Shown here: positions 1-47,282 of the stretch, piece by piece
How positions within the stretch are numbered: the stretch's first letter is position 1
How the letters are laid out: each line of letters begins with the position of its first letter
Source: an uncultured Pseudomonadota bacterium
GTDB lineage: Bacteria > Myxococcota_A > Polyangia > Nannocystales > Nannocystaceae
NCBI GenBank assembly: GCA_913061055.1
Contig: CAJXVA010000013.1
Span: 1 to 47,282, forward strand
Length of the DNA: 47,282 nt
Direction of reading: 5' to 3'
The notes under the pieces: generated by a model
Told to the model about the DNA's origin: nothing
Seen by the model: the letters and a program-made list of their open reading frames with translations, nothing else
Databases searched by the model: none
Made by a program: the position numbers and the translations under genes

Positions 1-50
1 TACGAGATGTAGAGAGGTCTCGTGGGCTCGGAGATGTGTATAAGAGACAG
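1..50. other. Illumina Nextera i7 adapter (non-genomic)
   Basis: Bases 32-50 are the Tn5 mosaic end AGATGTGTATAAGAGACAG. Bases 17-50 match the complete Nextera read-2 transposase adapter. Bases 1-8 (tacgagat) are the tail of the P7 primer, and bases 9-16 (gtagagag) sit exactly where the i7 index belongs; they match Nextera index N707 from memory. This is library sequence left at a contig end, so genomic sequence starts at 51 and any reading frame starting inside 1-50 is artificial. Confidence 0.97.
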
Positions 51-356
51 CGACTCGCCGGCGGCGGCGAGTTCTTTGCGGCACGAAAACCGGTGGTCGG
101 CGCGGCGAAGGTCGCCGGGTTCTACGTCAAGATCTCCGCCGGCGAGTCGGCCGTCCCCACGATCGAGATGCGCACACTCGGAGGGGTGCCGACGCTGGTC
201 GTGCGGCGCCCACAGGCCCACGGCAATCATGCTCCGGCGGCCTGCATTCAGGTCGAGCTGAACGAGGCCGGCCAGATTGCGCGCATCTACTCCGTCCTGG
301 CGACGGCGAAGGTTCGGGACATGCTCACTGCCCCAGGGCGGTTTGGATCCCCGTGA
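51..356 (+). CDS. ECF RNA polymerase sigma factor, C-terminal SnoaL-like part (5' truncated)
   Basis: About 101 codons of the 3' end of a gene cut by the contig end. The visible protein has the pattern of the NTF2/SnoaL-like tail of ECF sigma factors of the ECF41/SigJ kind: an alternating segment around PVVGAAKVAGFYV, a middle part resembling the 'gvPtlVv' strand, and a terminal strand ending RIYSVLATAKVRD, comparable to the 'I..VrNPDKL' end of those proteins. Sigma regions 2 and 4 are outside the window. In known ECF41 proteins this tail modulates sigma activity without a separate anti-sigma factor. The gene overlaps the 3' end of the minus-strand neighbour by 32 bp. An upstream in-frame ATG lies inside the adapter and is not a start. 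Confidence 0.65.
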   Translation, partial: RLAGGGEFFAARKPVVGAAKVAGFYVKISAGESAVPTIEMRTLGGVPTLVVRRPQAHGNHAPAACIQVELNEAGQIARIYSVLATAKVRDMLTAPGRFGSP

Positions 357-1263
357 TCAGGTCGTCGTCGGACGCGAACAGCTCGTCGACTTCGTCCTGC
401 TCGAAGAACCAATCACCGGGGCGACGGAACATCATCGGGTCGCGTTCCAGCGCGAGCTCGAGCCGCTCGGCTAGCTTGCGGACCGACGCACCCTCCACCA
501 GCTCGATCTGCTCGGCCGCGACAAGCGTCTCGATGAAGGCCACGAACGGGTCCTTCTGTGCCGGCGATCCTGAGTCGTCTTCGTCCTCGAAGTCGTCATC
601 TTCGTCGCCCAGGCCTGCAATCGCGGCGAACAGGCGAGAGGCGACGGCGTCGGAGGTCTTCTTTTCGCCGGTGCTCGCCTTTGCGGGCTTCTTGGTGGCG
701 CCTGCGCCACCAAACAGGGCGCGTAGGTCCGGAAGTGCAGCATCGTCCATGGCGTCGCCGGGAAGGGAGAGTGCTTCGGGGAACGGTGCCCCGGCAGGCG
801 TGCGTGCAGCGTCGGTCAGGTGGGGCATCGACGGCCACCGAGGCTCGGGAAGCTTGTCTTCCTTCGCGAGCACCAGAACGTACTGCGCGCCGATGCTCTC
901 TTCGCAATCCGGGAACACTTCGTACAGCGCACCCCAGTAGGACCCGTCGTCGACGGCCCACGTGCCTTGCGAGTCACCGAGCTTCGTGCCCAGGTTCACC
1001 GGTCCGGCGACGTCGAGCGGGAATGCGAACGCGGAGTGCAACACGTCGGCCACCGTCGGTAGGTCGTCCTCGGCGACGAGGCGGACCGAGAACGTGCCCT
1101 TTTCGCCGAGCTCGATGCCAAACGCTCGCGCATCGGCGAGGGCTTTCGATGGGTCTGCGCCGGCGTGATCGCCGACGTACACCACGATGCGTCCCTCGGA
1201 CGCCTTGCACTCAAGCGTGGCCAAAGCACAGCGAGCGTGGTGCGAGGGGGGCAGCGCCGTCAA
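325..1263 (-). CDS. hypothetical acidic protein
   Basis: About 312 residues, function not recognised. The N-terminal half (about 25-150) looks like a compact alpha/beta domain with strands such as GRIVVYVGD, FSVRLVAED and AQYVLVLAKED. A low-complexity linker follows, with Lys/Thr and then a run of acidic residues around 225-240. The C-terminal segment is helical and ends with a short acidic part (DEVDELFASDDD). There is no signal peptide, membrane segment or cysteine motif, so it is probably cytoplasmic. The frame opens with TTG at 1263; GTG codons near 1190 are alternative starts, but codon usage looks coding from close to 1263. It overlaps the sigma-factor gene tail to tail. Confidence 0.7.
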   Translation of the reverse strand: MTALPPSHHARCALATLECKASEGRIVVYVGDHAGADPSKALADARAFGIELGEKGTFSVRLVAEDDLPTVADVLHSAFAFPLDVAGPVNLGTKLGDSQGTWAVDDGSYWGALYEVFPDCEESIGAQYVLVLAKEDKLPEPRWPSMPHLTDAARTPAGAPFPEALSLPGDAMDDAALPDLRALFGGAGATKKPAKASTGEKKTSDAVASRLFAAIAGLGDEDDDFEDEDDSGSPAQKDPFVAFIETLVAAEQIELVEGASVRKLAERLELALERDPMMFRRPGDWFFEQDEVDELFASDDDLITGIQTALGQ

Positions 1264-1312
1264 CCCCTGGCGCTCACCGAATCGGCGAAATCGCGTGAGG
1301 TTTCGGGTTCGC

Positions 1313-2047
1313 TCAGTCGTTCCCGGTCACGGTCAGGCTCCAACTCGAGCCGACCGTACATTCGTCCGCTTTGGGGAAGATCTCCACCGCGACGACCGCG
1401 TCATCGTCCGCATTGTTGGCAACCGCGCCCTCGCCCCAGTCGAAGCGTACCGAGTCGGCACCCGTTGTTCGGGACTCCGCCTCGAGCCCGCCACAGCCAT
1501 TGGCATCCCCCGGATCTCCGAGATATGCGCGAATGTCCCAGTCCCCCCCCGTGCTGGTGAGGTCGAGCGTGACGCTCATCGCAGAGCCGAGAATGCCGCT
1601 GTCGTTTTCGCTGACCTCGACCTGCAGCCAGATGGGCTCGGTCCCGGTTTCGCTGACCGAGGGAACGGTGGTGTCTCCCGACACGCCCCCCAGCGTTGGC
1701 GCACCGTTGCAGGTCGTCGGGAAGTCGCAGGGGAAGGTTTCGACGCTGGTGTCCGAGTCCGATGAGGTGTCGTCGCCGGACGATTCCTGCCGGCCGCCGG
1801 AGGTCGAGCCGGTCGACCCGTCGCTCTCCTCGTCGTCGGTGGTGGTGGAGTCGTCGGTGGTGGTGGTGGTGTCGTCTGGAGGGTTGATGCCGGTGGTGAA
1901 TGGGCCCTCGGACGTGCTGTCCGCGTCGTCATCGGTCGCAGGCGGTGGACCCGTCGTGATCGCGGGCCCGGAGGGGTCCGCTGACGTCGCGCATCCGATC
2001 ACCAGCGCGCATGCGCCTGCGCAGCCGCTCCACACCCGCCAAGACAC
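1313..2047 (-). CDS. predicted lipoprotein with Thr/Ser/Asp-rich linker
   Basis: About 244 residues starting at GTG. A short hydrophobic signal ends in the lipobox VIGC (Cys about 19), so it should be a lipid-anchored surface or periplasmic protein. Residues about 25-100 are a low-complexity linker of Thr, Ser, Asp and Gly, a spacer common in Nannocystales lipoproteins. The C-terminal domain (about 105-244) has a beta-sandwich-like pattern, with strands such as IWLQVEVSE, MSVTLDLTS and WDIRAYLGD and a cysteine pair. It resembles small secreted beta domains in general, but I recognise no family. Function unknown. Confidence 0.75.
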   Translation of the reverse strand: MSWRVWSGCAGACALVIGCATSADPSGPAITTGPPPATDDDADSTSEGPFTTGINPPDDTTTTTDDSTTTDDEESDGSTGSTSGGRQESSGDDTSSDSDTSVETFPCDFPTTCNGAPTLGGVSGDTTVPSVSETGTEPIWLQVEVSENDSGILGSAMSVTLDLTSTGGDWDIRAYLGDPGDANGCGGLEAESRTTGADSVRFDWGEGAVANNADDDAVVAVEIFPKADECTVGSSWSLTVTGND

Positions 2048-2080
2048 GCCCCGAGTCTACCAAGCCCGGCTCTTGCAGCG

Positions 2081-2452
2081 TCATCCTTCGCCCAGTTGCG
2101 CCTTGAGGCTGCCGTCCGCTATCGCTTTCTCCAGATCGGTGAAGCCTCCGAGGAGGGCGCCGCGGACGAAGACCTGTGGAAACGTGGGCCATCCGCTCCA
2201 CATCTTGATCGCGAGCCGCGGCTTCCACTGCGACATGTAGCTGCCGTACTCGAGGTAGGTGAACGGGATGTCGGCCTGCTTGAGTGCAGCGCGAGCCTTG
2301 CGAACGAAGGGGTTCTGCGACATCCCGACGACCACCAACGCATCGCCCTCAACCGCCTTGGCGACCTCGTCCACGACCTCCCGGTGGAAGCCGGCCACCT
2401 TCGTTGCGGTTCGTTCCGTGTACGCCGAGTCCGAGAGCAGAGGCCGTTGCAT
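2081..2452 (-). CDS. glutaredoxin-like protein lacking active-site cysteines
   Basis: 123 residues with a glutaredoxin/thioredoxin-like fold. After an N-terminal helix (10-37) comes strand ALVVVGMS, then the position of the usual CPYC/CGFS motif, which here reads N47-P48-F49-V50. The second half is well conserved for glutaredoxins: the cis-proline region WPTFPQVFV (Pro92) and the GG-F-D-L glutathione-binding loop (GGFTDL). With no cysteine at the redox site it cannot be a normal thiol oxidoreductase. It may bind glutathione or a cluster partner, or be a structural relative of monothiol glutaredoxins. No signal peptide is seen, so it is probably cytoplasmic. Confidence 0.8.
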   Translation of the reverse strand: MQRPLLSDSAYTERTATKVAGFHREVVDEVAKAVEGDALVVVGMSQNPFVRKARAALKQADIPFTYLEYGSYMSQWKPRLAIKMWSGWPTFPQVFVRGALLGGFTDLEKAIADGSLKAQLGEG

Positions 2453-2499
2453 GGCGTGGGCTTAGCAGGTTTGACTCGGCCCTCCACCTGCGCGGTTGC

Positions 2500-3135
2500 T
2501 CAGGTCTTCTTCCTGCGGGTCGTCTTCTTCGCGACCTTCTTCGTGGCGGCCCGCGGTGGGTGGGGCGTGTCCCCGCGTTCGAGCATGTCGACGTATTTCT
2601 TCACCCGCCGGGCCCGCGTCGAGTCCGTCGCCGCGTCCCAGACTCCGAACAGAATCGAGTATCGGTTCGCTCCATCGAGCGCTTCGAACGCCGCGCGCGC
2701 CATCGGTGACGCAGCAAGGGCTTCTTTCAACGCCGGGGGAACCGTCATCTTGGAGGCCGATGGGTACGCTCGCTCCCATCGTCCGTCTTCACGTGCGGCT
2801 TCGACCTGCGCGAGCCCGGGAGCGTGCATGCCCCCGCGTTCGATCAAGCCCTCCGCGATCTCCCGGTTGATGAGAGACCACTTGCTGCGCGCTCGCCGAG
2901 GCGTGAATCGCAGCAGGTAGTACGTCTCGTCGTACCCATTCTTCAGGCCATCGATCCAACCCCAGGCGATCGCTTCCTCGCGGGCCTCGACATACGTCGT
3001 CGTCGTCACGCCCGAGTTCTTCTTGGCGAACATCACCCACAGCCCCTCCTCACGCTTGTGATGTTTCCGGAGCCAGACGCGGAACTTGGCCTGCGTCGCG
3101 AAGGCTTCCATCGGAAGACCTTTGTGTTCCGCCAT
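2500..3135 (-). CDS. YdeI/OmpD-associated family protein
   Basis: 211 residues. The pattern is that of the YdeI/OmpD-associated (OmdA) family: an N-terminal FRVWLRKHHKREEGLWV block, then EAIAWGWIDGLKNGYDETYYLLRF with the family's characteristic WGWIDG, then FTPRRARSKWSLINRE, and a C-terminal helical domain with PPALKEALAASP and FEALDGANRYSILF. The last 20 residues are a Lys/Arg tail rich in Thr and Ala. Members are small, probably cytosolic proteins linked in enterobacteria to peptide resistance; the biochemical role is not known. ATG at 3135 is the first in-frame start, and an in-frame Met8 is an alternative. Confidence 0.85.
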   Translation of the reverse strand: MAEHKGLPMEAFATQAKFRVWLRKHHKREEGLWVMFAKKNSGVTTTTYVEAREEAIAWGWIDGLKNGYDETYYLLRFTPRRARSKWSLINREIAEGLIERGGMHAPGLAQVEAAREDGRWERAYPSASKMTVPPALKEALAASPMARAAFEALDGANRYSILFGVWDAATDSTRARRVKKYVDMLERGDTPHPPRAATKKVAKKTTRRKKT

Positions 3136-3323
3136 CGGGGAATCGTAGGCGGACGCGCTGCTGGTGGCTATCGGCGCGTGGCGTTATCGTGCCCCGGCGA
3201 TGATCACAACGGTCGCACTGCTGGTGAGCATGGTCGCGCCGGTCCGGGTTTCGATGCCCGTGCGCAGCGACTGTCCGTCGGCCGCCCGCGCCACGGCCGA
3301 ACCCGCCCGCACCCAATCAGCCG

Positions 3324-3734
3324 GTGGCGGCGTCCATCGAAACGGCCCCCGTGGTTTCCGCACCGGCTCCGGCGGCACCCTCTGGCCCCGAGGACGGGCG
3401 GCGCCAAGCCAGCACGGCAGCCCTCGCAGCTGCATCGACGCTCGCCGCCGAAGCGAAGCTCGTACGTGCGATCAAGGGCGCCGTGTCCACGGATCCGCGG
3501 GCGGCTCTAACACTCGCCGAACGGTATGCGGTGCGCTTTCCGCAGGGGGTGCTGTCCGCAGAGGCCGCCGCACTTCGTGTCGATGCGTTGTGCCGACTCG
3601 GACGGGAGCCGGCAGCGAAACTGGCCGCGCAGTCCCTACCCGCCACGCATCCGTCGGCCACCGTCGCAACGCAAGGGTGCCCACGAGAAAAAACGACGAA
3701 CCCCGCCTCCCCCGGAGAAGCAGTCGGTCGGTGA
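3324..3734 (+). pseudogene. fragment of a helical-repeat protein of the sigma-factor-associated type
   Basis: This frame is open from 3228 to 3734 but has no good start or signal sequence. The visible part has a Pro/Ala linker and then helices with TPR-like pattern: STLAAEAKLVRAIKGAV, PRAALTLAERYAVRFPQG, and EAAALRVDALCRLGR followed by a HPS motif. That order is typical of the C-terminal part of membrane-anchored proteins encoded beside ECF sigma factors in Nannocystales (from memory). A possible N-terminal membrane segment (MITTVALLVSMVAP, ATG at 3200) lies in a different frame, which suggests a frameshift between about 3230 and 3320. This is either a decayed gene or a sequencing error. Confidence 0.45.
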
Positions 3735-4176
3735 CGATCCGATCGCCCTCGACATCGAGGTCGAGGTCGAGGGATTCGACATCGACAGTGCGGATGCTCC
3801 CTGCACCGTGGTCGAGGACGGATTCGACTGCGACGTCGATGGTACGCCCACACCCGTGTCGGTCGAACTCGGGGGTACGGGGCCGCTGCCGTGGGCGGAC
3901 GGAGATTGTGTGCTCGTCAAGGTTTCGAAGGGCTCGACCACGATCATGAACATTGTCGAGGTCGAGGATCCACAGGGACGACTGCTCGGGTTGTTGATCG
4001 GGGGCTTCCGGGTTTCGAGTGGACCCTCGGCTCAAGACGAAGCGAGTAGAACGCGTGCTAAGGAACAGGGTTTGGCGTATCCGTTTTCGACGAACCGCGT
4101 CGTGACACGGACCGCCGCGGGGGCTACCCCCGGTCGAGTTGGCCGTCGTAGGCACCGAGGGAGAGCTGAGGCGTAG
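3727..4176 (+). pseudogene. possible gene remnant, acidic beta-type domain
   Basis: This frame reads like protein from about 3733 to about 4005: repeated Glu/Val strands (LDIEVEVEGFDI), a cysteine pair, then PWADGDCVLVKVSKG and a GRLLGLLIGG strand. The codon pattern then becomes irregular up to the stop at 4176. No convincing start codon exists; GTG at 3808 is the only candidate inside the coding-like part. The frame is shifted relative to the preceding fragment, which stops at 3734. I read it as a second remnant of the same damaged locus. I recognise no family. Confidence 0.35.
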
Positions 4177-4349
4177 AGAATCGACAACGCGGCGCTCGGT
4201 GTGCTCTACCCTCGAAGTGGATGCGCTGATGCGCTGGCGGATGCTGTAGCCCAGCCTAGCTCGGGCGAAGGGCGGTCGTGCTGCTCAATGGGCAGGTTTG
4301 CCGCACGAAAGGAGGTGTACCGGACTTGCGGCCCCCCTGGGGCTGGAGC
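4177..4349. other. intergenic stretch, no gene recognised
   Basis: Between the remnant region and the 3' end of the large lipoprotein I see no coding-like frame. It contains a purine-rich Shine-Dalgarno-like string (aaaggaggtg, about 4310-4319), but no start codon at a useful distance opens a convincing protein. Confidence 0.4.
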
Positions 4350-6605
4350 CTACGGTGTGGTGCTCAATATGAAGACGTCTGGATGGTCGGAGTCCGGTTC
4401 GTTCGCCGCGGTGACGGTCGATCCTTGCGCAGACAACGTTCTATGGAACCGACCGGCAACAACCACATTACCCGCAGGTGACGCGGCCACACTCTCTCCG
4501 AACGCGCCCCCGATCGCGTCCGTGCCGGAGCTGCTGGCCTCGTAGAGCTCTGCCCACAGCCCCGCCCCATCAACAGGGCGATATCCAGCCAATACGAGGT
4601 GTTGTCCTGCTGTGCTCCCGCTGGTGAGAGTTTGACCCGCGAAGTATGCGTTCGTGCTTTCGCCGAACCCCGTGTTGAACATCGCGGTCACCACCAGCTC
4701 CCCTGCCGCATTCATGGTCAACCCCCCAGCCCCGTCGCGCCATGTCCCGCCCCCATGACGCACCCAAAGCGGTGCACCAGAGCCGCCGTAGGCGAGGACG
4801 ATGGTGTCGTCAAAGCCCCATGTGGTGAGAGTCGAGCCTCCGACGTTGGCTGTCCCGTCGACGGTCCCCGTGACGTAGGCGACGCCGGAGTCGTCAAGGA
4901 AGGCTCCGCCTGCCCCATCCTGCTGGGTGCCTCCGAACGAGTCGGACCACAGAGAGTCGCCGGCAGCGTCGAGCTTCAGGACAAAACCATCGTTCGCTCC
5001 AGCCGAGGTGAGCGGCCCGGCGCCGTAATCGACCGTTCCGCCGAACGAGCCCACGACCAAAACCTCACCGGCCGCGTTGATATCAACCCCGCGGGGGGAG
5101 TCGTAGAATGGACCCTCAAGCTGACGGGAAAACCGGTACGTGCCGGCGCTGTCGAGGCTAAGGACGAACGCGTCTGAGAAGCCGAAGGGCATGGTCCCGG
5201 GAAGCGCCCCCCCGCCGAAGTCGACGCCCAGTCCCCCTATCCGGCCCACAGCCACGAGTTCACCGGTCGCGTTCGCGGCCAGAGCAGAGCCGCCCAGCGT
5301 CGCATCTGGCGCCCCGTAGCGATTTGTCCATCGGGGCGATCCGTCGTGATGGTAGGCGGCCACGAGTAGGTCCCGTCGACCCGTGACAGGAGTTTCGCCC
5401 ATGCCAGTGTCGAGCGGGCCCGTCGAACCGAGTACAACGTACACGCGGTCTGCGGAGTCTATGGCTACACCGTAGGCCGTATCGTCACCGGCGCCCGAGA
5501 ACAACCTGGACCACCGGTAGTTACCGTCCGGGTCGTAGCCGACGATGAAGCCGTCTTCTCGTTGAGTCGGCTCAGGCCCCTGCCCGAGATCGATGGTCGG
5601 GCCCAGCGTCCTGCCAGAGACATAGACGTTGCCCTGCGTATCAATCGCCACAGTAGTGCTGCTGAAGACGCTATCGTGCTCGGTTCCGCCGAGGCGTTTG
5701 AGCCACCCCGTTGCCGACACGCAGGTTCCGGTGATGTCGATCGGCCGAGCCAAGACGTTGTTCACCTCATCCCGTTCGGAGACGGCGTCGAACTCGTCAA
5801 CGACTGCCAGCAAATACTGAGGGCCTGGGGTCGCTGTCCAAGGGATCTGGTTGGCGTCGCTCGAGACCGAGACTGTGGAGCCTCCGGCCATGCCGCCCGA
5901 GATCTGATCGCGACCGCCCAGTAGCAGGCTGTCGCCGGTCCCCCAGAACGGGTCCTCTGAGAGATACCAGGCGACTCCGAACGTTTCAGAGATCGCGTCG
6001 CTGCTATCGTTGGTGACGTCCAACGAAACGAGTGACCCAATGTCCTGCCCGACGCACGCCTGCGCGGGCTTCATGATCTCGGTGATGACGAGGTCCACCG
6101 GATCGCAGCTCCCGCACCCCAGGGACTCGACTTCAGAAACGCATATCGAATCCCACTGGTTTCCGCAGCAATAGGGATCTGCGTCGCACACGCAAGACGC
6201 TGTGGAGGAATCCTCGCACCCTGGCAGTGGCGAGGCTGCGCAGCATGCGACTTCTTCGGCGCAGGTGCCACATCCGAGCGAATCCACCTCGGAGACGCAC
6301 AGGGAGTCCCATTCGACATCGCAGCAGTAGGAATCAGAAACGCAGACGCACTCTGCAACGACGAGGTCCGAGCACGTGTCGGGCCCGGTCGCACAACAAT
6401 CCGCCGTTGTTGCGAACGGGTCACGGGGTACAGCCAAGTCCACACCGTCGGGCATTCGATCGACACGCTCGCCCGCATCGTCCGCGAGTTCCACGTCTTG
6501 TGCCGGCTCAATGTCGGCGCCGTCGGTCGCGCTCGATGGGTTTGCATCGCAGGCGCACGCCAGCAGGAGAAGCGGAGCCGGAGTGAGTCGGGAGAGCGTG
6601 TTCAT
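4350..6605 (-). CDS. lipoprotein with tandem Cys-rich repeats, CARDB-like domain and beta-propeller repeats
   Basis: 751 residues. A signal peptide with lipobox LLAC (Cys17; Cys19 also possible) predicts a lipid-anchored surface protein. Residues about 68-165 hold two tandem cysteine-rich units of about 46 residues, each starting CC and ending YCC..WDS.CVSEV.SLGCG.C, a pattern frequent in Nannocystales secreted proteins. A CARDB-like beta domain follows (about 167-290, starting VDLVITEIM). The C-terminal 460 residues contain SBBP/YCF48-like propeller repeats with recurring units such as 'DTQGNVYVSGRT' and 'NAAGEVLVVGSF'. No catalytic motif is visible; adhesion or carbohydrate/surface binding is a guess. 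Its ATG lies directly beside the start of the divergent plus-strand frame. Confidence 0.85.
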   Translation of the reverse strand: MNTLSRLTPAPLLLLACACDANPSSATDGADIEPAQDVELADDAGERVDRMPDGVDLAVPRDPFATTADCCATGPDTCSDLVVAECVCVSDSYCCDVEWDSLCVSEVDSLGCGTCAEEVACCAASPLPGCEDSSTASCVCDADPYCCGNQWDSICVSEVESLGCGSCDPVDLVITEIMKPAQACVGQDIGSLVSLDVTNDSSDAISETFGVAWYLSEDPFWGTGDSLLLGGRDQISGGMAGGSTVSVSSDANQIPWTATPGPQYLLAVVDEFDAVSERDEVNNVLARPIDITGTCVSATGWLKRLGGTEHDSVFSSTTVAIDTQGNVYVSGRTLGPTIDLGQGPEPTQREDGFIVGYDPDGNYRWSRLFSGAGDDTAYGVAIDSADRVYVVLGSTGPLDTGMGETPVTGRRDLLVAAYHHDGSPRWTNRYGAPDATLGGSALAANATGELVAVGRIGGLGVDFGGGALPGTMPFGFSDAFVLSLDSAGTYRFSRQLEGPFYDSPRGVDINAAGEVLVVGSFGGTVDYGAGPLTSAGANDGFVLKLDAAGDSLWSDSFGGTQQDGAGGAFLDDSGVAYVTGTVDGTANVGGSTLTTWGFDDTIVLAYGGSGAPLWVRHGGGTWRDGAGGLTMNAAGELVVTAMFNTGFGESTNAYFAGQTLTSGSTAGQHLVLAGYRPVDGAGLWAELYEASSSGTDAIGGAFGESVAASPAGNVVVAGRFHRTLSAQGSTVTAANEPDSDHPDVFILSTTP

Positions 6606-7076
6606 GTGGACACCGGGGCAGTTGCCGGTGGCGTTGGACCGTTCCCAGATACTTTCACTACGAGGTCGAGGGCTTTGGACGGCGATCTCTGTGCGCGGTT
6701 AACGCCTCGCGGCGTGCGCTTCAGCGCGCCCGAGGGGGAGACCCTGGTCGCGCACTTCGGCTGGCCCGTGAGCGCATCTGTTCCGGACACGGTGGCCGCG
6801 TGGTTCAACCTCTCTATCGAGACGTTTGATGCAAACTGCACGCCGGTCGAGCCGGAGGTGGGCGGGATGTTCGTGCAAGACCCCTGTCCCGCCATCGACA
6901 CTCGGCTTGGGGTGGTCATGACGTGGGACGGGGTCGACGTCTCGATTGGCCCCGGCGAGCTCGTCGAGGAACAGGGAGCGGTCTACGCCGCCGATGCGTC
7001 GCGGTTGGAATTCGTGGAAGAGAGCTGCGGCGCGACGGTGCGCGCGTGGGTTTCGATGGTCCGTCTCCGCGACTGA
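6606..7076 (+). CDS. hypothetical protein, start uncertain
   Basis: About 156 residues if GTG at 6606 is used; TTG at 6684 is an alternative. Coding character is clear from about 6700: strands GVRFSAPEGETLVAHFGW, TVAAWFNLSIETFD and LGVVMTWDGVDVSIG, plus three spaced cysteines. No signal peptide or lipobox is visible, although the compact Cys-containing beta domain looks secreted. The gene may therefore have lost its 5' end, which would have lain where the divergent lipoprotein gene now starts. I recognise no family. A perfect 16-bp palindrome follows the stop. Confidence 0.5.
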   Translation: MDTGAVAGGVGPFPDTFTTRSRALDGDLCARLTPRGVRFSAPEGETLVAHFGWPVSASVPDTVAAWFNLSIETFDANCTPVEPEVGGMFVQDPCPAIDTRLGVVMTWDGVDVSIGPGELVEEQGAVYAADASRLEFVEESCGATVRAWVSMVRLRD

Positions 7077-7094
7077 CTTGGCTTCGGCCTCGCT

Positions 7095-7110
7095 GGACCC
7101 GTACGGGTCC
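7095..7110 (+). terminator. 16-bp perfect palindrome after the 6606-7076 gene
   Basis: The sequence ggaccc-gtac-gggtcc is perfectly self-complementary and begins 18 bases after the stop codon. It could form a 6-bp GC-rich hairpin with a 4-base loop, in keeping with a terminator, but no T-run follows. A dyad binding site is the alternative. Confidence 0.35.
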
Positions 7111-7221
7111 GAGTGGTGCGAGGGGCGGTGCCGCCGCGTGGCGAGGGGGCCACCGCGAGGTCCGTTACAAGCGTGTGACGGTTCGAGGGAACCTTGGCAG
7201 TACGCTGGGTGTCGGAGTCTC

Positions 7222-8040
7222 ATGAACCGCGCCGTCATTGCCACGCTCATCCTCCTCGGGGGCTGCAATCACGCCGCAGATGCGAGCCCGTCGAGCCTTT
7301 CGCAGTCCGCCCCCCCGTTGGTCGTGGCGCCCGCGTCCGCGCCTCGCATCCGGGTGCTGACGTTCAACGTCAACTTTGGGGTGGCCGACGCGCAGGCGAA
7401 CCTCGAGGCGATCGAGTCCCTCGACGCCGACGTTGTGTTGCTGCAGGAGACGACGGCGGAGTCAGAGGATCGGTTCCGCGACACGTTTTCAGAGCAGTAT
7501 CCCAACATTCTGTGGCAGGACTGCTGCAACGCCGGCGGGTTGGGCGTGCTCTCGAAGTATCCGATCGCGTGGGACGAGTACTTGGAGCCCGACGCGGGAT
7601 GGTTTCCGGGGTGGCTCGTCGCGGTCGAGACGCCGATCGGCGAGGTGCAGTTTCTCGATGTGCATCTGAGGCCGCCGGTCAGTGACTCGGGAAGCTGGGT
7701 GACCGGGCAGTTCTCGACGCGCAAGGTTCGGGCAAAGGAGATCGAGGGCTTTTGGAGAGCCGTCGAGGCGGAGGTGCCGGTGATCGTCGCGGGCGACTTC
7801 AACGAAGGGGCGAACGGTCGCGCAGTGGAGTTCCTCGCGGACAAGGGCATGCGCAGCGCGTTGGCGCAGGTCAAACCCAAGGCGGACACCTGGCATTGGC
7901 CGCTGAAGGTGGGGGAGTTGTCCTCGATGCTGGACCACATCGTCTACGACGCGCGCCTGTCGTTGCTGCGTGCAGATGTGCATGCGCTGGGGCGCTCCGA
8001 TCACTATCCGGTGGTCGCTGAGTTCACGCTCGCCGACTGA
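7222..8040 (+). CDS. endonuclease/exonuclease/phosphatase-family lipoprotein
   Basis: 272 residues from ATG 7222. The signal peptide ends in lipobox LGGC (Cys15), so the enzyme should be anchored outside the cytoplasm. The EEP-fold metal and catalytic motifs are present in order: LTFNVN (Asn), LLQETT (Glu metal ligand), VAGDFNEG (Asp/Asn pair) and SDHYPVVAEF (terminal Asp-His). The family hydrolyses phosphodiester or phosphomonoester bonds in nucleic acids, sphingomyelin or inositides; the substrate here cannot be told. The M28 peptidase gene follows after 13 bp on the same strand, so the two are probably co-transcribed and may act together in extracellular degradation. Confidence 0.88.
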   Translation: MNRAVIATLILLGGCNHAADASPSSLSQSAPPLVVAPASAPRIRVLTFNVNFGVADAQANLEAIESLDADVVLLQETTAESEDRFRDTFSEQYPNILWQDCCNAGGLGVLSKYPIAWDEYLEPDAGWFPGWLVAVETPIGEVQFLDVHLRPPVSDSGSWVTGQFSTRKVRAKEIEGFWRAVEAEVPVIVAGDFNEGANGRAVEFLADKGMRSALAQVKPKADTWHWPLKVGELSSMLDHIVYDARLSLLRADVHALGRSDHYPVVAEFTLAD

Positions 8041-8053
8041 TACGCTCGCCGCC

Positions 8054-9457
8054 ATGCGAGCCGCTGCGGTCCTCCTGGTTCTGGGCGTCGGTTGTGCGCG
8101 ATCTTTCGAGAGCTTGCCTCCGCCGCCGGCCCCGCTCGAGGCGCCCGTGACGGAGGCTACCCCGACGGACACCACGGTGGTGTCGCAGGGGCCGGCGGAG
8201 GTCGACACGATGTTGGCGGCGATCGATGCGCCCAGGATGGCCGAGAGCATCGAGATGCTGGTGGGGTTCGGGACGCGGCACACGCTGTCGGCAACGGACG
8301 ATCCTGCGCGGGGCATCGGGGCGGCTCGTGAAGGCATCGCAGCGCGGTTGCGCACCTCCTCTCGACTCGAGGTCACCATGGACCGCCACCGCATCGAGGC
8401 CGACGGACGGCGGGTGGATGTGCCGACCGATGTGGTGAACGTGGTCGCAACCCTCCGGGGGGCGATGCCCGAAGCTGCGGGCCGGCGTTACTACGTGATT
8501 GGGCACTACGATTCGCGGGTGACGGATCCGATGAACCGCACCGCCGACGCGCCGGGCGCAAACGACGATGCGTCGGGGACCGCGGTGGTGCTGGAGCTGG
8601 CTCGGGTGATGTCGCAGCACGAGTACGACGCCACGATTGTGTTCATGGCGACCGCCGGCGAGGAGCAGGGGTTGCTGGGCGCACGGGCTCATGCGCAGGC
8701 TGCGAAGGAGAAGGGCATCGATGTGCGTGCCGTGTTGTCCAACGACATCGTCGGGGACCCCAGTGGTCCCAGTGGTGCGAACCATGACGGCGAGGTTCGG
8801 GTGTTTTCGATCGCGCTGGAGAATCCGTTGAGCGAGACGGACCTGGCGCAGCTGCGGACGCTTGCGGGCACGCATGATGGCGCGAGTCGGCAGCTTGCGC
8901 GTTTCGTGCATTCGGTGGGGGTGAAGCACGCGCTTCCGGTGCAGGCGAAGCTGGTGTTTCGGCGGGACAGGTTCCTGCGCGGCGGAGACCACACGGCGTT
9001 CAACGAGGCTGGGTTTGCGGCGGTGCGATTCACCGAGGTCGAGGAAAACTATGACCGGCAGCACCAGGATGTACGGACAGAGGCCGGGCACTCATACGGC
9101 GACCTGGCCGAGCATGTGGACGCGGAGTACTTGGCTGGCGTCGCTCGGCTCAACGCTGCTGCGTTGGCTCATCTGGCGAACGCACCTTCGATGCCCGGGA
9201 ATGCGCGAATCGACGCGACCGGCCTGAGTCACGACACGACGCTGCGCTGGGATGCGAGTCCGGAACCGGATGTTGCTGGGTATGAACTCGTTTGGCGCGA
9301 GACGACCGCGGCGGTGTGGACCGGCGTCAAGGATGTGGGCGTGGCGCTCGAGGTGACCGTGCCGGTGTCCAAAGACAATTTGTTCTTCGGGGTGCGGGCC
9401 TATGACCGCGAGGGGTACCGCAGCCCGGTCCGGTTCATGAGCGTGGAACGAAGATAG
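8054..9457 (+). CDS. M28-family metallopeptidase lipoprotein
   Basis: 467 residues from ATG 8054, with lipobox GVGC (Cys14). The M28 zinc site is readable: HYDS (His151), GANDDASG (bridging Asp171), AGEEQGLLGA (catalytic Glu203/ligand Glu204), NDIVGD (Asp231) and the last ligand in GGDHTAFNE (about 311-314). All expected ligands are present. After the catalytic domain a fibronectin type III-like domain occupies about 375-467, including the segment DATGLSHDTTLRWD. M28 enzymes are aminopeptidases or carboxypeptidases using two zinc ions. It sits 13 bp downstream of the EEP lipoprotein, consistent with an operon. It faces the kinase gene tail to tail. Confidence 0.92.
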   Translation: MRAAAVLLVLGVGCARSFESLPPPPAPLEAPVTEATPTDTTVVSQGPAEVDTMLAAIDAPRMAESIEMLVGFGTRHTLSATDDPARGIGAAREGIAARLRTSSRLEVTMDRHRIEADGRRVDVPTDVVNVVATLRGAMPEAAGRRYYVIGHYDSRVTDPMNRTADAPGANDDASGTAVVLELARVMSQHEYDATIVFMATAGEEQGLLGARAHAQAAKEKGIDVRAVLSNDIVGDPSGPSGANHDGEVRVFSIALENPLSETDLAQLRTLAGTHDGASRQLARFVHSVGVKHALPVQAKLVFRRDRFLRGGDHTAFNEAGFAAVRFTEVEENYDRQHQDVRTEAGHSYGDLAEHVDAEYLAGVARLNAAALAHLANAPSMPGNARIDATGLSHDTTLRWDASPEPDVAGYELVWRETTAAVWTGVKDVGVALEVTVPVSKDNLFFGVRAYDREGYRSPVRFMSVERR

Positions 9458-9480
9458 GGGAGAGCGGCGATGCGGCCCGC

Positions 9481-12400
9481 CTACTTCGTAGGCAGGTCGT
9501 TGTCCTTCCGCCACGTGTTTGCGGCCTCCAGCTGACGGCTTGCCTTGGCGGTCACGAACCGCTCGCACGCCAAGTCCGCCAACATGACAGCCTCTTCTCG
9601 TTCACCCTCCGCCCACAGCGCTTGGGCCAGGAGCATCTCGGTTTCTCCGCGTGCCTCCCCCTGCATCTCCTTGGCTTCGTGAATCTCGAGCGCACGACGC
9701 AACGGAACGATGGCCTCGCGAGGTCGGTCGTCGGCTTTGAGGGCGAGGCCGAGCGAACGCAGCGTCAGTGCCAGGTCGGGGTGGTCGGTGCCGACGACCA
9801 CCGTCTGGATCTCAGAGGCCTCCTCCAAGAGCCTGATGGCACGACGGGGCTTGTCGAGTTTGACGTGAACCAGAGCCTGGTTGCTCAGCGCGATGACGAC
9901 CAACGGGTGCTGGTCTCCCAGGCCGGCGCGAAAGATCCGCTCGGACTCCTCGTGCAGCGCGAGAGCCTCATCGAGCCTGTCTTGCAGGTCATAGATGTTG
10001 GCGAGGCTCACCAGAGTCGCTCCGCGGTCGACATGGTCGGGGCCGAGCGCTCGAGACTGGATCGCTTCGGCGCGCTGAGCGACCTTGAGGGCTTCGTCGA
10101 TCCGGTCCAGTCGCCGAAGGGTGGCGGCAAGCGAGTTGAGGACGGAGGCCACCATCGGATGGTCCGGCCCACGATGCTCCTCCATCACCGAAGCCGACCG
10201 CTCGAAGTTCTCGAGCGCCGCGCCGAGGTCACCCTGCATGAACTGAAGCCTGCCCAGGTTGTGGTGCAATCCGGCCAGCGGCTCAGCGTCGGGTCCCTGC
10301 GCGCCCACGAAAATGGACTTCGCGCGCTCGTAGCCGGTGACCGCGTCGTCGAACTCGCCGCTGAGTTGGTCCACGTTGGCCAATCGCAGCAGTGAGTCCG
10401 CAATCGCGGGGTGGTTGGGCCCGAACTCCGCCTCCCGGATCTCAAAGGCACGCTCGTGAAGAGACCGAGCCTTCGGGTAGTTGCCGCGGTCTGAGTAGAG
10501 CACCCCGATGTCGTCGGTCGTGGCCGCAACCCGCAGTTGCGCGCCCAGCTCGTCCGCGCGCTCGAGCGCCTTGTTGTAGTAGGCCTCCGCGCTGTCGAGG
10601 TCTCCGGTTCTGTGGTGCACGCTGCCCAGCGCGCTCCACAGTCGCATGCGGTCTCCGCCATTCGCTCCGAGGGCTGCCTCGGCGTGGCGGACCCACTCCA
10701 TCGCTTCGTCGAAACGCCCAAGCCTTTCACCGACGATGGTGACGAGTTCCGTGGCGGATTCTGCGGCGATCTCGTTGGCTCCGGCCTGCGTTGCTCCGAA
10801 GAACGCTCTTCGAAGTTGTGCCTCCGCCTCGTCGAAGTTCCCCGCCTGGTCCTCGAGCCGCCCCAGCGCGAGCGCGGCCTCGAGATGCACCGGCTCGTAG
10901 TCGACGAGCTCGGCATCGACCAAAGTCTCCCGCATCGCCGCGAGTGCACCGCGAGGGTCGCCCAGCGCGGCGGCGGACTTCGCCTGCACGATCTGGGTCC
11001 GGATGTCGTCAACCTTCGCTTGGACCTCTGGCGCGGCAGGGGGTGCAACGGCCGCAGTGACGTACTCCAGGTCGGTGCACGAGGAGACCGAGGGCAGAGC
11101 CCGGGCGGCTTCGAGCGCACCTCCGACGGCGGCTGCCGAAGGTGCGTCTTGGAGCGCCCCGGTCAACGACTCCAGAGCTCGCCGGCGATGCGCGAGGCAA
11201 TCCATCTGGGCCGTCATCAGAGCCTGCGACCGCTCCTGGCGGACCTGCGTTGCGGCACAGGCTTCATGGTGTGCTTCGGCCCACGCATCCGCATACACGT
11301 CGAGTTCGCTCTCGAGCTTGCCCCATACATCCGCGGCGAAGGGTAGGGCACTGGACTCGAACGTCTGGGTGACGGCGGCCTTGGTCCGTGGACCCCACGC
11401 GTCATCGATCCGCTCGGCTCCGCCGGAGCACGTGGCCTCCTGCTCCCCCGTTGACGCGAGCCATGCAACAGCGGCCACGCACATCGCCGCCGCCCCGCCA
11501 CCGAGCCAGAGCGCACGGGTGCGGCTGCTTCGTGTCCCCGCGCGTAGGCATTCGAGCAGCGCACGCATGGACGGCCAGCGTTGCTCGGGGTCGACAGCCA
11601 AGCCGCGGTCGATGGCCTGCTGGAGCCATCGCGGGACGTCCGTGTTGACGGGCGGTTCGCGGCGGCGGCCAAGCGTCACCGCCGCGCCGATCGTGGCGTA
11701 GGTGTCGCCTTCGTACGGACGTTGCCCGAACAATGCCTCCCAGGCGGTCACGCAAAAGCTGAACTGGTCGGCCTTGGGCTCCAGTGGCTTCAGCTTGAAC
11801 TGCTCGGGTGCCATGTACGCGGGCGTCCCGGACACCCGCGTTGCAACCGAGGATTCGACGTCCACCGCCTCGACCCCTGGAGCGTCGTCGGCCACCGGCA
11901 GGGTGCCGGCCAGACTTTCGGCGCTGGCCGGGCGGGCAAGACCAAAATCGAGGACCCGTGCGCGACCGTCGTCCCCGACGAGGACGTTGTCGGGCTTGAA
12001 GTCGCGATGGACCAGACCCGCGGCGTGTGCGGCCGCAAGACCCTCTCCGGCCAGGCTCAGCATCTCGAGGGTCTCTCGCCACGTCCGAGGCTTCGCCGAC
12101 AGCCAACTGGAGAGCGTCATACCCTTGACCAGCTCCATCGCGATGAAGACCTCGTTGTCGTGTTGCCCAACGTCGTTGACGACGATCACGTTGGGATGGT
12201 TGAGACGGGCGATCGCTTGGGCTTCTCGCAGCACACGGGCAGTCGCGTCGGCACGCCCTGGCCGATGGTCGACTCGCACGAGTTTGAGGGCAATGTCGCG
12301 GCCGAGCTCGGGGTCATGGGCCGCGTAGACGACCCCCATGCTGCCCATGCCGATCCGTCTCGAGATGATGTAGCGGCCCACGAGGCTTCCAGGCTCCTGC

Positions 12401-12510
12401 TCGCGGACCTCACCGCGGTGGCGGTCCTCCGCCACCTCCCCGCCGCCGGTGGCTGCGATCGTCTCGTCGACTCCCGAAGCCGATGCGTACGAACCGCTCC
12501 CCATCCCCAT
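9481..12510 (-). CDS. membrane serine/threonine protein kinase with C-terminal TPR domain
   Basis: 1009 residues. The Hanks-type kinase domain (about 47-325) has every key element: glycine loop GMGSMG (54-59), Lys76 in IALK, catalytic loop HRDFKPDN (168-175), DFG (188-190) and APE (234-236). A single transmembrane helix lies at about 333-352 (ALWLGGGAAAMCVAAVAWLA), after which about 650 residues should lie outside the cytoplasmic membrane. The outer part has a Cys-containing segment (about 355-490) and then a long run of TPR repeats of the kinesin-light-chain style, with repeated 'GPDHP..A..L..LA' units up to about 980. Kinase-TM-TPR receptors are abundant in myxobacteria; the ligand is unknown. 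Confidence 0.93.
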   Translation of the reverse strand: MGMGSGSYASASGVDETIAATGGGEVAEDRHRGEVREQEPGSLVGRYIISRRIGMGSMGVVYAAHDPELGRDIALKLVRVDHRPGRADATARVLREAQAIARLNHPNVIVVNDVGQHDNEVFIAMELVKGMTLSSWLSAKPRTWRETLEMLSLAGEGLAAAHAAGLVHRDFKPDNVLVGDDGRARVLDFGLARPASAESLAGTLPVADDAPGVEAVDVESSVATRVSGTPAYMAPEQFKLKPLEPKADQFSFCVTAWEALFGQRPYEGDTYATIGAAVTLGRRREPPVNTDVPRWLQQAIDRGLAVDPEQRWPSMRALLECLRAGTRSSRTRALWLGGGAAAMCVAAVAWLASTGEQEATCSGGAERIDDAWGPRTKAAVTQTFESSALPFAADVWGKLESELDVYADAWAEAHHEACAATQVRQERSQALMTAQMDCLAHRRRALESLTGALQDAPSAAAVGGALEAARALPSVSSCTDLEYVTAAVAPPAAPEVQAKVDDIRTQIVQAKSAAALGDPRGALAAMRETLVDAELVDYEPVHLEAALALGRLEDQAGNFDEAEAQLRRAFFGATQAGANEIAAESATELVTIVGERLGRFDEAMEWVRHAEAALGANGGDRMRLWSALGSVHHRTGDLDSAEAYYNKALERADELGAQLRVAATTDDIGVLYSDRGNYPKARSLHERAFEIREAEFGPNHPAIADSLLRLANVDQLSGEFDDAVTGYERAKSIFVGAQGPDAEPLAGLHHNLGRLQFMQGDLGAALENFERSASVMEEHRGPDHPMVASVLNSLAATLRRLDRIDEALKVAQRAEAIQSRALGPDHVDRGATLVSLANIYDLQDRLDEALALHEESERIFRAGLGDQHPLVVIALSNQALVHVKLDKPRRAIRLLEEASEIQTVVVGTDHPDLALTLRSLGLALKADDRPREAIVPLRRALEIHEAKEMQGEARGETEMLLAQALWAEGEREEAVMLADLACERFVTAKASRQLEAANTWRKDNDLPTK

Positions 12511-12613
12511 TCAGCTTCACCGCCGCACGGTCGGCGGTCAAGCGGAGCCGCGCCGACAGAGGTGGCATCCGAAGGCAGTTCTGGGGATCCGGGAAGCGCG
12601 ATTTCGGTTCGTT

Positions 12614-12643
12614 CCTCCGCGAGGGGGTCGCCCTCGCGGGAGG
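12614..12643 (-). terminator. hairpin terminator candidate for the DUF2330 gene
   Basis: The arms cctccgcgaggg (12614-12625) and ccctcgcgggagg (12631-12643) pair over 12 bp with one bulged base and a 5-base loop. The hairpin starts about 20 bases beyond the stop of the minus-strand DUF2330 gene, the expected place for a terminator. There is no following T-run on that strand. The rest of the gap up to the kinase start holds nothing else recognisable. Confidence 0.4.
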
Positions 12644-12662
12644 ATTCGTTGCGCCCCTCGAA

Positions 12663-14705
12663 CTAGCGCCGGCGACGACGCAGACGGAACGTGCCGAACA
12701 GCAACAGCGAGAGCAGGCCCGAGCCGATTCCGCCCGCGGACCCGGTGCTGCTGCAGCCACCGCCGACGCCCGGCTGGGGACCGTCGTCGACCGCGGTTGC
12801 GGTCTCGCCGTAGACTTCCTCGCACGTGGGGGGATCGGGGATCTCGAAACGCTCCTCTGCGGGCGTCGAGCTCTCACACATCACCCCGTGGATACCGGTG
12901 TTGTTCGCCTCGACCAGCCAGCCACTGTCGCCGCACGTCGGTGGTGCTGGCGCGCAGACCTCGAGGTCCACAAGCGGTCCGGTGTAGTTGCGGGCTCCGG
13001 CGTCGCCCACCGCTTTGGTGTCGCCCTCGCACGTGACCGCGGCGAGGGTTTCGTCGAACAACGCAGAGTTCCCCGTGCCGCAGTCGCAGGTCGGAAAGCC
13101 ACCCAATGCGACGCAGTCGCCGGAGCCGCAGTCGAACCCATCGCAAACATCCGGGAGGTCGGTCGTGAGACCGAGATCGACGGTCCCGACTTCGGGCACG
13201 CAGGTGACCGATTTCGCGCCGTCATAGTCGGTGAAGCTCTTCGCGACGAATCCATCGTTGCAGTCGCAGCCGGCCTTGCCAGACGAGCCAACAACACACG
13301 AGCCTTCACCGCAGTACATCGCGGTGCACTCCTGCTGAAGCAGGTTCTCGGCGTACGCGGCCTGATCGATCACGTCCGGGTCGCAGCCCAGGAGCGAGTA
13401 CTCGAGTCCCTCGAGTCGCAACGCGCCTTGAACCTCTTCCCGCACGCCGACGCCTTCGAACATCGGGTCAAACGTCATCTCCTCGGGAGACAGGCGCGTG
13501 GTGAGGCGCGTCAGCACGGAGTAGTCGTCTGCGAGCCGGTTGGTAAACTCGATGCTCTCGAGCAGGCCGTCGATCTGCGCGCAGTCGCCCCCGTCCCACT
13601 CGGAGTCCGGGCATTGGCATTGGGCATCGTCGGCGATCCCGCACCAGTCGCTGCTTCCGCAGCATCCGCTTTCGTCGGAGAAGCCCGGGCGGACCGGAGT
13701 TCCTTCGTACTCCATCACGAACGCGTCACCGCCGGCCTCGTCGATCGAAGCCGCGAGGACCATCGGGTAGTTGTTGCGTCCCGACGGATCGCTCGCGATC
13801 CGAGCGGCATCGAGTTGTGCGAGCGGGTGGTCTACGGGTGCGTACGACTCGTCCGCGTAGATGAACGCGGAGACGGTCATGTGCGGCTCGGCTGCGACGG
13901 CGGTGAGTTGCAGCGGAATCATCGGCTGCGTCCCGGCGTAGGTGATCTTCAGCGGCTTGATCGAGTCGACCCCGGCGCCGGCGACCAGCTTGGCAGCGAC
14001 AAACACCATGCCGCCGTCGATGTAGGGCTGCATGTACGGGGTCATCGTCTCGTTGACGATGAATCCGTTCTCCTGCAGCCAGTCGACGGCGAGCGCAGCG
14101 TCGTCCGCACTGAATGTGACGGTCTCGTAGTCCCCGACCGTTTGCATGTCGATGACGTCGACGCCACCGGGGGGCTCGCCGGTCCCTTCTCCGTCGCCAC
14201 CGGTGCCGCCCGGATCAGCGCCGGTCGTGCCTCCGTCGTTCCAGGTGTCGCTTGTCTCACCGGGTAGCTCGCATTCCGGAGCTGGGTGGTACTCGCAGGT
14301 GAACTCGGGGACCGGGCACAGGGATTCGTACCCGGCGTAGGCGATGGGCGACGTGCCCTCGTCGACCATGCCGAACGCGATGGTGTGGGAGATCTCGAGC
14401 TCGGGTACGTTCGGGACTGGGACGATCCAGGCGAACTGCTCGGGGTCACCCGCGTACCGAATCTGGACGTGGGCGCTGACCGTCTCTTCGCCGACCTCAA
14501 AGATGATCTGCTCGGCCTGCTGGTTGACCGCGAAGTTGTTGGTGTCGAGCGCGACCGGATCTGGAGGGGAGAGGCAGCCACACGCCTCGGCGCGAGACGG
14601 CATGAGGGTGGCGGTGGAGAAAACGAGGGCCGCAACGGAGAGTGCACAGACACCCGTCGCGGTCCCAGCCATGGTCGTGGAACGACGCAACAATCTAAGA
14701 TTCAT
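12663..14705 (-). CDS. DUF2330 protein with EGF-like segments and MYXO-CTERM-like tail
   Basis: 680 residues. A signal peptide (about 12-41, ending SRAEA) is followed by CGCLSPP and then a DUF2330-type domain (about 45-440) with FAWIVPVPNVPELEIS and QIRYAGDPEQ strands. Its middle holds a Gly/Thr-rich insert (about 155-180). Two EGF-like cysteine clusters lie at about 475-585. The last 35 residues have the MYXO-CTERM architecture: GGGCS, a hydrophobic helix (GIGSGLLSLLLFGTF) and a terminal arginine run. Known MYXO-CTERM proteins are cut by myxosortase and attached to the outer surface. The function of DUF2330 is unknown. ATG at 14705 is used; Met12 is an alternative start. Confidence 0.88.
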   Translation of the reverse strand: MNLRLLRRSTTMAGTATGVCALSVAALVFSTATLMPSRAEACGCLSPPDPVALDTNNFAVNQQAEQIIFEVGEETVSAHVQIRYAGDPEQFAWIVPVPNVPELEISHTIAFGMVDEGTSPIAYAGYESLCPVPEFTCEYHPAPECELPGETSDTWNDGGTTGADPGGTGGDGEGTGEPPGGVDVIDMQTVGDYETVTFSADDAALAVDWLQENGFIVNETMTPYMQPYIDGGMVFVAAKLVAGAGVDSIKPLKITYAGTQPMIPLQLTAVAAEPHMTVSAFIYADESYAPVDHPLAQLDAARIASDPSGRNNYPMVLAASIDEAGGDAFVMEYEGTPVRPGFSDESGCCGSSDWCGIADDAQCQCPDSEWDGGDCAQIDGLLESIEFTNRLADDYSVLTRLTTRLSPEEMTFDPMFEGVGVREEVQGALRLEGLEYSLLGCDPDVIDQAAYAENLLQQECTAMYCGEGSCVVGSSGKAGCDCNDGFVAKSFTDYDGAKSVTCVPEVGTVDLGLTTDLPDVCDGFDCGSGDCVALGGFPTCDCGTGNSALFDETLAAVTCEGDTKAVGDAGARNYTGPLVDLEVCAPAPPTCGDSGWLVEANNTGIHGVMCESSTPAEERFEIPDPPTCEEVYGETATAVDDGPQPGVGGGCSSTGSAGGIGSGLLSLLLFGTFRLRRRRR

Positions 14706-14720
14706 CGGTTTTTATCCAAA

Positions 14721-14739
14721 GCCCCCGGTCGAAGGGGGC
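14721..14739 (-). promoter_or_regulatory. GC-rich hairpin in the leader of the DUF2330 gene
   Basis: Arms gccccc (14721-14726) and gggggc (14734-14739) enclose a 7-base loop, 15-34 nt upstream of the DUF2330 start codon. In the mRNA it would sit just ahead of the ribosome binding region. It may be a leader structure; no regulator can be named. The rest of 14706-14981 shows only a TATAGT box (about 14965-14970) close to the next gene. Confidence 0.25.
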
Positions 14740-14981
14740 GATTCAAAGCAAGGTAGACGACGCCCAAACACGCCGAGAAAGCAGCCTAACACACCGTGGG
14801 ACCACTGGCAGGCCACTTCTGCCATGACAAGACTGTCACAGTGGGGGCCGGCAGCCGCGTCGGTCGTGCCACTGCCGGAGACCAGCCAGCGCGCCGGTTG
14901 ACCCCCCTGTGGCGCCACCCTCGCCGGCACTTCGTGTCGCGGGGAACAGAGTCGTGGGCGCCGATGTATAGTTGAGCGACG

Positions 14982-15224
14982 ATGCTGTTGACCGTGCTGT
15001 TCTCCATTGCCGCTGCGGGCGGAGCCTATGCCGTCGCCAAGAAGAAGCGGACGAACACCGGTTCCGCTGCGGCCGTGGGAATCGCCGCTGGCGCGGGGAC
15101 CGGTGCCGCGATTACGGTGTTCGCCGCAACCTGGCCTCTGCTGTTCTTGTTCGGCTTCCCTGCCGCCGCCGTCTACTACTACGGCAAGGCGAAGGGCCAA
15201 AAGGCCATCGGCCCCGGACGCTGA
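14982..15224 (+). CDS. small two-helix membrane protein
   Basis: 80 residues from ATG 14982. It contains two hydrophobic segments, about 1-19 (MLLTVLFSIAAAGGAYAVA) and about 28-66 (a Gly/Ala-rich helix followed by WPLLFLFGFPAAAVYYY), separated by a basic loop KKKRTNTG. The short basic C-terminus suggests an inner-membrane protein with both ends in the cytoplasm. I recognise no family. It lies between divergent and convergent neighbours, so it is probably a single-gene transcript. A TATAGT box ends 11 bases upstream of the start, giving a very short leader if it is the -10 element. Confidence 0.7.
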   Translation: MLLTVLFSIAAAGGAYAVAKKKRTNTGSAAAVGIAAGAGTGAAITVFAATWPLLFLFGFPAAAVYYYGKAKGQKAIGPGR

Positions 15225-15225
15225 G

Positions 15226-16203
15226 TCAGCCTCTCCAGCTCCACAGGTCCGAGCTCCACGCCAGCGTACGGGCGCCGGTGTCGAGTTCGAAGACCTCGAC
15301 CGTGACGCCGTGCGTCTCTGCGGTGAAGACCGCGAGCCCACGCGCGTTCGACTTGGACATCACGCCTGGCTTGGCAGGCGGGTCTTCGAGCACGACCATC
15401 TGCACGACCATGTAGCCGAGTCCGCCCAGCACCTTGCGGTCGGCGGCACAGACCTCGGTCACCCAGCGCTCCTTGCCATCACTGGCCACAGCGCGCAGCG
15501 GGAAACGGAACCCGCCCGCACCGGGCTCGAACATCGCGACGTACAGGGTGGTCCCGGCCCGCGCTCGGGTCACTTCGATCGCGGTCCCACGGTGGCTCGG
15601 GACCGGGCCCAGCTCGACCCGTCCGCTCGAGAGGTCATACGCCAGCATGCCGTCCGACTCGACGAGCGGTGAGGTCCCCCGAATGAGGACGCCGCCGGGA
15701 CCTCGACTGAGTTTGCCCCGTCGGTCCCCGTATCCGTCCTGGGCCATCTGCAGGTCGTACCCGGTCGCGATGCCTTCGCCGCCTCGCGCAGACTTGAGCG
15801 TGTCCACCCACCAGCGAGGCGGGGCCATCCCAAGCGCTGCGGTGAAACGCGGGAGCATCTCGTCGACACCCGCGGGCTCGATCGTCCCCCGATTGTCGAA
15901 CGCTCGACCGCGCTCCCACGCCGCGAGCAGGGATGCGCTCAGTGCAGCATCGTCCGGGGAGAGAGCACCGATGGCGCTCGCACCTCGCTGCATCAGGGCT
16001 GGGCCGTCACACCGGAGCGCTTCGGCTTCGACCTGCGCCGCGTCGGTATCTGCCGAGGGCGCGTCGTCGGGTGCGGACTTCGGCATCGTCGTCGGTTTGG
16101 CGGCGATCGGATCCGGTGCCGCTTCTGCAGCAACGGCGTCCGGCGATGGCTCCGTCGTTGCGCAAGCGCAGGCGAGGGTGAGCAGCACACTGCAACGCTT
16201 CAC
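15226..16203 (-). CDS. hypothetical lipoprotein
   Basis: About 325 residues from GTG 16203; ATG 16227 is in frame, but the signal peptide is better placed from the GTG. The lipobox region reads LTLACAC, giving a lipid-anchored protein. A Pro/Ala/Asp-rich linker follows (to about 65). The main domain contains one early cysteine, a WWVDTLKSARGG segment, then strands such as GGVLIRGTSPLV, VELGPVPSHRG and TTLYVAMFEPGAGG, and near the end GYMVVQMVVLEDPPA. I recognise no family. It follows the copper monooxygenase-like gene after 35 bp on the same strand, so co-transcription is likely. Its stop lies one base from that of the small membrane protein gene. Confidence 0.75.
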   Translation of the reverse strand: MKRCSVLLTLACACATTEPSPDAVAAEAAPDPIAAKPTTMPKSAPDDAPSADTDAAQVEAEALRCDGPALMQRGASAIGALSPDDAALSASLLAAWERGRAFDNRGTIEPAGVDEMLPRFTAALGMAPPRWWVDTLKSARGGEGIATGYDLQMAQDGYGDRRGKLSRGPGGVLIRGTSPLVESDGMLAYDLSSGRVELGPVPSHRGTAIEVTRARAGTTLYVAMFEPGAGGFRFPLRAVASDGKERWVTEVCAADRKVLGGLGYMVVQMVVLEDPPAKPGVMSKSNARGLAVFTAETHGVTVEVFELDTGARTLAWSSDLWSWRG

Positions 16204-16238
16204 CCCACGACGGTAGCACCGGCTCATTCCGTGGCTCT

Positions 16239-17651
16239 TCAGTCGCTTTCCGTGAAGAAGAACCCGACGAGGCACATCTCGTCCTGCGTGCCGAAGCCAG
16301 CCTGAAGCGGCTGGGTCTCGTTGCTGGTGTCGAAGTCGCATTCGACGTGCAGACTGTCGGCGTCGCTGACCGTCACGGGCTCGGTGTAGAAGTACGTCCG
16401 CTGCCAGTTGTAGTCGTAACGATCCACGTCGGCCGCACACTCCATGCCGTCTGCGCGCTCGATCTCGATGGCCATCTTGCGGCCGTGATCGTGCATGTGG
16501 GGCAGGACGCCAAGCACGTCGATCGACTCGAACTCGTACCCATCAAACGCGAACATGTCGCGGAACGTCGCGTTCCAGCTGTACTTCACGCTGTCCATGC
16601 CCGGCTCGAGCGTGTCGCCGCCGCCGCCGAAGGAGCCGAAGAGGAACGGATCCCACAGCACCTGGAAGCCTTCTTTCTCGACCTCGTCGGCCCACTTCAG
16701 GCGCACCTTCGATGCATCGATGCCGCCGCCCTCGTCCAGCAGGTTGTAGTGCATCTGTACGACCATCAGGTCGCCCGGTGCGAAGCGAACGCCGACCCCT
16801 TCGGGGTAGTTGAGCGCGCCTTGGCCCGGAGCCCAGGTCACGGGCACACCCTGCGGAAGGATGCCGTTGCCCGCCGCGCCGTAGCAGGGCCACCCCGGCT
16901 TGTCGTCCAGGCCTTCGAGCACGGCGATCGCGTCGGTGTTGTTCAGGAACTCCGGGTTCACGCGGAAGCCCAGCACGTGGTGCACGAGCTCCTCGTTGTC
17001 GGGGAGCACGTCGTAGCCGACGAGATAGCGGTCTTGCTCCAGCCCAAGCTCGATCGGGAAGCAACGGTAGTCGTCGAGCGCGAAGCCGAGGTCTTCTTGG
17101 GTCCCCGGCTCGTACTCGGGAATGGTGACGAGTTCGGTCTCGCCCTCGAGTGTGGGGAGTGTGGGGGTCTCGGGGGCCTCGAGTGTGTCGTCGCCCGCCG
17201 CCATCCCGCCATCGACCCACGCGGAGATGGTCGCGATCTCTTCCTCTGTCAGCCAGCTCGGCTCGTCGAAGTCTTGGCAGCTACCGTCGGCACGGACCCC
17301 ATACGGCGGCATCGTTCGGCCCTCGACCACGACCTTGATCGCGGGGGCGAGACCGGCGACCTCGTCGTACGTGTCGAGTCGGAACGGCGCGATCGAGCCG
17401 TCGGTGTGGCAAGAGACGCAGTGCTGTGCGAGCAGCGGGCGCACGTCTTCGTAGTAGCTGACCTCGGCTGCGACGCCGCCCGAGCTTTCGCCAGCGGTGC
17501 CCGAGCTCTCGCCGCCCTCCGAGCCTTCGGCGCCCGTGGTGGCGGAAGCGTCGGTTTCGCCTTCGGCCGCCGGGGCGGGTTCATCGACTCCGCAACCAAC
17601 GGGCAGTGCGAGGGAGAGGAGCAAGCAAGTGGAGTAGGCGCGAACGGTCAT
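16239..17651 (-). CDS. copper type II ascorbate-dependent monooxygenase-like lipoprotein with cytochrome-c haem motif
   Basis: 470 residues from ATG 17651. Lipobox PVGC (Cys20) is followed by a Gly/Ser/Glu linker (21-62). A cytochrome-c-like domain follows with CVSCH (78-82) and a candidate distal Met in GRTMPPYG. The second part matches the peptidylglycine-hydroxylating/dopamine-beta monooxygenase fold: HHVLGF (two CuA histidines), QMHYNL (third CuA His), HMHDHG (CuB histidines) and a late DEMCLVGFF (CuB Met). All six copper ligands are thus visible. Such proteins hydroxylate C-H bonds with two copper ions; the haem domain could deliver electrons in place of ascorbate. The substrate is unknown. 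Longer in-frame upstream sequence belongs to the antisense of the pirin region and is not coding. Confidence 0.85.
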   Translation of the reverse strand: MTVRAYSTCLLLSLALPVGCGVDEPAPAAEGETDASATTGAEGSEGGESSGTAGESSGGVAAEVSYYEDVRPLLAQHCVSCHTDGSIAPFRLDTYDEVAGLAPAIKVVVEGRTMPPYGVRADGSCQDFDEPSWLTEEEIATISAWVDGGMAAGDDTLEAPETPTLPTLEGETELVTIPEYEPGTQEDLGFALDDYRCFPIELGLEQDRYLVGYDVLPDNEELVHHVLGFRVNPEFLNNTDAIAVLEGLDDKPGWPCYGAAGNGILPQGVPVTWAPGQGALNYPEGVGVRFAPGDLMVVQMHYNLLDEGGGIDASKVRLKWADEVEKEGFQVLWDPFLFGSFGGGGDTLEPGMDSVKYSWNATFRDMFAFDGYEFESIDVLGVLPHMHDHGRKMAIEIERADGMECAADVDRYDYNWQRTYFYTEPVTVSDADSLHVECDFDTSNETQPLQAGFGTQDEMCLVGFFFTESD

Positions 17652-17822
17652 CGACTTCCCGGTAGGTTTCCCCGGCGCGAGTATGCGCCCGGTCGGCCGA
17701 AGCGCCAAGCGATCTGGCACGGAGGCGCGTTCGTCGCCGCATTCGTCGTTGCACGCTGCGGGGCAGACCGTTCCGGGGTTTGGGGGGATGCGCGCCGCCA
17801 GAGCGTTCCTACACTCGAACCC

Positions 17823-18842
17823 ATGATTCAGGAGTCCGTACCCCTCGGGTTTCCGTGGCCGACACTCGACCCGTTCCTCTTCTGCGCCTACCACCTCGAC
17901 GAGTATCCGGCGGGCAACGAATCGATGGGCCCCGACCCAGCGCTGCTGAAGGGGCGCAGCATTGGTAGCGACTTCGAGGTACGCGACGGCTGGCGCATGT
18001 ATCACGGCGACGTCGTGCCGGGCTTTCCGAGGCATCCGCATCGTGGCTTCGAGACGGTGACCGTCGCCCGACGCGGCTTGCTCGATCACTCGGACTCCCT
18101 GGGCGCGACCGCGCGCTTCGGTCGCGGCGACTGTCAGTGGATGACGGCCGGCAGTGGAATCGTGCACTCCGAGATGTTCCCACTGCTCGACCGGGAGTCG
18201 GGCAACACCGCGGAGCTGTTCCAGCTGTGGCTCAACCTGCCGGCCAAGAACAAGATGGTCGACCCCGCCTTCAAGATGTTGTGGGCCGATGAGATCCCCA
18301 AGGTTACGCTCCGCGATGACGCAGGTCGGCAAACGCTGGTGACGATCAACGCGGGAAGTCTGGAGGGGCACGATGCGCCTGCGCCTCCGCAACACTCCTG
18401 GGCGGCACAGCCCGACTCGCACGTCGCCATCTGGACGCTGGAGATGCAACCCGGTGCCCACGCGACGCTGCCCCCCGCGCCGAAAGAAGCGCACCGCATG
18501 ATCTACTTCCATCGCGGACAGCGCGTGGCTGTGGGGGAGGGAGCACTCGATGTGAACAACGCTGCCCTCGTGCAGTCGGACGCACCGCTCATGCTTCACA
18601 ACACCGGCGACGCGGTGGCGGAGATTCTGCTCCTGCAGGGTCGTCCGATCGGGGAGCCGGTCGCGCAACACGGGCCGTTTGTCATGAACACCCGAGCCGA
18701 GATCGAGCAGGCGTTCGAGGACTACCGACGGACGCAATTCGGGGGCTGGCCCTGGAAACGCGACGCGCCGGTGCATGACCGCGGGCAGGGGCGGTTTGCC
18801 ATCCATGCGGATGGTCGGCGCGAGGACGCTCCGGCCGGGTAG
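17823..18842 (+). CDS. pirin family protein
   Basis: 339 residues from ATG 17823. The cupin metal site of pirins is intact: FPRHPHRGFETVT (two histidines) and AGSGIVHSEMFP (His and Glu), followed by the conserved Q-L-W-L-N-L-P strand (FQLWLNLPAKNKM). The second cupin half (about 190-290) carries PKEAHRMIYFHRG and EILLLQGRPIGEPVAQHGPFVMN, typical of the pirin C-terminal domain. No signal peptide is present, so it is cytoplasmic. Bacterial pirins are iron-binding proteins with quercetinase or regulatory roles. The DUF2314 lipoprotein gene starts 25 bp downstream on the same strand. Confidence 0.93.
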   Translation: MIQESVPLGFPWPTLDPFLFCAYHLDEYPAGNESMGPDPALLKGRSIGSDFEVRDGWRMYHGDVVPGFPRHPHRGFETVTVARRGLLDHSDSLGATARFGRGDCQWMTAGSGIVHSEMFPLLDRESGNTAELFQLWLNLPAKNKMVDPAFKMLWADEIPKVTLRDDAGRQTLVTINAGSLEGHDAPAPPQHSWAAQPDSHVAIWTLEMQPGAHATLPPAPKEAHRMIYFHRGQRVAVGEGALDVNNAALVQSDAPLMLHNTGDAVAEILLLQGRPIGEPVAQHGPFVMNTRAEIEQAFEDYRRTQFGGWPWKRDAPVHDRGQGRFAIHADGRREDAPAG

Positions 18843-18867
18843 GGCGGCCGCCTGGCCTGCCGCGTCG

Positions 18868-20187
18868 ATGGTAGGAAAGCCCGTGCTCCGACATGCGCTG
18901 TCGCTCACCCTGCTGCTCACGGCCTGCGATTCGCTCAAGAATCCGGCCACGACCGGTGCCACGCCCGGCCGCGAAGTCCAGGCTTCGGCGGATGCGTCCT
19001 CGTCCGCCGAGCCCTGGCAGGCTGGGGCGCTTCGGGAAGGCCCCGTGTCGTTCAGTCTTGCCGTGTACGGGCAAGACGGTGATCCCGCCGCATTGAAAGC
19101 CGCAGCGACGAAGGCCGTCGAAGCCCACTCCTCGAGCGTGAAGGTGGACCTCGAGTTCCCCGCCATCGAGACGTTCGCTCCACCCGCGCCCGACATGCTG
19201 GCGTTCATTGGCGTTGGGCTGTCGCCGGAAGAGGTGAAGGCGGTGCAAGGAGCGAAGGCGGTGGCAGTGCTCCGAGTCTCCGTGTCCGATCCCTCCGAAG
19301 CGGAGACGGCGATGAACGAGGCGAACGCGCTGGTGGCCGAGATCGCCACGGCCTCGGATGGACTGCCTTGGGACGAGGAGACCCGGCAGCTCTTCGCGCG
19401 AGACGAGTGGGCGAAGCGGGTGGAGTTTGGCCCGGACAAGGCGGGTGAACGCTGGCGTCACTTCACCACCCACAACTACCGCGACGGTGAACTCATCCGG
19501 CAGGTCACGCTGGGTCTTGGGAAGTTCGGCTTGCCCGAGATCGCGAACGAAGGCGTCGCCGCACATGAAGGCGAGACGATGGGCGCGCTGATCAACCTCG
19601 TGGCCGAAACGATGGTCGATGGGGCGGTCGTGGGCGAGGGAGGGACGCTGCCCATCTCGACGCCAGACGGGAAGACGGTGACCGTTCACCTGGGGGTGGG
19701 AACCAAGCAGGAGGGGGATGCGCCAGGGCGACTGCTGGTGCTTCGTTACCCGGGCACCGGTTCGCTGCAGCAGCGGCAGGTCAAACTGCTCGAGAGCATC
19801 TACGGGCCGATGGAGGGGAAGATCATGGACGCCGAGGCGGAGGATGCCGAGCTGCTCGCCGCGTCGGCCAAAGCGAAGCAGGAGCTGGCCAAGCTCGAGA
19901 AACACTTCGCGGGCGGCGTCCCAGACCTCGAACACTTGTCGGTGAAGGCGCCGTTCTCGACCGACGACGGCGGGATCGAGTGGATGTGGGTCGAGGTGAC
20001 CCAATGGAACGGCGCCAAGATGAAGGGCATCTTGCAGAACGCGCCGCGAGCCATCGCTGGTCTGCAGCGAGGGGCGACGGTCGAAGTCGAGGTGGATGCG
20101 CTGTTCGACTATATCCACTCCCGTGGCGACGGCTCGTCCGCAGGCGGGACCACAAACGACATCCTCGAACGTCGGCACGGCGGGTAG
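18868..20187 (+). CDS. lipoprotein with C-terminal DUF2314 domain
   Basis: 439 residues from ATG 18868, with lipobox LTAC (about Cys17) after a hydrophobic stretch ALSLTLLLTA. The middle is a large alpha/beta region without a recognisable family; it mentions repeated acidic helices and LPISTPDGKTVTVHLGVG. The last 75 residues match DUF2314: EWMWVEVTQWNG, KGILQNAPRAIAGLQRGATV, and the end DALFDYIHSRGDG with a T-N-D-I-L tail. DUF2314 is a small domain of unknown function found in YegJ-like proteins. It sits 25 bp behind the pirin gene. Confidence 0.82.
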   Translation: MVGKPVLRHALSLTLLLTACDSLKNPATTGATPGREVQASADASSSAEPWQAGALREGPVSFSLAVYGQDGDPAALKAAATKAVEAHSSSVKVDLEFPAIETFAPPAPDMLAFIGVGLSPEEVKAVQGAKAVAVLRVSVSDPSEAETAMNEANALVAEIATASDGLPWDEETRQLFARDEWAKRVEFGPDKAGERWRHFTTHNYRDGELIRQVTLGLGKFGLPEIANEGVAAHEGETMGALINLVAETMVDGAVVGEGGTLPISTPDGKTVTVHLGVGTKQEGDAPGRLLVLRYPGTGSLQQRQVKLLESIYGPMEGKIMDAEAEDAELLAASAKAKQELAKLEKHFAGGVPDLEHLSVKAPFSTDDGGIEWMWVEVTQWNGAKMKGILQNAPRAIAGLQRGATVEVEVDALFDYIHSRGDGSSAGGTTNDILERRHGG

Positions 20188-20251
20188 CGCTGGGACGATG
20201 TCAGGCCGTGTGCGCCCTGACACCGGCCCACGAGCTGTCTATGCTGGCCCC

Positions 20252-22009
20252 ATGAAGCGCAGCAGTGTCGGCCTCGTCGTTGCGTGTTTGGTGGCCTGCG
20301 GTGGCGGCTCGGGCGAGGCGAGCGAGGGGGCGGGTCGCAGCTCGTCGAGCGATGGGACCGGGGCGGGCCCGAGGACAACGGCCGCCGAGTCTACGAGCAC
20401 GGGCGCGGGGTCGAGCTCGTCTGACACTGGTGCGGCATCGAGTAGTTCGGCAGAGGCGTCCTCATCGTCGGGCGGGTCGGTGCTCGACCCCTTCTGTGAC
20501 GATCTTGGGCTGCCTCGCGCCGAGCTGTTCGAAGGGGAGGGGAGTGCGTGGGGAGAGGTCGCCGGAGAGTTCAGCGTCGAGACGACCTTCGGGCCGTGGT
20601 CGCTCTCCGAGAACTTCTCCGGCTGCGACTCCTACGTGTTCGTCAACGACCAGGGCAGCGCGACCGCATCGGGACTGCGCAGCACCGCGACGACAGAGTT
20701 GTTCGAACGCTCCGCGCTCAACGTTCACTACTTCTTCCTGACCACGTCAGGGGATTCGGCTACGGGCGCCGAGCAGTGGCAGTCCTCGATCGGTGGCGCG
20801 CTGGCGGGCTTGGACGCGGGGGCGCAGGAGCACTGGTCCTCGCGTGTGCACTTTGTGACCGACGCGTCGGGCAGCATCGTCGACTTCCTCAGCGCGCGTC
20901 CGGACCAGATCACCTTCGCGATCGATCGTGCCCAACGTTGGGACGACCCCGGATCCACGAGCGACACGACCGGCGGAAGTTTCGCCCCTGCGGCCCCGGT
21001 GCTCGGCTACACCGCGCGTTACTACAACGCCCGGCACGCTCAAGACCTGAGGCTCGAGGCGCAGCGAGACGTCACCCAGGTCGTGGTGCTCGACCAGTAC
21101 ACCTTCGAACCAGAGTGCGACGGATCCTGCTCGGGTCTGCCCAACGGGCCGTTCGCCAACAGCAACAACTGGACCGCCTGGCCAGCGGAGTTCCCGGACG
21201 CGGGGGCGATGGCAGCGTTCGATACGATGGAAGTCGTCGTGACCGCGCAGTGCGGCCCCGACCCCGACGCCGACTGTGGTCACTGGGACTACGAGGCGAT
21301 GCTCAACCTCTGCGACACCGATGCTTGTGATGCGCAGGTCAACGAGCTGGCGCGATGGATCACTCCGTATGCGCGGCCCGGAGTCCGGCGGTGGGTGTTC
21401 GACGCGTCACACATGCTGGGCCTGGTCCGCGGCGGCGGCATGCGCTGGGTTCAGTTCGGGATGATCTGGAACATGAATCCGTCTGTGTGGGACATTCGGA
21501 TCCGCCTGCGGGATGCGAGCAAGGACGCGTCCGTGCAAGAAACGATTCCCACGTTCGCCGGAAACCGCGGTTTCAACGACGACTACAACACCTGGGATCC
21601 GGTCGAGTTCACGCCGCCGGCGGGCACGACCCGCGTCGAGTTCACCGCGCTGATTTCGGGACACGGGCAGGAAGCGAACAACTGCGCCGAATGGTGCGAG
21701 CACCAGCACGAGTTCACCGTCAACGGCGAGATGGTTCATCTGCGGGATTTCCCCGGCGAGGTGACCGCCCAGCGGTGCGGCGAGGCGGTCGATGATGGTG
21801 TTGTCCCCGGTCAGTGGGGGAACTGGACGCCGGGGCGTGCGGGGTGGTGTCCGGGGGCTGCGATCGAGCCCTGGGTCATCGACATCACCGACGCGGTGAA
21901 CATCGGAGAGCTCAACACCATCGAGTACCGGGGGCTGTTTGCAGGTGTTCCGGTCGAGGGTGGTCGTGGACGGATTCGATTGTCGAGCTACGTGACGTTC
22001 AGCGAGTAG
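20252..22009 (+). CDS. peptide-N-glycosidase F-like lipoprotein
   Basis: 585 residues from ATG 20252. Lipobox LVAC (Cys16) is followed by a Ser/Gly/Thr linker to about 75. The central part (about 80-290) is a domain I do not recognise, with Cys pairs. The C-terminal 300 residues resemble the two jelly-roll domains of PNGase F: DCGHWDYEAML (equivalent of the catalytic Asp region), ELARWITPYARPG, FNDDYNTWDPVEF, the SGHGQ.....CAEWCEHQHEFTVNG block and GRAGWCPGA. PNGase F cleaves the bond between Asn and N-glycans on glycoproteins. Whether this protein is active cannot be told from the motifs alone. It ends 7 bp from the convergent TPR gene. Confidence 0.8.
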   Translation: MKRSSVGLVVACLVACGGGSGEASEGAGRSSSSDGTGAGPRTTAAESTSTGAGSSSSDTGAASSSSAEASSSSGGSVLDPFCDDLGLPRAELFEGEGSAWGEVAGEFSVETTFGPWSLSENFSGCDSYVFVNDQGSATASGLRSTATTELFERSALNVHYFFLTTSGDSATGAEQWQSSIGGALAGLDAGAQEHWSSRVHFVTDASGSIVDFLSARPDQITFAIDRAQRWDDPGSTSDTTGGSFAPAAPVLGYTARYYNARHAQDLRLEAQRDVTQVVVLDQYTFEPECDGSCSGLPNGPFANSNNWTAWPAEFPDAGAMAAFDTMEVVVTAQCGPDPDADCGHWDYEAMLNLCDTDACDAQVNELARWITPYARPGVRRWVFDASHMLGLVRGGGMRWVQFGMIWNMNPSVWDIRIRLRDASKDASVQETIPTFAGNRGFNDDYNTWDPVEFTPPAGTTRVEFTALISGHGQEANNCAEWCEHQHEFTVNGEMVHLRDFPGEVTAQRCGEAVDDGVVPGQWGNWTPGRAGWCPGAAIEPWVIDITDAVNIGELNTIEYRGLFAGVPVEGGRGRIRLSSYVTFSE

Positions 22010-22016
22010 GCTGCGA

Positions 22017-24302
22017 TCACATCCCGTAGGCCTCGGCGAGCGCACGTTGCCGGGCGAGTTCGTTCGCGTAGCCCGGTCCGTGGGTCTGTACGAGCGCTTC
22101 ACACAGCTCGATCCAGACGGCCGGGCCCGGCCAGGCGTTGGCCGCCGCCGTCAGTGCCCCGTGCAGCTGCTCGAGGTCCGTGCTCGCAGGCACCGTGGCA
22201 AAGAGATACACGCCCCGAACCTGCTCGCCCTCGCCCCCATTCGTCCCGGGCTCGGTGAGCATGTACTCGTCGCCGGAGCGTCGTTGCAGTCGCAGCGAGA
22301 GGTCCCCCAGCGTCTCCACGAGCTTCTGGAGCGCTTCGGATCCCGGATGCACACCGTCGATGGTGAAGGCGCGCCGCTGACCTTCGTGAAGCAGCTCGAG
22401 CTCACGGTAGGTGAAGAGCGTTCGTTCGTCGGTCTCATCGCGATCGACGGGCGCCGGGTCGAAGAGTACGACGTCGTCTTGCCGCTCCCGCTCTTCCCGG
22501 TCACCGGTGATCGTTTCGATGCGTGCGGTGACGGGCCCGGTGCGCGTGGCCCAGTAACACTGCCCGCGCGCCGTTCGAATCCACGCGCCGCCCCAGCGTT
22601 CATTGATGGGCGCATCGCCCGGCTCGACCTCCATCCCCAAGCGAATCGCGCCAGCGCGTACGATCTCCCAGCGGCCCAACGCGGTCGCGGCCACGATGCG
22701 GTCCCAGTCGTGCGGCCCCGGTTCGTGCCGCTCGACCAGTGTGCCGGAGAGCGCCAGCGCGTCGTCCCAACGGCGCTGCTTGGCCGCGATGTCGCACAGA
22801 CGGGCCCGTGCCGCGTCCGCATCGGGGTCGAGCTCGAGCATCTCGGTGAAGCCGTCCACGGCCAGCGCGAATCGTCCGGCGCGCTCGTGACTCGTGGCGA
22901 GCAGCCATCGACCCATCGGATCGTCGGCCTCGAATCGTTCTTGGACCAACGCCTCGAGGTCCTCGTGCCGTCCCGTGTCACGGAGCACGCCGCCGAGGGC
23001 CTTCGCCACGTCTCGCGCTTGGGGGTGGCTTTGCAGGAAGGCTTCCAGGTGTCGCTTCGCGGCGGACGTGAGCCCGAGGTGTGACAGCGTTGCGCCCTGA
23101 AGCGTGGCCAGCCGGGTGTCGTCTGGCCACCGAGAACAACCGGCACCGAGCACTTCGAGCGCGGCGTCGGCCGCTTCGGGAAGGGCCTCGGAGTCCAGCG
23201 CACCGGGCGTGGTGATGCTCGGGTCCAAGACCGCCGAGGGGGTCTGTTCGATGACGCTCCGGGTCTGCGCGAGTGCGTCATCCAGGTGCTGCGGGGCCTT
23301 GAGCTCGGCCCGTGCGTCCATCCCGAGCTGCATCAGGGTCTCGGCCTGCAGCCGAAGTCCTCGATGGGCTGCGAGACGGGCGGCGATCAATGCCGTCTCG
23401 GCAGTGCTCCAAAGGGCGCCGTTGGCTTCAAAACGGTGCACGACCGTGGCCGCCTGACGCCCGAGCTCCGCGTCGTTGTCTCGGCACTGTGCGTCGACCA
23501 ACTGTTCGATGACGGACAGCCAGTCGCGGCCGTCGCTGTCGTCGATGTCGTCCAACGCGGGGAGAGTGCCGGCTGCATCCTTCGGTTGTCCGACAGCGAC
23601 CAAGGCCTCCGCCATGGCGATCCTGTAGCCGACGGCACCACTCTCCCCCGAAGCGGAGCTGGGCGGTGCCGCACGCAACAGAGCCAATGCCTCCTCACTT
23701 CGGCCCAGCAGGACGAGGCAATGGGCCTTGTTCTTGAACATCTTGTCGTGGCTTCGGACGACATCTGCAGCGGTGGCGGCGTCGAGCTGAGCGTCGATGA
23801 AGTCCACGGCGTCTTGCAGCCGTCCCGCGTCCTGCAGGGCACCGGCTCGCTCCAAGCTGATGCACTCAAAACACGGCCACGTTGGGTCGATGCGTCCGAG
23901 CGCTTCTTCGGTGACCGAGAGCCGCTCCTGGGCATAGCCGGGCCCGTCGGTGACCCCGTAGCAGTTCGCGAAGTCTTGGACCACGCACAAACTCTGCGGA
24001 CAGTCGCGGTTGCCGGGGCGATGGGAGAACTCGAGGAGCGCAACACAACCCTCGAGGTTGTCGCGTCCCTGGTAGCGGTGCAGGACCCGGCTTTGCATGA
24101 GCCAGTGACGCAGGAAGATCTCGACCCAGGGCTCCTCGAGGTCCGTCGCCAGCGCGAGACCTTCAGGAACCATGGCCTCCGCTTGCTCGTGGCGCATGTC
24201 GCAGACGGCGGTGGGGAGGTCGTCCATCACGGCGGCCAGCCGGTGGTGGCCTCGCTCGCGCAGCTGCTCCTGTTTGTCATAGACCCACGCCCAGATGTTC
24301 AT
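22017..24302 (-). CDS. large TPR protein coupled to an HSP90-family gene
   Basis: 761 residues from ATG 24302. The protein is almost entirely helical hairpins of TPR type: LERAGALQDAGRLQDAVDFI, KAHCLVLLGRSEEALALL, HLEAFLQSHPQARDVAKALG, HERAGRFALAVDGFTEML and further units to about 590. The C-terminal 170 residues form a different alpha/beta domain (RIETITGDREER, ..VYLFATVPAST..) that I do not recognise. No signal peptide is seen. The start codon overlaps the stop of the upstream HSP90-like gene (ATGA, 4 bp), so the two are translationally coupled. TPR proteins are classical HSP90 co-chaperones in eukaryotes, so a physical partnership is a reasonable inference. Confidence 0.85.
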   Translation of the reverse strand: MNIWAWVYDKQEQLRERGHHRLAAVMDDLPTAVCDMRHEQAEAMVPEGLALATDLEEPWVEIFLRHWLMQSRVLHRYQGRDNLEGCVALLEFSHRPGNRDCPQSLCVVQDFANCYGVTDGPGYAQERLSVTEEALGRIDPTWPCFECISLERAGALQDAGRLQDAVDFIDAQLDAATAADVVRSHDKMFKNKAHCLVLLGRSEEALALLRAAPPSSASGESGAVGYRIAMAEALVAVGQPKDAAGTLPALDDIDDSDGRDWLSVIEQLVDAQCRDNDAELGRQAATVVHRFEANGALWSTAETALIAARLAAHRGLRLQAETLMQLGMDARAELKAPQHLDDALAQTRSVIEQTPSAVLDPSITTPGALDSEALPEAADAALEVLGAGCSRWPDDTRLATLQGATLSHLGLTSAAKRHLEAFLQSHPQARDVAKALGGVLRDTGRHEDLEALVQERFEADDPMGRWLLATSHERAGRFALAVDGFTEMLELDPDADAARARLCDIAAKQRRWDDALALSGTLVERHEPGPHDWDRIVAATALGRWEIVRAGAIRLGMEVEPGDAPINERWGGAWIRTARGQCYWATRTGPVTARIETITGDREERERQDDVVLFDPAPVDRDETDERTLFTYRELELLHEGQRRAFTIDGVHPGSEALQKLVETLGDLSLRLQRRSGDEYMLTEPGTNGGEGEQVRGVYLFATVPASTDLEQLHGALTAAANAWPGPAVWIELCEALVQTHGPGYANELARQRALAEAYGM

Positions 24303-26122
24303 GGCTGCGCACCTCCTTCTGCTCCGGTCAGCGCACACACAGCGTGCTGCAGGTCGATCAAGGCTTCGTCGAGCGTCGGTGTTCCGCGAAGGTCGTCTTG
24401 CGCCGTGAGCATGCCGAGCACTGCCCGAAGCAGACGGACTCCGCTGGCCTGTCGGTCCTGGTCTTCGCATTCGAGGACCGCTTCGATCGCGGGGCACGCC
24501 AGGTTCACGTACAGCAGCTGGGTCGCGCGCTTCTCAATGGTCTTGGTGAAGCTGCGCGCGAGCGCCAGCGTGGCGGCGCCCATCGCTGCATCGGCTTTGT
24601 CGTCTTCGATTCTGGCTTTGAGTTCCTGCTTGCGGTCGACGAGGGCGACGAAGGGCAGGGACTTCGGCTCATAACGCGCCGCAAGCACCTCGAGGTCGTC
24701 GGCGCCGAACCACTCCAGCAGTCGAGCATCGAGCGCGTCCTTGGGTTGCACGCCGAGCATGCGTTCGTCGGCGCCGTCGCCGATCAGATGCACCGCACCT
24801 GTGCGGGCATCGCAGTAGCGCTGCACGAACCCAAGCGCTCCGTAACGCTGTCCGAGCACCACCGGGATGTCGCGGGCCCGATAGAGCAGGGACTCCACAC
24901 CGGGACGTTCGCTCTGGCTGACGTACACGGTCCCTGCGGACCGGCGCAAGATGGCCTCGAGGTCGAGGTCGCCCATGGAGGTGGGCACGGTCAACTCATC
25001 GGCAACCAGGTCAAACAACCCGGGCGCGGCGAGCGAGCACCCCAGAAGCGCCTCGTTGTGTCGGCGAACGACCCGGCGCCAGGTGTGGGGCTCGTCGCTG
25101 GCCAGTCTCGCGAGCTCGGTCATGAGCGAGCGGGCGAGCGTGTTTCGAGCATGCGCGTAGAACTCGTCGCGCTGCAGATCTTCCCGACTTGCGGTGGGCA
25201 CGAGCTGGTCGGACTCGACGATGGCGCCCACAAACGACGCCCACTCTGGGAGCAGGTGCCGGGCGTCGTCGTCGACGAGCATGCCGCGAACAAAAACCGA
25301 GACGTTCCGATTGTCGGCGCTTCCGTACGACGAGCCGTCCTGAATCCACAGCAAGCCCTCGACCCGGGCTCCGGGCGGGCCGTCTCCATCGTCGCGAACC
25401 TGCAGCGTGCACAGCGGCGCAAAACGTTGCTCGTAGCGCTCGGCGAATGCCATGGCCTGTTTGCGCCGTTTCAGCGCGCTTGCGTCCGCGTCGCGCCACG
25501 GCGGGGATTCACCATTGATCGGCCCGTACCCCTCGAGCGTCAGCGGGATGCTCAACAGGGAGCAGTACTTCTCCAACAGCGATCGCAGCGGCCCCATCTG
25601 CGCGAGCGAGCGGTGGGCGTCCTCGAGCTGCAAGCTGACGCAGGTCCCCACGTTGCGGGCCGGGGCCTCTTCGATCGTGTATTGGTGGCCAGAGCGCGAC
25701 GTGAACCGCCACGCGGTCGCGGGATCCTTGTGCGAGGTGGTCCACACCTCGGTACGCTCCGCCACCACGTACGTCGAGAGAAACCCGAGGCCGAACAGAC
25801 CGATCAACCCGTCCGCTCCGTCCTCCCGGAGCTCGCGCGTACGGCCGCGTCCCACCGTGGCGAGATAGGTCTGGATCTCCTCGTGCGTGAGCCCGGCACC
25901 GTTGTCCTCGACGTGCAGCCAGCCCTCGCTGGGGTTGGCCCGGATCGAAATCGCCGGCTGTGGAGCATCGCTCTGTTCGTGTGCTCGGCGGGTGCACGAG
26001 TCATGAGCGTTCTGCACCAGCTCCCGCACGACCACGTTGGGGGTCGAGTAGAGGTGCTGGCCCAACACGCGCATCAGGCCGTCGAGGTCCACCTCCGTCT
26101 TGTGGAGCTGGGGCGTACTCAT
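24299..26122 (-). CDS. HSP90-family (HtpG-like) ATPase
   Basis: 607 residues, close to HtpG length. The GHKL ATP-binding Bergerat fold is intact: VVVRELVQNAHD with Glu34 and Asn38, DNGAGL (73-78), an ATP lid, and GLFGLGFLSTYVVA (108-121). The middle domain has the HSP90 signature stretch VFVRGMLVDDD, LLPEWASFVGAIVESDQL and TASREDLQ with the catalytic arginine. The C-terminal third is divergent from HtpG. This fits the 'HSP90 family protein' group distinct from housekeeping HtpG. It is followed, with a 4-bp overlap, by a large TPR protein gene, which suggests a dedicated chaperone/co-chaperone pair. ATG 26122 is well supported by the immediate LHKTEVDLDGLMRVLG start typical of HSP90s. Confidence 0.92.
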   Translation of the reverse strand: MSTPQLHKTEVDLDGLMRVLGQHLYSTPNVVVRELVQNAHDSCTRRAHEQSDAPQPAISIRANPSEGWLHVEDNGAGLTHEEIQTYLATVGRGRTRELREDGADGLIGLFGLGFLSTYVVAERTEVWTTSHKDPATAWRFTSRSGHQYTIEEAPARNVGTCVSLQLEDAHRSLAQMGPLRSLLEKYCSLLSIPLTLEGYGPINGESPPWRDADASALKRRKQAMAFAERYEQRFAPLCTLQVRDDGDGPPGARVEGLLWIQDGSSYGSADNRNVSVFVRGMLVDDDARHLLPEWASFVGAIVESDQLVPTASREDLQRDEFYAHARNTLARSLMTELARLASDEPHTWRRVVRRHNEALLGCSLAAPGLFDLVADELTVPTSMGDLDLEAILRRSAGTVYVSQSERPGVESLLYRARDIPVVLGQRYGALGFVQRYCDARTGAVHLIGDGADERMLGVQPKDALDARLLEWFGADDLEVLAARYEPKSLPFVALVDRKQELKARIEDDKADAAMGAATLALARSFTKTIEKRATQLLYVNLACPAIEAVLECEDQDRQASGVRLLRAVLGMLTAQDDLRGTPTLDEALIDLQHAVCALTGAEGGAQP

Positions 26123-26134
26123 GAGGCTAGATGA

Positions 26135-26317
26135 TACCGCGAGTGCTGCAACCTCGGGTGCTGCGGGCCGTCTGCCAGCGAAGGCGCGCTGGATATCCGC
26201 ATCGGTACGTCCGGCTGGGAGCGGCGTCGTTTCGTCACGGAAGCCGGCGAGGTTCGCGAGACCTCGTGTTTGTGCACCGGAGCTGGGTGCCGGTACGTCG
26301 AGGCGGACTGCGGATGA
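26135..26317 (+). pseudogene. short Cys-rich coding-like frame without a start codon
   Basis: Within the 200-bp gap between the HSP90 gene start and the next stop, one plus-strand frame reads like protein: a CC...CC cluster, then ALDIRIGTSGWERRRFV, TEAGEVRE and a tail with three spaced cysteines ending DCG and TGA. It is bounded by a TGA at 26132-26134 and contains no ATG, GTG or TTG. It could be a gene remnant, a protein using an unusual start, or chance. No other feature is seen in the gap. Confidence 0.25.
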
Positions 26318-26323
26318 GCGCGG

Positions 26324-28123
26324 TCAGCTCGGTGTCACGCCGGGCTCGGACGCGTCGACCGACCACACCCAGTTGTCGAGGAGGACGGTCGAGTCCCAGA
26401 CCCCGTCGCTGGTGTCCCAGATGACGAACCGGACGTCGAAGATTTCGCCGGGCTCGACGTTACCGCTGAGGGTGAGCCATCCGGTCCCGCCGCCGGCACG
26501 ACCGGTGTGACCGCACGCGGTTGCGGTGATGTCGAAGCCGGTTCCATCGAGTGCGCCCGGGTCGACACAACCGTTGTAGTTGCCGCCGGATCCGCACTGG
26601 GCGATACCGCCGTTCTCGCAGGCCGTGAACAGCCCGTCGGCTGCGGAAACCAGGTTGATACCCACCGGCCACGTGGACCCGGCGCCGTCGTCGTAGATCG
26701 CGATGTTCTGATCGGCGGGGTTCTCGGGGTCGGTGCTGTCGACCAGCGTGATGAAGAAGTCGTTGAACGCGGTGCAGACGTACTCGGGGTACTCGGCCGA
26801 GTAGAAGTACATCTGCACGGAGAACGAGTTGGCGTTGGTCGGGGCCCGAACGCGTAGGTGCAGGTTCACCGGGTTGAAAGCGGTGGTGTTGTTGGGGTCC
26901 GGGCAGCCGGGCGCATTGGGCAAGTTGTTGCCGTTGGCCGCGAACCAGTCCGCGGGAACGGCGGAGGTCTCGCCCAGGTTAATCCCGGTTTGGTACGCCT
27001 GGAATCCAGGGTTGGTGTCCCCGGCGTTGTCGGCGGCATGTCCCGTGGAGAGCACGACGAGACGGTCCCCGAACTGCGCGGTGACGTTGTCGCCAAACCC
27101 GTCGCGAAGCGAGCGCGAGTTGGGATCGGGCACGCCCGTATCGTCGGCCAGCAGAAGTTCTGCCTCGATCACGCCCCACACGGCGTCTTCGGGGTTGGCG
27201 GGCGCTTCCTCCGTGAACTGACACAGGTCCAGCGCACGGGCGTAGTCGAGGGTGTCGGCGGAGTCGCTCGCCAGCGCGGCGTCACACTCGGGGAGCGGGT
27301 TGTCGATCATGCCGTCGCAGTCGTCGTCGACCATGTTGCCGTCGACCTCGAACGCACCCGCGTTGACGAGCTCGGGTGTGGAGCAGTTCGGTCCTGCGGT
27401 GTCGCAGCAGTCTCCGCCACAGGTCGTGAAGCCGTCTCCGTCGGCATCGATATCTTCGTCGACCGCTCCATCGCAGTTGTCGTCGGCCATGTTGCCGCAC
27501 AGCTCCGAGACCGGGACGACCTCGCCTTCGCACGGGCCCCAAGCGGTCCCGGCGTCATTGCAGGTCTGGACACCGCCAACGCATGCGCCAACGTCCTGGG
27601 TGGCAGGATCGGCGGAGTAGCAGTTTTGGGTCTCGGCCGGCGTGCACGTGCAGTCGCCTTGGGTTTCGCACCCGTCCGAAGCATCACCATTGCAGTCGTT
27701 CGCGCCATCGGGGCACTCGCCGAGACCGCACTGCGCCTCGACGCACGACATCTCTCCTTCACAAGCCTCGCCACAGGAGCCGCAGTTCTCCGCCGAACTG
27801 AGGATGTCCACGCAGGCTTCGTCACAGCACACCAGGCCATCGGCACATGGGGTGTCGTCGTTGCAGCCTTCGACGCAGCTTCCTTGGGCGTTGCAGATCT
27901 CGCCGTCTGCACACTCGTCATCGGCAAAGCACTCCGCGCCCTGAGAATCGGAGATGTTGGAGTCCTCGGTATCACCGTTGGTGTCGGTGCCCGTTCCGGT
28001 GCCGGGGTCGATGGGGACGATGCCGCCAGTCGCGGAGTCGAGGATGTCTGCTGGGGCGGTCGCCCCCCCACAACCGACCAAGGTGGCCGCAATACCAATT
28101 CCGATCCAGTGTCGTCCCATCAT
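26324..28123 (-). CDS. MopE-like lipoprotein with choice-of-anchor L-type domain
   Basis: 599 residues from ATG 28123 (a second Met follows directly). Lipobox LVGC (about Cys18) and a Thr/Gly/Asp linker lead into cysteine-rich modules: a DECADGEICNAQGSC unit, a CCDEACVDILSSAENCG..C unit and a CPDGANDCNGDASDGCE unit. Then come MopE-type putative metal-binding motifs (DNCDGAVDEDIDADGDGF and DDDCDGMIDN). The C-terminal 300 residues are a choice-of-anchor L-type beta domain, with FGDRLVVLSTGHAAD, SVQMYFYSAEYPEYVC and VRFVIWDTSDGVWDSTVLLDNW. Such proteins are surface-exposed and often bind metals; no enzymatic motif is visible. The gene is divergent from the DUF6122 gene. Confidence 0.87.
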   Translation of the reverse strand: MMGRHWIGIGIAATLVGCGGATAPADILDSATGGIVPIDPGTGTGTDTNGDTEDSNISDSQGAECFADDECADGEICNAQGSCVEGCNDDTPCADGLVCCDEACVDILSSAENCGSCGEACEGEMSCVEAQCGLGECPDGANDCNGDASDGCETQGDCTCTPAETQNCYSADPATQDVGACVGGVQTCNDAGTAWGPCEGEVVPVSELCGNMADDNCDGAVDEDIDADGDGFTTCGGDCCDTAGPNCSTPELVNAGAFEVDGNMVDDDCDGMIDNPLPECDAALASDSADTLDYARALDLCQFTEEAPANPEDAVWGVIEAELLLADDTGVPDPNSRSLRDGFGDNVTAQFGDRLVVLSTGHAADNAGDTNPGFQAYQTGINLGETSAVPADWFAANGNNLPNAPGCPDPNNTTAFNPVNLHLRVRAPTNANSFSVQMYFYSAEYPEYVCTAFNDFFITLVDSTDPENPADQNIAIYDDGAGSTWPVGINLVSAADGLFTACENGGIAQCGSGGNYNGCVDPGALDGTGFDITATACGHTGRAGGGTGWLTLSGNVEPGEIFDVRFVIWDTSDGVWDSTVLLDNWVWSVDASEPGVTPS

Positions 28124-28271
28124 GTCCCCGTCCCGTCCCCGGTCACGATATCGGGGCGACTGCGTTTGACCAAGCATCCATCGGCCCCGAACCTCCGCCG
28201 AGAGCGCGCACGCATGACACCAACACACAAGGTGCGATGCTGGTTGGCGGGCGTTGCTAGACTCGTGCTGG

Positions 28272-28619
28272 ATGCTGTGGCTGCCCGCTGCGCGTTTCGT
28301 GACGCATTACGGCCTGCACTTCTGTGCCCCGGGCTTGCTGGCTTGGTGGTTGTTTCGCGATCGGTGGAAGGCGGCGTGGGGAATCATGATCGCCACGATG
28401 CTCGTGGATGCCGACCACCTTCTGGCGGATCCGCTATTCGACCCGGACCGGATGAGCGTTGGGTTTCACCCGCTGCATTCATATCCAGCGATCGCCATCT
28501 ACGCGCTGCTGCTGCTGGTTCCCCGCGCGCCGGTCCGGATTGTCGCCGTCGGTCTGCTCTTTCATATGCTGACCGACGCCCAGGACTTCTTGTGGGTCGG
28601 GCTGCTTCGAGGCGCCTGA
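28272..28619 (+). CDS. DUF6122 family membrane protein
   Basis: 115 residues from ATG 28272. Signature segments of this small integral membrane family are visible: FVTHYGLHFCAPGLLAWW, RDRWKAAWGIMIATMLVDADHLLA, DPLFDPDRMSVGFHPLHSYPA and VGLLFHMLTDAQDFLW. Three to four hydrophobic helices carry conserved His and Asp residues (HYGLH, DADH, HPLH, HMLTD), reminiscent of membrane metal-dependent hydrolases such as YdjM, which may be distant relatives. The biochemical role is unknown. The lipoprotein gene at 28702 follows in the same direction. Confidence 0.88.
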   Translation: MLWLPAARFVTHYGLHFCAPGLLAWWLFRDRWKAAWGIMIATMLVDADHLLADPLFDPDRMSVGFHPLHSYPAIAIYALLLLVPRAPVRIVAVGLLFHMLTDAQDFLWVGLLRGA

Positions 28620-28701
28620 GTGCGGTCGCGATGAACGCCTCGCGGGATTGCTGACCCCGCTGCCTGCGTGCGATGGTCCGCGCGCACCGCTCCGAGGCGC
28701 A

Positions 28702-29253
28702 ATGAACCGAATCTATCGCACGTCCCGAAGCTGTGTTGGTGTCCTGCTCCTGGTGGCCGTCGCGTGTGAGCCGCCCAGCGCGACTGCCTCGGAGCGTTTC
28801 ACAGACGACATCACGCTGACCGCCGAAGAGCCGATCGCAGCGTTCGAGGTCCGGCTGTGCGTCACCGAAGACGCCCCCACCGAGTTCGAGGGTGATGGCA
28901 GCTTTTCCGCGCAGGCGAGTGTCAACGAGGGCAGCGCAGCGCTGACCCTCGAGAACCTGGCTGTCGATCCAGACTACGTCGGCCCCGAAGGCACGGATCC
29001 CCCGGTCGAGGTTGTGAGCCTGTCTGACAGCGAGGCTTCGCTCGGCGTCATCCTCACCACGAGACCCGACGGGCTGTCCTCCGGGCAGTGCAGCGAGACC
29101 CAGGTCGTTCAGTTCTCGGTCAGTGAGCTGATGCCCGGGCAGACCGTGACGATTGTCGGCGCAGCGGCCTTCTTCGGCGGCCAATGGGCCCACTCCCTGT
29201 GCGGCTCGGACCTCACCGACAGCGCCATGCGCCTCGAGATCGAGCGCATCTGA
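28702..29253 (+). CDS. hypothetical lipoprotein
   Basis: 183 residues from ATG 28702. A basic N-terminus and hydrophobic segment (CVGVLLLVAVAC) end in lipobox AVAC (about Cys20). The mature part is acidic and beta-rich, with strands DDITLTAEEPIAAFEVRLCV, VNEGSAALTLENL and VVQFSVSELMPGQTVTIVG, and three cysteines that could form disulfides. It resembles a single immunoglobulin-like sandwich, but I recognise no family. It ends 54 bp from the convergent TetR gene. Confidence 0.7.
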   Translation: MNRIYRTSRSCVGVLLLVAVACEPPSATASERFTDDITLTAEEPIAAFEVRLCVTEDAPTEFEGDGSFSAQASVNEGSAALTLENLAVDPDYVGPEGTDPPVEVVSLSDSEASLGVILTTRPDGLSSGQCSETQVVQFSVSELMPGQTVTIVGAAAFFGGQWAHSLCGSDLTDSAMRLEIERI

Positions 29254-29307
29254 GGAGCGCAACATCGCGAGCTGGCGGTCGCGGTTGGGGGAGAGAAGGG
29301 CGAGGCC

Positions 29308-29919
29308 TCAGTCGTCCACGCGCAGCAGCACGCGCAGCGCGACTCTCGCTTGTTCTCGAACTTCGGCGGCTGGAGCTCCGGCCCCCATTTGAATCAGGAT
29401 CGTGCTGAGCTGCGTGTCGAGGTAGCCGGCGGCAAAGCTCGGCGAGAACCTCGGGTTGGCCTGGTCCGATGCGAGTGCGCGACGGTAGGCGTCTTCGAAG
29501 GCCGAGATTCGCTCCGCTTCGATCGCCCGAACTCGCGACAACGTGTTCGGCCCCACGCGTCGATGGTCCAGCCGTATCTTCGTGAACAGGCACCCCGCGG
29601 GAACGCCTTGCGGGGACGTCATCCCCATGGTCACGCGTTCGAGCAGCTGCGCGAACGGTGGGCCCGCGGCGAGAGCGTCGAGCAGCGGGACGACGAGCAG
29701 CTCTCGGTAGAGTTCGAGTGCCGCATCCATCAAGCCGTCCTCGTTTCCGAACTCTCGATACAACGCGGGCTTGGACAGACCGGCTCGCCGACAGAGCTCA
29801 TTGAGGGAGAGCGCGTGCAGACCCTCGGCCCAGTAGTTGTTCATCGCGGCCTCGACTGCTCGGCCTCGGTCCACGGTCTTCGGACGACCGCGGGCTCGCT
29901 TCTCAGATGCTTCGCCCAA
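29308..29919 (-). CDS. TetR/AcrR family transcriptional regulator
   Basis: About 203 residues from TTG 29919; an in-frame ATG lies at 30033, but the extra 38 codons run across both operator palindromes and the opposite promoter, so I prefer the shorter form. The N-terminal helix-turn-helix is typical: GRPKTVDRGRAVEAAMNNYW, then ALSLNELCRRAGLSKPALYREFGNEDGLMDAAL. The C-terminal ligand domain is of the group with a conserved CLFTK segment (GCLFTKIRLDHRR). It is divergent from the membrane protein gene at 30059, and two palindromes lie between them, which fits autoregulation and repression of that gene. The ligand is unknown. Confidence 0.88.
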   Translation of the reverse strand: MGEASEKRARGRPKTVDRGRAVEAAMNNYWAEGLHALSLNELCRRAGLSKPALYREFGNEDGLMDAALELYRELLVVPLLDALAAGPPFAQLLERVTMGMTSPQGVPAGCLFTKIRLDHRRVGPNTLSRVRAIEAERISAFEDAYRRALASDQANPRFSPSFAAGYLDTQLSTILIQMGAGAPAAEVREQARVALRVLLRVDD

Positions 29920-29926
29920 CTTTCCG

Positions 29927-29938
29927 TTCCGATCGGTA
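29927..29938. promoter_or_regulatory. TetR operator candidate O1
   Basis: The sequence ttccgatcggta is a near-perfect palindrome and matches O2 at 11 of 12 positions. It lies just upstream of the -35 element of the plus-strand promoter and at the 5' end of the TetR gene, as expected for a regulator-controlled divergent region. Confidence 0.55.
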
Positions 29939-29947
29939 CGATACTCC

Positions 29948-29975
29948 TTGACGTGGACTTGGTTCAGGGGATATT
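29948..29975 (+). promoter_or_regulatory. promoter of the membrane protein gene at 30059
   Basis: TTGACG (29948-29953) fits a -35 box and GATATT (29970-29975) a -10 box with 16 bases between them. The predicted transcript start falls near 29982, directly at operator O2. The two palindromes bracket the promoter, so a bound TetR protein would block it. Confidence 0.45.
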
Positions 29976-29984
29976 CGAGTTTGA

Positions 29985-29996
29985 TACCGATCGGTA
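29985..29996. promoter_or_regulatory. TetR operator candidate O2
   Basis: The sequence taccgatcggta is a perfect 12-bp palindrome whose centre is 58 bp from that of O1. It overlaps the predicted +1 region of the plus-strand promoter. Confidence 0.6.
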
Positions 29997-30058
29997 CGAA
30001 AAAAGAGCGGGCGAAATCGAACCCAACGCTCAATGCCGCGGTTACCTAGGAAAAACAG

Positions 30059-30766
30059 ATGCTTGCAGGACATTTTGCCACCGCGATACTCGCCAAACAG
30101 CGCGCCCCGGGCGCTCACTTTGGCTACTACCTCGCGGCGTCTCAGCTCCCAGATCTTCTGTGGCTGACCTTCGGTCTGCTGGGCCTGGAGCCGACCCAAC
30201 CCGACAACGTCATGAACGTCAGCCTCGACACGATGCAGGTCGACATGACGTACAGCCATGACCTGCTTCCGATGCTTGGTTGGATCGTGCTCACCGTCTT
30301 GGCGGGCCGGGCGTTGTTCGGTTCGTGGCGGCCCGGTTGGTTCGGCGGCATCTTGGTCGTGGTGCATACGCTGACCGACAACATCGCCGGTCACCCTCAC
30401 AACGTGTTCGGGCCCGAGACCCACGCCGTCGGTACGGGTCTGTACCAGTCCGCCCCCTACCTCGCGGTCGCGATTGAAGCCGTCTTCCTCGTTGGGATCA
30501 TGGTCTGGATCCTGCGCAACGATGCGAAGGCCGGGGTGAGACGGAGCCGCGCAACCTACCGAGCGTGGGCCGCCGTGTTCGTGGGCGGTGTCGCGTTCAT
30601 GTTCTCGTCGGCCGACCTCACCATGGTCGAACTCCTCGGCATCGAACCTGTGGCCGCGTTGTCCGGGAGCACACTCCCGATGCTCGCGATGACCTACCTG
30701 CTCATGAGCGGTGCGCTGCTCTGGGCAATGGCTCAGCCGACGATGCCCCGCAACACCCCGCGTTAA
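30059..30766 (+). CDS. multi-pass membrane protein, metal-dependent hydrolase (YdjM/DUF457)-like
   Basis: 235 residues from ATG 30059, with an AGGA ribosome binding site about 8 bases upstream. The start LAGHFATAILAKQRAPGAHFGYYL and the AASQLPDLLWL, YSHDLLPMLGW and HTLTDNIAGHPHNVF segments match the pattern of putative membrane-bound metal-dependent hydrolases: an early His, an LPD motif, an SHD motif and later histidines. Six hydrophobic helices are visible. The gene is preceded by a promoter bracketed by two palindromes and a divergent TetR gene, so its expression is probably switched by a small molecule. The substrate is unknown. Confidence 0.82.
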   Translation: MLAGHFATAILAKQRAPGAHFGYYLAASQLPDLLWLTFGLLGLEPTQPDNVMNVSLDTMQVDMTYSHDLLPMLGWIVLTVLAGRALFGSWRPGWFGGILVVVHTLTDNIAGHPHNVFGPETHAVGTGLYQSAPYLAVAIEAVFLVGIMVWILRNDAKAGVRRSRATYRAWAAVFVGGVAFMFSSADLTMVELLGIEPVAALSGSTLPMLAMTYLLMSGALLWAMAQPTMPRNTPR

Positions 30767-30933
30767 GGGTTGTCGCGAAGCTGCCGCGCGTACTCCCCGA
30801 CGTACAAATCCCACAGCTCGTCGATCGGAACGGATCGTCGCGAGCGTCCGCTAGGCCCGGCTTCCGCCCACAACGGAGGATAGGTCGACCAGGCGGGCCC
30901 TTGCGGCACTCCTGGCGGCGCATGGGTCGGCAC
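30763..30933 (-). CDS. possible small protein
   Basis: 56 residues if GTG 30933 is used. The second half, SGRSRRSVPIDELWDLYVGE followed by YARQLRDNP, looks like a genuine amphipathic helix, while the first half is Pro/Ala-rich. It overlaps the stop of the membrane protein gene by 4 bp, tail to tail. No family is recognised and no clear ribosome binding site is seen. The remaining part of the 30767-31011 gap shows nothing else. Confidence 0.3.
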   Translation of the reverse strand: MPTHAPPGVPQGPAWSTYPPLWAEAGPSGRSRRSVPIDELWDLYVGEYARQLRDNP

Positions 30934-31011
30934 AACGGCTCGGTGTGCTAGCCGCGCGGGAACTCGAGTCACAGCGGGCCGTGTATCGAGTGTGCGAACG
31001 GGAGCCCGCCT

Positions 31012-32259
31012 GTGAATCGTCCTCCCTACAGCCTTGGCATCCTCTCTGGGTTGCTCGCGGCCGGCTGTACGCCGGTGCCGCCCGAGGCAGCCCCGGACCG
31101 GACCGAGCAGCATGAACCGAAGCCGGCCACTCCTCGGGACACCCTCACCGGTGTCGTGCAGGTGGTCGCAGCCGGCACTGCGACCTGCGCGCTCAATCAC
31201 AGCGGCGCGGTTGACTGCTGGGGGTTGTTCACGCACGGGACCTTCGAGGACCCGCTGGCGCCGTTGTTCGGCTTGCCCGCGCCGACTCCCGTCCGCGTCG
31301 AGGGACCCCAAGCGAGCCGAATCACGGCCTACCCGCGGGGAGTCGGCATGCTCGACACCACCGGCTTGGTGTTCGCGATGGGTCGGCCGCACCCTGGCGA
31401 CCGGGAGCGTCGCAGGTTCGAGCCTCTGGGTGGTCACGCCACCCTGCGTGTCTTTGGTGCGGTGACCTCGGCTTCACCGCTGTGCTGGTTGCAGGTCAAT
31501 GGCGCTGTCGAATGTGACTCCGGACGGCGCGGTACCGTGGCCTCTGGCATTCTGCTCGATGAACGCGCTCCGGGTTGTTTCGCCCATGGGAACGCCCTGC
31601 AGTGCACCCACGAAAACGAGTCGATCGTCGATGCTGTAGACCCATCCTGCACGCAGGACCTTCAGGAGCGGTCCGTCTTTCGCGTCGACCTCGGGTTCAA
31701 GCCGGTCGCGCTGTACGAGGCTCCAGGACGCGTCTGCGCGCGTTCCGAGGACGGGATCCTCGAGTGCATCCGACGTGACCGGATTCCAACGGGGTGCGGT
31801 GCCCGGATGCCTGGATTTGAACCGCCCAAGCAGACGCACACCCTCATCCGCAAGACGTTCAATGGGCCCTTCGACGATGTGGCGCTGGGCGGAGCTCGTC
31901 TCGACCACGGCTTTGGACTGCGGCCCGATGGAGTGGTCGTCAGCCTCGACGATGCGAAGCCGGTTCCCGGAGCCGAGGGGATCTCTGAGTTGACGGCATG
32001 GGTTGGGCACGCGTGCGGCCTGACAGGCCGGGGCAGGGTGTTGTGCTGGGGGGACAACGAAGCGGGACAGCTCGGTGCTGGCTTCGTGGGTGCACCAGCG
32101 CTCGAAGAGGGGCTGCGCGCCAGGTTCGTACGGTCAGGGAAGACGGCGAGGCCCGTCGCGCGCGGGCGAAAAAAGCGGCCACCGTCTGTGAGCCGGACGA
32201 TCGTCCCCCTCTCCGATGTGGTGACGCCCCGATTGTGTCCCGCGCAGAACGTCGAGTGA
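31012..32259 (+). CDS. RCC1-repeat-like lipoprotein
   Basis: 415 residues from GTG 31012, with GGGAG about 7 bases upstream. Lipobox AAGC (Cys19) predicts a lipid-anchored protein. At least two RCC1-type blades are readable: VVAAGTATCALNHSGAVDCWG near the N-terminus and VGHACGLTGRGRVLCWGDNEAGQLG near the C-terminus; the blades between are degenerate, with CWLQVNGAVEC and CARSEDGILEC. The paired cysteines in each blade (C-x-L...C-W) are typical of secreted bacterial RCC1 proteins. A seven-bladed propeller for surface binding is likely; no catalytic site is seen. The last 40 residues are basic. Confidence 0.8.
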   Translation: MNRPPYSLGILSGLLAAGCTPVPPEAAPDRTEQHEPKPATPRDTLTGVVQVVAAGTATCALNHSGAVDCWGLFTHGTFEDPLAPLFGLPAPTPVRVEGPQASRITAYPRGVGMLDTTGLVFAMGRPHPGDRERRRFEPLGGHATLRVFGAVTSASPLCWLQVNGAVECDSGRRGTVASGILLDERAPGCFAHGNALQCTHENESIVDAVDPSCTQDLQERSVFRVDLGFKPVALYEAPGRVCARSEDGILECIRRDRIPTGCGARMPGFEPPKQTHTLIRKTFNGPFDDVALGGARLDHGFGLRPDGVVVSLDDAKPVPGAEGISELTAWVGHACGLTGRGRVLCWGDNEAGQLGAGFVGAPALEEGLRARFVRSGKTARPVARGRKKRPPSVSRTIVPLSDVVTPRLCPAQNVE

Positions 32260-32276
32260 GCCCTCGCGGATGGTCC

Positions 32277-32365
32277 TCAACGCTGCGGCACGCGACGACC
32301 GCATTCACGTGGCGCGTAACTTCCCAATATCGCGAGTTCGTGTCCGGTCGGCGTCGCAGCGTTGA
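32277..32365. repeat. 11-bp inverted repeat flanking a 67-bp spacer
   Basis: tcaacgctgcg (32277-32287) and cgcagcgttga (32355-32365) are perfect inverted copies; similarity extends imperfectly a few bases inward. They lie in the 129-bp gap between the convergent RCC1-like gene and the immunity gene. They could form a long stem used as a two-way terminator, or mark an old insertion boundary. The gap holds no gene. Confidence 0.4.
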
Positions 32366-32388
32366 TGCCGGAGCTGAGTTTCATTCGC

Positions 32389-32892
32389 TCATCCGCTGGC
32401 CACGCTGTACGGGGACTTGAACGGTTCAACGAAGACACCAGGAGACAAAAAGTCCGCCAGCTGTAGGCTGCTGCCTCCGATGTACATGTAGTAGTCCCAA
32501 CCGAAGTGAACGTAGAAGCCGTCGCTTCCTTGTAGCTTGGCCCAGACCAGCTCTCGCAACACGGCCCGCGCGAGTGTGGTCGTTTCCTGTTCGGAAAGAC
32601 CGTCCGTCTTGTTGCTGAGAAAACCAAGGTCAAGTGGAGGGAGGTTATCGGGCTGAACAGCCCCAAAGGACTCCAGGTCCGTCATGCACACACGGTCCAC
32701 GTTCGTGACCCGCAGCGCCTCTTCGATCGCACGGACGTAGAGGTTCTCCGTTGCGAGGTACGCCTCGGCGGTGAAGTCAGACCCCGCGAACCGGCTGCCG
32801 ATGTCACCAACCGAAGTCCAGGTTGAAGCTTGGTATGTGCCGTCTGCACCCCGAAGAGCAGGGTCGTACTTCGTGACGCGGTACTCGTACAT
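32389..32892 (-). CDS. putative immunity protein for the Rhs toxin
   Basis: 167 residues from ATG 32892, starting 2 bp after the stop of the Rhs gene, the canonical place for a cognate immunity gene. The protein is acidic and soluble, beginning MYEYRVTKYDPA and ending with an aromatic-rich segment (AKLQGSDGFYVHFGWDYYMYIGG); between them are helices such as YLATENLYVRAIEEALRV and LSEQETTTLARAVLRELVW. I do not recognise a named immunity family. Base composition is lower in G+C (about 52-65% in sampled lines) than the Rhs core upstream (about 68%), as usual for exchangeable toxin-immunity cassettes. It should bind and neutralise the C-terminal toxin in the producer. Confidence 0.8.
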   Translation of the reverse strand: MYEYRVTKYDPALRGADGTYQASTWTSVGDIGSRFAGSDFTAEAYLATENLYVRAIEEALRVTNVDRVCMTDLESFGAVQPDNLPPLDLGFLSNKTDGLSEQETTTLARAVLRELVWAKLQGSDGFYVHFGWDYYMYIGGSSLQLADFLSPGVFVEPFKSPYSVASG

Positions 32893-32893
32893 T

Positions 32894-35800
32894 TCAGTCT
32901 CCGATTCTGTTGAGGTCCCCGTCGTACGTACCCATTCTGGTCGTCTTTCGACCAAGGTTTCGTACCGAATCGGCCATCTTCCAACCATCGGAGACGTTGT
33001 GTCCGTCGACGTCTGGGGTGATGAACCGGTTTCCCCGTCTGAAGACCGGTTGGCCGTGCGACCGATAGTTCGTTCGGCTGAACCCCAATTCATCTGCCTT
33101 CTCTCCCACGGTCAGCGGGCGCTTCCGGTGTTTCGGCGGCGCGCGACGGACCGTGCCGGAAGGGTCGATGTAGAACCCCGTGGAATCTGCGAGCTGTACT
33201 TGGCGTGAGGGGAGCTCGGCCGCGTCGCCACCGCAGTCCCCCGGTCCGCCTGCGGGTGCCAGACCAAACGGATCGACCCAGGTCAGCGGGTCTTCCACGT
33301 ACCCATGCACCGCCAACCCGCCCGCCAGCCCGATGGGGTCCCGCGAGACATACCCGCCAACGCCTGGGTCGTAGTACCGGAACCGGTTGTAGAACAACCC
33401 GGTCTCCGCATCCTCGTATTGCCCAGGGAACCGCCACGGACACAGCGCCGCATCCCCATCCGTCACCGCGCAGCGCCCGTAGGTGTCGGTGACCCCCTGC
33501 CAAGCCACTGTGCCCGCTGCATCGGTCAAACACAGCGGCGTCCCGAGATGGTCGGTGAACATCGCCATCGCACCACGCTTCTCGGACACCCGCGCGAGCG
33601 GTGCAAAACTCTCCGGCTCGAACAGCCAGGTGACGACGCCGTCGTCATCGGAAGTGAGAGGAGGCGTTTCTTGTGTCGCGTGGGTCAGGCACTCCTGCGC
33701 GAGCCACCCAAACTGCTCGTCGTCCAGCGCCCGAGCGCGCAGCATGTCGAACCACGCCTCGTCATCGCCGAGCTTGGCGCGCGCTGCAAGCAGCCCTTTC
33801 TTGCGGGCGCACAACTCTGGGGTCCGTAGGACCTGTGGAGCCTCGTCTTCGCTCCGCCACTCGTGCAGCGGCAGGTTGCCGTCCCAGACCCAACGCGTGA
33901 CGACACCGTCGGCGTTCTTTTCGATGCGCCGTCCGAAGGCGTCGTAGCGGAAGGAGACGGCGGTGCCGCCGGGCTTGTCGACCTGGGTCAGCTGGCCAGC
34001 GTCGTTCCAGTGAAACCACCAGCGGCCGCCGTCGGGGTCGTCGCGCTCGGCGAGGTTGCCGTCGGCGTCGTAGCGATAGGTGGTGATCCCGTCGGGTCCG
34101 GAGCGTTTGAGGACCTGGCCGGCCTGCCCATACTCGCGGTCGTTGCGATCCAGCGACTCGAACAGGTTGCCGACCTCGTCTGGGTTGCGCAGCTCGACCC
34201 GCGGCTCACCGCCATTCCTGGGCGTGACCTCGGTTTTGTGGAGGAAGCCCCGGACATCGTGCTCGTAGGCGATCGAGCCCAGCGCGTCGTCGTCGAGCGT
34301 GCGCAGCAAGTCGCCCGGATCCCAGCCGTACTTACGCAGGCGATGGCTGGTGGGCGTCGTTCCCTCGGGCGGTGAGGCCTGCCCAACCCAGTGCTGCGTC
34401 GGCCGGCCGAGTGCGTCGCGCCACCAGTACCCGCGAACCGCACCCTCGCCCGTGCCGACGGTGCGGTCGACCTCGAGCCCGAGCTTGTCGCGGGTGAACG
34501 CGGCCGACCATCGGTGCGTGTCGTCGCGGTAGCTCACCGAGGTGACGTCGCCCATCGCGTTGCGCACGATGTCGGCGGCCGAACCCCGGCTCGACTCCAT
34601 GGCGATGCGGAGACCGCGGTGGTCGTAGGCGCTGACGACCGAGTCTTCGCGGTCGTCCTCGATACCCGCGACCGACTCGTTGGTGATCTGCCCGAGCGCG
34701 TCGCGTTCGAGAGAGACCACCACGTCGCCGAGGGCCGCCTCGACCAGCGCGCCGTCTTTGCGATACGCATAGCGCACCGACTCGCCGTCGGAGTGCGCAA
34801 CGGAGGCCAGGTTGCCCGCGTCGTCGTACTCCATCGTACGCGTCCGCGGAGGCTGGTCGTCCTTGGCCTCGCGCAGCACACGAAGCACGCGGCCCAGCGG
34901 ATCCCGCTCGTACAGCGTGGTTTGCCCATCCCACTGCACCTCGGCCGCGACCTCCCCCAGCACATCGAGCTCGAAGCGGTGCTCGAGTCCGCGTTCGTTG
35001 GTGACCCCGATGAGCTGACCTTCGGTGTCCCAGCGATAACGAACGGTCGCATCGCCACCTGCCACCCGCGTATGGGTACGCGAGGCGACCTTGCCCATCT
35101 GACAGTACGTAAAGGTCAGGTCCCGGCTGCGGTCACGAGCCCGCAACACGTTGCCCATCGCGTCGTAGCCGAGGTCGCGGACGTTGCCGTCGGGCTCCTG
35201 CACCCGCACGATCCGACCCAAGGCATCGTAGACCCGCTTCTGCACGTTGCCGTTCGGATCGGTGCGCTCGGTGGCGCGGCCGAGTGCGTCGCGTTTCCAT
35301 CCGGTGGTGCTGCCATCGGGGTGCGTCGCCTGGCGCAGCCCCCCGGCGCTGTCGTACTCGAGCGCGGTGGGCTGCCCGGCGGCGTCAATCACTTGCCGGA
35401 GCTGTTTGCCCTCGTAGGCGTAGTGGGTGGCGTGCCCGAGTGGGTCAACCCGCGAGACCACCCGGCCCATGCCATCGTACCGCCAGGTCCACTCCGCGCC
35501 TTCGGGCCCAAGCACGGAGACCGGTCGGTTCTTCTCGTCGTAGCGGACCTTGCTGACCCGCTTTCCGCCATCCCCAAAGGGCGAGACGACCATCACCACG
35601 TTGCCTTTGGTGTCGTGCGTGGTCTCGGTCCGGCGCCCCATCGGATCGACGACGACCGTTTCTCGATGCGCGTGGTCGTACTCGTACTGGGTCGTTCCGC
35701 CGGCGGCGTCGGTGATCTCGGTGACCATGAACGCGCCGTCGTACGCATACGTCGTGACCTCGCCGAGCGAGTTGGTGACGGCCGTGGTCCGACCCTTGCG

Positions 35801-37315
35801 GTTGTAGTCGATGAGGTGGTGGTAGATGCCCTGCTCAGCGTCGCCGGCCGGGTCGATGCCCCAGGTCTCCACGCATCGGGCGTAGCGGCCGTAGCCGTCG
35901 TACTTGAAGTAGAAGGTCAGGCCGTTGCGATCGGATTCCCGAACCAGCAGATGACGGTCGTAGCCGAACTTCATCGGCTTGCCCGCGGCGTCGCGCTGCT
36001 CCACCAAGTCGCCGGCCTCGTCGTACAGATACTCCGCGTGTTGCCGATGTCCTTCGCCGTCGGCGCTGGGCAGCCAGATCCGCGTCAGCCGGCCGCGCGG
36101 ATCATGCTCGAGCTTGACCACCCGCCCGGCGGCATCGTGGACCTCGGCCAAGCGGGCCCGCTCGTCGTAGCGATACTCCACCGCGAACCCGTCGGGGCTG
36201 CGCTGCCGCACGATGCGGGCCAACCCCCGGTCGGCCTCGTGGGTCGCCTCGCCGGGAATCGGCGCGAACTCGGTGACCACCCCCGCGGAGTCTTCGAGGC
36301 TGAACGCGAAGTTGCCGTGGCTGCGCAGGGTGAGCCGCTCGACCGGGTGAAACACAGTGTCGCCCTTGCGCATCACCCCGCCATCGAGCTTCCGAGTGCC
36401 GAACTCCACCTCGCGGCCATCGGCGGTCTGCAAGGCAACGCAGTGCGGCTCGAGCCATAGCTTCTGGTCGAGGCTGTGGGCCCAGCCGAACCCCAGCGGC
36501 GAGTCGCGGTCGAACCAGTTGCTGTTGTAGTTGCGCTCGAAGCGGACCGGAAGCGGCCCGGGCAGCGTGAAGTCGACCCCGTCGGTCAGCACGCAGCCGT
36601 TGGCGACGTTGACGGGGTGGCCGGTGAGAAAACAAGCCGACTTGTGCGCGATGTTTCGGGCCCGCTTGAACTTCTCTGGGATGACCTTGTCGATCGCCCC
36701 GTGGAGCTTTCCGGCGGCCCATTTGCTGCGGAGCGCCCGCATACCGGCCATCATCATGACCTGGGCCCAATCGATGCCCGGCGGACCGCCTACCATCACC
36801 ATCTTGGGCAACCCGGTCGACACCACGGCAGAGGTGGGCATGCGGACCGGGTCGCTGCACGACAGCGCGATCTCCCCCATGCGCACCGCGTTGGCGCCCA
36901 TCATCTTCACGGTCATCGAGCCCATCAACAACAACGCGTCCGAGGGCGGAGGGATCGGCGGGTCGGGCATCGGCAGCTTGCCCTTGAGCCCGACCGGCGG
37001 CTTGGGGGCCCGCGGAACCGGAGCCCAGGACAAGCCCGGCGGGATGAAGATGTGCGGCACCGGCATCGACACCTCGTCGCCCGTGACCGTGGCCGGAAGC
37101 CCCGAGATCCACACCTTGCCCGGGTCGACCGGAGTGTCGGTGACCCAAGCGGTGACCTGGGCGATCAGCTCGTCCATGATCAGACCCATCGGGTCGAAGA
37201 TCAGCCCCATGAACGGGTGAGGAAACGGTGTGGGCACCGGGGCGGGCGTGGGCACCATCTCCATGTGGAGATCGATGCCGACCACGAGGTCGAGCCACTT
37301 GCTCGCGATGCTCAC
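32894..37315 (-). CDS. PAAR-like/Rhs polymorphic toxin with Ntox21-like C-terminal domain
   Basis: 1473 residues. Residues about 1-190 are a PAAR-like region rich in Pro/Gly/Met (PHIFIPPGLSW, a conserved Cys and GMRALRSKW), which would dock on a type VI secretion spike or similar apparatus. A DUF6531 segment follows (about 225-300: TGHPVNVANGCVLTDGVDF, LPVRFERNYNS), then some 1000 residues of RHS/YD repeats forming the toxin-holding shell. The core ends in the classical RYYDPGVGGYVSRDPIGLAG and a DPFGL junction at about residue 1352. The variable tail (about 1353-1473) contains FSRTNYRSHGQPVF, TPDVDGHN, WKMAD and GTYDGDLNRIGD, resembling Ntox21-type RNase toxins. An immunity gene follows after 2 bp. 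Confidence 0.93.
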   Translation of the reverse strand: MSIASKWLDLVVGIDLHMEMVPTPAPVPTPFPHPFMGLIFDPMGLIMDELIAQVTAWVTDTPVDPGKVWISGLPATVTGDEVSMPVPHIFIPPGLSWAPVPRAPKPPVGLKGKLPMPDPPIPPPSDALLLMGSMTVKMMGANAVRMGEIALSCSDPVRMPTSAVVSTGLPKMVMVGGPPGIDWAQVMMMAGMRALRSKWAAGKLHGAIDKVIPEKFKRARNIAHKSACFLTGHPVNVANGCVLTDGVDFTLPGPLPVRFERNYNSNWFDRDSPLGFGWAHSLDQKLWLEPHCVALQTADGREVEFGTRKLDGGVMRKGDTVFHPVERLTLRSHGNFAFSLEDSAGVVTEFAPIPGEATHEADRGLARIVRQRSPDGFAVEYRYDERARLAEVHDAAGRVVKLEHDPRGRLTRIWLPSADGEGHRQHAEYLYDEAGDLVEQRDAAGKPMKFGYDRHLLVRESDRNGLTFYFKYDGYGRYARCVETWGIDPAGDAEQGIYHHLIDYNRKGRTTAVTNSLGEVTTYAYDGAFMVTEITDAAGGTTQYEYDHAHRETVVVDPMGRRTETTHDTKGNVVMVVSPFGDGGKRVSKVRYDEKNRPVSVLGPEGAEWTWRYDGMGRVVSRVDPLGHATHYAYEGKQLRQVIDAAGQPTALEYDSAGGLRQATHPDGSTTGWKRDALGRATERTDPNGNVQKRVYDALGRIVRVQEPDGNVRDLGYDAMGNVLRARDRSRDLTFTYCQMGKVASRTHTRVAGGDATVRYRWDTEGQLIGVTNERGLEHRFELDVLGEVAAEVQWDGQTTLYERDPLGRVLRVLREAKDDQPPRTRTMEYDDAGNLASVAHSDGESVRYAYRKDGALVEAALGDVVVSLERDALGQITNESVAGIEDDREDSVVSAYDHRGLRIAMESSRGSAADIVRNAMGDVTSVSYRDDTHRWSAAFTRDKLGLEVDRTVGTGEGAVRGYWWRDALGRPTQHWVGQASPPEGTTPTSHRLRKYGWDPGDLLRTLDDDALGSIAYEHDVRGFLHKTEVTPRNGGEPRVELRNPDEVGNLFESLDRNDREYGQAGQVLKRSGPDGITTYRYDADGNLAERDDPDGGRWWFHWNDAGQLTQVDKPGGTAVSFRYDAFGRRIEKNADGVVTRWVWDGNLPLHEWRSEDEAPQVLRTPELCARKKGLLAARAKLGDDEAWFDMLRARALDDEQFGWLAQECLTHATQETPPLTSDDDGVVTWLFEPESFAPLARVSEKRGAMAMFTDHLGTPLCLTDAAGTVAWQGVTDTYGRCAVTDGDAALCPWRFPGQYEDAETGLFYNRFRYYDPGVGGYVSRDPIGLAGGLAVHGYVEDPLTWVDPFGLAPAGGPGDCGGDAAELPSRQVQLADSTGFYIDPSGTVRRAPPKHRKRPLTVGEKADELGFSRTNYRSHGQPVFRRGNRFITPDVDGHNVSDGWKMADSVRNLGRKTTRMGTYDGDLNRIGD

Positions 37316-37425
37316 CGCGGACAGTGTAGGGGAGCGACGCGCGTGTTCCGACCCCGAGTTCCCGGGAAGTACAGGTCATGGTTTCCGGGCCGGATCTCGA
37401 GACTGCTGGGGCCGCGGCTGCGATT

Positions 37426-39162
37426 TCACTCGAGGAGGGGCCTCAGGGTACGGACGGCGACGCTGTCCGGTGCGACCTGCTCGGCCTGGGACAGCGCTTC
37501 GGTGGCCAGCTGGGACCACAGCTCATCGCGAATCGACCGCAGAACCCGTGACATCCACACCGCGGCGTCCTCTGTCTGGAGCATCCACGAACTCATTCGC
37601 TGCTCGATCTCGATCACCGACGCGCTCAGCCGGTCGAGCCGGGGGTCACTGGGCTCGACGAAGAGCTGGGTCAACAGCAGCGCGTAGTGGGCGGCCAGGG
37701 CGTTGCACGAGTCCAGGTCCTCTTCTTTCACCGGCGCGTCTTCATCTTCATCTTCGTCTTCGAGGTATTGCTCCTCCGCCCCGCGGATCACCTCGATCAA
37801 CCAGACCAAGAACTCGGTCAACGCTCGCTGCTCGTTCGGTCCGAGCTTCCAACAGCTCTCCACCAGGGATGCCAGGGCCTCTGTGATGTCCTCGGTGAAC
37901 GCGTCCGGGTGCAGGACGTCCAGGCATAGCAGCGTGCACGCGAGCGCTCGTCCGACGTGCTCGCTCCGCTCTCCGGCGCTCCACCGCGTCAACGCCATCA
38001 CTTCATGCAGCGGGCTGACCATCGGGACCGGCACCAGGCCGCTGGTGCGCATGTCCTCGAGCGCTGCACGGTTGTCGTCCCGCTTGTAGCCGTAGTCGGC
38101 GTCCGCGATGGAATCGAGGGCTTCGTCGGTGACCGCCGCGAGCAACAACGCCAACAGAGAGTCGGAATCGGCGTGCCAGCCTTCCAGCGGTTTCCGGCGG
38201 ACAACGAGATCCTCCGGCCTCACTCCACGGGGCGCGACGGCACCGGCCCTCGCGGCATCGCTGAGCCAGTGGGCGAATCCGAAAGCCACGCGCGACAGAG
38301 CGGTGCGATCGGCCCCCACGGTCGCTCGCTCCAGCGCCTTTCTGCATCCGGCCAGGTCGTGAGCGTGCCCGTGATACGCCTCCGCGATCGAGAGCCAGTC
38401 TGTCGATGAGCTTGCAAAGGACTCGGCGCGTTCGAGGCAGCGACGGGCCGATGTCTCTTGGTCCACGCTCTGACCGGCCCAGGCCTGGGCAAGCGTCACG
38501 CAGCCGTCGACCGACTCGGCGAGTTCGAGTCCTTCATCGAGGAACGTTCGAGCGCTCCGGGTCTCGCCGAGGGCGGAAAGCACGCTGGCGATCGTCCAGA
38601 ATCCGGCGAGCACCTGTGGGGTCCGTCCCGCGGCTTCACGCGCCAAGGGCATGGCGCGCTGAAGCAGCGAGTTTGCACGGGGGTTGTCTTCGAGCAGAGC
38701 ACCGAAGGCGCGGGCGATCGAGCACAGGTCGTCGACCGATTGGGCGCGTTGGGCCCCCTGTTCGAGGCATTGGCGGGCGGCCTCCAGGTCACCGACGATG
38801 GTGTGGAAGTGCCGGGCGAGCAGGGACCAGGCGTAGACTGGAGCCTCGGCGTTGGCCGCGAGATTTGCCTCGCATTCATGCAGCACCGAGGACGCCGCGG
38901 GCACGTCGTTGAACGCGTCGCGGAGCAGCTCTGCCTTGTCGGCGAAACACCAGGTCTGATTGGGAGCGATGGAGATCGCGGTGTCAAGACAGCGGAGTGC
39001 GGCATCTCGATCGCCCCCCTGCGCGTACGCCTGGCCGACGCGGCGCCAGTCGCTGTCGCACTGTGCGAGCAGCTCGGCCTGCCGGAGATGCTCCGTTCGG
39101 GCTTCGCCGTCGGCGACGCTGCGAGCGTGCTCGAGGCAGTCCGATACGGTTCGCGTCGACAT
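37426..39162 (-). CDS. TPR-like protein upstream of the Rhs gene
   Basis: 578 residues, all helical, with TPR/Sel1-like hairpins: WRRVGQAYAQGGDRDAALRC, AWSLLARHFHTIVGDLEAAR, WTIASVLSALGETRSARTFL and WLSIAEAYHGHAHDLAGC. A region around 310-345 is a linker (GVRPEDLVVRRKPLEGW). The C-terminal half holds a different helical domain with an acidic patch (EDEDEDEDA, near 470). There is no signal peptide or membrane helix. It is encoded 110 bp upstream of the PAAR-like/Rhs toxin on the same strand, so it may be the cytosolic adaptor or loading factor for that effector; this is inference from position only. Confidence 0.82.
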   Translation of the reverse strand: MSTRTVSDCLEHARSVADGEARTEHLRQAELLAQCDSDWRRVGQAYAQGGDRDAALRCLDTAISIAPNQTWCFADKAELLRDAFNDVPAASSVLHECEANLAANAEAPVYAWSLLARHFHTIVGDLEAARQCLEQGAQRAQSVDDLCSIARAFGALLEDNPRANSLLQRAMPLAREAAGRTPQVLAGFWTIASVLSALGETRSARTFLDEGLELAESVDGCVTLAQAWAGQSVDQETSARRCLERAESFASSSTDWLSIAEAYHGHAHDLAGCRKALERATVGADRTALSRVAFGFAHWLSDAARAGAVAPRGVRPEDLVVRRKPLEGWHADSDSLLALLLAAVTDEALDSIADADYGYKRDDNRAALEDMRTSGLVPVPMVSPLHEVMALTRWSAGERSEHVGRALACTLLCLDVLHPDAFTEDITEALASLVESCWKLGPNEQRALTEFLVWLIEVIRGAEEQYLEDEDEDEDAPVKEEDLDSCNALAAHYALLLTQLFVEPSDPRLDRLSASVIEIEQRMSSWMLQTEDAAVWMSRVLRSIRDELWSQLATEALSQAEQVAPDSVAVRTLRPLLE

Positions 39163-39234
39163 GCGCAGATGCTACGCATTCGCCAGGCCGGTGGCGACCC
39201 CATGCTCGTGCGGCTCCCTCGCGAGGCCTCGCAG

Positions 39235-40020
39235 TTAGCAGGCGCCGGTGGGCGCGTCGCAGTTCTCGGGGCCGCAGGTCGACGGATACAGTTCGCCGCC
39301 AATGCAGGTCGTCGCCTCGCCACAGACCAGCGTGGGGTCGCATTGCGAACCGCAGTCGAGCTCGGTGCAGGACCACTGACCATCCTCATCGCACAGACAC
39401 GTGTTGCATTCGTCGTCGGCCGGAACTTCGTCGCCGGGGGCGCACGGAGGGTCGCAGTCGAGCTCGGTGCAGGACCATTGACCGTCGGCCTCACAGAGGC
39501 ACTCGTTGCACCCGTCGCCCGCGGGGGCTTGGTCGCCCGGGTCGCATTCACTCTCGCAATCGAGCTCGGTGCAGGACCACGTCCCATTGTCTTCGCACAC
39601 GCAGTCGTTGCAGCCGTCTTCGGCGAGCTGCTGATCGCCGGGGGTGCACTCGTTGTCGCAGGCGAGTTCAGTGCAGGACCAGGAGCCATCGGCATCGCAC
39701 GTGCAGGTGTTGCAGGCGTCCTCGCTCGGTACGGTGTCACCGTCGTCGCAATCGGGCTCGCAGCGGCTCACGAGGTCGGCGCAGCAGTCCTCGAACTCGA
39801 TGCACGCCGCATCGCATTGACAGGCCTGGGTCTCGTCGAAGGCGGCATCGCAGCGGTCCTCGCAGGAGCCAGCGAGACCGTCTGCCTTGCCGATCGGAGC
39901 GCGGTCGTCCTGGGAGGCTTGAGGGGCTGAATCCCCGGTCGTGGCGTCTGCACAGGCGGTGATGGCCACCAGGGAGAGAAGGGCTGCGGAGGCGAGAGTC
40001 TGGAAGATTGGAGAGGTCAT
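39235..40020 (-). CDS. secreted lipoprotein with somatomedin B-like and four pacifastin-like repeats
   Basis: 261 residues from ATG 40020. The signal ends in lipobox ITAC (Cys23) and a GKADG motif follows (44-48). A somatomedin B-like segment lies at about 67-87 (CQCDAACIEFEDCCADLVSRC shape). Four near-identical 34-residue repeats follow from about residue 91, each matching the pacifastin inhibitor pattern C-x(9-12)-C-N-x-C-x-C-x(2-3)-G-x(3-6)-C-T-x(3)-C, for example CNDCVCEDNGTWSCTELDC. Pacifastins are small serine protease inhibitors known mostly from arthropods. The gene lies 71 bp downstream of a trypsin-like protease gene, so an inhibitor role for that protease or a prey protease is plausible. 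An adhesive extracellular repeat is the alternative. Confidence 0.85.
   Translation of the reverse strand: MTSPIFQTLASAALLSLVAITACADATTGDSAPQASQDDRAPIGKADGLAGSCEDRCDAAFDETQACQCDAACIEFEDCCADLVSRCEPDCDDGDTVPSEDACNTCTCDADGSWSCTELACDNECTPGDQQLAEDGCNDCVCEDNGTWSCTELDCESECDPGDQAPAGDGCNECLCEADGQWSCTELDCDPPCAPGDEVPADDECNTCLCDEDGQWSCTELDCGSQCDPTLVCGEATTCIGGELYPSTCGPENCDAPTGAC
39343..39750 (-). repeat. four tandem 102-bp coding repeats
   Basis: The DNA encoding the four pacifastin-like units repeats with a period of 102 bp. The segment encoding WSCTELxC is the best conserved at the nucleotide level, which suggests recent duplication or gene conversion within the gene. Confidence 0.7.
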
Positions 40021-40091
40021 CGGTTGTTCTCGGACCCAAGAGCCGACCTCCTCCCACCTGTCGCACCCGCACTCGAAGAAAGAAGAAAAAA

Positions 40092-40961
40092 CTAGAAGGG
40101 CAACAGCCCGACGTTCGTTGCGCCCGCCAAGCAGTCCTCGAACTCGGTGGGCTGGCACGAGGCAAACCGCGAGCAGGACGCATCCGACGGATCCAAGCTG
40201 TAGCCCGCGCCCGTTGTATGGACGGCAACGACCTTTCCCGTCTCGAGGTCGAACACGGGCGAGCCAGAGTGTCCGGAGAACGTGTCCAGGGTGGTGGCGA
40301 TGCGTTGCGGCGTCCAGCGCTCGACAACGCCAGAGAGGTCGACGGTGGCGCGGCCGCCGAGGGGGTGTCCCACCAGAGCAACACGTTGGCCCACAAAACT
40401 CCCGCCAAGCGAGAGCGGCGTTCGATCCGGCACATCGCGGTCGAGGCGAATCAGGGCGACGTCTTCGTCCTCGGCGCGAAACGATGCCTCGCAGCGATAC
40501 AGATCATCGGGGTCCAGAAAACTGGGGTCGTCGTTTCGCTCGGCGTCGTTGAACCCAAACAGGATCTGGGTCGAGTCGCACGCGTGTTGGTCGAGACAGT
40601 GGGCTGCGGTGGCAACCAGGCTGGGGGCGACCAGGAAAGCCGTGCAGTGTCCCAAGAACGGATCCGATGCGAACCGCTCCCCGCCACACAGGCCGAAACG
40701 TTCCCCAAGCGTCGGGACGTCGGCCGCAGCGTCCGCACCAATCCGGGTCGTGACCAGGGCAACGGACATCGCCCAGTCGGGCGCTCGCGGATCGAGGCTC
40801 TCGAGGACGAGCGTTCGATCGTCGTCCTCGAAGCTGTCGGCTTTTCCACTGGGACCGGCGACCTGTGCCGAGGCCTGTGGCCCCTCGTCGGCGGGCTGAC
40901 ATCCCAATGGCGACGTCGCGACCAGGGCGATGAGAAGGCGCTTCGCGGTTCGGCTGTGCAT
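40092..40961 (-). CDS. trypsin-like (S1) serine protease lipoprotein
   Basis: 289 residues. Lipobox PLGC (Cys21) and a SGKADS motif (38-43) precede the catalytic domain. The chymotrypsin-fold triad is complete: VATAAHC (His121), EDEDVALIRLD (Asp167) and the nucleophile in TFSGHSGSP (Ser232). Cys106 and Cys122 are placed to form the disulfide that brackets the catalytic His in trypsins. The overall form resembles the V8/glutamyl-endopeptidase branch more than digestive trypsins. It should act outside the cytoplasm. It is followed by the pacifastin-like gene 71 bp downstream and preceded by the sigma-factor gene on the same strand. Confidence 0.9.
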   Translation of the reverse strand: MHSRTAKRLLIALVATSPLGCQPADEGPQASAQVAGPSGKADSFEDDDRTLVLESLDPRAPDWAMSVALVTTRIGADAAADVPTLGERFGLCGGERFASDPFLGHCTAFLVAPSLVATAAHCLDQHACDSTQILFGFNDAERNDDPSFLDPDDLYRCEASFRAEDEDVALIRLDRDVPDRTPLSLGGSFVGQRVALVGHPLGGRATVDLSGVVERWTPQRIATTLDTFSGHSGSPVFDLETGKVVAVHTTGAGYSLDPSDASCSRFASCQPTEFEDCLAGATNVGLLPF

Positions 40962-41016
40962 GGCGATGGTACGGAGCCGCGGGCGAGCCGAATGTCGCGG
41001 ATGCAGGCCGAGAAAA

Positions 41017-41763
41017 TCAGAAACTCGTGCCTGGGGGCTCGTTTTCGACGCTTAGGGACGCTTCGAGGCGGCTCTGTGCGGCGCGAACGAGGCGTAGCGC
41101 CGAGGATGCGGTGATCCCCATCCGAGTCTCGAGGCGCGCGAGGACGTCTTCGCGGAGCCTGCATCGCAACCGGGCGATTCTCCGCGCCGCGGTCGCCCGG
41201 TGGACCTTCCAACGCGCTGCGAGTCCGTCGATCGAAACGGCGTCGCGATAGTGAGTGTCCAACGCGGCCTTTTCGTCGGGGCTCAAGCCGTCCATCGCAT
41301 CCCGCATGGCCACCCGGAATGCGTCCTTGCATTCCGTGAGAAGGGCGTCACGCTCGGGGTCGTGCCAAATGCCCATGCACGCAGCTTCCGGCTCGGACTC
41401 GACCAGCAGCAGCATCTCTCGCTTTCGCAGCAAGCGGTGGGCAGAGCGAGACACCGTGACACGAAGCCAGCCGGCGAGCGACCCACGGCCGGAGTAGCGT
41501 TGGATCGCCGGGGTGCCAGCCTCGCCGACGAAGAGGTTCTCCAGGAAGATCGAACGGACCTCTTCCGATTGCTCTCGGCGCAAGCGAAGGCCCCGCAAGG
41601 CGGACTCGATCGTGCTTTGGTATTGCGCAAGCAGGTGCTCGGGGCCCTGTGGGAACTCGTCCTGGCAGGCGAGCGCGACGTAGACGTCGAGCGAGCGTTG
41701 CTCGTCGGGAAGCTCGAGGTCCGAGGCTCGCTCGCAAAACCGGTCGAAGGTAAGCTCCGGCAC
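41017..41763 (-). CDS. ECF-type RNA polymerase sigma factor
   Basis: About 248 residues from GTG 41763; GTG 41814 is an in-frame alternative that would leave almost no gap to the divergent kinase gene. A region 2-like part (about 45-125) contains SLAGWLRVTVSRSAHRLLRKRE, typical of the helix that binds the -10 element. The C-terminal region 4 (about 165-215) has LSPDEKAALDTHYRDAVSID and a helix-turn-helix GLAARWKVHRATAARRIARL. This resembles the ECF branch found next to Ser/Thr kinases in Myxococcota and Planctomycetota. It is divergent from a kinase with an anti-sigma zinc finger, its likely controller. The protease gene starts 55 bp downstream, so it could be a target. Confidence 0.87.
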   Translation of the reverse strand: MPELTFDRFCERASDLELPDEQRSLDVYVALACQDEFPQGPEHLLAQYQSTIESALRGLRLRREQSEEVRSIFLENLFVGEAGTPAIQRYSGRGSLAGWLRVTVSRSAHRLLRKREMLLLVESEPEAACMGIWHDPERDALLTECKDAFRVAMRDAMDGLSPDEKAALDTHYRDAVSIDGLAARWKVHRATAARRIARLRCRLREDVLARLETRMGITASSALRLVRAAQSRLEASLSVENEPPGTSF

Positions 41764-41816
41764 CGGGCACGTCTGCTGGTGGGCGTCGAACCAGATTCGA
41801 GTTGGGGCTGACACCG

Positions 41817-43754
41817 GTGACACGCGGGGAGAACGAGGGCAAACAGACGCGGCAGCCGGAGGCGTGCCCGGCCGCCGAGGCGCTGGTAGCTTGGCACGAG
41901 TCCGGCCAGGATGTCGCGACTTCAGTGGCGGCCCATGTGCAGGGCTGTGATCGATGTCGCCAAGATGTCGACCTCCTTTCGGAGACGCCGGCATCCGATG
42001 GCTTGTCTCGCTACACGCTACAGACGGTCATCTCGCAGGGCGGGTTTGGTGTCGTCTGCGAGGCGTGGGACACCCGCCTGCATCGGCTCGTTGCGGTCAA
42101 ACTCATGCCCCGTGAGCGGGCCGGGGGAGGTCTTCCGATCGAGGCGTACGAGCAAGCTCGGGTCGTTCATCCGAACGTGCTTTCGGTACTCGACGCTGGG
42201 TTCGACGGCGAAGCCTGCTACGTCGTGTTTGAGCGGGTTCTCGGGGTTGACGCCGATGTTGCCTCGTGCGACCCGCATTTCACCGCCGATCGGGCCCGCG
42301 CGTGGATCCGGGATGTCGCACGAGGTCTCGCGGCGGTGCACGCCCAGGGACTCGTGCACGGGGACATCAGCCCTCGCAACATCCTGGTGGATTCCGACGA
42401 CCGTGCCCGGTTGATCGACTTCGGGATGGCCTCTACAGATGGCGATCCTCTGGGCGGCACGCGTCCTTTCCTGGCACCGGAGGCTGCCACTGGGGTCGAT
42501 GTGCGCACCGATGTCTACGGCCTCGGCAAGACGCTGGAGTGGTTGCTCGAACGGGCGGGCGCGGGGAGGCGCGACCCTGGACGGTTCGTGGTGGCGCGAG
42601 CTTGTGCTGCCGAGCCCGACCGGCGGTTTGCGAGCGCCCGCGCTCTCGGGGACGCGCTTCGAGCTCGCCCGCACCCGGTCCGGAGCGCTTGGATTCAGCT
42701 GTGCATCGTCGTGATGCTTGGATTGGTCCTCGTGACCGATTCCATGCCCGACCTCGCTGGACAGCGTCTGCAAGCTCAGGCCGATCACGCGGTCGAACTG
42801 CTCAGAGACGGACAGGTTGCGCGTGCTCGCGGTGTGGCGCTCGCTGTGCACGATGCTGCAGAGGCGCTCGACCGCAACGACCTGCGCGTCGAATCCCTGT
42901 TGTTGGATGCCCAGCTGGCGGAGGACGGAAACGAACTCCTCGAAGCAGCCACTCGCTTGGCGCAGCTGCAGCCCGACGCAGACCTCCGCGCTCGCACGCT
43001 CTCGCGTTGGGCGTCGGTTCTCGAGGGAGATGCGCGAGAGGTGTTGCTGACGTTGGCCGAAGAAGCTGCGACGGAGCCCTCGACGATTCGTCTAGTGGAG
43101 ACGATGCGATGGGCGAGTTCGTTCGACGACCCCGACGCTGAACTGCCACCTCCTGGCGGACCCTACGCGATCGAGAATCAACTCGTGCAGACGGTCCGGT
43201 CCTTGGGCGAGGGGGAAGCCGAGCCCGGGCCGGAGCCGGCAGACTGTACGAAGTTGGAGGGACGCTACGTGCAGGCGCTGTGCCTCGAGGTCCGAGCCGC
43301 GGGAGCCTTCGATCGTGGCGAGCTGGCCGGGACCGTCTCCGACACGACGCGCGCCATCGAAGTCCTGGCGGAACTCGAGGAGGTCGACCCGTGCGACACC
43401 GGATTTGCGCTGATGATGCGGGCGGCTGCGACCTTGGACGATGCGCCACGGTCGAGCGTGGACGACCTCGTTGAGATGGAACGGATTTGTCCCACCGAGC
43501 TTCCGGCGGACAAGGTGGTCTTCGGAGTTCTGCAAGCTCGCGCTCTCCTCCGACTCGGCAGATCAGAACAAGCCAGAATCCTGCGCGGGAGCATCCAGCC
43601 GATTCCCGGGGATGCAGAGGCCGCCGAGGCCATCGCTACGCTCGACCGAGAGTTCGGGGGAGACCGGGTGAGTGTTTGCGAGATGACGGGGGATCCAGGG
43701 CGCTGCGACGCTTCTCGAGCGGGGCCAGATTCGGCGTCGCCCGAGCCGCTGTGA
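41817..43754 (+). CDS. anti-sigma zinc finger fused to a protein kinase-like membrane receptor
   Basis: 645 residues from GTG 41817; TTG 41802 is an alternative. Residues about 15-55 form an anti-sigma zinc-finger segment with the ZAS motif H40-x3-C44-x2-C47. A kinase fold follows (66-285): glycine loop QGGFG (74-78), VAVK (Lys95), catalytic loop HGDISPRN with Asp183 and Asn188, DFG (201-203) and APE (220-222). HGD replaces the usual HRD, so it is not an RD-type kinase. One transmembrane helix lies at about 291-309 (AWIQLCIVVMLGLVLV). The outer part (310-645) is helical, TPR-like, with several cysteines near 430-470. The protein may sequester the divergent sigma factor and release it by phosphorylation. 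Confidence 0.88.
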   Translation: MTRGENEGKQTRQPEACPAAEALVAWHESGQDVATSVAAHVQGCDRCRQDVDLLSETPASDGLSRYTLQTVISQGGFGVVCEAWDTRLHRLVAVKLMPRERAGGGLPIEAYEQARVVHPNVLSVLDAGFDGEACYVVFERVLGVDADVASCDPHFTADRARAWIRDVARGLAAVHAQGLVHGDISPRNILVDSDDRARLIDFGMASTDGDPLGGTRPFLAPEAATGVDVRTDVYGLGKTLEWLLERAGAGRRDPGRFVVARACAAEPDRRFASARALGDALRARPHPVRSAWIQLCIVVMLGLVLVTDSMPDLAGQRLQAQADHAVELLRDGQVARARGVALAVHDAAEALDRNDLRVESLLLDAQLAEDGNELLEAATRLAQLQPDADLRARTLSRWASVLEGDAREVLLTLAEEAATEPSTIRLVETMRWASSFDDPDAELPPPGGPYAIENQLVQTVRSLGEGEAEPGPEPADCTKLEGRYVQALCLEVRAAGAFDRGELAGTVSDTTRAIEVLAELEEVDPCDTGFALMMRAAATLDDAPRSSVDDLVEMERICPTELPADKVVFGVLQARALLRLGRSEQARILRGSIQPIPGDAEAAEAIATLDREFGGDRVSVCEMTGDPGRCDASRAGPDSASPEPL

Positions 43755-43773
43755 CGCGGAAGAGGGCGTCTGG

Positions 43774-43788
43774 GGGCGGTTTTCGCCC
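43774..43788 (+). terminator. weak hairpin after the kinase gene
   Basis: Arms gggcg (43774-43778) and cgccc (43784-43788) enclose the loop gtttt, 20 bases beyond the kinase stop. It is short and has no T-run after it. The rest of the 43755-43889 gap shows nothing else I can support. Confidence 0.25.
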
Positions 43789-43889
43789 GGGGAGGCGGCT
43801 TGGGGCTCAGCCGAGGCCTGTAACATCGGCATGCGCGCCCCCGTCGTCGAAGCAGACGGGCGTCAGGCCTGAGCGAAGCTGTGGTTGGG

Positions 43890-45638
43890 ATGCGAGCCGA
43901 ACGAGTGATCTGGAGTGGAGCCTTGCTCCTGCTGGGGGCGTGTCGCGATGCAGATGAGCCTCCGGAGGCTGACAACGGCGCGGTGACTGGGGCTGACGTC
44001 GAGCTTCCCGAGCCCGTCGACTGCGAGGCCCTGGAGGTTGCGGATCGGCTGCGGTGGACGGGAGGCGGAGCGGCGAGTCCGGGATTGCGATCCGTCGCCG
44101 TTTACGGCGCGCGCGGCTTCACGTGCAGCGACGAGGGCGGTCTGGCGTCGTGGGATCTGACCGACGATGTGCCGGTGCTGATCGGGGAGTCCGATCAAGC
44201 GTGCGTGGCGGTCGCGACCGACGGAACCTGGCTCGCCGTCGCCCGCGACTCCGAGGTGCAGCTGCGGACTGTGGAGGACGCCGCGGTCGTGGGCACCTGG
44301 GCCACGACTTCGGCCGTCGAATCCATGACGCTGATCGACGGACACCTGTGGGTCGCGGCCGGACGCGGCGGTTGGGCCGAGCTCGATGCCGACAACGCGT
44401 TGCAGGAAGTTCGGCGGTTCTCCGACGCGCAATCCGACGCGCGGGCGGTCACCACGACGCAGGGGTTCGTGTACGTCGCAGATGCCCGGGCGGGTTTGCG
44501 AGCGTTCGAGCTGGCGGACGCAGGGGCGACCCCGCTGGGAACTTTGGCGGTCGACCCCGTCCTCGACGTCGTCGCGCACGATGATGGGCTCGCGGTCGCG
44601 ACCCTCGGCGGCGTTGCCTGGGTCGAACTCTCGAACCCTGCCGCTCCGGCGCTCCGCGGCCAGGTGGAGACGCCGGGTTCGGCGTTGGCGGTCGAGGTTG
44701 TCGAGGGCCAGCTCGTCGCGGCTGACTTCAAAGACATCGCGGTCGTCTCGGGGGAAGAGGAGCCTCGGCTGCTCGACGTCGAGCCGCTGATCGGGGATGA
44801 CCTGCTCGACCGAACCCGCGCACTGTCCGTGGACCCGGTCACCGGCCGTCTGTTCGTGGCGCAGTGGAATACGTTGCAGGCCTTCGACACCGCTTGCGAC
44901 GGCGCCTCGCCATCTCTATGGCCCGATCGTCGCACCGTGGACTTTCGAGTCGTGTCCCCAGGGCGGACCCGAAGTCTCGCCGTCTCGTTGCGCAACCAGG
45001 GCGACGCGGACCTGTCGGTCACCGAGGTTCGAACCTCGATGGTCGGCGTGACCAACGACTTCGAACCGCTGAGCATCGCGCCGGGCAACGTCGTCGCGTT
45101 TGAGGTGACGTTCGAATCTCCGGATGAGGAGCCCTACGAAGGGGCCCTGGAGATTGTGAGCGACGATCCGGACCAGCCGGTGTTCGTGCTGCCGATGTCG
45201 GCCAACGTTCGCGGGATCCGGGTCGGCGAGCCTGTCGTGCCGTTCCGCAACGTGGACATGCTCGGGCGGATCTGGGAGCCGGATGGTGCCGCCGACAAGG
45301 TCTTGCTCCTGGCCTACTTCGCGGATTGGTGAACGGCCTGCAACCGGGAGTTTCCCGGTTTCGAAGCCACGCTGTGGCAGGGATATCAAGACGACGGGCT
45401 CGTCATGCTGGCGCAGAGCGACCAGAGCGTCGAGCGCATCGTCGCATTCGGTGTCGAGTACGGCTCCACGTTTCCCTTGGTCCGCGACGCCACCACATAC
45501 GAGATGTACGACGACCCGGGGCCCGGAAACTTCGCGCTCGAGGTGATCGTCGATCGCGAGGGCATCGTCCGCTTTGCGCAGCACGGGTCGAGCACCGAAG
45601 AGCTCGAGGCCGCCATCGTTCCTCTGCTCTCGGAGTGA
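43890..45638 (+). CDS. selenoprotein lipoprotein: beta-propeller, ASH-like and thioredoxin-fold domain with U-x-x-C
   Basis: 582 residues from ATG 43890 if the in-frame TGA at 45330-45332 is read as selenocysteine (residue 481). Lipobox LGAC (Cys18) gives a lipid anchor. Residues about 50-330 are a beta-propeller of LVIVD type (SVAVYGARGFTCSD, GGVAWVELSNPAAPALRG). About 346-445 is an ASH/choice-of-anchor D-like domain (VVSPGRTRSLAVSLRNQGDADL). From about 455 comes a thioredoxin/redoxin fold: KVLLLAYFADW-U-TAC-NREFPGFEATLWQG, then VEYGSTFPLVRD and NFALEVIVDREGIVRFAQHG. ADWCxxC is a common thioredoxin-like active site, so U replaces its first Cys. A SECIS-like hairpin follows the TGA. A standard annotation would wrongly end at 45332 and might call a second gene from ATG 45405. 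Confidence 0.87.
45330..45332 (+). other. selenocysteine codon (in-frame TGA)
   Basis: This TGA falls between FADW and TAC in a thioredoxin-like active site, exactly at the first cysteine position. The same frame stays open for 101 further codons that encode the rest of the fold and end at TGA 45636-45638. Confidence 0.85.
45342..45360 (+). promoter_or_regulatory. bacterial SECIS element candidate
   Basis: Arms aaccggga (45342-45349) and tcccggtt (45353-45360) pair perfectly over 8 bp around the loop gtt. The loop begins 17 nt after the TGA and its first base is G. Known bacterial SECIS elements have a small apical loop of 3-14 nt with a G in its first two positions, 16-37 nt after the UGA, so all criteria are met. 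SelB would bind it to deliver selenocysteyl-tRNA. Confidence 0.8.
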
Positions 45639-45679
45639 CGCCGGTTTACGGGAGGCTTACCCAAGCTTCTCCAACGGCT

Positions 45680-45696
45680 GACCCCGGTACCGGGTC
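45680..45696 (+). terminator. hairpin between the selenoprotein and LTxxQ genes
   Basis: gaccc (45680-45684) pairs with gggtc (45692-45696) around the loop cggtacc, and caac/gttg can extend the stem below a small bulge. It could be a terminator for the selenoprotein gene or an operator dyad for the next gene. No T-run follows. Confidence 0.35.
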
Positions 45697-45730
45697 GTTG
45701 GCGCTATTCAAATGGCGGAGAGAACGACTG

Positions 45731-46654
45731 ATGAAACGAACCGCCCTGTTCCTCGCAGCATTGGCCCTTGCGGCCTGTGACAGCGAACCCGAAGACCCAT
45801 CCGAAGCCCGCCTCGCGGAGCTCGATGCCGAAGACGACCTCGAAGACCTCGCGGAACCTCCGCACCGCAAGCACGGCAAGCGCCACGGCTCCCATGACGG
45901 ACCCAGCGCCGAAATCTGCGAGGCCATCGAGTGCACCGAGGCTCAGCAAGAGCAGGTGAAGTCCATCTTCGCCCGGCCCGAGCACGGTGAGCGCCCCGAG
46001 CGGCCCGACCTGTCTGCCGCGCACGCCGAGCTCGCCAAGGCGTTCGCGACCCCAGACTTCAATGAGGCCGACCTCCTGGCGTGGGCCGAACAGCTCCCGG
46101 ACCGGTCCGAGCGTGGGTCCCACCGCGTCGACGCGATGTCCGAGCTCCACACCATTCTCACCCCCGAGCAGCGGACGGCGCTGGCAGCCAAGGTCTCGGC
46201 CGGGGAAGTCTTTGCAGGTCGTCGCCACGGAAAACACGAGCGGCCCGAAGGCAGCGACCACGCGGAGCGTCGGATCAAGCACTTCTGCGAGTCGTTGGAC
46301 TGCACGGAGGCCCAGCGAACGGAACTGACCGCGGTCTTTGCGAAGAAGCACGAATCACGACCCGATCCGCAGGCTCGCCAAGACGCGATCGCAGAAGCGT
46401 TCAAAGGCGACACATTCGACGCCGAAGGGCTGCGTGAGTCGTGCGAACACGACCCCGGCGACGACGCGGGAACCCTCGCCGAGGTGCACACCGTGCTCAC
46501 CCCCGAGCAACGCACCGTCCTCGCCGAGCGCATTGCCAAGCACGGCCCCCGGGCGCTGATGGGCAAGGGTGGAAAACACGGTCGTCATGGCAAACGCCGG
46601 GGTCGACATGGTGGCCGACGTGGCGGCCGGGACGGCGGACCCGAGTTCGGCTGA
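45731..46654 (+). CDS. His-rich lipoprotein with two LTxxQ (Spy/CpxP-like) units
   Basis: 307 residues from ATG 45731, with a GGAGAG ribosome binding site upstream. Lipobox LAAC (about Cys16). The protein contains a duplicated helical unit: each copy has an IxC..EAQ helix (ICEAIECTEAQQEQV and FCESLDCTEAQRTEL) and then ELHTILTPEQRTAL or EVHTVLTPEQRTVL, the LTxxQ signature of Spy/CpxP/ZraP periplasmic chaperones and metal sensors. His/Lys-rich stretches lie near the N-terminus (HRKHGKRHGSHDG) and the C-terminus (GKHGRHGKRRGRHGG), which suggests metal binding. It starts 92 bp after the selenoprotein stop on the same strand; shared envelope or redox stress roles are a guess. Confidence 0.83.
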   Translation: MKRTALFLAALALAACDSEPEDPSEARLAELDAEDDLEDLAEPPHRKHGKRHGSHDGPSAEICEAIECTEAQQEQVKSIFARPEHGERPERPDLSAAHAELAKAFATPDFNEADLLAWAEQLPDRSERGSHRVDAMSELHTILTPEQRTALAAKVSAGEVFAGRRHGKHERPEGSDHAERRIKHFCESLDCTEAQRTELTAVFAKKHESRPDPQARQDAIAEAFKGDTFDAEGLRESCEHDPGDDAGTLAEVHTVLTPEQRTVLAERIAKHGPRALMGKGGKHGRHGKRRGRHGGRRGGRDGGPEFG

Positions 46655-46704
46655 GCGGCTAGGTTGCAGGGCGGTTGCCAAACCTTCGGAGTTTGGCGAC
46701 CGTC

Positions 46705-47282
46705 ATGCTCGTGAGTCTCGCGCTGGTGATGCTTGGAATGGCCCTCGGCGGGAGCTTCACTTGGTTGTACATGCGCGAACAAAAGGAGGCTCTCGCCTTG
46801 GAGCTGGGCGAGAGCCAAAAACAGCTCGCGAGCGCGGATGCCGGCCGAACCACAGCGGACCGCAAACTTGCGCTTCGAGAACGCCAGCTCGCCTTGGCCG
46901 CATCGCAGCGAGATGACTACGCAAAGATCGCGTCGACCCACGAGATCGAAGCACCCCGTTGGGGCGCGGGCGAGTGGGCGCGCAAGGTGTGGAAGGATCG
47001 TCGCTACGGCGGTCACCCTTCCGAGAACCTCAGCGACCTTCGTCGAGACTTCGCGCCGTTTGCCGAGGAACACGTACTCCTTGCGATCGATCTCGAGTTG
47101 CTCGGGGGTTGGAAGTCTTTGCTCGGCGAGGACTCCGGCGCGTCGATCACCACCCCTCTGAGCGCCGGAGACACGCTGCTGTTCGAAGGGCCCGGAGCGC
47201 GGGTCCTCGACCAGCTCTCCACATTCCTGTTGGACGACGACACCGGCTTCTACGAGCCTGTCCCCCAAGACGGGGACGGGGA
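46705..47282 (+). CDS. membrane-anchored coiled-coil protein (3' truncated by window end)
   Basis: At least 192 residues from ATG 46705, open to the end of the window. An N-terminal transmembrane helix (LVSLALVMLGMALGGSFTWLY) is followed by a coiled-coil segment (REQKEALALELGESQKQLAS, then TADRKLALRERQLALA) to about residue 72. A globular part follows: RWGAGEWARKVWKDRRYGG, FAPFAEEHVLLAIDLELLGG and SAGDTLLFEGPGARVLDQL. No family is recognised. It follows the LTxxQ gene after 50 bp in the same direction and may belong to the same transcript. Confidence 0.7.
   Translation, partial: MLVSLALVMLGMALGGSFTWLYMREQKEALALELGESQKQLASADAGRTTADRKLALRERQLALAASQRDDYAKIASTHEIEAPRWGAGEWARKVWKDRRYGGHPSENLSDLRRDFAPFAEEHVLLAIDLELLGGWKSLLGEDSGASITTPLSAGDTLLFEGPGARVLDQLSTFLLDDDTGFYEPVPQDGDG

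What the first reader, a model, noticed from the sequence alone, without database searches (positions are those of the whole stretch)
43890..45638. Undescribed-looking selenoprotein: in-frame TGA at the first position of a thioredoxin-like active site
The lipoprotein reading frame stops at TGA 45330-45332 right after FADW. The same frame continues with T-A-C and 98 more codons that complete a redoxin fold. Replacing TGA by a cysteine codon would give ADWCTAC, a standard thioredoxin-like site. The stop therefore falls exactly where Sec is expected, and the protein makes structural sense only when read through. Naive gene calling would yield a propeller lipoprotein lacking its last domain plus a 77-residue orphan.
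Basis: partly seen in the sequence, partly recalled or inferred. Interest (0 to 1): 0.93.

Follow-up and report, generated by a model that had tools for sequence, protein, structure and literature searches.

The report
Selenocysteine lipoprotein hidden behind a stop
A myxobacterial gene carries an internal "stop" codon that is likely read as the rare amino acid selenocysteine; the same codon, followed by a conserved RNA hairpin, recurs in relatives from many genomes, so databases hold these proteins cut short and without their predicted redox domain.

Summary
The frame 43890-45638 is broken only by TGA 45330-45332. Read through, it gives a 582-residue predicted lipoprotein: beta-propeller, Ig-like domain, and ResA/TlpA-like redoxin with U481-T-A-C484. 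Selenocysteine is strongly supported. In the 34 distinct full-length homologs whose site I could read, the aligned codon is TGA in 20 and TGC in 14, nothing else. A hairpin 17 nt behind the TGA, with an invariant GUU loop, pairs in 93.9% of cells over 21 TGA genes, with 19 compensatory cells (0 of 500 shuffles as high); in 13 TGC homologs it pairs in 14.3%. The genome has selA, selB and a selD that itself carries a TGA. tRNA-Sec was not found in this fragmented assembly, but the same-genus genome has one. UxxC redoxins are a known selenoprotein kind. The propeller-Ig-redoxin fusion is absent from the 2026 catalogue table and has no NCBIfam model: a new variant. The enzymatic role, probably extracytoplasmic thiol-disulfide exchange, is inferred. 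The window's clade has Ala where ResA has cis-proline, so its chemistry may differ.

The parts
43890..45638 (+). Whole gene: predicted selenoprotein of 582 residues plus stop
   Evidence: homologs
43890..43943 (+). Predicted signal peptide with lipobox LGAC, Cys18 (rule recalled, not computed by a tool)
   Evidence: sequence
44037..44900 (+). Beta-propeller, residues about 50-337, WD40-like
44925..45182 (+). Ig-like domain (HYDIN/DUF1573), residues about 346-431
   Evidence: PF22544 28.1 bits and PF07610 26.5 bits, both above cut-off
45225..45635 (+). Redoxin domain, residues about 446-582
   Evidence: PF00578 33.9 bits when read through; ResA-like; model
45330..45332 (+). In-frame TGA, predicted Sec481
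45339..45341 (+). Cys484, predicted resolving cysteine of the UxxC site; invariant in the 15-row alignment
45343..45359 (+). Predicted bacterial SECIS hairpin: 7-bp stem 45343-45349 / 45353-45359, loop GTT 45350-45352
   Evidence: control
45405..45638 (+). 77-residue orphan ORF that a gene caller would report; part of the read-through protein
   Evidence: orphan homologs P0025 and P0026
45534..45536 (+). Ala549 at the position of ResA's cis-proline

Best explanation
The gene at 43890-45638 is a likely selenoprotein gene: its in-frame TGA at 45330-45332, followed by a conserved hairpin, is predicted to be translated as selenocysteine, giving a predicted lipoprotein of propeller, Ig-like and redoxin domains that would act as a thiol-disulfide oxidoreductase through its U-T-A-C site. 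Shown by sequence: the TGA and its alternation with TGC at one alignment column; the covarying hairpin present with TGA and missing with TGC; coding constraint behind the TGA; selA, selB and selD in the genome. Inferred: SelB and tRNA-Sec use the hairpin to insert Sec at this UGA; the protein is exported and anchored at Cys18; the Sec481 selenolate attacks a substrate disulfide (or another oxidised sulfur or a peroxide) and Cys484 resolves the bond; propeller and Ig domain hold the substrate or a partner near the redoxin domain.
For: Site: 20 TGA, 14 TGC, no other codon in 34 distinct full-length homologs read; 22 of 22 further family sites TGA in named genomes, partly the same genes. Hairpin: 93.9% of 147 cells paired, 19 cells changed on both sides, covariation 0.463 against 0.121 in shuffles, 0 of 500 as high; control on 13 TGC homologs 14.3% paired. 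It fits the bSECIS model of PMC13188914 section 5. Machinery: selA, selB, selD above cut-offs; SelD has its own in-frame TGA in AAG-U-ASK. selA above cut-off in 16 of 17 genomes with the TGA form. Coding constraint. Orphan and truncated database entries. Redox role: ResA model matches 15 of 15 members; 9 of 10 PDB sequence matches of the downstream part are ResA. Model with pLDDT 86.5 places residue 481 just before the active-site helix 482-502.
Against: tRNA-Sec not found in G000, G011 or G021. Contigs of the sel genes differ from the window's and the bin is 89% complete with 2.8% contamination, so co-membership rests on binning. Single-sequence folding of the window's 48 nt is unremarkable (z -1.34). 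L131 (Plesiocystis) pairs at only 4 of 7 positions, and 2 of 21 hairpins (L129, L131) miss the model's -7.5 kcal/mol in my 19-nt fold. One of five covariation measures is weaker: pairs with change on both sides, 29 of 500 shuffles as high. G011 has the TGA form without a selA hit (71% complete). Ala549 replaces ResA's cis-proline, which weakens the thiol-disulfide role. The window protein reaches no NCBIfam cut-off. No biochemical data.
Confidence: 0.85

Rival explanations
1. It is a selenoprotein, but the redoxin domain works as a peroxidase or sulfoxide reductase, or uses the selenolate as a metal ligand, rather than as a thiol-disulfide oxidoreductase.
For: Best Pfam family is AhpC-TSA. 6 of 15 members match a peroxiredoxin model (PRK13189), and 2 match the Pfam glutathione peroxidase family. 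The window clade has Ala at the cis-proline position, unlike 42 of 44 family members.
Against: Sec lies at the first position of U-x-x-C; the peroxiredoxin motif PxxxTxxU as given in PMC13188914 is not in the sequence. ResA model matches 15 of 15 members.
Confidence: 0.3
2. The TGA is a true stop, or a sequencing error, and the downstream frame is an untranslated remnant.
For: No reads at hand; database entries end here.
Against: Same codon in many genomes with TGC as the only alternative; purifying selection behind it; hairpin that covaries and is missing in Cys forms.
Confidence: 0.02
3. The TGA is read through with another residue (suppressor tRNA or reassigned TGA), not Sec.
For: Sec insertion itself was not observed; tRNA-Sec not found in this assembly.
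Against: The only alternative residue at the site is Cys; SECIS-like hairpin; sel genes; TGA is also used as the gene-end stop in 5 of 13 family genes read, the window's own among them.
Confidence: 0.03

Closest known systems
Prx-like thiol:disulfide oxidoreductase selenoproteins (PF00578, UxxC/UxxU) and Redoxin family selenoproteins (PF08534, UxxC), PMC13188914 Table 1
   Same: Pfam family, UxxC site, Sec at the first position
   Different: The table names no propeller or Ig domain; whether its members include such fusions was not checked sequence by sequence
DUF1573 domain-containing selenoprotein (PF07610, UGC), PMC13188914 Table 1
   Same: DUF1573/HYDIN-type Ig domain; this is the name databases give the truncated form (P0004)
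   Different: Motif UGC there; here Sec is in U-T-A-C of a separate C-terminal redoxin domain
ResA (Bacillus subtilis; PDB 1st9, 3c71 and others) and TlpA
   Same: Redoxin domain, x-x-C active site, sequence match of the downstream part
   Different: Sec for the first Cys; Ala549 for the cis-proline; fused to propeller and Ig domain; below the NCBIfam ResA cut-off (37.8 of 170 bits)
ResA-like WAxxUGC motif protein (NCBIfam NF041054)
   Same: Model of a ResA-like (seleno)protein; 4 of 15 members match weakly (best E 0.0027)
   Different: Motif UGC; window protein itself not matched

Membership tests
Bacterial selenoprotein gene | In-frame UGA with homologs carrying Cys at the same position | tested here: met
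   20 TGA, 14 TGC in 34 read
Bacterial selenoprotein gene | bSECIS: 3-9 nt loop, G in first two loop positions, 4-16 bp stem, 16-37 nt from UGA | tested here: met
   7 bp, loop GUU, 17 nt
Bacterial selenoprotein gene | SelA, SelB, SelD encoded in the genome | tested here: met
Bacterial selenoprotein gene | tRNA-Sec encoded in the genome | tested here: inconclusive
   Not found in the fragmented G000; present in same-genus G001
Bacterial selenoprotein gene | Selenium in the protein | not testable with these tools
   needs 75Se labelling or mass spectrometry
UxxC redoxin selenoproteins (PF00578/PF08534) | PF00578 domain above cut-off with Sec at the first position of UxxC | tested here: met
   33.9 bits against 26; U481-T-A-C484
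ResA (NCBIfam NF002854) | Score above curated cut-off | tested here: not met
   37.8 of 170 bits
ResA/TlpA | cis-proline opposite the active site | tested here: not met
   Ala549 in the window protein; Pro in 42 of 44 family members
Selenium peroxiredoxin (TxxU) | PxxxTxxU motif | tested here: not met
   Sequence reads AYFADWUTAC; motif as in PMC13188914
DUF1573 UGC selenoprotein | PF07610 domain | tested here: met
   26.5 bits against 26.1
DUF1573 UGC selenoprotein | Sec in a U-G-C motif | tested here: not met
   Sec is in UTAC, in the redoxin domain

The most novel reading that the evidence does not exclude
Polyangia carry a widespread but uncatalogued selenoprotein family, a propeller-Ig-redoxin enzyme outside the cytoplasm, in which Sec and Cys have been exchanged at least three times; the window's clade, which has lost the cis-proline next to its selenocysteine, has left thiol-disulfide exchange for another selenolate chemistry (peroxide, sulfoxide or metal) on substrates held by the propeller.
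Probability: 0.3. Interest if true: 0.72.

Novelty: new variant of a known kind. Interest (0 to 1): 0.62.

Why it matters
It would put a family of large, probably extracytoplasmic selenoproteins in myxobacteria, a group for which my literature searches listed no selenoproteome study, and shows that databases hold these proteins cut at the Sec codon, one of them named after its Ig-like domain. The family is a natural experiment: related genes carry Sec with a hairpin or Cys without it (G143 against G146, one genus), so the constraint that the hairpin puts on the protein behind the site, and the benefit of Sec, can be measured on matched pairs. Three named strains carry it, so it can be tested.

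Tried and rejected
Rfam scans of the window and of four G000 loci: no match at gathering score. tRNA-Sec in G000: the 8 hits were below cut-off, and the ARAGORN calls in those loci are Ser, Leu, Arg, Tyr, Gly, Thr; no tRNA on the selA/selB contig. First named-genome search with the window protein: 26 pattern matches, none a relative; the pattern across the TGA assumed Cys. First structure, whose alignment had almost no redoxin rows, left residues 432-582 under pLDDT 50 and is not used; the second, with homologs, resolved them. The Foldseek and VIA-align rows shown are filled by propellers and propeller proteins, so the redoxin fold was not tested by structure search; it rests on Pfam, NCBIfam and PDB sequence matches. 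Gene neighbours gave no partner that I could show to be conserved: in the window a Ser/Thr kinase upstream and an LTXXQ protein downstream; in G021 two redoxin proteins and a 647-aa protein. Literature listings (titles and abstract starts only) for selenoprotein or selenocysteine with myxobacteria, Nannocystis, Plesiocystis, Sorangium, Myxococc-, Enhygromyxa, Haliangium and Myxococcota, and selenoprotein + beta-propeller + bacteria + redoxin, showed no report of this family. None of the listed papers of those calls was opened; the library is open-access only.

Full report
OBSERVATION. The window is contig C13 of a 10.65 Mb genome in 913 contigs, 89% complete, 2.8% contaminated. That it is one of the Nannocystales (Polyangia, Myxococcota) is inferred from named relatives. 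Long open frames are cheap in this DNA, so openness alone is weak, and I tested the downstream part by homology.

DATABASE PICTURE. The joined protein finds 15 clusters (only the 7996 candidates sharing most words were scored). 13 of them, 49% to 99% identical, end exactly at the residue before the TGA; P0004 is named 'DUF1573 domain-containing protein [Nannocystales bacterium]'. A search with the redoxin part finds two proteins at E 1e-6 or better, P0025 and P0026, 78-80% identical orphans that begin behind the TGA. P0025 and the truncated P0009 lie on contigs of the same length, 31585 bases, which fits one gene called as two.

THE FAMILY. In its own genome the gene has two relatives in tandem on C278, each with a TGA at YFATF-U-PVC, and a Cys form on C549. 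I searched 29 genomes of the order with the protein and 317 of the class with the family profile, and read the aligned codon by script in the loci held. Among 34 distinct full-length matches (at least 488 aligned residues) it is TGA in 20 and TGC in 14, nothing else. A partial 21st TGA case (L140) also has a TAG elsewhere; a short TGC piece in G028 (L053, 159 residues) is not counted. Five further TGA matches (G021 C15 and C1087, G002 C53, G011 C1025, G053 C282) gave no locus and were not read. A named-genome scan gave 21 loci with 22 family sites, all TGA, among them Enhygromyxa salina SWB007, Plesiocystis pacifica SIR-1 and Paraliomyxa miuraensis SMH-27-4. Several are the same contigs as G loci, and the scan's peptide pattern overlaps the hairpin, so it leans towards Sec forms. 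On a quick tree of 44 distinct proteins (30 Sec, 14 Cys; Sec site and six following residues masked) Sec and Cys change at least three times, and starred branches force three. G143 (Sec) and G146 (Cys) belong to one genus; the G146 copy also has a TAG elsewhere in its frame.

SECIS. Behind the TGA a hairpin can form at positions 14-20 / 24-30, with the loop GUU invariant in 21 of 21. 93.9% of 147 cells pair, 19 cells change on both sides, 12 further pair types occur, and the covariation score is 0.463 against 0.121 in shuffles (each 0 of 500 as high); the fifth measure, pairs with a change on both sides, is 4 against 2.2 and is reached by 29 of 500. Every slid register is far worse on cells paired and covariation. 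RNAalifold independently gives the same stem without its top pair. For example, position 27, the third base of a mostly Pro codon, follows its partner at 17 (UA 14, AU 3, GC 2, CG 1, UG 1). In 13 distinct TGC homologs the same positions pair in 14.3% of cells, below every slid register: hairpin and TGA go together. Spacing, loop and stem meet the bSECIS model of PMC13188914 section 5 (read in full). Against: the window's own 48 nt fold no better than many shuffles (z -1.34), L131 (Plesiocystis) pairs at 4 of 7 positions, and L129 and L131 miss the model's -7.5 kcal/mol in my short fold.

MACHINERY. G000 has selA and selB on one contig and selD elsewhere, all above NCBI's cut-offs; SelD reads ...AAG-U-ASK with its own TGA. 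tRNA-Sec hits of at least 64 bits occur in 21 of the 29 genomes of the order, G001 of the same genus included, but not in G000, G011 or G021, all strongly fragmented; ARAGORN reads anticodon TCA in 9 of 9 loci checked. selA is above cut-off in 16 of 17 genomes with a TGA form read, the exception being G011 at 71% completeness. Of 13 genomes in which I read only the Cys form, 9 have selA, 1 has a fragment below cut-off, and 3 have none.

CODING CONSTRAINT. In 10 chosen pairs, identity behind the TGA (51-70%) equals or exceeds that of the 100 codons before it (39-64%), with dN/dS about 0.21-0.47 behind it; the gene-end stops of the 13 genes read vary among TGA, TAG and TAA.

NOVELTY. PMC13188914 (2026; abstract, section 5 and parts 1-2 of section 7 read) lists 119 families or subfamilies. 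UxxC redoxins of PF00578 and PF08534 and a DUF1573 UGC family are there; a propeller-Ig-redoxin fusion is not named. PMC9312934 was seen in passages only. None of the five NCBIfam hits to the window protein reaches its cut-off. I call it a new variant of a known kind.

Noticed in passing
L031 (G000:C549) TGA 2526; L039 (G001) TGA 674 minus; L040 (G026) TGA 3906: Beside each of the three Cys-form homologs of the order, on the opposite strand, lies a second short redoxin-like frame with an in-frame TGA at U-G-L-C or U-G-A-C and a different hairpin (GGUCU loop) behind it: probably another selenoprotein.
   Followed up: partly
L141 (G054:C650), TGA at 1140, minus strand: A further redoxin-like frame with TGA at SEW-U-PPC beside the family member of G054.
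   Followed up: no
L030 (G000:C59) about 2514-3443: SelD of the window's genome carries an in-frame TGA in AAG-U-ASK, so it is probably a selenoprotein itself.
   Followed up: partly
L029 (G000:C278) 1-3524 and L113 (G011:C252): Two Sec-form family members stand in tandem in both genomes.
   Followed up: partly
L163 (G021:C700) 3591-8487, minus strand: The closest homolog read lies in a run with two redoxin proteins and a 647-aa protein that looks to me like an outer-membrane barrel (Pfam gives only DUF6029 below cut-off).
   Followed up: partly
window 45731-46654: LTXXQ (CpxP/Spy-like) predicted lipoprotein directly behind the gene, same strand.
   Followed up: partly
L009, L010, L011 (G000): Two tRNA-Ser genes each with anticodons TGA and GGA on different contigs; the bin may mix strains.
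   Followed up: no
L156, L162: Sec-form homologs in MAGs labelled Ardenticatenales (Chloroflexota) and Klebsiella pneumoniae; mislabelled bins or transfer.
   Followed up: no
L061 (G027:C436): G027 has a second, higher-scoring selA (524.7 against 405.6 bits), perhaps contamination or a transferred copy.
   Followed up: no
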